A stretch of 64,000 nt of DNA from Hysterangium stoloniferum (lineage: Eukaryota > Basidiomycota > Agaricomycetes > Hysterangiales > Hysterangiaceae). The DNA is taken from positions 744,001 through 808,000 of the forward strand of contig WHVD01000021.1 in assembly GCA_015178975.1 (NCBI GenBank), in the 5' to 3' direction. The position numbers and the translations under genes are program-made. The notes under the pieces were generated by a model. That model was not told the origin of the DNA and did not search any database. It saw only the letters and a program-made list of their open reading frames with translations. Positions 1-64,000 of the stretch are shown piece by piece (the first letter of the stretch is position 1; each line of letters starts with the position of its first letter).

Positions 1-95
1 CCACCCAACTTTAAAATTGGCGATCACGTTTTTGTCAAAGCTCAATTCTTTTGGACTACCCATCTATCGAAAAAGCTTGCTGAAAAATATTTAGG
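1..95 (+). mobile_element. Ty3/gypsy pol 3' end fragment (fossil)
   Basis: The first bases translate to a stretch containing FKIGDHVFVKAQFF and KKLAEKYLG. This matches the region just after the integrase core of fungal Ty3/gypsy elements, which usually precedes a chromodomain. The fragment enters from outside the window and stops abruptly at LTR-like sequence, so it is a relic. Family assignment rests on motif recognition only. Confidence 0.65.
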
Positions 96-484
96 GGAAT
101 GGAATGGAGTGGAGCGGAGTCCAAATTGTGACAGGTCATTAAACCATAACAGGAATGGGGCAGGAGCAGAGTCCGAATCCTGACAGGTCATTTGACCATA
201 ATGGGAACGGGGCTCAAACAAATCAAGGCTGCCAAAGCCGAAAAAGTGAACAGGGAAATGAGGTGGGAAGTGATGGCCAGTTAGAGAGCTGTCAGGTTTT
301 CTGAACAGAGTCCAGCGGGTATTCCAGTGACTGGTACATGAAGTAATGAACGTCAAGCATGGACAGGTCTGATGTACGGAGTCCAATGGGTATTCTGGTA
401 AACTGATAATTGGTGCATGTAGGGTGTGGGTGCATATAAGTTAATGCCTGGAGTCTGGCAGGATTTCCAGTTGTAAAATCATCC
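96..484 (-). mobile_element. LTR family 'D' remnant
   Basis: Read on the minus strand, this stretch matches parts of the LTRs at 18,684-19,506 and 20,895-21,944: the 'actggaaatcctgccagactcc' type start, the 'gcacccacaccctac' block and the 'gactccgctcc...ccattcc' block. It abuts gypsy sequence on the left and a Tc1-type transposase fragment on the right. I could not find a target-site duplication, so the ends are approximate. Confidence 0.55.
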
Positions 485-700
485 CAAGAAGCTATCAGCT
501 GTTGATCAATGAACCATACTCACCTTGGTCAGGACTGGCAAGGCTAGTACTGCTATTGCAGCTGCCAAATACATCAACTCCATCCTCCAGGACCCTGTTT
601 TTGTACAAACCATCAGAAATACACTCAAGCAGGAGGGTTACAAGTCCTATGCAATGACAGTGGCAATGAACATTGCCATCCCCACAATCATATCTTAGAT
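485..700 (+). pseudogene. Tc1/mariner-type transposase fragment (second HTH)
   Basis: One plus frame reads HPKKLSAVDQ, a stop, then TILTLVRTGKASTAIAAAKY and INSILQDPVFVQTIRNTLKQ. This resembles the second helix-turn-helix of fungal Tc1-like transposases (…VRTGKADTAV…VSVQTVRNTLKKAGMK…). The usual KKRPLL basic stretch and the DDE catalytic domain are absent. A matching first-HTH fragment lies at 24,293-24,425. Family call is by recognition, without an alignment. Confidence 0.5.
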
Positions 701-1062
701 ACTTTTTCAAGTCTTTTCCATGTTTGAACCTAGTTGAAATGTCAATAAAGTCCTCCACTTAGCACAATTCAAAAATATCACCCACCAATTACCCAAAAAA
801 TATGATTGTGATACTGGGATCACCACATGAGAGTCATCTGAACATCGACCATTTGCATGTTCTGGGTGTGGGTACCCAGCGCAGGCTATGTTGTGTCAGT
901 GAAAAGACAATACCATCTCGATCCTATTACTTACCTGACACAACATGTGTGAGTTCCATTCTGTAATCTTGCAGGTCTTCAGTAGTCGTAGTGCTCATGC
1001 TTGAAAAGATAGACTCGTCAGTATTTTGAAATGGTATATAAAAGGTTTCAGCTACCAGTCAC

Positions 1063-2530
1063 CTAGATAGCACAAATCACCCAGTGACATCTAAATTGTG
1101 GGTCATTTAGTCGGTTGGCACTGGCACTGGTGGTCAGTTGAGCTGGTGGTCCAGCACAAGAGGGTGGAAGGGTTGGTGTTGTAGGTATACCTGCTCTTGG
1201 CTGCCTTTCAAGATAGAGCCAGTCTAGATCTCCTAGATCATTCCTATCCATTCCAGCCAAAATTCGATTTTTGGGCCCAATGGCAAATGTGACTTTGGCT
1301 TTTCTACAGGTTCCCATGGCTCGGAGCACTGCCAAGCAGTTAAGTAATCCACTGATAGGTCTAGCCCCGTGGAGTGGGAAGAAATGTTTCAATGTCCCAG
1401 CTACTTTCCCCCCATTGCAATCTGAAGCAAGAAGGAATGTGTGAGTCTTTGTATGAATTGTTTATCCTACCTCTCCATTACCCATTGAAAGACTTAGAAT
1501 ACCCCACCAATGAGGTAGTGCACAATATACCAAAATAGAATAGAGGCCATCATGGTGTAGCAACATAACCAATGGATATTTGCCACAGAAATAGGCAGAA
1601 AGAGCCTGGAAGCAGAGGACAACATGGAGGGAGAGGGTGATGCCAAAATGGATGGTAATGACCTTGAGGTAGTAGTGAGCAAGCCCCGAATGAAAGTGGA
1701 ATGGAGGTGGATGAAAATGAGTTGCAATGTGAGTCCTGGAGACAATGTTAAGAACACTAAGCCAGGACAACCAACTTCCTTTTTCATCTAGTATTGGAAA
1801 TTAAGTTGGCAGCAATTCCTGTCCAGTGGTAGCTGTGAAGCTTCTCATCTATGTACCCTATGTCAGAAAATTCAGAAAATCCTGATCAGGCCTCTGACTT
1901 ACCTGCACACAGCCCAGCTCCCTGCCAATGGATCATGCAGCCTGATCAATGCCTGCACAGACCCCTGCCAGTCTGATTAAGATCTGTGCAGATGCTCTGT
2001 ATATAGGTAAGCTTTAGGCACTTCTTACCACCACAATTTACAACCTCCCAGCCAGGTTTCATGTATATGGCCAACATCCCCAATGTTTTCTTCCCACCAA
2101 CACAAGTAACTCTTGGTGCGGTAGCAACCTGATGGAAGCAGTATTTTCCCCATTTAAACTATTCACGTGTTCTCACTCCTTAACAGGTCAACAACAGCAG
2201 TGTCTCCATCCAGCATCCCAAAGACCTTGTAACCCATTCCATGGCCCCATTCTTTGAACTTGGTACGAATAATCGCTACCCTGCCCTCAATTTTCATTAC
2301 AGTACTGAGGTCACATTCTCTGGCAGGATGCTTGTTATTGACCATATTAAGTAGCTGTTTTCTTCTTCTACACTTCAGGCATTTCCCTAATCCCATGTCT
2401 TTAGTGTGCAGGCAGATCATTACAAGTTCATTAGAGAGATTGACTGAGCAAGTAATGTCTTGCTGAAAAATACTAATAACGCTCTCCCCTTGACCACCAA
2501 GAACATCAAATGTCTGTATCAACCATCCTG
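1063..2530 (-). CDS. Uncharacterised multi-exon gene or gene relic
   Basis: I do not recognise a family. Several minus-strand open segments are bounded by good splice signals. About 2,522-2,165 encodes a segment with KIEGRVAIIRTKFKEWGHG. About 2,125-2,032 encodes VATAPRVTCVGGKKTLG…WEVVNCGG and ends at a GTAAGA donor. About 1,410-1,063 encodes CNGGKVAGTLKHFFPLHG…GLLNCLAVLRAMGTCRKAK. CAG|GTAAGT donors also lie near 1,900 and 930. The region is CpG-poor like the surrounding repeats, so decay is likely. The exon chain was not closed into one frame. It could also be accessory sequence carried by a transposon. Confidence 0.35.
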
Positions 2531-2708
2531 GTCCTTACAGCATCTTAATTCCATCTTCCAGGTAATCCCATTCTTAGTTCACATGCACCCTTGACACTGC
2601 CCAAGATCCAAAGTCCAATTAAGGCCCTCTATCCGATCCTGACTTGCTCGACCCATCAAGTTTATCATCATCTTCTTCTTCAATCCAAATAAGATAATGA
2701 CTTCCAAC

Positions 2709-3751
2709 TCATAAGTTGCTCAATGAGGATCCAACAAATTCCGGGAAAGCTTCCGCAAAAGATGGAAGTGTTACTTTTGGTGGCTCATAGACAGCCTGAG
2801 GTTGTGTCTGATGGCTGATGAAGGGCAAGTTCTGCTGGAGAGGCTGAGAGCCCGATGCTGCGCCACCATCATGGTGGAAAATGTCACGTACATGATAAGA
2901 ATGGTGAGCGAGAGGGTCCGCACTCGAGGTCATTGGGTGAGACGAGGCAGTAGGGTTGGTTTGGGGGGGATGAGATGAGGAGGATGTTGGTGGCTCGTGG
3001 ACAGCACGAGGTCGTGTCTGATGGCTGGTGAAGGGCAAGCTCCACTGGAGAGGCTGGGAGCCTGATGCTGCGCCAAAATCATGGTGGAAAACGTCACGTA
3101 CATGATACGGATGGCGAGCGAGAGGGTCCGCTCTCGAGGTCATTGCATGAGACGACGAGACGGTAAGGTTGGTTTGGGGGGATGAGATGAGGACGCGGGT
3201 GTCGCTTCATCTAGTGAATTATCCAATGACCAAAAGGAAAAAGACTTTCTGAAGAGTAAAATACATACCTTGCGGATGCGAATACATCCCTAATGGACTG
3301 AGAGCAGGCGCAGATTCGTGTGACACCGTTGGAGACTCCTCGTAGTCTAATGGGGGGTTAGCAACGTCATGTAGAGTATAGCGAGCATGGAACATTTTAC
3401 CTTCCGAGTACAAAAGCAGATCGCGTGGGTCCAAAGTGGGAACGGCCATATGCCCTACTGTGTTACAATCGTGAAGGGATCCAGAGCGCAGCCGAGATAA
3501 ATTGGGCTGTGTCTGGAACGCCGGTGTGGGAGTAGGAGGATTGTGATCTAGTTTACAGGTCATTATAGAGAATGAAACCAATAAGCAGCGTACAACGCAC
3601 CCTGTGAACCGCTGTTGTGTGAATCGGCGTCGAGAGCGCATATAGCTGTGTGATTATGGGGGCTCCGACGCACATAGGGCGATGCGATAGAGGGGACTCT
3701 GGAGGCGACGAAGGCGACGACGGCGACGCGGGTGTAGCCGTTCAAAAACAC
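2709..3751 (-). CDS. Unknown protein with internal duplication; probably frameshifted
   Basis: Three exons fit: 3,751-3,601, 3,547-3,269 and from 3,210, with introns of 53 and 58 bp (GTGCGT…CTAG and GTATGT…CTAG). The first two join in frame. The third holds two copies of a ~60-residue unit (PYHVRDVFHHD, SQPLQWSLPF, SHQT) and ends in KVTLPSFAEAFPEFVG. Joined in phase, exon 3 runs to an early stop. The cause appears to be a C run near 3,176-3,181 that is one base shorter than the same run in the second repeat copy (about 2,963-2,969). It is therefore either a recent pseudogene or a homopolymer sequencing error. I know no function. It shares the 3,752-4,629 upstream region with the divergent gene at 4,630. 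A degenerate copy of its C-terminal motif lies at 6,990-7,080 on the other strand. Confidence 0.5.
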
Positions 3752-3930
3752 TGATCAAAAACGTCTTCTTCACCGTTTCACTGTTGGCAAACGTTATTGT
3801 CGTCGCCGTTCAAAATACCGATCAAACGTCTTCGTCGTCGTTCAAAACACTAATCAAAATGGCCTTCTTCGCCGTTTCACCGTTGGCAAACATTATTGTC
3901 GTCGCCGTTCCAAAACATCTTCATCGCCGT
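3731..3930. repeat. Tandem ~99-bp duplication upstream of the 3,751 gene
   Basis: Two near-identical copies of a unit containing 'ttcttcaccgtttcac' and 'gttggcaaacgttattgtcg' lie about 99 bp apart (near 3,766 and 3,865). They overlap the presumed promoter and 5' end of the minus-strand gene. Differences are few and mostly transitions. Confidence 0.7.
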
Positions 3931-4365
3931 CCCAAATGCCACTCAACCTCCAATCATGGCTCTTCGTCTTGATGATCTTGATCACCGTTGTCTCAATTCC
4001 TGTTGGTGACATTAATTATCACCGTATTATTCTTAATCAATCTCTCTATTTTCTCAGCCTTTCCGACCCTATCATTGTAATCGAACGAACTTTTGGATCC
4101 ATAACCGAGTTAAAATCGCTTAAGGATCTAGCATGTGATTGCAGGGTTTAGAATCCAATAAACTTTAGGATCCTCAAAGGATCCCTAATTTTTTAACTCT
4201 TATAAGGATTCAATGGATGACTATTGGAGTTTATATAAAATACGGCACTACTAAGGATCCTAAAATTTTTTGGAGAGGGAGGTTATTCCGGTGAGAGACG
4301 AAGAGAAGCGCCAGTGAACAATAAGAGATTGTCACACAGTGACACTGGGTGAGACGATCACTAAA

Positions 4366-4456
4366 GGACAAATGTAATTTGTCCGATCAAATTTTCAAGC
4401 ACGTGCTTGACACGTGATCTCACATTCAACGATTTCACCGTTAACAACCTTGACCT
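4366..4456 (+). promoter_or_regulatory. Candidate promoter: dyad elements, twin CACGTG, TATA-like
   Basis: An imperfect palindrome (ggacaaat-gta-atttgtcc, 4,366-4,384) is followed by a perfect 14-bp palindrome caagcacgtgcttg (4,396-4,409). That palindrome contains CACGTG, and a second CACGTG lies at 4,411-4,416. 'ctatatag' near 4,454 could act as a TATA box. CACGTG is the known E-box bound by bHLH factors such as Cbf1/Pho4 types. The gene starting at 4,630 is the likely target. Confidence 0.45.
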
Positions 4457-4629
4457 ATATAGTTCAAGATACTGTTCAAGATACTGTTCTACTTGACAAT
4501 CCCAGTTTTCATTGATATTTAATTAAGACAGTTATCCAAGGAGTGCTTAACACATACTGTACGCGTTGCTTTGTCTTGAAGCAGTTTCAAAAGCGTCATC
4601 CTGACTTGTCCCCAGACGCTGAAACTAGG

Positions 4630-6076
4630 ATGCGAGAGAACGACGTCCGAGCGGATATTTTGGACGCTTATTCCCGTCTCGACTTGCACCAGCTACAAAT
4701 TTTCCTTCGAATACGCTCTTTACCAATTACAGGCTCGCCCTATGAACTCGCAACTCGTTTAACCGAGCATGACCTCAAAACTTACTCCCCAATTGAAGTA
4801 GCTTTCTCACATTCTATATCTCCTCCCTCTGTCTCTCCAGTCCCGTCACGCACGCCCTCACTTCCAGTATATTCGCCCTCTTCACCTGGACCTCGCCTTC
4901 TCTCTGCACTCCCCATCGACATTGTATCCGAGATCCTTGATCATATAGGGTCCTGGGAACTTTCTAAGTCTGTAGGGGTACCTACGTCACTTCCAACGCC
5001 ACTAGAATGGAATACTTCAGCCACGTCGCTTGATCGCGCTATTTTGTCCTCGTCTCTGTCTGTAGTTCGCTCAACCCCAACTTCCCCGCCGTTCACGCGC
5101 CTCGGGGCAGAGCTTCTAATAATATTTGAACTTGTTGATATTCTAAACCATTTGTGGGGAGTCGATTCCCTTCGTCCCATATTTAAAAAATACTACGGTG
5201 AATCCTTTGCGAAAATTCCCACCCTCGCATGCTCCCACAACCGGTCCCGTATACTCGACTGGTGGCTCTCAGAACCCTCCATTACACCAAAACATTATAC
5301 GTCGGAGGCGATCGATATTGCATGTCGTAATCTCGCTCTCGATGTACTGGAGTGGTGGGATGTCAATTCACGATCGGAGAAAATACCAGCCCTTTCTTTC
5401 CCGCCGTTATACACTTCCTTAGCTCTAGAATCTGCTTCACTAAAGGCTCATATTCCGATATTGACGTTTTTCTCTACACATTCCTGGCCGTTCATGCCAG
5501 GACGTTCACTTGACATGGCCTCCGCCGCAGGCCACACTGCTATACTTAACTGGTGGGCCTTTGACAGCGGGTTAGAACTAGGCAAGGATGTCAAATATGA
5601 TAAAAATGCCGTATACCATGCGAGCTGTGGTGGTAAAGTTGAGGTGCTTCAATGGTGGAAGGAACAGAGCGAAAGAAGCCCTGGCGTCCAGATGTTATTT
5701 GATGGAGATGCATTGGTCGGTGCCACGAGGCACAATAAACCAAAAGTGAGTGCTCTGTATGCTTTTAGTTATTATATTTGCTCCTTATGTGACCTTCGAT
5801 CTCCTCGTTTGTTTCCGTTTTCCTCGGTTTCCACCTTTGCCTCCCCTCATCCTTTCTATAGTCTTCAGTATTCCGGATTCGATTGTTGACATGGCTTAGG
5901 TTCTAACTTGGTGGAATAATTCTGGTCTGCCCATCTCTTATCGGATGTGCGATATCGAGGAAGCCCTTGAAGATTCAATTGGCGGTGGAGTGGCCGTGCG
6001 TGCATGGTGGGCAAGGAAAGGGGTTAATTTCAGAGCAGGTGATTCGGAATGGATGAGAGTGAGAAGCTTAAATTAG
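4630..6076 (+). CDS. SAP / F-box-like protein with ankyrin-like repeats
   Basis: Two exons, 4,630-5,745 and 5,900-6,076, join in phase 0 across a 154-bp intron (GTGAGT…TTAG). The product is about 430 residues. I chose the ATG at 4,630 because further upstream in that frame there is only GTG. Residues ~12-45 fit a SAP motif (LHQLQIFLRIRSLPITG…ELATRL). LSALPIDIVSEILDHI resembles an F-box start. The rest is built of degenerate ankyrin-like repeats ending in Trp-Trp (RILDWWL, VLEWWD, AILNWWAF, VEVLQWWKEQ and, after the intron, VLTWWNNSGLPISY). This repeat is known from many fungal proteins of unknown role. F-box proteins usually recruit substrates to SCF ubiquitin ligases, but that role is inferred here. 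SAP usually binds DNA or RNA. Confidence 0.75.
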
Positions 6077-6915
6077 GGGGGCAGGATGGATGGGACTTCG
6101 GGAACAAGATCAGCCGCCAGGCCAGATCTGTGTTCACGGTACTTGAAAAAAAAAAATGTATTTTATCATTTCTTATTTTTCATCGGCTTATCACACGCGT
6201 AACATACAAATTGGTTGTTAAAAATAATCTGTGTACAGTAAACTAATCTTCATTTTGCCCTGCATGCTTAGATGACTAACCCGATTGCTGCGCTGCTAAT
6301 TCTGCGCATTGCTTCCGATACCCGATACGGTGACAGCAGCAATATTGGTCGGTTGCCTAAGCTCGACGCTGTTTTGATAGTTTTTGAACCATGCTATGTT
6401 TTTCAGACTTTGTCAAAGATCCCTTGCAATTCAGTTTGATCCTGAAGAGATTATTCAAGTGAGTAACTAGAAAAACTTTGAGCACAATATGTTAAATTGT
6501 TACTTTATACGGGGGACTGGTGCAGATGCGGGCGAAGCCCGTCCCTGTATCAGAGCTACGAAGGCCAGACGGTTCCGCGGTTTGACACGCAAGCGTAGAT
6601 TGTCTAGAGAGACCCGATGATGAAGTTGAGCACACGGGCACGGCACGATGAAAAGAGCGGTCAGTTGGGTCACCCTACATCCTTTTTAATATTTCTCTCG
6701 TACCCCACCCCCCAGCCTCTAAAACTTGGGTGGACAGGTTTCATACTCTCTCTATCTGGTACGTTTTAGCGGCATGATCTCCAGGGAGTTTTCGCCACTG
6801 CCAAGAATAACCGATACTGCATCAAGGCATAAAAAAAAAAGAGCCGTCTGACTTGTCTCAAAAAGGCGCATGAGGATATCAAATTATAAAGACGGTAACA
6901 TGTGTTGAATGTCGG
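6077..6915. other. No supported gene
   Basis: Short homopolymer-interrupted open frames only. I see no domain motif or consistent splice chain. The stretch could be the 3' region of the preceding gene followed by decayed sequence. Confidence 0.5.
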
Positions 6916-7100
6916 ATGCATGCATGGAGGGGGAATCTACAGATGAGGCGTGTCCAGCGGAGCTCGCCTTTGGGCAGCCATCCGACTGTCCAGAAGTCTC
7001 AAAAGGTAACGCTTCCGTCATTTATGGAAGCCTTCCCGGAGTATGTTGGATTCTTGTCGAGTAACACATTTGATAATCCCCACTCCAAAAAAAAAGAAAA
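6916..7100 (+). pseudogene. Fragment related to the C-terminus of the 2,709-3,751 gene
   Basis: The frame from ATG 6,916 contains KVTLPSFMEAFPEYVG followed by FLSSN. The minus-strand gene ends KVTLPSFAEAFPEFVG then SSLSN. The nucleotide sequences are also alignable over about 65 bp at roughly 75% identity. The fragment has no recognisable upstream part of the relative, so I read it as an inverted, truncated copy or a diverged paralogue. Confidence 0.5.
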
Positions 7101-7959
7101 AGTCACGTTAATTGCTGTCGCGTGTCCGCATTTCTGGTGTGCTCTTTCGTTTCGCTTTCTTACTTGCTCTCCAAAGTCGTTTTCATTCACATTTGCGCAG
7201 CATCCATCGTATAACAAAATACCTATCAGACTTGGTTCCTCATTTGTATAATTGTGAGGTCTGTCGTTCGAAAAGTAACTACGTACTATATTAATAATTG
7301 ATACAATTGGGACCGGCAGTCGGATAAATTGTAACGCAAAGCACCAACTAGTTAACTGGTTATCGGACATGAGATTTTCTAGAAACAGGGACCCCAATTT
7401 CAGTATGTCCGCCACGTTTACCAAATCAGAGCGTAGATTAGAGTATATATCATATAGATGTTCAATCCGCGGCATTTCTTCTTCCGCTTCTCTCATAATC
7501 ACCGTTCCGTTGACTTGGGCTCATGGGCTTATGTTTCCACCGCTTCTAAAACGGGTGTATCACGCAGCATATACTAATAACTGAGACCAAAAAGTACTTG
7601 TATAATCACCTTCGGATATCTGTCAGATCTCATAATTAATTCATGTTCCACTCAGATCTCTCAGATCCCTCAAGCCAAGCGCCCCATTGAGGTTTTTTTT
7701 TTCTCATTCCGTTCCAGGAAGCCATTCCAGGGCAGGCTCAGGAACGCCCCTCTTCATCAATGAAGGTTCAGTCGATTGGTACCACTCGGCATGTCGGCGG
7801 TCATATCTGGATGTTCACAAGTGATGTGACCACTTTGGAAGAGATTCTCCTGCAAAATGAGGGGGGCCAATATTTACTGTGACATGTGCCCTTAGTTGGC
7901 AAAAATGCGCGCTTCAGATATCGACTGATAGCACTTGTTCAGTGCTGAGTTGACGAAAA

Positions 7960-8385
7960 ATGAATAACATTGGTTTACAAACATGGCCACAGAAAGGTCG
8001 ACAAGCAAGTATCCCCCTTAACAACAGTGCCGTTATCGAGGCTGTTCTCGGCAAATATGATATCCTATACGGTTGCATCCACCAAGATGCATGGTTTCGA
8101 AATATTGCTGGAGCTGTATTAAAGGTTTTAATGGACGACATAACCATCCATATAGCGTCATTGACACGGGATATTGATTTGGAGACGTCAAGTTTACTGT
8201 ATTGGAGTATTGACCCTTGCAAAACTTCTTCGACGACAGCACGCTTCTCACCAAATGTGGTTTCTTCGTTCATTGGGCCCATCGTCCGGTACGTTCCCAA
8301 TATTTTACCTTCCAGCACCGTCTTTCATCCGCCTATGAAACGTTCCTACCAGTCTGATTCTGACGCACACGCTTCCAAATTGTGA
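7960..8385 (+). CDS. Unrecognised 141-residue open frame
   Basis: An ATG-initiated frame (MNNIGLQTWPQKG…) runs uninterrupted for 141 codons. I see no known domain, signal peptide or membrane segment. An overlapping minus-strand frame of similar length exists, so coding status is uncertain. The surrounding 7.1-9.2 kb has no other supported feature. Confidence 0.2.
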   Translation: MNNIGLQTWPQKGRQASIPLNNSAVIEAVLGKYDILYGCIHQDAWFRNIAGAVLKVLMDDITIHIASLTRDIDLETSSLLYWSIDPCKTSSTTARFSPNVVSSFIGPIVRYVPNILPSSTVFHPPMKRSYQSDSDAHASKL

Positions 8386-9239
8386 TCCCCTGGCGTCTGG
8401 CGAAGGAATAATCGAGTCGACTCTGGAGCTGATAGCTGGATCTTCCGAGCCCGAATCCCCATGTACCACAGTACGCAGCCTCGCGGCTCGACTATCCTCA
8501 AACTCCTATCGCACAGACGTTTAGATTGCCCGCGACTCCATATCATCAAACCGCTCTTAGGGGCGACCAAATATACGTCGTATCATAATAACGGCGTAGC
8601 GAGCTGGTAGAATAGGCGAAATACTAACCGTATTGAAATGACATCGATGCGTCCGCATAAGCAGTGTTGGTATTTCATCAAGTCGATTTTATCTACGTTG
8701 GCGATTAGTTTCTGCGATGTAAAGACCCTACACTTCGTCGATGAGTTTAAAAAGTACGTCGGAGGGATGGCCAAGGGACATCACACCTGAGGCAAATTAT
8801 GGTAGAAACGGCGGCGGGGGAGGATTTTGTTGCGAAATGTACAACCAGACTTCAAGTGGGGATAAAGTGCTTAGACTTGAGGGTTTGGAGGGAATTCAAA
8901 AAAAGTCTCTGGCATAACCGTGACTGTAATCGCAATTCGCCGGCATATTATATCTGACGGGGGTAAACTCTAAAATACTCACATATCATGAGGGCATGGC
9001 AACCTTGTAATTATGTTGTGCGCGGGGGAGAAATGGATTACGACAGTGAGTCTCATTTGAACCGTGGATGCCCCCGACACGGTCGTATATTTTAATTATT
9101 TCCAGTGAAAAGGGTATAAAAGTCATTAGAGAAATTTTTCACGAACTTAGGTACTTCCTGCATTGATTGGTCCAAGTTGGACATAGACATCAAGGATGAC
9201 ATGACCTTTTGTGACCCGAACACCTTGCATTAACACTCA

Positions 9240-12150
9240 ATGCCGAAGAACACGACATCGCTTCATGATTTCCGCTCGAAAACACCACCTTCTGGTCCTA
9301 CCGCGGATTCTACCAAGTTGGGTACCACTCCCATTCTTAAGAAGGAATCATCACCACAGGTGTATTCCATGCATCTAGCGAGAGATGAAAGGATCACCAC
9401 ATTGTCCAAGGAAATATCTGGACGAGTAATTGGTCCCGTCAGAGTAGAAGATTTCTTGGGTCAATATCTCCCTAAAGCCCCCAATCCCTGTCCGAAGTTT
9501 ACCACCGAAACGCTGGGAAAACAAAACTTTCAGTGAATCCAGTAGCGAGTTCGCCATGTACAAGCCCTAGGTACATATGTTATTTTGTGGTGCTTGCCGT
9601 TGAGGGTGATACCTTCAATAACAGTGGTCCCTTCGAGCGTACTTTTGATACACAACACTGGGTCAAATTCCATGCGACGGCACACAAGCTGCACAGTTCC
9701 GGACACATGTCTTCCTTATCCTTGTTTTCCCCAATTATGCTAGATTCCTGCGCTGGGATCGCAGTGGCGTTATCGTAATAGAAAAAGTCCCTTTCTCAAA
9801 TCGCTCCTATGTCTAGTTCTTCTGGCGGTTTAATCATGCCAGCCCTGCTGCACGTGATGTGAATTTATTTATTTATTTTTAATACATTTATATACCGCAT
9901 TGCATAATGAAGATACATAGTGGTTCGGTAGCATCGTATAGAGTGTAGCTACTATAGTATCTATGGGGGAATGAAGAGGAAGCAGGCCGGATGTGTCAGA
10001 GTGAGTGGTGGTTGGCAGGATGGTCGAATAAAGAGAGGTGATTGCACTGAACTTGCCCAGTGAACAGCACATGCCATTTGGGCTGAAGCCCCAGGAAGAG
10101 CCTGAGATCCTGCTAACAGGTGTCGATGACAGCTGCAGGCACATCGAAGTCTTGCATTGCTAGTGCATAAGTGAATGCTGGAGTCGGGGGTGGGTAGGAA
10201 GAAAAGACCGCTGCCAGGCTGCGGTCATGGTTTAGGAGGTGCCAGTGACCGGTCCACAGGCGACACTGGTGTGTGGGTGAAGGCTGCCGACTTTGACAGA
10301 GCAGTGAACTCAGAGGCTCCCCAAGCCTGTTCACTGTCATCCACCTCTCTGTCCTTTTACCACGAGCATGGGGGTCCCAACCCCAGAGGCAGGTGGTGGT
10401 CATGGAACAAGAGAGCCTTGGCACACACAAGGGCCTTGAAGCTCTAGCCGAGTTCATCGCTGCCTCAGACGCTTTCTGGAAGACCTAATCACCCCCGCCC
10501 TGCATTAGACCCTCCCATGTATCCCAACCCACTGCATTCACATCCCACCTTTTCTCCACTGACCGCTAGGGTAGTTCTCTCCCCAACCCCTATGTATCTT
10601 AGTTATGCGATGCGGTATATACATAAATGTTTTTTAAAAAAAAAAAAAAAGCCTTGGCACATGATGTGGATACTACGGCCACAGAGTTTCCACACAACCA
10701 CCTGGTCGCAGTAAAGATCAAATTGTCCCTTGGTCTCAAGGATGGTGACCGACTATTTCAGATTAAACTTGATCAAAAAGGCCACACTTGTGTATTTTAT
10801 TGTTTCATATACATGGCTGTATGATCTCCCCTCAGCCCCTCAACTCGTGTTTTCAAGGCTACTGCATTGAAACTGGGAAGTTGGTGCTTCTCAAGGACAC
10901 ACGGATGGTTGTTTCACATAGTCAGAGCCCCGAACATATGATATATGAACAGCTGAAGAAACATGGTATCAGGAATATCTGCATATGCAGAGGGATGTGA
11001 TGTGTTAGATCAGTTTACCAGGATGCAGGATTCATCGATGGCAAGACACCTTTCTTCACCATTGAGGTGATTGCAGCACTATTGACTCATTCTGAACAAA
11101 ATTGGAAGGTCTCTAACTGATTTTAGGAATACAAAAGAGATGGTGACTGCAGTGAGAGATGCCATCACTGGTACATATATCAGTCTCTCAATGGAATTGC
11201 TGCTGATTCCTTTTCGACAGCCCATGGAGACACTTATGACAAGGCTGAAATTCTTCACAGAGATATCAGCTCAGCTGATATTCTTATCATTGACACCGGT
11301 GGCAGATTGCTAATTGACTGGGATCTTTGCAAAAGCTTCAACATATACATCAAGGACAAGCACACATTGAAAGGACTGTGAGTACCTCCCCTACTCTCCG
11401 AATCCTATTGGGAAGTCTTCTGAACTTTCGTTTTGCATTTTATTATCTGTTTCTGTCACGGACAGGATACTTGGCAATTCATGGCTGCTTGTTTGCTAGT
11501 TATTCCCACCTATGGAGAGGTACCAGCGATACCTGATCAGGCTGACGACTTGGAGTCCTTCTTCTACATCCTTGTCTAAATTGCCTTGAGATATACCGAG
11601 CATAGCTTTGTTAAGGGTGTGCTCACCAAAATGCTTCAGGCAGCTTTTGACAACCATTATCTGGACTCTAAAGGAGCTGTGAAAGGAGGAGATAGGAAGA
11701 AAGTCTAAGTGTGCTTCTCTGACCCCTTCCAAGATTCTTGTTTATTCAATGTCTCATTGAAGGAGTTAATTGAAACATTGGTGACAATGTTTGCAGTATG
11801 ATATGAAAAGGCACCGACAGGAACAGAAATTGCTGAATACAATGTGATACTCCAACAGACTGTGAGTAGGACCTCTTTAGAGAAATTGTGATCAGAACAA
11901 CTTATCACCCAAAATCTTCTCAGGAAATATATGAACTGACAAGACAATTTGAAAGGTGGTGGCTGGATGGAATCTGAATTAACAAAGGCATTAGAGAAGA
12001 TTGGTTGGAATGAGCATGGTGACTGTGTTCAGCGCAATCTATCAACTCCCCTTCCTACACAGCTTATGGCAGCAAAGACTGAGTATTCTGAAGGTGGGGC
12101 TGATGTGTCTGCGCAACTCAGCTTGTTTATGACTTTGATTCTGGTTTGAT
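9240..12150 (+). pseudogene. FunK1-type protein kinase, disrupted
   Basis: Pieces in order match fungal-type FunK1 kinases, a family expanded in mushrooms. They are: an N-terminal segment from ATG 9,240 with VRVEDFLGQYLPKAP; RTHVFLILVFPNYARFLRWD at about 9,690-9,750 leading to FFWRFNHASPAARD near 9,850; then, after a large insertion, VDTTATEFPHNHLVA at 10,665; LHRDISSADILI at about 11,253-11,290 (catalytic loop, HRD); LIDWDLCKSF at about 11,310 (DWD in place of DFG, usual in FunK1); and DDLESFF near 11,543. The C-terminal tail is recognisable to about 12,150. The gene is broken by the 9,862-10,650 insertion and also by at least one frame change near 9,525 and a stop after the DDLESFF segment. 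No activity is expected. CpG loss matches the neighbouring repeats. Confidence 0.8.
9862..10650 (+). mobile_element. LINE-derived insertion with two opposed 3' ends
   Basis: The insertion ends in an A-run (10,636-10,650). It is flanked by matching ~18-20-bp sequences: 'gccctgctgcacgtgatgtg' at 9,842-9,861 and 'gccttggcacatgatgtg' at 10,651-10,668. Such a direct repeat directly after the tail is typical of LINE integration. The plus-strand frame near 10,400-10,487 ends …KGLEALAEFIAASDAFWKT then stop, which I take as the C-terminus of a LINE-type ORF2, followed by a 3' UTR. The left end carries the same ~45-bp terminal UTR sequence in reverse orientation (9,875-9,925 versus 10,590-10,632). So two related 3' ends face outward. 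The flanking exon reads on across the site (…ASPAARD | VDTTATEF…). Confidence 0.65.
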
Positions 12151-13591
12151 TGTCTTGTCATATCCCAATTTGTGTCTGTGCAACTCAGCTCCATTATGGA
12201 TTTCATTCCAGTAAATTTTATTCTGGTTCGATATATCTGGAATTGAGCGAGGACTGGGAATGGTTGTACTACCCTTTTTGAGTGCATCAAGGACCTTTCT
12301 TTAGACAATGGGGTGGAAGTTGTAACTTGTCCTTTAATGTTGTGCTCTTTATATCTTGTGCACCACAAGAGATAACACATCAAAGTGATCTATGTAACTT
12401 TCTCGCTCCCTGCACCTACACCTATGCACCTTTGCCATCTGGTCTGTGTCGACTCATTGGATCCTCCTACCAGTTCTTTCTGGCTTCGGAACACCACTGG
12501 ATAATCTGTTTGTATTTTAAATGTAAGTAGATCTTAAAGTATATGGTCTCAGTTTTCCCACACCCACCTTGTCCCGTTATTTTTCTCCCTCCCTATTGAA
12601 GGAGAGGCATCTATTTTTTTAACATCCCCCAGGTGCCTCTACAACTCAGGAGTCAATATATGTGGACAGGTTGCATTCCCTCCATATCTGATCGTATATC
12701 TCACATTATGTGCAGTTCTCCTGCCAAAGCCTAGAACAGTATCGTCTCTCTGAGACACCTATCAATTATTCATAGTATATTACAATTTCTCCTTGAATCC
12801 TGATTATTTCACATCTCTTAACGCAGTTCTGAATCAAACTATCAGCAGTGAAGATGCAAGACCTCAAGTCACTTCAAGGATAATGATTGAGCTCAAAATT
12901 CCTCAAGTTCATAATTGACTGTTCTGTTAAATTTGACCACATCCTTAAATCCTCCCACCCTCAAACTCTACCAGGCCTCAAGATTCAATATGTTACCTTT
13001 ATATCAGAAAAATATTTGTTCAGAGTGTTCTTCTATCAAACTGGGGTACATGTTAGCGATGTGATCCCTGGTGCAATGGAGTCCCCTGCAACATGGGCTG
13101 CTGCCGAGGATACTGGTGGTGCATCAAGGCAAAGACTGCAGACAAATTTAAAAGGTGTATGAACCGGGCCCGAAAGAGGGTTGTTAGAAGAAAATAGCAG
13201 AGATTTGGTGATGAGTCCCTTTGTAAAGAGAATGCATATGAGCCTTGAAATGGCAGGACATCAGATCTGGGACCAAAAGAGAAAAGAACTGAACCAACAA
13301 AAAAAAAAGAATGTCAAAATGGGGAGAATAACATGTGTTGAGAGTGCGTGCATGGAAGCGAGATGGGATGGAGGCATCCAGCTTTGAAGAAGTTATGGTT
13401 GGAATCCAAAAGATTCTCATCAGGCCCGCTGGTCATGCTCGCAACACAAAACAACAAGGTGCAAGGGATTTATGGATCAGAATCTCACAAGTAGGGGTAT
13501 ATACATTATCCTTTTCATTGTGCTCCTCTCTCTCTCCTTAGGTTTATATTCCTCCACTCTCTGACTTTGTTGTTTTCCTCACACTCCATCC
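12151..13591. other. No supported gene
   Basis: CpG-poor sequence with several short frames. One (12,887-13,162) could be an upstream exon of the next gene, but I found no domain or convincing splice chain. Confidence 0.4.
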
Positions 13592-14473
13592 ATGGATGCA
13601 TTCACCACTTTCCTTCCCTATTGCTGCATACCACGGGCCTGCACTCACTGTCACCATGAAAGGACATGGTGCGACGAAGAGAGGCCCTGCAGCTGTTGCA
13701 AAAACAAGGGAAGGGCCTAAACATGCACAGATGGGTGCGAGGAATGTCAGCAAAGGAAACTAGTGTGAGTTCTATCCGAGACTCGCTGACCTTTCATACT
13801 CCATCTATACTCACCTACATGTACACAGCTGTGACGGCAACTGGCCCTGTTCCCCTTGCACAAAAAATGGCATAAAATGCCTCCCACTCATTTGTCATCT
13901 CCCTGGTGCCCCCCATAGGGTCAAGCCAAAGCATGTCATTGCCCCGCCTGGTATCCCCCAACATCCCTCTTCCCCCTCCCAACCTCCTCCAAAGCCATAT
14001 GAACCACCCACAAAAACCTGCAACTCATGCAAAAACAACGGTACTGTTTGCAATGGCGAATTGCCCTGCTCCCACTGCTCAATGCACGGCACTCGATGTG
14101 TGTTTCCCCTAGCACCTGGACCAAAACCACGATGTGCGTCCTCTCACCAGCTGAATATCAAGTACAAGAGTGCATGGCCGTGTCAGAATTGCGTTGATTT
14201 GGGGACCAAGTGTATAGACAAGGCACACAAAGGGATGGGGTGGAACTCGAAGGTAAAATGGGCCTGCGCTAGTTGTTGTGCAAACAAGGTCCAGTGTGAC
14301 ATTGAGTGCATTTTTGCATTCAGTTTGCTTTGTTGGCATATTCAGACTTTATTCTTTTTCACAGCTGGCCTTGCAGGAGTTGTGTGATGTGGGAGATTCA
14401 GTGTGTTGAGTGGTGTAGGACTTGTGGAGGCACAGAGCCCGGAATACATGTCATGTGCAGAGTCATCTGGTGA
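13592..14473 (+). CDS. Cys-rich protein with five tandem Zn2Cys6-type clusters (possibly a pseudogene)
   Basis: Three exons (13,592-13,764, 13,829-14,305, 14,365-14,473) join in frame across 64- and 59-bp introns and would give about 250 residues. Five units follow CX2CX6CX5CX2CX6C, the Gal4-type binuclear zinc cluster spacing. Unit 1 starts CTHCHHERTWC. Unit 2 starts CEECQQRKLVC and is completed across intron 1 (CDGNWPCSPC). Unit 3 is CNSCKNNGTVC…CSHCSMHGTRC. Unit 4 keeps the spacing but has Ser and Tyr at the second and third cysteine positions. Unit 5 starts CASCCANKVQC and is completed across intron 2 (WPCRSCVMWEIQC). A TAA at 13,718-13,720 falls where the sixth Cys of unit 1 is expected, so the first unit or the whole gene may be dead. 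Ordinary Zn2Cys6 factors carry one cluster followed by a long regulatory domain; none is seen here. Role unknown; DNA or RNA binding is an inference. Confidence 0.6.
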
Positions 14474-14792
14474 CACTCACCATCACTATCAGGAGAGTCC
14501 AGCCAAAGCATCAATGAGCTCATCTTTACAAGGTAATGTTTGTGCTATGCTTTTTAATGTATAATACTCATCGCTGAACTCAACCATTAGACAGAGGTTT
14601 TGATCCTGAACCCATGGTCATTGAGGTTGAAGGAAAAGAATCAAAATCTCAAGTGCCAGCACCCCTCAAGTTTATATGTAAATTTTTTACTGGGTCACAT
14701 GATGTCTTGATACACCACCCATACCTGACAGGTTTTTATGTACAAGATCTAGATTTTGGCCTCCTTGGGATTTTGGCCAAATGGGGGGATAC

Positions 14793-15535
14793 TATTACAA
14801 CCATGTCACAACCCAAAAGTCCCCAATGATACTATTGTCTGCCTACATTTCAAGTTACAGGTCAAGTCATCGTATCAGCAACCATTGGTATACCAACACT
14901 GACATATCCCTTCATGGTGATCAAACCCCATTTACGCCCTTGTCAAGTTATACTTGTACCATCTGGTTATGCTTTGATATGTCCCCTTTTTATTATGATG
15001 ATCTGTTCTACTCTATGTTTCACATATGCACATATATACTTGTAGCTCTTGGACTATTCCCTTTTCTTGTAATTCCACTCTCAGTTAATCATGGCCTCCG
15101 ATCCTATTGTAACCTCCCAGTTCCTAGTCAAGTTTATTTGTCACTAATTGGACATTCCCACTCTTATCTTAGTTAGTATTTCGAGATGCCAATAACTAGT
15201 ATTTAAGTCCAATGGTAATGTAGCTACAAAGTAATCAGAATATTGACTCAGAACACTTGTATACCTCTCTCATAGTCCTGCTCTAAATATCCTGCTCTTC
15301 GCCTTTGCTTGCACTCACTCACTCTTGGTCTCTGACCCTTTGACCCCCAACTTATCCTTCAGCTTCTGATCAGTGACTTACCGAGAGGATTATTCGACAG
15401 GATTAGTTTTCCACCTGCCTGAAATTTAAGGATATCTGATGGTAACTTGTGAGGGTGCAGCATATAAGCTGAAGCCAAGTCCTTCCATTTGGTCCCTGTC
15501 AGTCTACTGACATCAATCAGTTTCTGTTCTTAACA
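14793..15535 (+). mobile_element. LTR family 'A' copy without a target-site duplication
   Basis: This is homologous over its length to LTRs at 19,627-20,368 and, reversed, 17,102-20,889 and 57,676-58,626. Shared blocks include 'tgtcacaaccc', 'gatcaaaccccatttacgc' and a 3' end '…cagtttctgttcttaaca'. The flanks do not match each other. It joins directly to truncated gypsy integrase sequence at 15,536, so I suspect recombination between copies rather than a simple insertion. It is the most CpG-depleted of the family A copies seen here. Confidence 0.7.
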
Positions 15536-15878
15536 ATGATAACCTTTATTAGCAAAAAATGGCATTTCACCAGTTGTTTTGGAAGGTGCATTGTTATAAG
15601 CAAATTTGGCAAGAGGAAGTAATTCTGCCCAATTGTCTTGTTGATAATCACAATATATTTGTAAATATTGTTCAAGAGTTTGATTGACTTGTTTGGTTTG
15701 TCCGTCACCTTCAGGATGTATCCTGAAGTACAATGTAGTTTCATGTCAAGTGCTATTCCAAGGGATCAAAAGAAGTACAACATAAATTTGGATCCTCAAT
15801 CAGAGGTTACATGACTTGGAACTCAATGTTTTGAAAAGACATGTAATACAACAAGTTGGGCTAGTTTGGAAGTGTTGA

Positions 15879-16452
15879 TGTCAGGGCAATATATATAATA
15901 TATGGTTGCCATTTATTTTATTTAAGTTTACTATATTTTTCTATATTTTATAGAGTGCATATATGCACCTACACACAGATACAGGTGTGAGCACAATTAT
16001 GTAATCACATCACCATTGCATGGCTGCTGCCGCTGTCGCAAGACCACCACTGCCATTGCAAGGCTGCCACTGCCATTGTAAGGCCACCACTGCTGCCCAC
16101 AGCCTGGTTGACACACAGTGCTTTACACTGTGTCTAAAGCTGTCCCTGTGCACCTAGTGCACATGTGTGTGCACAGATGTGTGCCCCACTGCTGCAGACA
16201 AAGTTGGTGCTGACACAAGTGCCAGTTTGCTTAATAGCAGTGCATATGTATATGCACTTTCCTTTGATTTTTCATAAATAATAAATAAATAGTATAAATG
16301 GGGGGCATGTACATAACTAGTCTTTAGTTTCAATCTCTTAGGAATCCCACTCAAACAAGTGTGATCTCCCCTGCCATTGAGCTGTCCCCTCTTCACTTCA
16401 TATTTCTCTATTCTATCTTGTGTTTGGTAGCTTTGTTAGTGTTGCCCTAACA
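15879..16452 (+). mobile_element. Solo LTR, family 'B' (TSD GTTGA)
   Basis: The 574-bp sequence begins TGTCAGGGCAATATA, ends GTTGCCCTAACA and is flanked by GTTGA at 15,874-15,878 and 16,453-16,457. It interrupts the integrase region of relic G1. It contains a block of 'gctgccactgccattg' type repeats. No internal retroelement region is present, so it is a solo LTR. Confidence 0.9.
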
Positions 16453-16603
16453 GTTGATCATAGTATAAGTTGGAATGAATATTGCTTTGTTTTGATAATT
16501 GATCAACAATTACAAGTATTGAGTAGTAACTATTGAGGTTGGTAATTGTTTGATAAAATCCATTGAGATCGAATGCTGTGGTCGAAGAGGAATTGGAAGC
16601 TGT

Positions 16604-17067
16604 TGTTAAGTGCAGGCTCACAGGTGGGTGTCCAGGGGAAACCTGCAGAAGCTCTGGGAAGGACTTGGCTTCAGCTTATGTGCTGCACCCTTGCAAAATT
16701 GCATTGTCCAAACTTCAGGCAGGAGTGGATGGGAAACCTGTGAGTTTTGAGAATACACAAGGTACAAAAGACAAGTAGAAACTAAGTTGATTTTCTGATC
16801 AGATTCTATGTACAGATAACTACTTGGCTATATAGACTAGTAGATTATTGTACTACTAAATCAGACATACAAAAAGACATAGAAAGAGCACAATAACACA
16901 ACAAACCAGGTGTCAAATGGATCCGAAACAAAGGGCAGACTGAACCAGATGTCAAATGGGTAAAGACAGATATGTCCAGGCAGAGTCTGGTGGTTAGTTT
17001 GTGCAATATAGAGAGTTGAATACTTGTAGGTGAGTTCTGGGTCCTGGCAGGTTTCCTAGTCCTAACA
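16604..17067 (-). mobile_element. Solo LTR, family 'E' (TSD GCTGT)
   Basis: A 464-bp segment 'tgttaagtgcaggctc…cctagtcctaaca' is flanked by GCTGT at 16,599-16,603 and 17,068-17,072, again inside G1. The position of the shared 'ggacttggcttcagcttatgtgc' block shows the LTR is in minus orientation. A related, interrupted copy lies at 57,525-58,880. Confidence 0.85.
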
Positions 17068-17868
17068 GCTGTTTGAGTAATCCAATCAGTTGATGTCATG
17101 GTGTTAAGAACAGAAAACTGACTGATGTCAGTAGACTGACAGGCACTGAATGGAAGGACTTGGCTTCAGCTTACATATATGCTGTGCCCTTGCAAGTTAC
17201 CGTCAGATGTCCTTAAATTTCAGGTGGGTGGAAAACTAATCCTATCAAATAATCCTCTTGGTAAGTCACTGATCGGATGCCAAAGGATAAGTTGGGGGTC
17301 GAAGGGTCAGAGACCCAGAGTGAGTGAGCACAAGCAAAGGCAAAGAGCAGGATATTTAGAGTGAGACTATGAGAGAGGTATACAAGTGTTCTGAGTCAAT
17401 ATTCTGATTACTTTGTAGTTACATTACTGTTGGACTTACATACTAGCTATCGGCATCTCGAAATACTAACTAAGGTAAGAGTGGGAATGTCCAATTAGTG
17501 ACAAATCAACTTGACTAGGAACTGGGAGGTTACAATAGGATTGGAGATCGTGATTAACCAAGAGCAGAATTATGAGAAAGGGAATAGTCCAAGAGCTACA
17601 AGTATATATGGGCATATGTGAAACATGGAGTAGAATGGATCATCATAATAAAAAGGGGATGTATCAAAGCATAACCAGATGGTTGTCAGGGCAATATATA
17701 GATTATATATTTGCCATTTATTCTTTTGATTTTGGTTTATTTAATTTTATTATATTTACATGTGCATATAGCAGTGCAGGCACGGTGTGAGAACGATTAC
17801 ATAATCACGCCGCTGCCACTGCCATTGAAAGTGGTCGCACCATCGTGATACACAAGTATGCAGCATAG

Positions 17869-18451
17869 TGTTACGACCCGTTCCCGGATGTTTCAATATC
17901 CGACTTCCAATCTCCCACTTCCGACTTCCGATCTCCCACTTTCGATATCCGATATCTGACTACGGAACATCATAGTTACCGTATCATCCGTGTTCTTCGT
18001 TTGTTCCGCATTTGGTAATTTGTCCATTGACAAGTATTCACTCGTTTGTTTGTTGTATTCCCGTCTCGGAATATTGTCTTCCTAATATGTCTTATTGTAT
18101 TTCCGTTTTAAGAATACTTCCATTTCCGGCTTATTATGGTCTCAGTTTGTAGTACAATAACGAGTAGACTTATATTAGTTTCCACGAATTTGTACTTTAC
18201 TTCAGATCTGATATCGACTTAGTTTCTTATTCCTCCTCCCGTCTTTCTGTACGCTCGATATTCGGAACTCTTCGGAACTCTGAATATCCATATCTTCCGT
18301 CATTAGTTCACTTCCGAAATTAAGGACATTGAGCGTTTGCGTAGAGGTGCAACATAAGCTGAAGCCGACGTCCTGACCCTATCCATGAGTTTCCGACTTC
18401 CCGGTGACTTCCCGATAGTTCCGGAATAAGTTCCCGACACGGCACTTAACA
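17869..18451 (+). mobile_element. Solo LTR, family 'C' (TSD CATAG)
   Basis: A 583-bp LTR 'tgttacgacccgttcccgg…cggcacttaaca' is flanked by CATAG at 17,864-17,868 and 18,452-18,456. It is nested in family B and retains many CpG dinucleotides, so it looks young relative to its host layers. It includes short 'ccgacttccgatctccca' repeats near its 5' end. Confidence 0.9.
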
Positions 18452-18683
18452 CATAGTTGCAATTTGCACATTCTGCATGGTGGCACAGCCAAGTGAGGCA
18501 CCAACATAATGATGATGGCATTGCCTACACCCTGAACATGGCCACGCAGTGATATAGCGAACATGATTACATAATCACACCACTGTCGAAAGGCTGCACT
18601 GCCATCACAAAGTCGCTGCTGCTGTCGCCATCATCACATGGCCATATCTATTGTCGTCACAAGGCTGTCACAGCCATTGTCAT

Positions 18684-19506
18684 TGTGAGGTCACCGGAAT
18701 TCCTGCCGGACTCTGGGCACTAAATTATACGCACCCACACCCTATACACACCAATTGTCAGTTTACCGGAATTCCCACCAGACTCCATATGTCAGACTTG
18801 TCCACATTTGACTTTGTTACTTCATGTATCAGTCACTGGAATACCCGCCGGATTCCATCCCTGTCTATGTCCAACCTCGTCCCACACGTCAGTCACCGGA
18901 CCCCACTCGGAAAACCCATCATCCCTCTAACTGAGCCCTGTTCCCGTTTTAGTCAATGACCTGTCATGATTCAGACTCCGCTCCTGCTCTGTTTCCCATT
19001 ATGGTTTATTATTTGTCACGATTCAGACTCCACTCCATTCCATCCCATTCCTAACACCAAATTTGGTGTTTACTTATCTCGTTCTATGTTTTGCTAGTTT
19101 CGTTTCATTATTACTGGATTTGGTATGTTATTTATTCCACAGTCTATATAGTCTGGCAGATGTTGTACATACAATCCAGTCAGAAAATCAGCTTAGATTC
19201 TCCCCAGTAATCTAATACATTTTCCACTCTAAACTCCTCCTTGAATTACACCACTCTTGCTAGTCGGAGCACATGGGCTCCAATGCATCTATCTCTCAAC
19301 CTCTGACTTATTTATCTCGACTCCCCGACCTCTCGACCCATGACCCCTCGACCTATGAACTCTGCTGGGACTCCCCAGGACTTCCATCCACCCATTTGAA
19401 ATTGGACAACACAATCTCACAAGGGCGCAGCCTATAAGCTGAAGCCAAGTCCTACCAGATTTCCTGTGGGTTTCCCTGGAAACCCTCCATGTACACACCC
19501 TTAACA
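18684..19506 (+). mobile_element. Solo LTR, family 'D' (TSD GTCAT/GTCAC)
   Basis: The LTR runs from 'tgtgaggtcaccggaattcc' to 'cacccttaaca' and is flanked by GTCAT (18,679-18,683) and GTCAC (19,507-19,511), one mismatch. It carries the 'gcgcagcctataagctgaagcc' block. It is nested in the family B copy. The 5' boundary is less certain than the others. Confidence 0.7.
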
Positions 19507-19626
19507 GTCACCGTATCCGCCATCATCACAAGGCCATCACAGCCATTGTCATCGTGAGGTCACCACAACCACCATTGTCATAAGGCCACTGCCACTGCCC
19601 ATAGCCTGGTTGACACACAGTGTGAA

Positions 19627-20368
19627 TGTTACGACTGTGTCACAACCCAATGGTCCCTGAGGTTATCGCCGCCTATCAACGTTTCAAGTTATCACTCGAG
19701 TTATCGCATCAGAAACCATTGGTCTCCCAACGCTGACATATGCTTTCACGGCGATCAAACCCCATTTACGCGCACATCAAAATATACTCTTACTATCTGG
19801 TTAAACTCTGATACATCCCTTTTTTATTATGATGATCCATTCTACTCTATGTTTCACATATGCCTATATATACTTGTAACCCTCGGACTATTTCCTTTTT
19901 TCATAATTCCACTCCCAGTTAATCACGGCCTCCAAACTTATCGTAACCTTCCCGTTCCTAGTCAAGTTTATTTGTCAATAACATTTTCCACTCTTCTCCT
20001 AGTTATTATTTCCTAGACACCAATAACTTGTATATGAACTCAGTGTAGTTGTAGTTACTAGGCAATCAGAATATCAACTCAGAACACCCACATACCTCTC
20101 TAGAAGTCTTACTCTAAGTATTCTGCTCTCCACCTTCGTGTGCGCTCGCCCACTCTCAGTCCCTGACCCCTTGGCCCAACACTCAACTTATCCTTCAGTC
20201 CCAATCGGTAACTCACTGAGAGGTGCTCATTAGGACTAGTCTTTGCCCGTCCGAAATTTAAGGACACCTGATGGATATTTGTGAGGGTGCAGCATATAAG
20301 CTGAAGCCAAGTCCTTCCAATCGGTCCCTGTCGGCCTACCAACATTAGTCAGTTTTCAGTTCTTAACA
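19627..20368 (+). mobile_element. Solo LTR, family 'A' (TSD GTGAA)
   Basis: A 742-bp LTR 'tgttacgactgtgtcacaaccc…cagttcttaaca' is flanked by GTGAA at 19,622-19,626 and 20,369-20,373. It is one of the most deeply nested insertions and keeps visibly more CpG than the copy at 14,793. Confidence 0.9.
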
Positions 20369-20894
20369 GTGAAGCACTGTGTGTCTAAAGTAAAAACTCA
20401 TCCCTGTGCACAGATGTGCACCCCACTGCTGCAGACAAAGTCAGCGCCAACACAAATGCTGAGGTGCTGGTTAGACACCGAAGCACCGGTTTGCTCAGTA
20501 GCAGTGCATATATGCACTTTCTCTTAATTTCTCATAAATAATAAATAGTATAAATAGGGGGCATGTACATAGCTAGTCTTTAGTTTCAATCTCTTAGGAA
20601 TCCCACTAAAACAAGTGTGATCTCCCCTGTCATTGAGCTGTCCCCTCTCCACTTTTATTTTTGTGTTCTATCTTGTGTTTGGTAGCCTTGTTAGTGTTGC
20701 CCTAACAATGGTACAAGTATAACTTGACAGGGGCATGGGGCATAAATGGGGCTTTGATCACTGTGAAGGGATACATCAGTGTCAGTATACTGACGGTTGC
20801 CAATACATATGATGACTTGACCCGTAACTTGAAATGTAGGTAGACAATAGTATCATCAGGGACCGTCGGGTTGCAACATGGTTATAACACATGG

Positions 20895-21944
20895 TGTCAG
20901 GAACTGGAAAACCCGCCAGCCTCCGGGCTCCCGGATCCCATCCTACATGCTCCTGACCCTCTATATTGTATAGTTACAACCAGAGTTCCCACCAGAGCCT
21001 GCACATCAGCTCATTTATGCCTGACTCTCTGTATGCACCCCACCTGTCTGCACCTAACCCTCTGTGTCTCATACACCAGTCCTCAGACTCCACCGGACTC
21101 CGGAATCCACCCTACATACACCTGACACTCTGTGTCTTATGTACCAGTCACCGGACTCCCAGAACCCCTCTAACAGAGCATAGAACCCCGCTCCTGTTAT
21201 GATCTGTCTCTGCATCTCACACACCAGTCATCGGAAAACCCACCAGACTCCCCTGGACCTCCTGCACATCAAACCTGTCTATACCCAACACTATCTTGTG
21301 CACCAAGTCACCAGACTCCGACCAGACTTCCGGAGCCCTCTAACTGAGCCCCGCTCCCATTATGGTCTAATGAGCTGTCATGTTTTGGACCACACTCCCA
21401 TTCCATTCTTTCCCTAGTTCCCAGTTTAGTATTTACTTGTTTCGTTTTATGTTTAATAGTTCTGCCTCTCATTAATACCAGATTTGGTATTATTACATTT
21501 CACAGTCTATATACATAAGTCTCCTATATTCATATACTTAGAATCCAGTTTCAATCTCAAACAAGTTTTCCCTTGAATAAGTTTCCCTCACCCTGATCCA
21601 GTCTCTGCTTCTCTTGTCTGTCTGCATGCTCAATTCCCAGAACTCCCATGGGAACTCCAGAATCTATATCTCCTTGTATTCATTCTGTCAGCTCAAAATA
21701 TGGACACCCAAATGAGTGTACGAGGGCGCAGCCTATAAGCTGAAGCCAAGTCCATCTCACCCCGTACCTTACCTTTCTGGTAATTATTCTGATACCACGT
21801 TCCTTGTACTAATATCCCCAGAACTTTCCCTGGACTTATTACCCGGGGACTCCATGGGACAATTCCCGGAAGCAAGTGGGTGTTCAAAATAATTACCAGA
21901 AACCTCTGCGGGACTATCTGTGGAGCTTTGTTCGGAACTTAACA
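20895..21944 (+). mobile_element. Solo LTR, family 'D' (TSD CATGG, shared)
   Basis: The LTR runs from 'tgtcaggaactggaaaaccc' to 'ttcggaacttaaca' and is flanked by CATGG at 20,890-20,894 and 21,945-21,949. Its left CATGG is also the right duplication of the family A LTR that ends at 20,889, so CATGG occurs three times around two adjacent insertions. It interrupts relic G1. Confidence 0.85.
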
Positions 21945-22920
21945 CATGGACTTTTCAATTTTGTACATGTTACACAGATCAAATAAAATCTTGAATATCT
22001 TGTTGAAGATGTGGCTAAAAGAAATCTCAATATATTGTTTGATACATTTTTGTTTGTCCAAAATGACCTGTGGTAATATGATCATGTCTTGATTGAAGAA
22101 TTCGAAATTGAATATTTTGAAAATCAGGAACATACAGTAAATCCTATTTTGAAAACATAAAAAATCTTGTTTGTTTACCTGCCAATCTTCTTTGACTTGA
22201 TCAGAAATCTGTTGAATTTTGTTGAAAGTGAATTGATCTTCTTGTTGAGCTTTCAATCTATCTTTTAATAATTGATCAGTGTCCATAATTAATGTAGCTT
22301 TTCTCACTATTGGAAGATAATATATTTCACAAAGGGAAGCATTGATTTGTTCATTCATAAGCACTGGTCAAAGATTGGTCAGATTCTTTTTCAAGTAATC
22401 AGGTTTGTTAGGATAGACATCATTTCTTCTTGAAAGAATATTTGTTTTCAAATTTTGTTTTCTTGGTCTGAATTAGATAATTAAATTGAAAGTTGATAAA
22501 TATTCTGCCCATTGAGCTTGTCATCAAGACAAAATTCAAGTTGTCACAAAATATTTGAGATTCTTGTGATCTGTTAAAACTTCAATTAGTTCTTTTGTTC
22601 CTTTGAAATAATGTCACCAAATTTTGAAGATTCAAATATTGCTAATAATTCTTGGTTGTAAGTATTGTAATTGATTTTGAAAGTCAAAGGTGTTCTTGAA
22701 TAATAGGTGACTGGATGAATTTCTTCATTGGGAGTCTGTATAGAAAATATTGAAGCTATACATAGTATGATCAGAAGCATCAGTTTCAAGAATAGCTTTA
22801 TATTCCAGATGCCAATGGATTAGGGTCAGAGCCGTAGCAAATTCATTTTTCAAATAGTTAAATGCATGTCAACATTTGTCATTGAAATGCCATTGAACCT
22901 GCAACAGTTTTGCAGCTGAC

Positions 22921-24199
22921 TGTGAAGATCCATTCCCAGAAACTCTTTGGAGTATTTCCTGGATATTATCTCTGGGTCCAAACCATCTTCCAGACCAGTA
23001 TCAAGATCCAGAATCCACTGGAACCTGATCCTCATCCCTTCAAGGTGACTTCCAGTCAGACTCCCAGTCAGACTCCTGGTCAGATGCCCAGTCAGACTCC
23101 CGGTCAGACTCCCAGTCAGACTCCCAGTCAGACTCCCAGTCAGACTCCCAGTCAGACTCCCAGTCAGACTCCCAGTCAGACTCCCAGTCAGACTCCCAGT
23201 CAGACTCCCAGTCAGACTCCCAGTCAGACTCCCAGTCAGACTCCCAGTCAGACTCCCAGTCAGACTCCCAGTCAGACTCCCAGTCAGACTCCCAGTCAGA
23301 CTCCCAGTCAGACTCCCAGTCAGACTCCCAGTCAGACTCCCAGTCAGACTCCCAGTCAGACTCCCAGTCAGACTCCCAGTCAGACTCCCAGTCAGACTCC
23401 CAGTCAGACTCCCAGTCAGACTCCCAGTCAGACTCCCAGTCAGACTCCCAGTCAGACTCCCAGTCAGACTCCCAGTCAGACTCCCAGTCAGACTCCCAGT
23501 CAGACTCCCAGTCAGACTCCCAGTCAGACTCCCAGTCAGACTCCCAGTCAGACTCCCAGTCAGACTCCCATCTCCGATCCAACTTTCCACCCCAAGTCTC
23601 TGATCCAACTTTCTGACATCCACCTCAAAATCCAACCTGACTTCCAACTATGGAACATTTATAGTTTCCATATTTCCGAACCTCATCCTTGTTCCGTATT
23701 TAGTAACTGACAGATTAACAGTTATTCATTCACTTGTTTATTGTTCTTGTTGTATTCCTATTTCGGAATCTTCATCCTAATCTGTCTTATTATACTTCTA
23801 GATTTGTAGTACAATTACTGGAACATCTATATAGTCTTCCATAGCCATGTACTTACTCTTTAGTTTTAATCTCGAATTAGTTTGTATCTCTTCTGTCTTT
23901 CTGTACACTCAATCTTCGGAACTCTCTGGACTCCGGATATCCAGAACTCCCAGAACTTCTGAGTATCTGTAACATTCCGACATATATTCATCCTCTGAAA
24001 TATGGACACCCAAGTGAGTGCACGAGGGTGCAGCACATAAGCTGAAGCCAAGTCCATCTGTACTCTGGTAATATTCCGATACTCCCATTACTAATCCCCA
24101 GAAACTCCTGGACTAATTCTCTGAAACTCTGAGGACATATTTCTGGGAAGTATCCGGAATATCCATTGGAAATTCTGCCCCGAGATCCAGAACTTAACA
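22921..24199 (+). mobile_element. Solo LTR, family 'C', with expanded minisatellite (TSD CTGAC)
   Basis: The LTR starts 'tgtgaagatccattcccag' (compare tgttacgacccgttcccgg at 17,869), ends '…ccagaacttaaca' and is flanked by CTGAC at 22,916-22,920 and 24,200-24,204. It is 1,279 bp against 583 bp for the other copy. Most of the excess is the 12-bp tandem array at 23,052-23,567. Confidence 0.85.
23052..23567. repeat. 12-bp minisatellite (cagtcagactcc)n
   Basis: There are about 43 copies of cagtcagactcc, almost perfect apart from the first few units. It lies inside the family C solo LTR. Because 12 is a multiple of 3 and the unit lacks stops in several frames, it creates long artificial open frames on both strands (SQTP, SLTG and DWES repeats). 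I do not treat these as genes. Confidence 0.95.
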
Positions 24200-24292
24200 C
24201 TGACATGATGCAATCCAAAACTGGTGTCTAGGAGTCATGTGACCATGTTGAGTATGTTGAACATACTGTACATAACAATACTTACAACTTAC

Positions 24293-24425
24293 CATGCACC
24301 CAATCTCTGCTGCACAAATGGCTGATAGCATCTCTCTCCTCACAGCTAGCCACTCTGCACATGAAGTGTCCTCCATCATGGGAGTTCACACCAACACCAT
24401 ATCCAGACCTTGTAGGAAGCACTGA
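24293..24425 (+). pseudogene. Tc1/mariner-type transposase N-terminal fragment (first HTH)
   Basis: The frame from ATG 24,296 reads MHPISAAQMADSISLL, then TASHSAHEVSSIMGV and HTNTISRPCRKH, and stops. This fits the N-terminal helix-turn-helix of fungal Tc1-like transposases (…SAAQRADIISLLKAGHSTREVA…GVHHSTVSRLRRKH). The rest of the transposase is missing. The companion second-HTH fragment is at 485-700. Confidence 0.65.
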
Positions 24426-24695
24426 GTAGAACATACTATAAGGAATAGTCACACTTGAAAATATGGGGATTTTTCAGCAAAAGTTTGTACATTGAAGATA
24501 TGACTGTCCTCTGCATGGGTATTTTTCAGGATCAAAACATTACATGTCTTATGTTACATATATTATGGTATTGAGACTGCTGCTGAAATCTTATATAATT
24601 CAATTTAGAAAGTACTTGGAGAATTAATTTGAATATATAATATTTTCCATGAATTTTAGAACATATTCTGAGAGGGGCCCAGCACTATGCCTCTC

Positions 24696-25097
24696 ATTCG
24701 TGAAGCAATGAGGGAAAAGGCAGTTTGAGCTTGGAATGTTTGCCAACTCGATCTGTATTATAGCAAAATATTATCATGACTTGTGAAGTGCTTATTACAA
24801 GGTGTACGAGACTACCAACAAAACTTGTGTGGGTTATGGACCACTATATACGCATGCTTGACCTCTAACTGTACAGTCGCTGACATAATCCGGATTATTC
24901 GTGAAGCAACGAGGGAATAGGCAGTTTGAGCTTGAAAGGTTTGCGAACTCGATTTGTATTATAGCAAAATATTATCATGACTTGTGAAGTACTTATTACA
25001 AGGTGTACGAGACTACCAACAAAACTTGTGTGGGTTATGGACCACTATATACGTATGCTTGACCTCTAACTGTACAGTCGCTGACATAATCCGGATT
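24696..25097. repeat. Direct tandem duplication of a 201-bp unit upstream of eS19
   Basis: Copies at 24,696-24,896 and 24,897-25,097 differ at about ten positions (~95% identical). The unit ends 'tgtacagtcgctgacataatccggatt', which resembles terminal sequences of fungal Tc1-like elements (TACAGTCG…ATAAT..GGAT). The second copy ends about 100 bp before the eS19 start codon. Confidence 0.9.
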
Positions 25098-25197
25098 ATT
25101 CCGTAAAGTTGCACACCTGCTCCTCCAGCACCGTCAAGGAAGGACCGCCTGATCCTCAAGCCCAAATTTAAGTCAAATCTTGACCTTCTTCATTAAC

Positions 25198-25827
25198 ATG
25201 CCTGGAGTAAGAGACGTCGCGTATGTGGACTAGTTTTTTCTTTTCAAATCGAATGCGTATATAACACGCAATGACCCAACAGCGCCGACGAATTTATCAC
25301 AGCCTACTCATCCCACCTCAAACGTTCGGGCAAGCTCGAGGTTCCAACATGGGTGGATATCGTCAAAACAGGCTCTTTCAAAGAGCAAGCCCCGTATGAC
25401 CCTGATTGGTTCTATGTTCGTGCAGGTGAGCGAAAGAGCACCATCGACTTGCTTCATGTCACTCAAAAAAGCCCATTCTCAAACCCTCACTGGACCTCAC
25501 CACACAGCCGCCGTAGCGCGCCACATCTACCTACGCAAACACGTCGGAGTCGGCGCCCTCACAAAACTGCACGGAGGCCGCAACAGGCGTGGTAACCGCC
25601 CATCGCACCACGCAGACTCGTCTGCCTCTGTCCAGCGCAAAGTGTGCCAAGCACTAGAGAAGATTGGCGTTCTTGAGATTTCCTCGGATGGAGGACGTCG
25701 TATTACGCAGGATGGGCAGAGAGATTTGGATCGTATTGCGACTGCTGTTGTGCAGGCTGCGAGGGATGAAGAGGAGGAAGGCGAAGAGGAGGAGGAGGAG
25801 GAGGAAGAAGAGGAAGACGATGAGTAG
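25198..25827 (+). CDS. RPS19: 40S ribosomal protein eS19
   Basis: Three exons (25,198-25,220, 25,283-25,425, 25,508-25,827) join to 161 residues beginning [20 protein letters not shown]. Diagnostic eS19 stretches are [20 protein letters not shown], then [17 protein letters not shown] and [15 protein letters not shown]. The protein is a component of the small ribosomal subunit head. In yeast, eS19 is needed for 18S rRNA maturation. Introns of 62 and 82 bp have GTATGT…CAG and GTGAGC…CAG ends. The C-terminus has an acidic tail of more than twenty Glu/Asp residues, longer than I expect for the family. The gene lies at the edge of the repeat-rich zone and shows normal CpG. Confidence 0.96.
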
Positions 25828-26819
25828 AGGCAATATCGATGGTTGCTGTTGGTCATGGGTGGGGATCATTGGTGTGATGCATGCTACATGTCTTTTTAGG
25901 TTGTATGCTCATCCTACAAAAATTATTGCGATATCATGATTCTTTACTTTTATCGCTGGCTTAATCCATACTGTGTGCACTGCTGTAATTGCGAATTGCA
26001 GGGAGCAAAGGAACGGGCATGCAAGGCCCTAAGAACACCTCGCTCGAGTTTCATAGGTTAATTAGCTTATCAAGAGACAGTGACACCTATAGAACACACA
26101 ATTGTGCGATGTTGGCTTCCTGCTCAGCGAGATAAAACCGAGCTTGACTAGTCATGAAGACAAAGAATTCGGATATGGAGAGAATACCTCAACCTCAACA
26201 ACGTTCATCAATATGTTCCTAGTGCTGTTGTCCCCTCCTCTCACACCATCATCGTGCCTGTTTGCCTGGCTCATTACTGACTCACATGCTTCATCAAGTT
26301 ATATATGCAACCAGGATCAGAGCACAACTCATCCACCGACAAGACTCACTCAAACCGAGACAGCATCTCAAAGGACTTTGTATGCCGATATCAATACTCC
26401 CACCTCACCTCCTGACTTGAAATAATACCAATCTCCAAATGCCTGACACGCGAGACGACGAGAGATGGTGATGATGTAAAGGTATTGGTGTAGTGCCTTG
26501 TTCATTATTTGCAGCGTCGCTGCCTATCCTAAATTTTCGATGTCCGGCTATCGACTGTGTGGCCCATTAGATCCCGTGATCCCGCCGTCAATGGCTCAAG
26601 CACGTGATCCTCTAGCAACGTACGTCAATAAAGCTATAATTATGTTGTGATATTCGTTGCTCAACACCCCAAGTGATTCCCTTCTCGCTGCCTTTCTCAC
26701 TTCTCGTTTCTCGCCCCCCCTTCCCGTCCTCTCTCCGAGGTTACACTCTTTTCGTCAGCGCACAGTCTTTTATTCGGTGTATATATATCACTGGCACTAA
26801 CATTCATATTATCGTCACA
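25828..26819. other. Intergenic; promoter of the next gene
   Basis: I see no supported gene. 'caagcacgtgatcc' near 26,598 contains CACGTGA, as upstream of the 4,630 gene. C/T-rich sequence before 26,820 fits a basidiomycete 5' UTR. Confidence 0.4.
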
Positions 26820-28344
26820 ATGGCATTCTCAGCAATCGGCGTTACGAGATTCAAAGTCTATGGTGAGGAGTATAGTGTGTGTGTGTGTACGGTGCTATCT
26901 GCTCATTTTCCGTCTGTAGGCGTGTTGTTGCTGGTCAATACAATCGTTTTGGGGCTTTCAGCTCATATCAACCGCTTTCAAGAGTTTTACTGCGAGTATC
27001 GCTCTATGAGACTGATCTATGACAGAGTCTAACTTGTCATAATTTTCAGACAAAGCAGATGTATTACCATTCGCGCTTTCCTTGACTACTATGATCTTTA
27101 TCCTAGTCATGTTAGTATCCATATACTTTCCGTTGAATCTATATCTAACGATATGTATATTACAGGATATTCCTCGACTTTAACTCCAGTAACACTTTCA
27201 CCGCCTATCCCGCTTTTGAGCTTCCGTGGTTATTTGTAACTGTGATTACATGGCTTGGTTGGTGTCTTCCAATGGCACGAATACTCGCTATTGTGCTGAC
27301 ATATATACCATTACAGCAATTAACGTTTTCTCCACAGCCCGTTGGCGATACATTGACCCCAGTCTGTGTCGTACTATTCCTGGCGGTAAGCCTCAACGCA
27401 CCTTAGGTGCGCACTTCAACATACTGATACTCAACCCCTTGACAATAGACTCCCAATACGCCCCGTACCGTACCTGGTGTCATGAGATCCAAGCCCTCCG
27501 TACCTTTGTGTGGATTGAGTGGGTTGTTTGTATGTCTCATTTCTTCCCTCCTCCCTAAGCCCGCGCACTCTTACCTCCGAACCACTTCCCCACAGCCCTT
27601 CTCGCATTCGCGTATATCCTCCGCTGGGCCATCCACCAGCATTTTAAAGGCCGCACAGATGTCTGGACCAAGTCCATCTCAAGATTACCAGATGAGGACA
27701 GTAATAGTGAGAAGGGTCGTAGCCGGCTTAACTCGGAATTTTTACAGTCCGAGGGGTTCCCGTCGCCGCAACGTGGTCAACTTGAAGAATACCCCGAACG
27801 TCGGTCTGATACCCTCGTTGGCTCTACTGCAGAACCACGGTTCGAGTTCGTCTCGCCTCTACCTCCGTCGCAAAACATCGCCAGAGAAGGAGGTCAATAC
27901 CGTTATCCCGTCCAGGCTCCTCCCGCCAATCTGCTCCACGTGCAGCCATATTCCAACAACGGCACCATCACGCCAGACCCATTCGCTTCTCCACGAGACT
28001 ACGCCTTCACCCACGTCCAAGGCCCATCTGCATCCCCGACTCCCTCGCCCCCACCCTCTCCAAACCGTCCAATCTACCCTTATAATTTCGCGCTACAGGC
28101 CCAGTCCCAGACCCATGTGCAGCCCCCGTCGCCATCCACCGCTAGAGCCGGCGCCGGCGTCGGTGTCGGTATCGGCGCTGGGTCCCAACAGCAGCAGCAA
28201 TACATGCAGCAGCCGCATCCGTACAGTGCGGTATACAACATAGACGCCTCTGCACCTGCCGCTGCGGCCTTGCCTACGAAGACGAAGTATGCCCAGGCTC
28301 AGGGCGAGCCGAGGTATGTGTCGTCTTCTGGCACGCTGGTGTAG
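26820..28344 (+). CDS. MARVEL-like four-helix membrane protein with Pro-rich tail
   Basis: Seven exons fit: 26,820-26,862, 26,920-26,991, 27,050-27,110, 27,166-27,257, 27,317-27,385, 27,449-27,529 and 27,596-28,344. The start is MAFSAIGVTRFKVYGVLLLV. Four hydrophobic segments follow (VLLLVNTIVLGLSAHI, VLPFALSLTTMIFILVMIFL, WLFVTVITWLAINVFS, FVWIEWVVSLLAFAYILRWA). Between helices 3 and 4, RWRYIDPSLCRTIP and YRTWCHEIQALRTF hold two cysteines and the usual RW motif. This layout is typical of mushroom MARVEL-domain proteins of the plasma membrane. The long cytosolic tail is rich in Pro, Ser and Gln and probably disordered. The intron after exon 2 needs a GC donor (GCGAGT) to keep frame. Function unknown. 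Confidence 0.8.
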
Positions 28345-31300
28345 AGTTGTGCGGTGTTGTGCACGACGCGTGAGGGATGTTGGATGTCGTTGTAAGGAGA
28401 GGTGTTTGTGTCGTTCGTATTCCCCCTTACCTCTGTTTTCCAAGCTTTCGTAGCTTTTCTGTCTGTCTGCATCGCTTTTTTATGTTGACTGCCCCGACGC
28501 CTCGCTATCGTCCCGTTTTTTGTGTCCTCTTTTGCTTTACCTGTTTACCCCAGCATTGGAATGTACTCTTATAGCAACTTATCGTGCTCGACAGGGTTTC
28601 GACTCGAATATTGCACTCTGGTCCATTATCATGTGAACCTGCACGTTATATAATTTCGGTAAAATTGAATCCTTGAATCCAGAGTCAGTGTGGGAAATCA
28701 AATTCGGATGCCAGGGCTTTTAGTAGGTGGAGAATGCGCGCTACCGTTATTAGGCCGACTGCAATTTCGCTTTTAGAATCGTTCTGTGAGTCTTTATGTA
28801 TATTTATAGATGAATCCCTGCCATATAAATAGCTATATGTAATAATCCGGAATTGCTATGGTGAGGGAACATCACGTTAAATACTGGGCGTGAAGGCAGA
28901 CATCTGCACATGTACACTCGCAACATTTGTGGATACTTGGACCTTGAATTTTCGTGAATTTTAGGGTATTTCCCTGTCAATACCGAGGAGATATAGGAAA
29001 CACTGCAAAGCACTCAAACTGTCAGGTATAGTGACTCGACACTCTAGATACGTGCCATGTACCCCAGTAGTTAACGTCGGTGAATCTTCGTCTCACTCGT
29101 GCGTGTCCGTGTCTTTGTATAGATACTGCACTTTCAGTGCCTTGCATCCACTTCCCTTTATCATTCTAATACAAACATGCCTTCCTCTCAATTTTTTACT
29201 CCACGTTTTGAATTTAGCTTTAACTAATTTTCAGAAGAGCCATACCAACACCGTATGTGGAGCGAAGGTACAACCTTGTAGGCCATTAATTTATCCAAAA
29301 TAGGTTGTCCATTTTAGACCTCATGTTGTTTTGGCGTGAAAATAACGCAGAATCGGAGGGCAATCGGAGAGCCCCGAGGTTCAATCAACAGAACCAAAAA
29401 ATACGTGTAATACTTTATTGAAACATCATCATACGACAAGACAAGTTCTATAGTTAATGTTAGAGAATGTACCATTATATATTCAAAAAGGAATCCGATG
29501 ATAAGGCTCCTCCTCCATGTCCTTGAAATTCAAGTTATCCACAACCTACAGGCATTTGCGCGCCATTTGAGCGCTCAATGGCCTCCCCGTGGATTTCTAA
29601 GACCACTATCTTTTCTAAAAAAACTCATGGCCACGTTAATCACGGGGTTGGTGCATGACGGCGATGTTCGTCTCACAGCCTGGAAAGTATCGCGATTGTC
29701 ACTCTGATTCACACCGGAACGGGTCGCCGGGGGCGTTTCACGTCTACAAGATCGATTCTCCTATCCCTCCCCTATCCCCTTGACATGCGATCTCCGCCAT
29801 GGTGTGGTGGCACCGATGCTGACAGGTGCTAACTAACGAACGGATGTCCATCAGGGCCATCACTCGAGTGGCATTACCACTACGGATGGGGGGAGCACGC
29901 ATGCATGGGGGGTGGCTGTTTCCAGCAAGAGGGGGTAACTCGGCCGCCCAAACGCCGGAATCACCACCGGCGTGAGCTACACAGCGACCACGTGCCTGCA
30001 CCCTCAACACCCAAATATTCCAACGTGCTGTCTCTCCTTGTCATGGGACTATGTAGGCCACATGGATGCATTTCTCGATGATACTAATTAGGGCATTGAC
30101 GAAGGAGAGAGTCCGGCTGAGGCGGCCGTATCGTGAGTTGCGGAAGAGAAATTTTAAAAAATCCACGAGTGTGTATATAGCTGGACGTTACTATGTGCCG
30201 CTATATATAGTATAAAATGGAATATTTTCTGTTGAGAATTTGATCCATGGTAGGGTGATAGACTTGGGAAGCGCCTACATAGTACTCGTAAGCTACTTGC
30301 TACAAGGTATTCACTATTCACCCCCACTCCTTGATTTCCCTCACCCCTATGTATTACCCCCCACCTTGAAGCATGAGGGCGATCTTACCGACGTCAGGAT
30401 TACATAGAACCCAATGCATGCACATTATCCCTCTCACGTAGTACGGTATTGAGTAGGATCAATTTTTTTTAAAAAGATAGTGACTGCTGCCGACTTAATT
30501 TGAATCTCATAGCAAGTGATTGAAGTCAGCTGGTATTACTTAAATCAATTATTATGAGTCTCCCCAACTTCATTTAATTTATTGACCCCACATATAAGAG
30601 AGAATAAAAAGTTAAAAAGAGCCCAGGTGCTAGCGTCAGCACCCGTCTTCCCGACGCAAGCTTCTTCACAGTATAAACGCTGAACGAACCCTTTGGTATA
30701 GCTCCTATATACTGGCTTCTGGTTTCTATTAGTTTTTGAGCAGTGGGAATTTTTATATATGACAGGTAATCAAGACCCGCCGTTATCTCCAGCGCGAATA
30801 GCGGAGAAGGATTGGACTGGCTCTCACAGATGATCAATGTGTGTGCGGGGAATTGCTTTGCTGACTACATCAACCTTCACTGGTAAGCAATAGACAAATA
30901 GACAATTGTCATCACTGAATTTGCTCTCAAAAATCCTCCAGGATGACAGCCAGACCAGCAGGCTCATTTAATATTCTACTTGACATACATTTTACAGAAT
31001 AGGATAGCTGAGTTTTTTCCAATATTTCTAGGGTAATCTCTTCAAAGAAGCATTCGGCTACCTCAATCACATCATTCATCACACTCTCGTCACATCACCT
31101 CGAGTAATCTGGCGCAGCATATGTAGGCACTGACTCGTGTTTTTACAATAATGATGGGCCGTTATTGGCGATCGGAAACCTTGTGATCTGAGCCAACTCC
31201 TGTTGAGGCTATTCTATGAATTTGAATGACCCATGTTTTGGGAGAAATTAGATATACCTAGAGAACATCTAGGCAACACGCTGCCAGTACTAGCCAACAA

Positions 31301-34300
31301 TTGAATTTCAAGGTTCACGTATGTATTTCACTGTTTGAGGGTAAACCGCTGAGGTACGAAATGTCACCATGAGACATGTAAGAGGGAAAGTATGCCATGC
31401 TCGTGAGATGTCAATGATCTTGATCTCGCCGTCATGTTCAATGTAGGCAGTAGTTTATTGGTCAAATCATAATATTAGCGTGAGCAATCCAGCGTATGGG
31501 TTTGGTAAATACGTATCATCTTGTTTGGCAAAAAAGCAGTGAAATTTGGATGGGTGGCGCTGGTGCCAGATGCACTGGGCATGGTCCACAATGATAAGAA
31601 TTAAGAGGAGAAAATACACAAATTAAGGGCTATCTAAAACTGAGGCCAACATCTATAATACAGAGCCTCCCCCTGTTGAGCGCACAGCTCAACTTAATTC
31701 CATTCAACTTAAAGGTGTCCGCTATTTCCAAGTTTGGCATAGTCAGGATGTCTTTGGCGGCCACCCCGCTGCTAGGTCGCGGCTCCGTCATTTCCTACAT
31801 CGCTACTAGTATACGAAGGCACGGAAACGTCAGACTGAAGATAGGTCATTAGATATGGAAGTATTGATACACGCCACAAACAATCGGCACGAATTGACAA
31901 GATCACTGGGATTGAAAGGCCTATCGGTGGCGTGCCAGATCAGCGCCAGACATCAGAGAAGCTCATTAAGGCTGTGATTAGGTTGTGGGAATACGAACAA
32001 ACCTCGCCCCCTTCGGGTTCCATCATGGCAATGTTCATTGCCGCTGTCACGCGGACAAGGAATTGATGGAATCTTTTATTACCTTTAATGACTCCAATGA
32101 CGGATCTCCAAAAAAGAAATTAAAATCTTTATATATATTTTGGATGAAATACTTAAAGACACACATTCGGTGTGTAAAACGACAGCTGGATGGAAATCAA
32201 TTAGTAGTTGGACATTCTTGGCAATTTAGTAGCAAGTTCCTTATATGCTTGACAAGTGGGGTATGGATGCCTTTTGCATAAGTGTCTCGGGTTCGGCGAG
32301 GGGAACCTGGTGCCTTTGTCGAACTGCGCGTTTAAACCACTTTCTGGCAGACCAACTTGTTGAATGACATCTTTGATACCACCAAAGAAGCCAAGGATCC
32401 GGGAGGTTTGTTGACCCTTTGTAGAGGCTGTGCGTGATATAAACTTACCGGTCACAAGTGGATCCTTCATCTATGGGCTGATGGCGCGAAAACGCAATGT
32501 TCAACAATTTCATTTGAGGACTCGATGTGATATGCGGAGTTTATAGTTACGCAGCATCTTCAGATGGAGAGTGAATTCTCTTTGAATTTCGCAAGGCTTA
32601 GTAATTTCTGTCCAAAAAGTCCTTGCCCAGACACAGACACCTTACTTATTACTCCTGTTTCAGAAAATTATGATTAATTGGAAATAAATAAAAAATGTCA
32701 AGTTTCGTTGCACTCCAGCTAGGTAGCTCTGTCTACTAGTGAGACATACCATGGGAAAGGGCTGTCACTATCTGCACATGTAGGAAGGTATGTCTTGATT
32801 GAGGTGCTGTCGCATTGAAGCAAAGAAAACTACCGCCCACAGCTCCCAGGCAGACTCTTAGGAAACACGAATCTTTTTATCTTTTTCTAGATCGGTCATT
32901 ATTTTGCGAAATAGTAATAACTTTCTCAACGATGTTCAAGCCACATGTAGGATGTTCATCAGGTATTTAATAGAAGTAGCCATATTGTGCTGATATATCC
33001 ACAACAAACGGTAACAGGGGAAGCGGGTGAAGTTGTACTTCAAAGTGCATACTCACCACACCGTGGGCTGTGTTGCACACCTCATCTCGACGATGAAACA
33101 TATTAGCGCGTCTCACCGGTGCCATCATTCGCCTATTTCTTACTCGCACCCCTGGCACTTCACATACCTCGCCCGCCACGTCCCCGCCATACCGCCATAC
33201 TGCCCTGCAACCTTTCTGGCCCAGTCAGCCGGGGTCTGGGACGGTTGGCGAAAACGCCGCTTCCGTGATATACGGTTCACGTGGAGGCACTATCCATACC
33301 TCTGGGTAAGCTGGGAATGTGATGGAGACCTTGCATAAACTCTTGCCGTTGAGAGATGGGTATCAAGTGATAGGGACGAGTACGTTTTCGAGAAATGATC
33401 CCTTTCATCGGCTGTGGTATGGTCGACATAATTCATAATCTTTTCTGGGACTCGAAATGAAATGAAATATTTATCTAATATTCAGCGAATTTGAGTTCCG
33501 TGTATCTAGTATAGATTCTTCATATGATCCACAAATCTGTCAGATCCGCCGGTGAGGCTCCTTCCGGTGAATGGCACTGATACAATTTTACGCATCAATA
33601 AGCATATACCAACTACAAACCCTTTCAATGTTATTGACATCCTGGCAGCAGATTATTATATCTTCCAATCAACTGTAAGGGCTAGTTCTGGTGAGAGAAC
33701 GGTATTTTTATACCTCCCCCCCGGACGGAGCAACTGGAGAAAGAAGAAGGGGCACTAGGGATTCGCAGGGAAAGTAGAGAAGGTACAAAGGGCGGCGCTA
33801 GTAGGTTGATGACCGCGGGGACTCAATACCACCGTTTTGGACACACCCAATCCCCATGCATTCCTACACCATGCATTCCTACCTCCATTCACCTTCGTGT
33901 AAACTCGGATGCAGAAGCTGTTAGGCTCGCAGTCTCGCCGGACACTCAGCCCCGATGGTTAGCCGTTCATCAGGGTCACCCTGTATATGCTATTATATTG
34001 ACGTTAACTCTGGAATAGTTTTGCCTAATTAATCGTAATAAGTCACGATAAACTAGCCTCATGCTTCGCTCGAGAAGCTTTTTATTCAATTTTGCTCTTT
34101 CCCTATTAGTTCTGTATCATGCATTTTAAAATTTAATCACCAACAAACAGTCTTGAGAAGTTGCCGTTTGTTTCTGATTGATATAGAATGTAATTTATCT
34201 GGTATATCGTGTTCTCCAAACGGATAACAGGATAAAGTGGGGAGCCGCTGGAGTAATATATCGAATGATGAGGGTTGGATGGGAGATTCTTCGCTGCATG

Positions 34301-34657
34301 GCACGCAAAGTGCTTCCTTCATCATCAAAGTCGTTGACTGATTTTTTCGAGGCTTCTTCTCCTGAGCTCTTGTTACTATAATGAAGAGCCCCCGGTCAAA
34401 GGCAGTAGCCAGCAAGATTAGTACACCGGTCTCCGACAGCCCTACAATCGATTTCTTACATTATTGGCCACCACTAGTGGTATTGCAGCTGTAGTCGTAA
34501 AAATATTTGATTAGATGAGATACCAATGTACGCCATTGGGAGACACAGAAATTATAACCTAAGACTATACCCAGTGGACATACAACAACAATGACGAGGG
34601 TAAAAAAAATGAAATCGTTAACAAAGTAGAAATTGCCTTGAGCCAGTGTGATCTGCG
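28345..34657. other. 6.3 kb without a supported gene
   Basis: Only short open frames on both strands; none has a domain, a consistent splice chain or ATG context I trust. CpG content is ordinary, unlike the repeat zones, and I see no LTR or transposase signature. It may hold noncoding transcripts or orphan genes that cannot be recognised by eye. Confidence 0.5.
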
Positions 34658-35929
34658 TCAGAGCTCCAAAAACGAGTCGATCTCGTTCTCAGCCTCTCTG
34701 AGAACCTCTAACTGCCATGCTTCTTCGTCGTCATCTTCACCGCTATCCTGTGCATGGCCCACTTGTTGTTCCTCCTCACCCCCGGGCCTATAGTGTTCAA
34801 TGCTATATTCCACCTCTAGACGCGATCTGGTTTCGGGGACACGCTGGTCCTTCTCATATAGTGGAGAATGGTTGAACGGTTCGTCCTGTTCGTCGGCCTC
34901 CTCGGGAAGCATAATATCAGGAACAGAAATCTGTATAGGATGTGATTTGATCTGGGGAACAGGCTGTTCCTCCTCAGATAGTGGAGAATGGTCGGCGTCC
35001 TCAGGAAGTATTCGGACGTCAATAACGAAATCATGTACAGGAAGGCCTGGTGGTGTGATATTTTGTTGTGCATCCCGTTGTCGCCGATTAAATTTCCACC
35101 AACGAGGTTTTTGTGGAGGACCCTCAGGAGCGTCGCCAACTGGCGACGTCGGTGATTGGATAGGATTGGGCTCGACAAATGAGAGAATCGAATTAGAGGT
35201 ATGCCGTGGAGACGTGGGGCTGTATGAGAAATTAGACAATTGTGAGGACGTCGGCAGACTTGAAGACGCCAAATATATCTGATTGAAGCTAGAGTGGCGT
35301 CCGGAACTGCTGCCGCTGCTACTAGCAGACGAGCTCGCAGGGATTGAGCTCGCTCGTCGTCGACCTTTCCTCTCTTTAATTTTACCACCCGAAAGATTCC
35401 CTGCACCTCCGCGACCTGTTGAACTCTGAAATGATAACATTATCCGTTAGCTATGCCGCGAACGGTGTCTAAGGTTGAACCCTACGACTTACAACTTTTT
35501 GGGCCTTCTTGTTATTTTGAGTGACTATTTGCTCATACGAGTCATCGGGATCCAGAGACTTGTCGAAGGGGATTGATTGGGCTGCAGATGATGCGACGAT
35601 ATTTCCAGTTCCCCCCCTTCCTGTATTGACCTGCGCATGTCGGTCCAACATTTCCCCTCAAGTTACAGTTTCGCCACGCCTTACCTTAGGTATGACATAT
35701 AGATTCCTTTCCATCCGCCGTCTCCGTATGATCTCGGCTTCATATTGTAAATCAGAGGCAAGTTCTGATGAATAAACGATGTTGCCTGCGCCACCCCTTC
35801 CCGACGACTATGGTGGCATTCGTTGATAAAATGGCTTCACTGGGATAGATAATAATGATAACTCACCACTCTACGGGCTTTGGTAGACGACGAGGATGAC
35901 GATGTTAATACAGATACCCTCGAGCTCAT
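34658..35929 (-). CDS. GRGGAGN-repeat protein (Par32/DUF3602-like), copy 1
   Basis: Four exons (35,929-35,867, 35,807-35,685, 35,630-35,493, 35,425-34,658) all join in phase 0, giving 363 residues starting MSSRVSVLTSSS. Exons 2-4 each begin with one copy of the signature: SSGRGGAGNI, NTGRGGTGNI and STGRGGAGNL. This motif defines the fungal DUF3602 family, which includes yeast Par32, a phosphoprotein linked to ammonium-transporter control. The rest is low-complexity Ser/Pro-rich and then acidic, probably disordered. Introns are 59, 54 and 67 bp. A paralogue with the same exon plan lies 2.4 kb away. The role in this organism is an inference from the family. Confidence 0.85.
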
Positions 35930-38341
35930 GCTCACGGTGTCGTGGAAAGTGGGGTCAATAACAACCATAACGAGGGTTTATATCAAGTTGGTCGAAAGAA
36001 GCATCGTGTAAAAGGGACACAGCCTTGCTGGGACCATGGGACAGGGCTTATCTTCGTTATCTTCTCTGCATATGCTCCGCGCTAAAGGTAATCATTGTTA
36101 AACCCAAAGTTTAATCTCAAAGGTGACGAGGCTTCGGAAATAGCCGCATTCTAACTCTTCCGCCTTCCGAGGGTCTATTACTGGCGCTTTCCGTGAAATA
36201 CGTACTTGAGCCTCGGCTCTTCAGCGAAGCACCGGATTATTCATATGCAACAGATCGCCCTCTAAAACGCTGTGAATCACGCTACATGTCAAAAACGACA
36301 CAATGTGTGTGGATTAAGGCAACACCAGTGCCCAGGCTGTACGTTCCGGCTGCAATTACTGGCGGGCCCGAGGCTCTCTCGGTAGTGGTGTTAAGTAACT
36401 TGGGTTTGTGGAGGCTTACATACGGTTCAACCTGGACTCACAGAACCCTCCAATATTGTCAACAAGAGCAGGCCTTGAAAAATATTCCCTCAGAATACAG
36501 AACAAAACCACATGATCTCCCAATTCCACTACGCGGACATAGGTATCAAGCTAGGGTGGGATGGCACAGTAAGAGGGTCAAGGACGGAGATTCAATTTAA
36601 ATTCTTTGTCACCGTAGATGAGGGATAAATTGACACAATGAAGTTTATTGCACCTCAGACCGCCACTCTCTCGTCTCGAATCATTGACGTTGCATCAGCG
36701 CTTAATTGGCAGACTTCAGACTTCTGTTCATCCCAATAATCCAACAGAGTGCAAGTTTGATTAGTTACACCGCATTGTGAGGGTAATCTTACTGATTTTG
36801 TCAGTTGCTGTCCGAAATCCTGCCGGGATCACACCCCTCAGACCCAGAAACACCGAACATCTGCAATGGTTTGAATTTTCACTCAGACCCCCCCTCCTGA
36901 AACCTCCGTAAATCGCAATATATGCTTGAGATTCTTTTTAAGGACTCGACTCCCTTAGAGCCCAGTCCGCGCCGAAAAGCCGTGAGATCTGGATTTCTTG
37001 AAAACCACGATTTCACTCTTGCCGATCCCGACGGATTCTGCCTTTACTCGTGAGCGGTTGTAAACAGTCCGTCATGACTCCAATCGCAGTCTTATTAGAT
37101 GGTAATACACATTAGGAGTAGTGAGTATACACACAGTGATATCGGAAGAGACCAGGTTTGTAGATGAGTTTGAGGGAGAGAAACTCCACGTGACGTCAGA
37201 TTTAGGCCACGTGACTGCCGGGTTTTTGGGTTACTCCACAAGGTCCTTATGTGGCAGAACGGACTAGATCGGGCTGAAGTTGATTTAAGCCACATATCAC
37301 CCTCAGGCATAGGCAGCTGTCATTCAACATGCAAATGTACCCCTGGATCTAGCTTATACCTAAATCAGGATGAATCGATACATTAATTCAGTTAGCCATG
37401 GACAGTGCAGGCGCTGGATCCATATTCATAAATAGCTTATCGTCCAATCCGGGACGTTTCTTGTAGTACCTCGCTCTCCTCCTGTGTCGCTCACCGGTCA
37501 GGAGTTGCGAAAGGTGTACCCTGTTGCGCCCAGTTGTGCTAGAGGGGTTATGCCATGCCTAGAGCGCCGATCAGAACAGCCACACCGTACAGTGACTGAT
37601 TGTAGATCTTGCATTTAATGTACCTGTTTACCGATCTCTCAATCAACGCGAGTTCAATTGCCCATCAATAACAGAATCAGCCACTGGTTCATCGACTCCC
37701 TCGAAAGTTACCCTTTCCGCAACCCCCTTGAATATATTCTGTTTTATTTGTCCGAGTCTCGTGGGAAATTACGGTGTTCAATCCATGCACGGCCAGCCAT
37801 TCCCACTCGAACGGGACATCTCGCAGCGTTGAATCTTTACACGGGCTCTCACACGAGCCCACCTGAGACTTACAACATTTAGGTAGATCTTTCACGCGTT
37901 TAACCCCACGCGGTCATGAGAAGCAAGAAACTAATTACAAACTGACCTGCACCCACTGCAGTATAGCCGGCCCCCCCCCACAATGAACCCAGAATACCCG
38001 GGGGAACCATCAACCTTTGGCGATAGTCAAGCCGGAAAAGCACTGTATCAGAAACGCGAAATCTATGAGACTCTAACAGTATTTGGAGCTGTGAAACCCG
38101 AGCGAGAACAGGGTTCTTGTCGAGCCTAATTCCCATCTATACAAGGTGTGTGATCTAACTAATACATGTGGCGTGAGCCAGTGCTATTCGATTGGGTTGA
38201 AACGGGTTCTGGTTTATCCAGTCCGCCACAAATACCAATAGTCCGATAGTTCCTACACGCGCCGACCCGCCGGAAATCAAAAGGGATAAAGTAGAACACA
38301 AGGTATCCGGACCGGGCGAAGACTTTTATACAATAGATCAC
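35930..38341. other. Intergenic between the GRGGAGN paralogues
   Basis: I see no supported gene. Two CCACGTGAC sites lie near 37,188 and 37,208 within about 25 bp, and a poly-C run lies near 37,971. A 135-codon plus-strand frame at 36,193-36,600 has no recognisable feature. Confidence 0.45.
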
Positions 38342-39963
38342 TCAAAACTCGAGGAAAGACGCCCCGTTATCCCGCTCATACTGATACCATCTTTCTTCCC
38401 CGACATCACTCGACACATGTTGGTCCCTCTTCTCGGGCTCTACCCGTATCCCCCTCCTGCGCGCATCTAACCGCTTGGCCTCGGTGTCGAGAGCAGTTTG
38501 CTGCGCGACCACGTCGGGGAGAGCGTCACTCAGCGGGTGCATGCCAAAGCTCCCATCCTGAGAAAGTATGCGAGACCGTGTGGGCGTGGGCGTGCGATCC
38601 TCCTCGACCGCACGGGAGGCGACAGTGTCCGCCGGCTCTGGAGCATGCGTATCCACATTTGGGGCACGACGCTGCATGTCTGGGAAATGAATCGTTTTGC
38701 GATCCTCTTCAACCGCACGGGAGGCGACAGTGTCCGCCGGCTCTGGAGCACGCATATCCACATTTGGGGCACGACGCTGCGGGTCTGGGAAAGGGGCCGC
38801 TCTTGTCGTGCTGCGTGCGTGCAGACCGATATCCGGCGCGGCTGAATGGAGACCAGTGGAAGGCGCAGGCCGCCTTTTGATGCCAAGTCTCGAGACGAAC
38901 TCCCACCACCGCCATTTCTTAACGCGGCTCACCTTGCTAGGCAAGCTGACGACGCTACCGGGACTCATGGGCCCCTTCAGAGAAACTGGCGATCGATACG
39001 ACGAGGCGCTTGTCGGTGTGACCGGGAACGTCGTCAACTCGTGATATTCGGGATTGCGAAAAAAGAGCGATGTGTGGATGGACGGGACGGGTGGTTGTTG
39101 GTGTTGCGCAATTTTGCCTTTACTCTTAGACATCGTTGAGCTAAATGAGTTTGCTCGCGAACGGGTACAATTCCCAGATCCTCCGCGACCGGTTATGACC
39201 TGAAGATACGTTTAACATTTAGACCGCGACGTTGATGCATGTTAGGGGGAAAGGGGGGGGGTTCGATTAAAAACCGAAGAGAAGAGGACTCACCGATTTA
39301 TTTATTTTTTGACGTTGCGCTTCGATCAAAACAATCTGCTCATAGTTGTCATCGGGATCGGTCGAAGGGTCGAAAGGAACGGCCATGAGTGAGGCTTTGA
39401 TATTTCCTGCGCCGCCCCTGCCCGTGGTTGACACCTTAAATTCAATTATTATTCTTTATTATAGCTACAAATACGCGGGAAAGGTGTTTGCTCTACATAC
39501 TTTTGCCCGAGGATTAAGCAGATTCTTCGCGCGCCTTTTCCGTAGAAGTTCCGCCTCATCAACGAAGTCAATGTCTAAGTTGACTGTCCGAAGATTATTT
39601 CCTGCGCCCCCTCTGCCAACGGTCTGAAGTCTGAAGTGAGAAAGCAACGCGTCCAGATGAGATATTGTTCCATACAATCCCGACTCTTTGCTTTTTGTTA
39701 TAGTAATCTGAAGATAGTGATCTGGTATATATGGACGTAGGAGGACGACCATAAGACCGGATGGACTTTGATGAAGAGAATCTTCCATTTGAAGGAGTGT
39801 GTGTGGATGAGGAAGTCATCGAATTGTAGGAAGAGGTAAAATGTAATGAGTGAAAGGATGAATTTCCAGCAGGATAATTTGAGGAAAAGGACTGATGCTT
39901 CGGCGAAGGAGTGTAACCTACTGCTGAGGCATAGCTTGCAAAGACGTTGTCTTGGGAAGACAT
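38342..39963 (-). CDS. GRGGAGN-repeat protein (Par32/DUF3602-like), copy 2
   Basis: Four exons (39,963-39,676, 39,623-39,501, 39,434-39,294, 39,199-38,342) join in phase 0, giving about 469 residues from MSSQDNVFASYASAVG. As in copy 1, each of exons 2-4 opens with the signature: TVGRGGAGNN, TTGRGGAGNI and TGRGGSGNC. Exon 3 shares DPDDNYEQIV with DPDDSYEQIV in copy 1. The last exon contains a ~31-residue direct duplication (PDPQRRAPNVDMRAPEPAD and PDMQRRAPNVDTHAPEPAD, each followed by TVASRAVEEDR). The N-terminal exon is much longer than in copy 1 and Ser-rich. Introns are 52-94 bp. Both genes face the same way, which suggests an old tandem duplication. Confidence 0.83.
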
Positions 39964-42900
39964 TGCAGAATGGAGGGTGGCCGATAAGCTACTTAAATTC
40001 AAAGTGGTCGATGATTATCCATAAGCGTCTAACACCGGATATTAAGCTACGATGCTAGCATATATGCGATGCCAGATACAGATCTGGGCAAAATGTGTGT
40101 AAAACACCGACTTTATTGCGGGGGCCGTACACTGGCACCTTTGAGTAGACCTGCTCGGAGCTCAAGTTGGATTGAACTCGTTGAGTGATCGCTGTGACAA
40201 GAGCAGGTCGCACCACGCACCATGCCATGCAGAAGGGAGAATCATGGTATGCTGAAGTCTCAGGCTGTCGTCGTATATCTCGGATATGGAAATGATAGAG
40301 ACGCGCAAACCCTAAACTCACGATAAATAAATAGATTCGTCACCTTCGTCACCAAAGTCAATTGTCGATCGCGCACAGATCGCACGAAATATTGAAACAT
40401 ATATGATCTCCCCCCACCAAAATCATTCCAAAATATGACTCTGGCCCAGCTCACATCCCTGGAATCGATAGAGTATACGGTTCGTAGGACAGGCCGGAAT
40501 CACGCTATTTTGACATGTGGTTTGTTACTCCCACGAGCTTGGGGATTCACACACAAGCGATAGCAGATCCCCCTTACCCAAAATGGTAAAGTTGCTCATC
40601 AACTGGCCACGGTTACCTGTTACCAATCAATGGGCGTGAGATTGCAGTCTAAATCATCTAAGACAAGCAGAGCGGATATACTGTTTATAGAGAATTGGAT
40701 ATACCACCATTGGCGTGTAAATATTATCGTCAAAGGATATCAAGTATTAGTTTGTCATTATTTACCCATGCGAGTCTCGGAGCATTCAATATCCATGTGG
40801 CGTATATTTGATTATCATGCCAGTGGCGTACTATATGTTGATTTTTTGTGTCCAAATGTCACGGGTAAGTATGTGGCTGACGATACCCCAGAAATCGACC
40901 AATGTGATGTCAATCATCGTGCTCAGACGCAATTCGCATATACCATTTCTTGGAGACGTGCATAGGCCTGAAGCTTTTGAGTTGAACATGTAAACGGCGT
41001 CGGGATGTGATGGATTCCATGACTCACGTTAGAGCCTTGGTTACATAAGGATTCCCTTCGATTCACACGTGTCTGTAAAGAGTCCATACGACTCCATTCT
41101 CGTGCCGGCGCACGGTTGTTGCCTAACCGACACAATAAATTAATGGGAAACAATTACGCTTAATCGTCATTGCGGGATCATTATTGGAGTGTGTATGGCA
41201 ATCCAAATTACCTGTCACTCCATTAGGATTATAGTAGACCCGCCACTGGTGGTGTGGCTAATCTAGAAGGTTATTGTTGCGATTGTTGATGTTTGTGTTG
41301 CAAGCCGAGGACATACAAGGCTTGCTGTTCTCTTCGCGGTTATGCCGTGTTTGCACATGGTATAATTATTTCCATTTATTCTCCTGTTTAATGTACTACA
41401 ACAGCTGTAATAGTACAATTATTATTTTAAAGTTCGCTACATAACTGGTTCATCAAGTAGGTTTCGTTCCGGTTTATTTCGTTCCGGTTTAAAAACGGTT
41501 CATAGGGTATGTATCGTCTGTGAGATGTAGGTAATGTAGCTTTATGTAATCCTGGTGCCCCCAGTCTTACGCACGGACCCTTTAGTTTTACGTGATTACA
41601 TAATCACCGCGTTTTACGGTATAAGTAGCCGGGAAGTTTTCAGGACCTTAGATCTTACCGTACGCTGCACTTGCCTGTATCTTGTTCTGCTCTGGACAAT
41701 ACACCGTGGTCCTGTCAACTTGTGTGACCGCCAGTGATCCCAATTGACGACGGGATTACACTTTACTACATATCTTATTCTTGGACAGGAAATACGATTC
41801 CTGTAGGTCAAAAGCAACATCGACTCCATCCCCATCAATGTGACACACTATCTCTTTTTAATACCCTACGTCCTATTACGATATCCCCCCCTCTGAGTTT
41901 GCGCTCTAATACTGTCAAACCCCCAAGAGAGAGTCCTGTCACTAATCACCACATTACTTCGTCTTGTTAAATATGCAACTCGACTTCAAGCAACAGGTCT
42001 AGAGCTGGCCTGTCTAGATACCTCATCGTGTTAAGAAATTTAGTTTTATGAAATTGCCTACAATATACCGCCTCACTTACTTGCTAGATTGATATTTCAT
42101 ACTTCAGGATAATATCATTTTTGCTTAAAACGAAATTTCTTAATGACCAACTATTAAAGAAGGCATCTACCCAAAAGACAAATGTCACTTAGTAGTTACT
42201 TCCTATAGCACTCACATTACCGGGTTCGGACACCAAGAAGTTATATAGTTGCCAAGAGCCCCAGATGACCCTGAGCAAATCAAGTCTAGCATGATCGTTC
42301 CTCGTCTATATCTGGAATTATAATATTCAGGTTGTTTATCACAAAGTGATCCATCTGGAATTGCAACCGAGAAGATGTGAATGAGAAACCGTGAAACGAT
42401 CGATAAAGCACTCAAGGCCATCCTTAAGCTTACGTATTTCTGATAAACACATGGTCGGTCTGTTCCCGTTGTGAAAATGCGCTCAGTTTCTTTCACGTGT
42501 AAGTAAAGGTAACCGGTAGATCTTTTATTATAAGCCTCGTGAAGACCTTAAAACCAAGAGGGGTATAACCAATTCTGGCGATGGTTCTCTGTAGCCGATT
42601 AGGCGCCCGTGTCATTCGCTGCTGAAATGGGATTTTGTACTGATTTTGAGGTATATAGCCATAAAATTGTTCACATGTGAAAATATTCATAATTAATCTA
42701 ACAACTTGAGATAAATGAGATTGTTGAGTTTTTCGTTCTCGCCTCATCCGCTTGATCCGCTTAAAGACTTATTAAAGAATTTGAGCCCCCAAGCATCGAA
42801 GGGCCTATGAAGGCACAGCCCGTAAAAGCCGAGAGGGGATGAGAGCGATTGACGCTAAAAAGAATGAAAGCTTTATAAGTAGAATTTTCTTAGTTCAATG

Positions 42901-44000
42901 GTGGAACTTTATTCTCCTCAAATATGAATTCTGGGTCGAATCCAGAAGAAGGTATTGTGCGTTTGCCCGTTTGTTCGGCGCCCGTATGACGCAGCCAACA
43001 TGTTGCAATGGCGATCTAAAATACAACTTGCCTCTGAACCTGCAATTTGGAGAGCACACCCTTTATTCGATTGGTAGGCACTGTTATAATATAGTGAGGT
43101 GGGGTAATCCATGAACAATTAATATTGAACCGACATACCTTTGTATAGTTTTCCGTTAGTCGCAGTATGTGAACCAGTTATCCGGCTTGATTTTTGAGAA
43201 GTGCTGGCAGATGAGGAGATGCAACAGGGATGTATAAGTCTACCCTGTATCCAATCTGTTAGTAATTTTGAAGCCAGTAATATTAAACAACAACATAAAA
43301 CCGACCCCTGACGTTAGGTTGGGACCCATGAGTGCAGAAGCTGTTCAATTTATCCATTTCGGCCTTGCTGAAGATGATGCGAAAGCCGCGTATGCGATCA
43401 ATGTCTTCAGGGGTGCAAACAGCTCAATATTCCTATGATACTGTTAGAATTACTGAAACAGTTGATAAATTTACAAACACACCTATCCCAATGAATGTAA
43501 CATGTACGGATAAACCATTGCACAATAACTTCGGAAAGTGCGGTAAAAATTCCACTTTGAGTGGGACGATTCAATTCCAACCGTATATTATTTTATTAAG
43601 TAGTGCTGTTAAGAAATTATCAGTCCTATAAGAGGTAATCAGCCAAAAGGGGAAAACGTACGTCAACGTTCAGCCGGATACCTGGCTGATTAATGACACT
43701 GTCATAAGTCTCAGATGTGGTGAGCCTCAACCGGACCGCAGGTTATTTGCGACCAGTAGAATAAATTTTGATAAAAAAAACCTTGGACATATCATCTAGG
43801 AAAATTAGGGGACTAATTGAAGAAAGATCAAATTTCTTCCTCAGCAGTTTAGGTGATTGAGGTGAAGTCAGTCCAGCAAAAACCGCCCCGGATTGGTAAG
43901 GAAAGGTGACGCATACATTTACATAATCAGGTTAAGGAGAACGACTGGGGGGACAGGATGCCAGTAATCCCTCTTCTCTTACATTCCGACTTTTTGCCCC
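39964..44000. other. 4 kb without a supported protein gene
   Basis: AT-rich sequence with scattered short frames. The only structured item I found is a tRNA-like cloverleaf at 42,884-42,954. Confidence 0.45.
42884..42954 (+). tRNA. tRNA-like cloverleaf, anticodon CCT (Arg); possibly a relic
   Basis: The sequence folds as: 7-bp acceptor (attttct/agaaggt, two G-U pairs); 4-bp D stem (gttc/gaac) with A-box-like tagttcaatgg; anticodon stem with 4 of 5 pairs and loop ctcctca; variable gaat; 5-bp T stem (tctgg/ccaga) with loop gtcgaat (B-box-like gggtcgaatcc). The loop is close to the CTCCTAA of tRNA-Arg(CCT). Position 54 is G instead of T, and the AT-richness is unusual for a nuclear tRNA, so it may be a pseudogene or organelle-derived. 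Confidence 0.45.
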
Positions 44001-47000
44001 ATGTCTCTTTCAAAACATCTAAAGGACAGCTCCCCGTCTTCTTCTGACTGTGAGGAGCCAAATGCCGAGCCTTGGCTTTTCCGCATTCTGAACTGTGCAG
44101 CAGCGTTTGGTGACATACTTTCGCAGCAGAGAAGCCCGGGAAGTAAGAGCGACGATGAAATCTATGGAACGCGTCCGGGGGATATTCTAGGCAAATTAGG
44201 CCAAGATTTGGCTAACATTTCCGTCGAAGAACCAGCTAAGGAGGACAGAGCCTGGAAGAATGGTGGAACAGAGAGATGGCTGAATTTGAACGCAGCTTCA
44301 TGGCTCAAGTCATTTCAAAGGGAGGCCGATATGACGGCCAGCCTTGGGTCTGAAAGCGACGATGGATATGACGGTCGCTTAGAATCGGAGTTGAGCACAC
44401 CTGGCGGCAGCCACATCTTAACTGATTCCGATGAAGGCGTCTTTACCGAAGAACCTGCCTCCAGTTCCGATGCAGACCTGCTCCAGGCCGACGAGGGGAC
44501 ACCACTAACGTCGAAGGAGAAGGTAGACCTCATAATCAGCGAATTTGGGGCATTGGCTAGTGGGGAAGAGAAAGAAGTATTACTCGCAGAGACCGACGCG
44601 ACCTTCTTCCAAGATGTCGCTATCCTTGTAAGTCCACAACTGGTCCAGGCATAGACAGCGTTTTATATTGTCTCTAGGGTGTGATACATCTGACAACCCA
44701 CCGCATCACCTTTCATGCTTCGCTCCTTAGCACTCGACCAGACCTTGCTCTGCCTAGACGCATCTTACATGCTGGGCCAGCAACAACACGGCCAGTGGGA
44801 AAGTTTCAGCGAAAGCAACGGCAAGTGTGTTCTGGTGTTAGCGTTAATGCTCTAATACGTTTTCATATCATAGTGTGTGGATGGAACTGACCCATGATAT
44901 GATCACAACCTACAAAGGAAGCGGAGATAAGGAACGTGTCCGCCCCGTTCGCACTGTGTTATGTCGGTCATTTGGTTGATGGTAATATTTTGTCATTGAC
45001 ATTTTTATTGTTAGTATCTACTCTTCGGAAGATTTATCCCTTCGACCAACGACATCCCCGCCAAATTAAATTTGAGTATGTCTCACCATCAACGAAGAAC
45101 TTGCGCTCGGGCTCGACACTCAAGAAATTTGCTGGTCATTCGATGTCGCGCTCGTTCAGCCTAACACGGACCGGTTCATTTGGCCTTAAAAGGCCTGCTT
45201 CTCGTGATACCGATGATGACTACAAAGGAGAGCAAGGCAGTTTTGGCGTCATCACCCACATTCTGGAATTCGCTACCGAAGAGGCCGCGTTAGGCTGGCG
45301 TAGGGAAGTACAAGCTGCCATATACATATACAAGAGTCGCTGGCGAGCGGCGTTCAAGCCCGAACACAACCCAGACATCGAAACAACCGCAGATGCAGCA
45401 GCAGAAACAGGCGTCCGTATCAGCGTCCCATACGCGAGATTGCGGGGCCATCGGACCTATCGCTGGGAGGGCTGCGCGCTTATCCTTCAGCTTGACTTGG
45501 GACCTCAGATCGCGAATGCCGCAGATGCGAGTGAGAGCGGAAGTGCTACCCCACCCAGTGACAGCTGCGTTGAGCATCTTCTCACCTCTGGCCCTCTCTC
45601 TCACGGCTGGGACAATGGCAGCCAGCAAGGCAACATCGCGAAACTCCAGTTCGCTTTCCTCCAAGCAGCAGGTATTTGGGCCGACTTCGACGGGATCGTC
45701 ACTCGGGCACAGAAGGGGGCTATGGGGACAACCTTACCGAAACCGAGCGCTGTTGTAGATTTTGGATCGCTGACGTTCGTTGAGTCGGGAACGCCTGTTT
45801 TTGCAACTGAAAATGCAAGAGATACTCGCGAGGTCGCGTCGGGGAGTCGGGAACGTGAGGTGAGGAGACACTTCGGATTGGAGTGTGAGCTGGACATATG
45901 GAGTAGGTCCCAGTTTTCTCGCTTAGACAATGTTCTTATACCGTTTCAGTCGTTAAATGTTACCTTCACCGCACACTGTGCACTTCCGGCTTGCTTGTCG
46001 TATCAAAAAAGTTCATCTGCTTCTGGTCGCGCTTCCTAACAGCATCGGATATCAAGCTGCGATACCACACAGATGACATCCGCAGCGCGTCCGTTATACG
46101 AACATGGTGCCCCGCACATGCCCTCGCCTTGCATATAGGTGGCCAACCAGACATACAACTCGAGTTTTCGGGGAGCGGCGTGCGCGATGAGGCTATGGAG
46201 CGCCTAAACGCAGTTGCCATCCCGGCTCCCTTCACACCGCAGTCCAGTCGACCAAATAGCCTTGTGCAGAGCCTGAACTCTCCCCGCTCTCCATCTTCTA
46301 CTCCCAAGGCGGTCGTTGATTCAAATACACCACCGTCTTCACCGACTGCAATTCTCTCTCCTCTTTCGCGGACCGTCGCTCAGGTTCGGGCACGTACCTT
46401 TCCCCCTGCGCTCCTCGCACATCTTGCTAAACCAATCAATGTGCCGGAGGATATCATGTTCGGTATTTCGCCGCGTCATTTTGTCTGTCTCACGATTGGC
46501 TCTCGAGGAGATGTACAACCGTACATTGCTCTGGGACGTGGTCTGCAACTTGCAGGGCATCGTGTCACGCTAGTCACACACCCAGAGTACAAGAAATGGA
46601 TTGAAGGGTGTGGATTAACTCATCGTACAGCTGGTGGTGATCCCGGCGCGTTGATGAAGTTGAATGTGAATCATAAGATGTTTTCGCCGCAATTCTTCAA
46701 GGAGAGTTTGACCCATGTGAGTATTGGATAATTGTTTTGGAGTGCTGCTAAACAACCCTACTATGAAGTTCAGAGGCTGGATAGATGAGCGTGAGTGTTC
46801 CACGTTTACATTCATTGTTAGCGTGCATTAAATCAGTGTTTTTAGTCCTCGTTGATGCATGGGAGCAGTGCAAGGATGCCGACGTGCTAATTGAAAGTCC
46901 CTCTGCGATGGCAGGTGTCCACATCGCTGAAGCTCTGAGTAAGTTCCATTCTATCCTACTCAGTTCGATTGTTCCAACGCATCACAGATATACCTTACTT

Positions 47001-48546
47001 CCGGGCCTTCACTATGCCCTGGTCAAAGACCGTTCAATATCCCCATCCTTTCATCAGCCCACCAGTAAATAATAGTAGAAGCTTCAATCTAGCCTCGTTC
47101 GTATTATTCACACTATCACTTGAGCACAATTTCCTGACACTAGAATTAGATACGTGCTATTTGACAATGTTTTCTGGCTGGGCACATCTAGCCAAATCAA
47201 TCGGTGGCGTAAAACGCATTTACAACTACCTGCCACCGACATGGGCCATCTAGCCCAGGCCAAGATACCGTTTTTATACAATTTTTCACCGGTTCGTTTG
47301 TTCCTATTAGTTTCTATGTTACTTCGTGAGTCGACAATGAATGGTTTTTTTTTTTTTAAAGTCCGTCGTGCCCAAGCCGTTGGATTGGGCCGACCAAATT
47401 ACAATTACCGGATAGTGCGTTGTATTTCCAACATGGCTTCAACACTCGCTCAAAGTGATGTCGATTTTCAGCTGGTTTTTAGACAACCCAGATCTTGATT
47501 GGCGACCTTCCGAGAAATTACTTCGATTTATCGCGAAGGCACGACTGGACGACAAGCCACTTGTTTATATCGGTTTTGGCAGTATTACGGTACCGTCTCC
47601 AACCCAACTCACGCAGAATATTGTGAAGGCTGTCCTGAAGAGTGTGTATTTGGTGTTCTTCGTTTTGACTTGTATGTAATGATGGGTCAAACGTAGGCGA
47701 TGTGAGAGCCATTGTTTCAAAAGGCTGGTCATCTCGTATGCACAAGGAGGAAAGTGACGAAGTTGAACTCCCGCCTGAAATTTTTGCTGTATGTCCATGA
47801 TTTTCGTGTTTGTTTGACAAATTTGGTCTTATACTTGCCTCACAAATAGGTCGATAGTGCACCACACGAGTGTGTTTTTCTGTTAATCAGTGAAAAAAAA
47901 AGAAGCTGACTTGAATTGTTCTCAAGTTGGCTCTTCCCCCAAATGTCTGCTGTCTTGCATCACGGCGGCGCCGGAACCACGGGCGCCAGTTTGCGAGGTT
48001 CGTCTATTATTTTCTTGACGGGAGAAATCATCCCTAATATACCCTTTGCGGCAGCGGGTGTTCCAACTCTCATTAAACCTTGGTTTGGGTAAGTCCGACC
48101 AGGCAATGGTATTTGTTAGCTATTGACATCTTTGTAGGGACCAGTTCTTTTGGGCTACAAGGGTGCAACGTTTGGGGGTAAGCTTGTCGTCAATATCAGA
48201 TAAGTAGTAGTCCAATTTTGTTTTTTTAGGCCGGTTTGAAAGTATCGAGTCTGCGACCTAATGACCTTGCCGAGTCTTTGAAGAAAGCTACAACAGATAT
48301 GTATGTTTACATATTCACAACTACCACTTTTGGATATGGGTTGCTGACAGCTGGCTACATAGCGTTATGCAGGAGAAGGCAGCAGCAATAGGAGAGCGTA
48401 TTCGTCAGGTTAGTGTCATTATAGTGTCATTAATGCAAGCTCTGAATACTTGAATCGTTCTATAGGAAGACGGTGTTTCTGCAGCCATCAAAGCTATCTA
48501 CTTGTATTTAGACCGGGCGGGGAAAGATCGTAGAACATTGCACTAA
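44001..48546 (+). CDS. ATG26: Sterol 3-beta-glucosyltransferase
   Basis: This multi-exon gene (a dozen or more short introns) starts [16 protein letters not shown]. Parts in order: acidic N-terminus; GRAM-like segment after an intron at 44,628-44,677 ([17 protein letters not shown]); PH-like segment ([20 protein letters not shown], about 45,250); second GRAM-like segment ([15 protein letters not shown]…DIKLRY, near 46,000); then the glycosyltransferase start [20 protein letters not shown] at 46,476. The acceptor half includes [23 protein letters not shown] and the UDP-sugar box [12 protein letters not shown]…[17 protein letters not shown] (about 47,950-48,160). The last codons are GKDRRTLH then TAA. 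The enzyme transfers glucose from UDP-glucose to the sterol 3-OH. In some yeasts it supports pexophagy. I see no break in the frame where I followed splice sites. Confidence 0.93.
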
Positions 48547-48827
48547 ATTTTTATACAACCTCACACATCACCCATTTTACTCAGCGTGCCTACGAGTTTA
48601 TAATTTTACATCCCCGACCTATGGTGCCCCGTCATATTTATATCGATATCAACCCTGTCTCCATGTATCATCCCTTCTTAGTATGTAGCAAATGATTATA
48701 AAAACTGGACAAATGCATTCGAGCGACCTATCCTTACTTTTGACCCTTTTGAGGCAGTTTCAGGTGTCCTTCGCGCGCGGGCCGGCGAGACTCGGCTATA
48801 AATCCCCACGACCTGTTAGTCCCTCAC

Positions 48828-50557
48828 ATGTTGGAAGTCTGTGTTGTTGGTTTTGGAGGTAGGGCTGTCATAATATCGTTTATTTCAGAATTACTGAAAT
48901 AACGAATCTGTGCATCATGCTGATGTAACAGCCCTGGGAGCGTTGTATAGCTTTTTAATCGAGAAATCCAAAAAGGCGGCTGTGACCGCGGTTTGTCGGT
49001 GAGCATGCGAGATTTATCACTGAATTGCGTCTTCACTAGCAAGGATATTGACGTTAACATATTTTCTTGCGTTAGATCCAATTATGGAACTGTGAAGTGT
49101 GAGTTAACGCACTCGGTTGCTACCATCTCCATAAATAGATCCTACCACAACGACATTGACCATTTGAATGGAACTCTTAGCTCGTGGTATAGACATCAGA
49201 TCAGAGGCCTACGGTGACCATGATGCATGGAAACCATCCAGAGGTAATTCTCTATCAACGTTCTGGGAAACGATGCTCAGGCTATTTATGATTAATTGAT
49301 TCTCATTGGTCATGGTGGCCCACAGTGGTATCAAGCACCCTAGAGGCGGCCGATCGAAAATATGACTGTGTCATATGCGCGACTAAGTGATTATTATTCG
49401 TATTTACAATCATGGATTATTTTTTTTCCTTTTGAAAACAAAAAGGATTGACCTCCTTATGCATATGCATCCACCCAGATACATTCCCGATGTCTTGCCA
49501 ACAACCACTATCCTTGGGCCCTTGCTCACCGGTTCCCTGACATTCGTATTGATCCAAAACGGCATCGGTATCCATGAGGAACTTAGGAGCATGGTCCCGG
49601 ACGCTGTTACTGTCATATCGGCGTGTGCTTGGGTGGATGCAACTATTCTGGACGAGGGTAGGGTGCTCAGACATGGTCGGGTGGCGAGTGCAATTTTTAT
49701 TTATATTCTGTTGTTGGGCCAGTGAACTATGTGACTACCTCCCTTACAGGATCGTCTCATACTGGGGGCACATATGGCTAAAGCCAACTTAACCGAAGAC
49801 GTCGTTTCACCAGATTTTCAAAGAACCAAAAACCTTGTAGCTATTCTTCAGGAAGGTGGTTGTGACGCCGTCTACACCGAGAACATCGCTGAGGCTAAGT
49901 GGCAAAAGAATCTATGGTTTGTCCCCTGGTCTAATTATTGATAAATGTTGCACCCTTTCTACAATGGTCCTACTGACAGGAATATCTCTTACTCGGTATA
50001 CTGCACCTTATCACGCGCGAGCGTCGCCACCGCCCTCACCAAAAAGTGGGAAGCCATAACCACCCGGACCACTTTCGGATTTATGGAAGAGGTACTGTCG
50101 ATGCAATGAATAGCACATCGACATCTTACTGATAATGTCGTTACTCTAATTCTAATATGCCATATAAGGCAGTGGTGATCGCACGTGCAATAGGACTTGA
50201 CATACCCGACTCTGCCATACAGTACGCCAAAGAGAGTTCCTTCAAGGAATATGCAGAATCAGTAGCCGAGCGCGCCGATCCGCCATTTACGCCTGTGCAT
50301 TTCAAACCGAGTATGTTGGTTGACTTAGAGGCTGGGCGACCCATGGAAATCGAGGGCATTCTTGGGGGTGTGCTTAAGGAAGGGAGGAAAGCTGGGGTTG
50401 TTTCGCCGAGGTGGGTTGTCTTTCTGATTTTTTTTTGGTTTCATCTGTGATCTTTTTTTTTTCTCTGGCTGTTAGGTTAGAAACTGCGTATGCATTGTTG
50501 TTACTTTTACAGGAACCTTTGTTAGAAAAGGCCCGAAGGAAGCATAGTTCCCTTTGA
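48828..50557 (+). CDS. Ketopantoate reductase-like (ApbA/PanE) protein
   Basis: ATG 48,828 gives MLEVCVVGFGALGALYSF after the first short intron, with the GxGxxG nucleotide-binding turn GFGALG. Further exons give SNYGTVKSRGIDIRSEAYGD, ADRKYDCVICATK, YIPDVLPTTTILG and FVLIQNGIGIHEEL. WQKNLWN then provides the Lys-x3-Asn pattern seen in the family's active site. The C-terminal domain has DPPFTPVHFKPSMLVDLEAG and RPMEIEGILGG, which matches the substrate-binding loop. The family reduces 2-dehydropantoate to pantoate with NADPH. Fungi have several paralogues, so the substrate is not certain. It starts 281 bp after the ATG26 stop on the same strand. At least six introns; the frame stays open to TGA 50,555-50,557. 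Confidence 0.88.
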
Positions 50558-50657
50558 TATTGGCCAAATTTCTTCAAAGTGCTAAATAATTATGGTCAAT
50601 TTAAATTCCTTCCAGACAGGATGGAATAAGGCAATGTACAAGATAAAATACATCTAA

Positions 50658-53116
50658 CTATCCTAAAGCATTAACCAGGGAGGCGAAGTTGGGAGTACCG
50701 AGGCCAGTAACCTATCACGATCATAATTAGCATGAGGAAACCACCTGAATCGGCGACAACAATACACACAGCATCCCAACCATTCATCGCCTAGTAAAAT
50801 AATGTTTTAAGCCCATTTTCTACGGTAAGGAAGAGATAAACGACCCTACCATGAATCCAGTTGAATTACAACCAATATTATTCCCTATTCAATGTGTCGG
50901 CATCACAATTATAAAAATATATCCCAACCCAAACGCAAAAAGGTGGTTCACCTCCAGTAATATCATTAAAGGCCCCTGGGTTCTGATAGATAGCCGGGTT
51001 AAGGAACCCCAGAAGAGGCTTTCCGTTCGCCTTCCGATGTGCGTTCAGAAATGCGACAACGGCGGCAACTACGGGAGATGAGAACGAGGTTCCCATTCCG
51101 CTCACTGTGCGGCCATTCTGAAAGAAAAAGATCATATTGTTCGATATTGCTGAAACATCTGGATATGCTCGTCCTGTCTATGACAGGTGGAAAATATAGT
51201 GGTTAGTCAATATAGAATATAGAGGCTGGGCTTAATGGAGGACAGCAATGACACACCCACTAACTTTGTTAAAAAGTCCGGCATTGCTATCACCCATGTT
51301 TGACAGGAATTGGTTTACGGAGATCGTCTGATAACTTGGCTGGGGAAATAGATTCGAGAATCCACCACTGGAAAATGATACGCCTGTTTCGCTGGAATTC
51401 TCGGTAAGGGTTGTACCACCGACCTATTATTAAGAATTACCAGAAATAAGAGCATATTATGATATAACTTACCGAGGTAACGTAGGGACAAGTCGACGGG
51501 AATGTTGGATGGAACACAGTGCAGCCATCTTCCTTTCCGAATCCGGCCGCACCACCGTCCCCCGATGCTACAAGTGTGGTCATGCCCCGAGCAGCTAGTG
51601 CCATAAATGCGTTGCATGTGTTTCTGGAGTTTTAGTATTTGTATCAAGATATGTTTACCCCTGACACGAAATATCGCATACGTACATGGCGATAGGTTGA
51701 GAACCCATAAAGCTTAACTCGTCCATTCCTACCGTGCTACCTGTCAAATTGCATGGTCTGGGAGAGTTACTTGGCAAATCTGCATACCATAGCTTATAGA
51801 CATCACTTCCGGTAACGTATTGTTCTGTAGTAATGTCTGCGCAATAACCAGGAATGCATCCATCGTCTCATCATTCGAGTGAATAAAGCTGACGGGACTT
51901 CCGGTTGTGCCGAGTGTGAAACTAACATCTGCAAGCTGAGAATTAAAATTAAATCACTACGTCTACATAGTCAGAAATTCAAACAAGTCGTAGCTTACTG
52001 ACAGCTTCGAAACTAGACGTATTAGGGTCTTCAGGGGATGTTTCACCGGCTAGACCCACGAAGGTATATGTAGTGTTTGGGTTGATGTCTGGACGGAATT
52101 TTTGGATGAAATACTTGATTACCATTGTCAATACCATATGTAAGATGTGGATTTCGATAGCAAAAAAGTCGCACCTTCGTGTCAATCTTATCAGGATTAT
52201 TATCAGCAAGGCCGATCACAGAAAGGTGGTTAGGATCCATCGTCGCGATGTTAGTGGGGAGGCCGTATAGGTCCTTGACTAAATAAGACATTTTGTGAGT
52301 AGGCGCAGTTATTGTTTAGAGTCCGTCATACTGCAGGTGACCGTAACATATGAGGAGCTGCAGGAAGGTGGTAAACCGCGAGTCAGCTGCTTAAAGCTGT
52401 TTTTCCCTACTGGAGCTGATGAAATTCGTGGTGAGAGGGATATTGGCGTGTCAGGATCAAATCTAAATTTAGTAAAAATCAGTATAAAGTTTATCTACAC
52501 ACAAAGCTTAAGGAATGAAGTTACGCCGTAGTTGGATGAATATACTGAACGTGGCGTCGTAGAGCGTGAGGCAGAGAATATGAAAGTGTTCGAGATACAT
52601 ATTTACCGCTCCTTCGATGCTTGAATGTCGCAAACTTAGCGTCCAGCATGGTATTGGCTATCGATACGTTGACAGTAAATTGAATAAGATCTCCAGCATA
52701 TGTGATCTTTTGTGGGACTATTCCGTAAGTTTTCAGCCATTTGTCTACTGCACTAAACGCTTTCTGGCTGGGTTGGAGATAGGCTTCGACCTGAGAGCAT
52801 ACACGACGGACGAGGTATTATATAACTAGGCATTTGAAAAGGAGGTGACCTACCTCTTCCTTTGAAAGGTATTTTCCATATCTCGAACTGTGCGGCTCAG
52901 ACACATCCTCGACGACTCTCCTCAGACCAGCGATATCATTCGAGACAATAGCCATTTCGAGCTTTAAGACTGTGTTCGTCGCCAATGCCTCGCCTGTATA
53001 AGTGTAGTGAGGAGGAATTTCCGCACGCTCATGTACATGTAAGGGCAGAAGTGTAGGAACATCTCTCGTTAAGGTGACGGGGCAGATCGAAAGAACAGTC
53101 AAAGCAGAATACCACA
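50658..53116 (-). CDS. Sedolisin-type serine peptidase (S53, tripeptidyl peptidase-like)
   Basis: The gene starts at ATG 53,116 (MWYSALTVLSICPVTLT, a plausible but weak signal peptide). The prodomain is recognisable: TVLKLEMAIVSNDIAGLRRV, SSRYGKYLSKEEV, then VEAYLQPSQKAFSAVDKWL and TLSYSLPHALRRHVQYIHPT. The catalytic part has VKDLYGLPTNIAT, then FEA|LADVSF across an intron, giving the Glu-x3-Asp pair. VASGDGGAAG supplies the oxyanion Asp and GMGTSFSSPVVAA the nucleophile Ser. The end, GWDAV|TGLGTPNFASLVNA, is split by an intron and stops at 50,658. About ten short introns. Members are secreted or vacuolar acidic proteases that remove tripeptides. The chain looks intact. Confidence 0.9.
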
Positions 53117-54578
53117 TCGGAATGCCAATGAACAGCAATGACCGGAAAATCGTCTATTATGTACAGGCTGCTGCATAGTACTGCCAGATATGTACAAGGA
53201 TATAACGTGATTTGATACCGACTTGCGGGTAAAGTTGATATCCTATCCTTGCATGAATGATGCCTTCCTGGCAAACATATTTTCGCCCCTGGCAGTTACT
53301 TAGACTACAGTAGTTGGACATCCGATCGCGATCTTCGGTTTTAAGGGCCTTTATTTCTCATTTAGGGAATAAGGTACCTGACGATAAAACGGTTTCCAAG
53401 TGAATTTTAAAAAGATGACGTCACACTGTGACCTTACCTCAACTAAGTAGACCTTTAATTGCTTGTAGGTTGAAGGCTCGTTTCTCCTTCACCCCTAGTA
53501 GCTGCACAATGGTCTACTCCAGATATTCTTCCAACTAAAATGCATTATAACTGCAGTAGCCTGTTCCATAATCGTAATAGTACACATGCTCCAATATACT
53601 CATGTAAACGCACTACCTCTCTCTGATACGAAGGCACTAAAGCCGCCAGAGGTCTCCTAGGGCCGGTGTGCCCGAACAGCTTATAATAATGCCGCCCAAG
53701 TTGCCCGCTGGGCCCGGATATCCGAGCTTTTAGAGAGTCCTAGCTTCAATGACTCATCCATCTCCTGATGTTCGACATCGCAAGTGGTCTAAAACTTCCA
53801 AGTGGCACACAATGCTTGTAGGAGAGAAAAGTCGTAGTGAAAGGCTTGCAGAGGAGATGATGTCACGTTAGGAATCCATCGGGTAAAGTCCGGATGAAAA
53901 GCTGGTAGATCCTTAGAAGAGAGGTTTCTTGCCTATAAGGGTCCATTAGGAATCTTTGTCAATTCGAAACTTTTCCTGGTGAACACCTTGCATGTACGAC
54001 TTTGAGGCATCGTCTAGTGATACTCCAAAGACTGAAAAGCCCGGGGCCACTATGGGGTGGGATCGCGGCTGTCCTGTTGGGACGAGGTCAGAGTATGTGA
54101 CGTCTCTTTGGTGGGCATTATATTGTGGTTCACATGGCATTGAAGATCTTCCCGCAACGGTCACTTTTTAGCGAGCGCTCCAGAGCTAGTATCGCAAGAA
54201 CCCCATTCCGCTTTCCTCCACTCCCATCTAACTTCCCAATCCACATCTACATATGTAACAGTACCTCCCAATGCACGGTTATTCCAGGACACCCTTCCTA
54301 CAGTTGGGTCCGCCTTATTTACTCCACTGCTTGACCAAACGTCCGAGAGCGAGTCCGCTCGCTTTCGGGCGGATTGGAAACGCTGGATAGCACCACTGAC
54401 ACAACTTCAAACGCTTGTGAAGAAAAGCTCAAACACAGACTGGAGTTGGAGGCATCCTCCCTGCCTACTGGATAGCCGGTTGCTTTCCGCTGTCGAAGAA
54501 GCGAAACTCAAAAATTAGTACGCACGATTACCATTGAGTCACCCGCATACTTATTTACCTTGTCAGTTTTCTTATCAG
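53117..54578. other. Divergent intergenic region
   Basis: Between a minus- and a plus-strand gene. A frame at 54,330-54,520 could be an upstream exon of the next gene (one reading has ERVRSLSGGLETLDST), but no start codon or zinc cluster could be placed with confidence. Confidence 0.4.
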
Positions 54579-56224
54579 GTATTCTCAATGGCTTCCTCCA
54601 GTCACTCTAGGACAGGACGGAAATCTAGACAAAGTCTCACCGTTCCTTTTGGCCGTTATTTACGCTACTGCCGCACGCTCGTTCGACGATATCACTCAAT
54701 CTACCTTGGACTGTCTCCGCAGCCTAGCTCTTCACCACGTGGGCCAGGTATTTGCTAATCCCTTCGCATATCCACTCACCGAATCCCTGTACGCTCTCTT
54801 GATCCTCATCGTTTGGCCGCTGGACCCCACCGACGACATGGCTTTTTTGGTGCAAGGCGCGAAAAAAATGGCAAGTAGTAGCAAATCCGGAGGGATGCCT
54901 TCGATAACAAATGGAAGGCGTGAGCATCTGGAGAATATTGATCATATACGGCTGGTATGATTCTGTCTTCGTGCTTCGAAGCTTTACGCTCACACATAAC
55001 TAGTGGCATGCTATATGTGCTAACGAGACAATGTGAGTAGGTAATTAAGATGTGATTTCATTATATCTTTCTGAGAGTTCAATAGTAGCCTCGCCCTTGG
55101 CGCTGGTGAAGTTGTGACGTACCCCGCCATAGATGATTTCATGCACACACTTGGAACCGCCTCGCAGATAGCGTCAAAGAACGGAAACACCTCAGATGTA
55201 CTCCTCGCGCTGGAAATCGAACTTCTCAAAATTATCACAGCAGCTATGCGCGGTCGTTCATTCTCTCCTGATCAGTACACAACCGAAATAAAAAATGTGA
55301 AGGATCCTATTTACGATTATATGCGGACAGTCAGCAATTTTTTAACAAAACTAACCGAATGGGAAATCAAATTCTACAGCATCTCAGGTAAATTCACCTC
55401 TCTTCATATTCACATTCCTCCCTTCTTCATACTGATCTATCTATTGCATTACAGGCGAGTGTAACCCCCCAGAAGCGGTGTATTATGCCGGGCTCGAAAT
55501 CAAATATCACTACCTCTCCATCATGTTCGTCGTCCATGCCACCGTTATGCTCAGCTACATTTGTCCCATGTCTGTCGCTCCGGAGGACATCAGATTCGAC
55601 GTCTGGTCCTGGTGCTTAACAATCAACAGAAGTTCACTCGTCATCATCCGCATTTTCAACAAATACAGCTTCCCCGACTACCTCGCACCGCTTGCTGAGG
55701 CCCCAGACTGTTTGTTCGCAATGGTCGTCATTGCCATCATGTTACTTCTCCGATACCAGGTCGTAGTAGCCGAATATTCTCGCAGATGGGGATACAGCGA
55801 AGTCCCTCTTGGGGGATTTACGAGACAGGCTGAGAACATGATCCGGCGGGTTGTAGGACATATGCGACGGCCCGGGGCTAACCATGCAAAGGCGACGTCC
55901 CATCCCGCGACAAGGTATGCTATTATTTTGGAGATTTTGTTGAGGTGCTGGGATGAGAATCGCTTGAAAAACGCTGCAAACCTCCCCCCTGGGGGTGTCT
56001 ATGAAGATGAACTGGGGTCAAGAAATCGGGCAGGTGATTTCAGAGCTGCGAGTGTTAATACTCATGAGAATTGTCCGCTTGGGCGGGCGGATCAGGACGG
56101 TGCGGGAGCTGCACAGTTGGATATGGATTTGAATTTACTTGGAGGGGATATGTTTTCGAATGCTGCCGCCGCTTTTACGTGGGAGGGGACGGGGATGTTT
56201 AACTGGAGGACGACAGGGCAATGA
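54579..56224 (+). CDS. Fungal-specific transcription-factor-domain protein, N-terminus unresolved
   Basis: The recognisable part begins after an acceptor at 54,578 with YSQWLPPVTLGQDG then VSPFLLAVIYATAARSFDD. It continues through ESLYALLILIVWPLDP, MAFLVQGAKKMA and, after an intron at 54,955-55,003, LWHAICANETISLALGAGE. This is the layout of the fungal_trans (Zn2Cys6 regulator) middle-homology domain, with a short acidic/hydrophobic tail GDMFSNAAAAFTWEGTGMFN ending at 56,224. I found no Zn2Cys6 motif upstream, so either the DNA-binding exon lies in a part I could not parse or the protein lacks it. Introns use GTGAGT…TAG and GTAAAT…CAG sites. Confidence 0.65.
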
Positions 56225-56989
56225 TTGGCACCATTGTATCCATTTTTTGAGCACAGATTGAAAGATGAATTTAACTTACCTTCTCTTTATGTGGACCTGT
56301 CACGCTTCAACCCGGCTGAACATGTAATCGAATCCTGCAGTGTGTTTGGAAACCCTTTTGGGGTTTTTGCTGGGAAAACCTATATGGATCATATGTTTAC
56401 TCAAAACCTCTAGAAGTATGGATCGCTACAGAAGTTCTAATTTAACAGTGGAAGTGTCGCTACAAGCCTCCAACACTATGTACGGTGCAATAAACTTGGA
56501 CAGTAGGTAGAAAGGAAATTTATCACCCTCCTTATATTGTCTATTACCGACTTGCTCATTAGGGTTAAGCCCGGGATGTGTAACCTCAACTTTTGTTCCC
56601 TCTTATGTCGGGGCCACCCCACATACAACATGTTGCCATCACGTCTTCTTCGGTCGAGATGGAAGGAACACAAACAGTAGCGATTTCTGAAAACTTACAT
56701 AAGACATAAGTAATAGTACCTGGATGACAGTATTCTAATACCAAAATTCCCAAAAGTTCCAGAAAGATGCATTTGTGAATTCCAAGTAATCCGACTATGT
56801 ATATGCTCTATATGCTTTAATGTTTCCAAATTCTTTTCTACTGATTTGACTTAAGTATGAAAATATTATTCTGTATATATGCCTCAATGACCCGGATTAC
56901 ACCCTGGTCTGTGCTTCAATATCTCTAGATCAGACTGAGGAGGTTGTCTGTGCAGTCACTGCACAGATAATCCCCTATAAGTCTGAAGA
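56225..56989. other. No supported gene; transition to repeat-rich zone
   Basis: A 62-codon frame directly after the stop at 56,224 is probably 3' UTR. From about 56,880 onward the sequence becomes CpG-poor and repetitive. Confidence 0.4.
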
Positions 56990-57524
56990 CTCCACTATCA
57001 GGGCGGTCCTACCCTAGGATATGCTCTTTGGTCACCAGGACCTTGTCCTCCAATTCTTCTGCATTAACCCATCTCCCCAGTTTGCAACATGTGGCTGCCA
57101 AATTAACCTTGGATGCCAAGGTATTAAGGTGTTCTTTCCCTAGGATACACTCTGGCATCTAGGATATGGACATCCAGTTATTCTGAATCAGTCAATTTTC
57201 CCATTTTGCTGTATGTAACTGCCAAATGGACCCTGACTGCTATGGTATCAGGATGTTCCCTCCCTTGGGTATGCTCCACACCATCCAGGACCTGGACCTG
57301 CAGTTCTTCTGCATCAGTTCATCTCCTTCACTTGCTGTATATAATTGCCAAATTGTCTCTGGACATTAGGATTTGAGTGTGTTCAGTCTCAAGGGTGTGC
57401 TGACTGGCAGACAAAACTGGACCTGCACATGCTCTGCATTGGTCCATCTCCCTAACTCAATATATCTAGCTGCTAAATTGGCCCTGGTATGTAGGATATG
57501 AGGGGTGGCTTTTGCCTAGGATAT
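56990..57524. repeat. Imperfect tandem repeat, unit ~120 bp, about four copies
   Basis: The unit contains 'ccaggacctggacctgcagttcttctgcat', 'catctcc' and 'gctgtatgtaactgccaaatt', ending '…cctaggatatgctc'. Copies begin near 57,040, 57,165, 57,285 and 57,405. Identity between copies is moderate, so the array is old. It abuts an LTR at 57,525. Confidence 0.7.
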
Positions 57525-57675
57525 TGTTAAGGTCAAGGCTCACAGGCAGGGTTCTGGGGGACACCTGTGGAGGCTCTGGGTAGCAGGTAGGATTTGGCTT
57601 CAGCTTATGTGCTGTGTCCTTGGATGATTGTTATATCCTATTTCAGACAAGGATGAAATGGGTGACCTGTGGGGT

Positions 57676-58626
57676 TGTTAAGAGCAGAAACTGACGGATG
57701 TCGGCAGACTGACGGGGACCGAACGGAAGGACTTGGCTTCAGCTTATGTGCTGCGCCCTCGCAAGTTACCGTCGGGTGTCCTTAAATTTTGGGCGGGCGG
57801 AAACTAGTCCTGTCAAGTAAACCTCTCGGTAAACTACTGATCGGAAACCAAAGGATAAGTTGAGGGTTGGGCTGAGGGGTCAGAGACCAAGAGTCAGAGA
57901 CTGAGAGAGTCAGAGACCGAGAGTCAGAGACTGAGAGAGTCGGAGACTGAGAGAGTCAGAGACTGAGAGAGTCGGAGACTGAGAGAGTCGGAGACTGAGA
58001 GAGTCGGAGACTGAGAGTCAGAGATTAGAGGTTGAAGTCATAAATGTAGGTTGAATCGTAAATCAGATGGGGTTGGAATGTGGTGGTCGTGAATAGATAA
58101 TGGAGTCGGAAATTAGAAGGGTATCTAAGTTGATCTAAGTCGATATTCTAAGTCGATGTTCTAAGTCGATATTCTGATTGTTTAGTAGTTACATTACAGC
58201 GGGTCTTATATCTGAGTTATCGGCATCTAGAAACTACTAACTAAGGGAAGAGCGGAAACACTATTTGACAAATAGACTTGACTAGAAACCGGAAGGTTAC
58301 GATAAGATCGGAAGCCGAGATTAGCCGAGAGCAGGATTACGAGAAAAGGGAATAGTCCACGGGCTACAAGTATATATGGGCATATGTGAAACATAGAGTA
58401 AAATGGATCATCATAATGAAAAGGGACATATCAAAGCATAACCAGATGGTACGAGTATATTTGACAGGGGCGTAAATGGGGTTTGATCGCCGTGAAGGTA
58501 TACGTCAGTGTCAGTGTTCTGAAGGTTTCCGAAATGATAACTTGATCAATAACTTGGAACATCGATAGACTGTAGTATTCTCGGGGACCGTCGGGTTGCG
58601 ACACAGGTTATGACATGGTTGTAACA
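57676..58626 (-). mobile_element. Solo LTR, family 'A' (TSD GGGGT)
   Basis: Reversed family A LTR ('tgttaagagcagaaactgacgg…gacatggttgtaaca') flanked by GGGGT at 57,671-57,675 and 58,627-58,631. At 951 bp it is about 200 bp longer than the 742-bp copy. Much of the difference is a tandem array at 57,885-58,025. It keeps many CpG sites, so it looks young. Confidence 0.88.
57885..58025. repeat. Short tandem repeat (gagactgagagagtc-type) inside an LTR
   Basis: About nine imperfect copies of a 15-18-bp unit 'gactgagagagtcrga' lie where other family A LTRs have only one 'gggtcagagacc' stretch. It is an LTR-internal minisatellite expansion. Confidence 0.8.
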
Positions 58627-58889
58627 GGGGTCTGGAATGTAAGGGGTGATTGAGATGGGAAGTCCACAGACTTGAGAATGACAGGAAAGGTCAAGTGGGA
58701 TGACCTGTGGGTTCCAAGAATATGCTGGTACAAAGTCAAGAGCTATGTAACTGGTAGAGGACTAGAGGTATGCTTAGTTGATTTTCTGATCAGATTGTAC
58801 AGTAAGTACATGCATAGGCTAGACTATATAGAATTAAAGATTATTGCATTACAAATCTGGTTGGACAAAAGACAAAATGGGTGAACAAG

Positions 58890-59520
58890 AAACACAATCC
58901 CTACAGTCTACTCATCTACTCAAGAAATTCCTTGTACTGGAGTATCTGTGGAATTCAATTTCCATAGATTTCATTAAACATATTCCCCCTTTGCATTCCT
59001 TCACCTCTATTCTAGTCATTGTTGGCAGACTTTCTAAGCAGAGCATTTTTATACTGACACATGATACAATTACATCTCAAGAACTCACAAAACTATTTGT
59101 CATCCATGTTTTCTCCAAACATGGTGTTTAATCTCATGTTACCTCAGATTGGGGCTCTGAATCCATCTCACACTTCTTCAAAACCCTCAAAACAGCCCTT
59201 GATATGAAAGTACACTTCACTTTGGGATACCATCCTGCAGGCAGCAGACAGATTGAATAAGTTAATCAAACATTGGAAAAATATCTGTGAATCTATTGCA
59301 ATTATCAACAGGATAATTTGTCAGACCTCCTACCCTTAGCACAGTTTGCATACAATAATGCCCTGAATGCCACTACTGGTGTTTCACCCTTCTTTGCAAA
59401 TAAAGGCTACAATCCCAATATTACAGTCCATCTGGAATGTGATCTGGTCTCTGTTAAATCTATTGGATTACAAACAATGTAGCATATGATAAATGGGTAA
59501 CCAACTATGATATTACTAGT
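58890..59520 (+). mobile_element. Ty3/gypsy integrase relic (fossil)
   Basis: The plus strand shows NSISIDFIKHIPP, SILVIVGRLSKQSIF, HDTITSQELTKLFV and, further on, QFAYNNALNATTGVSPFFAN. This is the integrase core and the region after it. Several breaks interrupt the frame. It belongs to the same broad group as relic G1. An LTR-like tail with the shared 'gagggtgcaacacat' block follows at about 59,530-59,605. Confidence 0.75.
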
Positions 59521-59605
59521 AATTAGGTACAGTAACAGTTCATGTGAGGGTGCAACACATACATTGAAGCCAAGCTCGACTTGTCTTAGAACCAGACCCC
59601 TGGTT

Positions 59606-60105
59606 AAGTATGTATGGACCTTCCAGTCTTCTGCTTAGTTCTCCTGTGGTTTCAACACCTTAACAACTTTGGTGAAGAATACCTTCTGAAGGTAGGATCT
59701 CCTTATGCAGACCATCATCCCCTAGACAAGAAGTATAGTGAGACATCTCATCTGCAATTGTTCAAAGAGTATTATACACTTCACCTGGAAGGAAGTCAGG
59801 TTTTTGAGGACAAAATGTGATTAATAATGGCACATAAAATCAACAGAGGACAATTGGCTACATATGTGCATACAGTACATAGACCCACCCAAGAACCTCC
59901 AGGTGAAGAAAAACTGATCCATGGAACATCAGCCTCCTGAACACACAAGTAAACAACTAACCAAATGAACCTAATGAAACCTAACATGAATGATACTACA
60001 CACTATGGCAGAAGCTGAGTTTATACAGTAGTCCATCCATCATTGTTTTGTGAACTTTCAAGCATACACTGCCCAGACAGTTCACAAAACTATGAGATAG
60101 TAGTA
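59606..60105. other. CpG-free stretch without a supported gene
   Basis: A plus-strand frame (59,614-59,820) contains LQLFKEYYTLHLEGSQVFED, which I do not recognise. The rest may be 3' UTR of the minus-strand gene ending at 60,106. Confidence 0.35.
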
Positions 60106-63100
60106 TTAGTCATGGAGACTGTTCACACATGTTGTGCATAAAGAACCACAAGGATGGCACTCTGAAGGAGTTATAGAATTGCAATATGCAGAGAAAGATG
60201 TATTCAAACCATGATCATTTGTTACAAACCATGCATTGTCTACATGGGCAGCAAAGTACTCCCCTTGGTCTTCCATAACATATTGCACAAATGAGTTAAT
60301 ACTGGCTAGAAGTGGTGAGAGCTACAACAACTGCAAGTGGTCCAGTAAGTATCATCACAAGTACATAGATAAGCAAAGGGGAAGAAACATACCAAGGTCA
60401 TTCTTCTTCATTATATCAAAGACCACATCACTGTCTTTATCTCCACAAGAAATTGTTTCCTGAAATGCTTGCTGCACATCATGTATCAAAGTCCTAGCTG
60501 AGAAAGCCATATAAGACCTAGCAGCCTGATGAAAGTCCAAACCTGGAGCATCAAACAAATGACAACTAATGACCATGGCAACTAAGAATTATGTGTTAAA
60601 CAATGACAAGTTGAACAAGCAAATGCAAAGTACCAATGCTAGGCCAAACAACCTTGCATTGGGGTGAGTGGGAACAAAACTAAGAGGTTAAATAAACCAA
60701 TGGTAACCATTAGCTAGATATTTACAAGATTGTCACACACCTCATATGTCAGATGTGCTGAGATGAAGACAAAACATTGTTTGGAGTAGTAATCCTGATG
60801 GAATAAAAGAAGAAGGATAATACAAATATCAAAGAAAAGAAAAGAACAGAAAAAAAATATAGAAAATAGAAACAATTCCAAAATACAGGGAGATCACATC
60901 TGGGAAGAGAAGTCATGAGGGGAAGATGGGGAGAAAAAAGTGAGAAACCCACATTCTGGGAAGACCATGACAAGGGAGATGAGTCATGAGGGGCAGACAA
61001 GGAGGAAAAAATCAAAAGCTCACTTGCTGGGAAGAGCAAAGGAGATGAGCCATAAGAGGCAGACAAGGAGGAAAGAGTCAGAAACTCACATCCTGGGAGA
61101 GCATGTCAAGGGAGATGAGTAATGAGGGGCAGACAAGAAAGAAGTCAGAAACTCACTTCCTGGAAAGAGCATGCCAAGGAAGATGAGGCATGAAGAAGAA
61201 AAGTCAGAAACTCACAAGCTGGGAGGAGCATGCCAAGGGAAATGAGCCATGAGGGACAGACAAGGAGGAAAAAGTCAGAAACTCACTTGCTGGGAAGAGC
61301 ATACCAAGTGAGATGAGGACAAGGAGGAAAAAGTCAGCAACTCACTTGCTGAAAAGAGCAAGCCAAGGGAGATGAGCCATGGGGGGCAGATAAGGAGGGA
61401 AAAGTCAGAAACTCACAAGCTGGGAAGAGAAGCCACAATGGACAGACAAGGAGGAACACATCAGAAACTCACAAGCTAGGAAGAGCACACCAAGGGAGAT
61501 GAGCCATGAGGGGCAGACAAAGAGGAAAAAGTCAGAGACTCACAAGCTGGGGAGAGAAGGGAGATGAGCCATGAGGGTTAGACAAGGAGGAAAAGTCAGA
61601 AACTCACTTCCTGGCAAAAGCATGTCCAAGGAGATGAGCCATGACAGCCAGACAAGGAGGAAAAGTCAGAAACTCAACAAGCTGGGAAGAGAGAGCACAC
61701 CAAGGGAGATGAACCGTTGTAGAGAGTTCAATTGGAAAGTAACCTATATGGCAATAGTTTCAAGTCACGTCACAAGCACAAATTTTTATATATACTTTGG
61801 CACTCAAGACAACTTCTACACAGCCAAATCAGTTTCATCAAACAGATGACCAAAACTCCATCATGTTCAACACTGCATCGTCCTCCAAAGTAACCCTCAG
61901 TTCCTACTCAAAACTGACTCTTCACTCCCAAATAGAACTCCAGCCAATAACATCTCATTTCTCCTCATCCTCAGACATCATTCCCAAGCCCCTACCAGCC
62001 CACTCATGCTCTTCCAAGAAATACCATCATCTCCTCCATTGACAAGGTATTTGACTCCCATATGCTCCAGATGATCCTGCCTTCATTTGTATACAACACT
62101 ATGATGGCTCCTCTGAAATCCTCCACTAACGATTTGATCGAGTGTTCAAGCAGGACTGTTCCCCACTGTCATTGGGAATCTGTTACATGGCAACGTTCAC
62201 TCCTGCTGGAACACTCAATCAAATTGTTAGTGGAGGATTTCAGAGGAGCCATCATAGTGTTGTATACAAATGAAGGCAGGATCGTCTGGAGCATATGGGA
62301 GTCGAATACCTTGTCAATGGAGGAAATGATGGTATTTCTTGGAAGAGCATGAGTGGGCTGGTAGGGGCTTGGGAATGATGTCTGAGGATGAGGAGAAATG
62401 AGATGTTATTGGCTGGAGTTCTATTTGGGAGTGAAGAGTCAGTTTTGAGTAGGAACTGAGGGTTACTTTGGAGGACGATGCAGTGTTGAACATGATGGAG
62501 TTTTGGTCGTCTGTTTGATGAAACTGATTTGGCTGTGTAGAAGTCGTCTTGAGTGCCAAAGTATATATAAGAATTTGTGCTTGTGACGTGACTTGAAACT
62601 ATTGCCATATAAGTTACTTTCCAATTGAACTCTCTACACCATGAGGGACAGACAAGGAGAAAAGGTCAGAAACTCACTTGCTGGGAAGAGTATGCCAAGG
62701 GATATGAGCTTTGAGGGACAGACAAGGAGGAAAAAGTCAGCAACTTACTCACAAGGAAGAGCAAGCCAAAGCAGATGAGCCATGAGGGGCAGACAAGGAA
62801 GAAAAAGTCGGAAACTCACAAGCTAGGAAGAGCACACCAAGGGAGAGGAGCCATGAGGGGCAGACAAGGAGGAAAAAGTTAGAAACTCACTTCCTGGGAA
62901 GAGCACACAAAGGGAGATGACCAGGTGCAGGCATGGAGGAGAAAGTCAGAAACTTACTTGCTGGGAAGAGCATGTGCAGGGAGATGAGTCATGAGGAGTA
63001 GACAAAGAGGAAAAGGTCCAAAACTTACATACTGGGATGAGCATGCCAAGGGAGATGAGCCACCAGGGGTAAACAAGGAGGAAAACTTACAACCTATAAT

Positions 63101-64000
63101 GACCATCCCAACAATTGTCCAAGCAGTCAGTTGAGTCTGTGATAATAATTCTGATTACATGCAAGCAAGGAATCCTCACCACCTGCAATCCCAGATGCAA
63201 ACCCCATTGAGTACCCTCCTTCAATTTCTTACAAAAAGAACAACACATACACTCTGATTCACAATCAATCAATCCACCTCTCAATTCATGCAGATACATG
63301 ACAATGAATAGATCACTAACCTCCTAAATTGTTCCCATATTTAGCCATGGGCTGCGAACCTTGGCAATGCATTTAACCAGACAACACATACAGTCTGTTA
63401 GTAACATGAAACCAAAGTATCATGAGCTGGGTTCCAAACCTTGGATGTGCAGTGCTTACAGCCTATCTCAAACACAGCTTTTAATAAGTGTACTGTAGTT
63501 GTTTGGGGGACACTCACATCAACCTGTGTAAGAATTATAAATATGGCATTAGTATTTCTTAGAAACCAAACTCACAGACTATTCCAACTCAAAGCCTATT
63601 GAGTCCAAGCAGCCAGACAATTGCTGTGAGCGGATGAAGTATGTAATTAGAACTCGGAGAATTTACATTCTTTTCGGAGTGTGGAAATCATATAAGGTTA
63701 ACTCCAATATAATGATATAAGCATACTCACTTTCTGTGCAGTTTAAAACCAGTAGGATTATACTCTAATTAGTCTGCATCAATGATTTGTGCATTAGATG
63801 TGAGTACTTACCTCCTGAATCATCCACGGATAGTTGAGCCATTCATGGAACATGCAGTACAAAAAGACTCACCATCTGCCACATTGTTGTTCACAGGAAC
63901 AGCTATGAGCCAGTATATGCCAAACTGAGCAGAGACACTCACATCCTATACAGATGAACCTCATACAGCACTGAAACAACAGCAAGGGCTTACCACCTGT
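60106..64000 (-). CDS. Unrecognised gene with a chain of 3-nt micro-exons; 5' part outside window
   Basis: Minus strand, running in from beyond 64,000. From 63,996 to about 60,890, minimal introns (GTRWGT…CTNAY…YAG) are separated by triplets, e.g. + positions 63,994-63,996, 63,943-63,945, 63,873-63,875, 63,812-63,814, 63,731-63,733, 63,576-63,578, one 6-nt spacer at 63,518-63,523, 63,460-63,462, 63,392-63,394, 63,321-63,323, 63,251-63,253, 63,180-63,182 and 63,091-63,093. On the coding strand these read GTG, GAT, ATG, GAG, AAA, TCT, GTTGAT, GCT, ACT, GAG, AGT, GTG, GTT; no stop. Ordinary exons follow: DYYSKQCFVFISAHLTYE (about 60,798-60,745), a short exon, VAMVISCHLFDAPG…DVVFDIMKKND (about 60,585-60,392), then ASINSFVQYVMEDQGEYFAA to a stop at 60,106. 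No family recognised. Phase through the chain is not proven, and at least two junctions are irregular. Confidence 0.55.
60891..63093 (-). repeat. Tandem array of ~60-75-bp intron-like units (two blocks)
   Basis: About 13 units at 60,891-61,717 and 7 at 62,639-63,093 are split by the fold-back element. The unit on the plus strand reads 'gatgagccatgaggggcag', 'acaaggaggaaaaagtcag', 'aaactcac', NNN, 'ctgggaagagcatgcc'. Its reverse complement starts GTGAGTTTCTGAC and ends CTCTTCCCAG, so each unit is a complete minimal intron followed by 3 nt. The 3-nt spacer varies (CAA, CTT, GAA, GAT, AAT, TAT on the minus strand) although the flanking bases are nearly constant. Confidence 0.85.
61718..62638. 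mobile_element. Fold-back element, two 438-bp inverted arms, 45-bp loop
   Basis: Arms at 61,718-62,155 and 62,201-62,638 are inverted copies of each other with about 10 differences (~98% identity). The outer ends are TGTAGAGAGTTCAATTGG and its complement. Flanks are CCGT (61,714-61,717) and CCAT (62,639-62,642), a possible 4-bp target duplication. The ancestral repeat unit has CCAT at this point. No transposase is encoded; the 81-residue frame present in each arm has no known motif. It interrupts one intron-like unit of the array. Transcribed, it would form a ~438-bp RNA duplex. Confidence 0.85.

Follow-up and report, generated by a model that had tools for sequence, protein, structure and literature searches.

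A chain of about thirty candidate one-codon exons, most likely part of a fungal gene, in Hysterangium stoloniferum

Can a gene carry its codons singly, each in an exon of its own? The question is raised by the minus strand of a 64,000-nucleotide stretch of Hysterangium stoloniferum DNA (contig WHVD01000021.1, positions 744,001 to 808,000; hereafter the window), where about thirty minimal introns separated by 3-nt exons had been predicted. Parsing from position 64,000 down to 60,953 gave a consecutive series of 31 micro-exons, all 3 nt long except for a single one of 6 nt, in line with that figure; 14 fall in an older, diverged part and 17 in a younger array. The chain extends to the window edge, where CAG-GTG-GTAAGC is found at 63999, and its introns measure 48–88 nt with three exceptions, one reflecting the loss of a unit, one holding an inserted element, and one closing the chain. 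The pattern NAG-N3-GT yielded 41 rows. The parse accounts for 30 of these; 8 share 4 nt with a parsed junction, 2 fall inside the inserted element, and the remaining one is the lost unit.

The older part (63085–64000, minus strand) contains 14 micro-exons separated by 13 introns of 48–88 nt. Read along the minus strand, these are GTG (63996–63994), GAT (63945–63943), ATG (63875–63873), GAG (63814–63812), AAA (63733–63731), AAT (63669–63667), TCT (63578–63576), the 6-nt GTTGAT (63523–63518), GCT (63462–63460), ACT (63394–63392), GAG (63323–63321), AGT (63253–63251), GTG (63182–63180), and GTT (63093–63091). Twelve are clean, one has AAG/GTAAAT, and one is the 6-nt exon, which bears out the original prediction of 12 of 14 junctions at exactly 3 nt and one at 6 nt. 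The interval 63,579–63,730, earlier described as unclear, was found to hold AAG-AAT-GTAAAT at 63,672; this junction is weak, however, because by our estimate an interval of this length would hold some NAG-N3-GT about 0.6 times by chance, and the AAT micro-exon with its weak AAG acceptor may be spurious.

Within 63,085–64,000, the strict motif YAG-N3-GTRWGT was observed 8 times against 0.08 expected (maximum of 2 in 2000 dinucleotide shuffles), and the loose motif YAG-N3-GTDNG 12 times against 0.47 expected (maximum of 4). When gaps of 0 to 15 nt were tried, the strict motif matched only at 3 nt (8 times) and 6 nt (once); the loose motif gave 12 matches at 3 nt, one at 4, one at 6, and three at 7, with others scattered from 19 to 30 nt. 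Viewed from the donor side, the closest upstream YAG lay at 3 nt in 9 of 10 GTDWGT sites and at 6 nt in the tenth, and the looser GTRNG pattern, with 15 sites, showed the 3-nt distance in 11 and distances of 4, 6, 7, and 21 nt in the remaining four. Column information across 13 junctions (without the 6-nt one) peaked at AG, GT, and most donor positions, with 0.3–0.6 bit at both end bases of the exon, at the base preceding YAG, and at some sites beyond the donor. The signals of U2-type introns, a GTRNGT-like donor and a YAG acceptor, were present, with AG and GT in 13/13 of the 3-nt junctions, YAG in 12/13, and GTDNG in 12/13, a count that includes the 63,672 junction, picked because AG-N3-GT was present. 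A matrix trained only on the 17 junctions of the younger array ranked 11 of the 12 clean diverged junctions among its 75 best positions, out of 127,976 that were scored; the other 64 comprised 16 training sites and 48 positions elsewhere. Branch-site support was marginal, a suitably placed CTNAY occurring in 7/13 diverged introns versus 3.7 expected (P 0.05) and YTNAY showing no enrichment (8/13 versus 8.25). Chance origin of the junctions was rejected on the motif excess, the exact spacing, and the matrix ranking.

Three candidate exons were identified downstream on the minus strand, their boundaries chosen to keep a frame open: 60741–60794 (54 nt, DYYSKQCFVFISAHLTYE, phase 0 at both ends, CATCAG acceptor, GTGTGT donor), 60393–60525 (133 nt, AARSYMAFSARTLIHDVQQAFQETISCGDKDSDVVFDIMKKNDL, CATCAG acceptor, GTATGT donor), and a candidate last exon at 60296–60330 with a TTGCAG acceptor and the stop TAA. 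The first starts at 60,794 and not, as had been proposed, at 60,798. When the three are joined, frame 0 alone is open. Micro-exon lengths of 3 or 6 nt keep one phase throughout, and of the two phases in which the triplets are open only phase 0 continues through the downstream exons, an assignment known from sequence and not from a transcript. The absence of a stop among the clear triplets, noted at the outset, holds in phase 0 and is weak evidence, 32 stop-free codons having a chance of roughly 0.2 by our estimate. Pfam gave no match for the downstream candidate exons, even with E allowed up to 1, in searches covering 10 of the window's 25 open stretches of at least 150 aa plus 9 further pieces. 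None of the 31 introns could be retained singly without a stop or frameshift, with about three expected by chance (estimate); the test took the last intron 4 nt short, and its true length of 158 nt likewise shifts the frame. Two other genes in the window supply nine candidate introns for comparison; with boundaries read by eye, these measure 47–82 nt and carry YAG in 9/9 and GTRNG in 8/9, and the 48–88 nt of the 13 diverged introns is thus typical of the host. The chain is most likely part of a fungal gene.

The same paired sites could arise, although we regard this as rather unlikely, if one very long intron were removed stepwise, with YAG-NNN-GT serving as ratchet points and few or no triplets reaching the mature mRNA. 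Fungal introns of more than 3 kb would be difficult to remove in a single step, and recursive removal would likewise select for an acceptor paired with a donor. In known ratchet points, however, YAG is followed directly by GTRAGT with zero nucleotides between, and the scheme requires neither a fixed 3 nt nor one case of 6 nt between the sites; the strict motif had no match in the chain at gap 0, against 22 at gap 3. The in-frame spacing and the matching downstream phase also favor coding over recursive removal, even if successive removal of two introns is the model favored in one study for a 1-nt exon (PMC4674806). A single large intron with decoy sites, an alternative raised in the original prediction, leaves the conserved acceptor–donor spacing unexplained.

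The younger array has two blocks, both read on the minus strand. The upstream block (62678–63084) is a 71-bp tandem repeat of 6.4 copies with micro-exons TAT (63031–63029), CAA (62960–62958), GAA (62893–62891), CTT (62822–62820), and CAA (62680–62678). The downstream block (60953–61690) consists of tandem repeats with a period of about 71 and introns of 53–68 nt; its micro-exons are CTT (61681–61679, donor GTTGAG), GAA (61610–61608), CTT (61546–61544), CTT (61475–61473), CTT (61419–61417), CAA (61348–61346), CAA (61289–61287), CTT (61218–61216), GAA (61159–61157), GAT (61092–61090), CAA (61026–61024), and AAT (60955–60953). The repeat unit is one intron plus one codon. Two features of the array weigh against the reading as spliced exons. 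GTGAG donors dominate here and occur in 1/9 of the candidate introns of the window's other genes. G is the usual last base of an exon; it ends 0/17 of the young triplets and 5/13 of the diverged set.

Between 63,090 and 60,956 lie 17 introns; aligning 15 of them, with the lost-unit and element-bearing introns set aside, gave mean pairwise differences of 0.081 for the donor, 0.083 for the acceptor, 0.197 for the body, and 0.537 for the triplet. Mostly-gap columns were dropped, and the 80 columns kept showed no gap inside AG, the triplet, or GTRAG; the donor at 61,678 carries a single-base insertion, which lies in a dropped column. The triplets are the most variable positions, yet the maximum for three adjacent columns in the body is 0.52. 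This variability leaves room for selection for variety, a reading that was tried and set aside because those body columns come close and triplet identity does not follow body similarity.

Several defects qualify the picture of a uniform series of 3-nt exons. The unit near 62,750 has lost YAG-N3-GT and retains only GAG-TAA-GTTGCT, and the last chain intron as modeled (60795–60952, minus strand, 158 nt) holds a decayed unit in which just 2 nt separate AG at 60901–60900 from GT. The array intron 62677–61682 (996 nt) contains a 921-bp inverted-repeat (foldback) element at 61718–62638, whose arms (61718–62158 and 62198–62638) are 441 nt long, 98% complementary, and 39 nt apart. Taken with the altered donor at 61,678, the lost unit, the 2-nt gap, and the element indicate that the gene may be decaying. 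It is accordingly conceivable, but in our judgment unlikely, that the locus is a relic, a chain once spliced in a gene now silent or being lost; the element, the unit without YAG-N3-GT, the off-frame final unit, and retroelement-like stretches seen nearby by eye all point that way. Among the diverged micro-exons, however, 13 of 14 retain YAG and GT at a distance of 3 or 6 nt, and the 14th retains AG and GT; with these junctions intact, any decay would be recent.

The 71-bp tandem array that makes up the 3' half is recent, so its repetition proves little alone, and the motif would have been inherited by descent even without any splicing. In the diverged part, the intron bodies had been described as sharing no visible similarity. 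Mean global identity of the 13 bodies was indeed near the shuffled level (0.521 versus 0.511), but 5 of 78 pairs exceeded z = 3, and the best contiguous run of six reached 0.57 versus 0.52 shuffled. Two old–young pairs scored z values of 6.6 and 4.7 and several were near 3, so the old part is not wholly exempt from the argument of motif by descent. Two introns are faintly alike (CCAAGGTT...), an observation that led nowhere.

The YAG form of the chain pattern was found in 72 stretches of genome contigs, with no eukaryote among their titles, and these were used as controls. Among prokaryote control chains of at least 5 units, 27/27 had 6–48 of 48 flanking columns conserved at 80%, whereas the diverged part had 0/48 and the younger array 23/48. 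The diverged value comes from 11 junctions, with the edge junction at 63,999 and those at 63,672 and 63,523 omitted, set against chains of 5–31, of which short ones reach 80% more easily by chance. In three control chains of 3–4 units, the bodies were at the shuffled level. The CAG form occurred in 4 stretches of viral contigs, the longest chains having 3–4 units, and no relative was confirmed among 17 viral stretches.

These comparisons make it very unlikely that the locus is a non-coding tandem repeat that merely holds splice-like words. Such a minisatellite would account for the 71-bp array, and prokaryote tandem and CRISPR-like repeats show the same chain of words without splicing; it explains the 3' half only, however, as in the diverged half it is mainly the splice positions that survive. 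A coding repeat was rejected because unit spacings between 63,999 and 62,825 are divisible by 3 in 2/17 and every frame of 63,085–64,000 has 12–22 stops, and a CRISPR-like array because the diverged part has no conserved repeat block across those 11 junctions. Tandem exon–intron units that host snoRNAs are known from animals, but a host gene for intronic small RNAs with meaningless exons is extremely improbable here: within 60,200–64,000 no tRNA was found, the two Rfam matches were both under their family thresholds (one within the inserted element; SCARNA7 at 63,150–63,271 with 14.5 bits versus 65), and exon length is kept in multiples of 3.

The survival of splice signals around nearly unrecognizable introns suggests, on sequence grounds, that the chain is, or was, truly spliced. 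We consider it probable that the chain belongs to a fungal gene and was built as an intron together with one codon underwent tandem duplication, selection then keeping the splice sites. The coding sequence of a basidiomycete-like gene would run through about 31 phase-0 micro-exons, its 5' part lying beyond the window. Tandem duplication would have multiplied the unit, recently at the 3' end and so long ago at the 5' end that little besides the splice sites stays recognizable; the diverged units, too, would be products of such duplication. Each added copy, bringing one amino acid and one intron, would be nearly neutral. Once in place, a copy would have to be spliced, since retaining any single chain intron brings a stop or frameshift; selection would thus hold AG, the donor, and the distance between them, leaving everything else to drift.

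Complexes flanking a 3-nt exon could hardly fit simultaneously, and splicing would therefore proceed by intron definition, with introns removed successively; we infer transcription, this order, and inclusion of the triplets. Skipping any number of units would preserve the frame, so that the locus could yield a family of peptides differing by single residues. The complete reading, in which codons are split singly over some thirty or more separately spliced exons, which would have multiplied through duplication of the intron–codon unit and be maintained as by a ratchet, is one we advance tentatively, at somewhat short of an even chance. The original suggestion of a new gene architecture is thus supported in part, by junctions far above chance, 3-nt spacing kept despite drift of the bodies, and an open phase 0, but it is qualified by the recent array, the lost and off-frame units, and the element inside one intron. 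If the triplets enter the mRNA, the locus would be an extreme test of the spliceosome on exons below its footprint, thirty consecutive times, and a natural record of introns multiplying with one codon, the same gene carrying recent and ancient copies. Exons of 3 nt normally escape annotation programs and RNA-seq aligners, and similar chains may therefore go overlooked elsewhere.

That very small exons are easily missed by annotation and alignment is also stated in the literature (PMC12940212, PMC8831610). Single exons of 1–3 nt and micro-exon genes are already known; a literature search, with most subscription papers outside its reach, found no consecutive chain of 3-nt exons. Spliced exons of this size in Arabidopsis APC11 (1 nt), Fusarium CYP621A (1 nt), and Drosophila homothorax (3 nt) are isolated between ordinary exons, not chained (PMC4674806, PMC12940212, PMC7392893). 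Mammalian RPS24, for which the term "3-bp exon" is used, has three adjacent micro-exons, alternatively spliced (PMC12686416, PMC11162997), compared with about thirty here, 30/31 of one size. Schistosoma micro-exon genes, from another kingdom, likewise consist of many short exons, but these are of mixed size (3–81 base pairs) with long introns of up to 5 kbp (PMC10526429), unlike introns mostly of 48–88 nt and exons almost all of exactly 3 nt. Aphid bicycle and megacycle genes share many consecutive small exons, nearly all internal ones in a single phase (PMC9168663); that phase is 2 and the exons are larger (one megacycle gene has 118 for 2092 residues), whereas the present chain is in phase 0 with one codon each. 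Micro-exon genes of these kinds have secreted products with a signal peptide; any such signal here would lie in the 5' end of the gene, beyond the window. The zero-length exons of recursive splicing contrast with the 3 nt found here, and ratchet points resemble the chain in their adjoining acceptor and donor and stepwise removal; for recursive splicing, see PMC6224609. Introns also proliferate in fungi, and they can originate by tandem duplication (PMC4974935, PMC8469720); the copies of stwintrons and proliferating fungal introns are dispersed, nested, or single, whereas here the unit of intron plus codon is repeated head to tail.

Parsing of the minus strand yielded 31 micro-exons between 63,996 and 60,953, in line with the original prediction of about thirty, and confirmed that the chain extends up to the window edge. 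The diverged part (63,085–64,000) holds 14 of these: 12 that follow YAG-N3-GTDNG, one of 6 nt (63,523–63,518) and one with a poor acceptor. This last junction, AAG-AAT-GTAAAT at 63,672, lies in the interval previously called unclear and is near chance expectation, as by our own arithmetic its like would arise there about every second time. The stricter motif, YAG-N3-GTRWGT, was observed 8 times in the diverged part against 0.08 expected (maximum of 2 in 2000 shuffles), and the looser YAG-N3-GTDNG 12 times against 0.47 (maximum of 4 in 2000 shuffles). The 3-nt spacing was not imposed by the search, since the YAG nearest to the 10 GTDWGT sites of this part was 3 nt away in nine cases and 6 nt away in the tenth; for GTRNG sites, 3 nt was found in 11 of 15. 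When positions were scored with a matrix trained exclusively on the 17 junctions of the young array, 11 of 12 clean junctions in the diverged part ranked in the top 75 of 127,976, with 48 of the 75 falling elsewhere in the window. The longest chain of loose units was 11 on the minus strand and 6 inside the diverged part, against 1 over the remainder of either strand; in 150 Markov sequences of 64 kb it was at most 3.

Because any tandem repeat can bear such a chain, a control search was carried out in a genome collection that covers 84,980 species with a single genome each, requiring three units in a row. The 72 stretches obtained, together with 4 viral stretches, contained 65 chains of at least three units, and intron-body equivalents at the shuffled level were seen in 3 of them, each 3–4 units long. 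At the 80% level, all 27 control chains of at least five units had between 6 and 48 conserved columns among the 48 flanking ones. The minimum came from a GT-rich low-complexity stretch, while the two longest chains, of 31 and 28 units, resembled CRISPR arrays by eye. The diverged part gave 0 of 48 (11 junctions) and the young array 23 of 48, a comparison that is not fully even, as a five-unit chain reaches 80% by chance more readily than an eleven-unit one. A protein repeat was ruled out, as stops are present in all six frames and few unit spacings were divisible by 3 (2 of 17 and 1 of 11).

Below about position 63,085, the units belong to a tandem array with a 71-bp period, interrupted by an inverted-repeat element (61,718–62,638) with 441-nt arms, 98% complementary and 39 nt apart. 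Its centre matched the model of the microRNA family MIR7127 below threshold (48.7 bits where 100 are required; E 1.3e-07), probably only because the element is a long hairpin. Across 15 aligned young units, mean pairwise difference was 0.081 for the donor, 0.083 for the acceptor, 0.197 for the body and 0.537 for the triplet. CTT (6), CAA (5) and GAA (3), encoding Leu, Gln and Glu, account for 14 of the 17 young triplets (60,953–63,031); all three positions vary among them while the adjoining AG and GT stay fixed, and triplet type did not track body similarity within the array. The 13 diverged bodies, originally described as sharing no visible similarity, bear this out on average (mean identity 0.521 versus 0.511 shuffled), but 5 of 78 pairs exceed z 3, two old–young pairs reach 6.6 and 4.7, and several young introns score about 3 against the one at 63,872. 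This leftover similarity, in old–old and old–young pairs alike, hints at common descent. Comparison of the old and young parts therefore indicates that most features fade with age, except the AG, the spacing and the donor.

The joined triplets read VDMEKNSVDATESVVYQELQLELLLQQLEDQN, 32 codons without a stop. That no clear triplet is a stop thus holds, but such a run is expected by chance about one time in five, and a second phase is open too, the third being closed. Candidate downstream exons on the minus strand (60,794–60,741, 60,525–60,393 and 60,330–60,296) would join into a 73-residue end with TAA; with boundaries chosen by us, phase 0 alone stays open, and no Pfam family was matched. Retention of any one of the 31 chain introns would bring in a stop or shift the frame, which is consistent with splicing but not strong evidence, since chance alone would, by our own estimate, leave about three retainable.

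GC content of the window is mostly near 45%, which together with the short introns would fit a basidiomycete, and the gene content indicates a fungus. Ten open stretches were scanned, giving a Zn(2)-Cys(6) domain as well as ribosomal protein S19e, whose best matches among solved S19 chains were 9axt, 6rxx and 7r81, from fungal ribosomes. A sedolisin (pro-kumamolisin) gene (50,881–53,153, minus strand) has at least seven candidate short introns in an incomplete model. Nine candidate introns read by eye in two other window genes, including this sedolisin, whose joined sequence does not stay open, measure 47–82 nt, with YAG in all nine and GTRNG donors in eight. The sole tRNA detected was tRNA-Arg (anticodon CCT; 42,884–42,954). 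Other tandem repeats are a 12-bp unit, GACTCCCAGTCA (23,047–23,570; 43.7 copies, 97%), with several frames open on both strands, and a 16-bp unit of the GTCAGAGACTGAGAGA type (57,879–58,017; 8.9 copies). An open stretch on the plus strand (58,838–59,128) looked retroelement integrase-like by eye and matched no Pfam family at E values up to 1.

We consider a fungal gene with a chain of one-codon exons the probable reading. Its unit, an intron plus one codon, would have been multiplied by tandem duplication, each copy costing little when gained and making splicing obligatory afterwards. Introns may be removed one after another under intron definition, the scheme favoured in PMC4674806 for a 1-nt exon in Arabidopsis. 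Imperfect splicing would be tolerated because skipped units leave the frame intact. The inverted-repeat element could fold and draw the ends of its host intron together, which may, at a guess, be why it is tolerated. A point against this reading is that branch-like sequences, noted in the original prediction, were only marginally enriched. Alternatively, the gene itself may be decaying: YAG-N3-GT is gone from one unit, the final unit has a gap of 2 nt, a base is inserted in one young donor and one intron holds the inverted-repeat element. Stepwise removal may also leave the triplets out of the mRNA.

Exons of 1–3 nt are documented as single cases (PMC4674806, PMC12940212, PMC7392893), mammalian RPS24 has three neighbouring micro-exons (PMC12686416, PMC11162997), schistosome micro-exon genes have exons of 3–81 bp (PMC10526429) and an aphid megacycle gene has 118 exons (PMC9168663). 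Among the matches listed by full-text literature searches, none showed a chain of consecutive 3-nt exons. Set against these singly known tiny exons and micro-exon genes, the chain of one-codon exons is therefore rated a putative form of micro-exon gene at the extreme end of the range.
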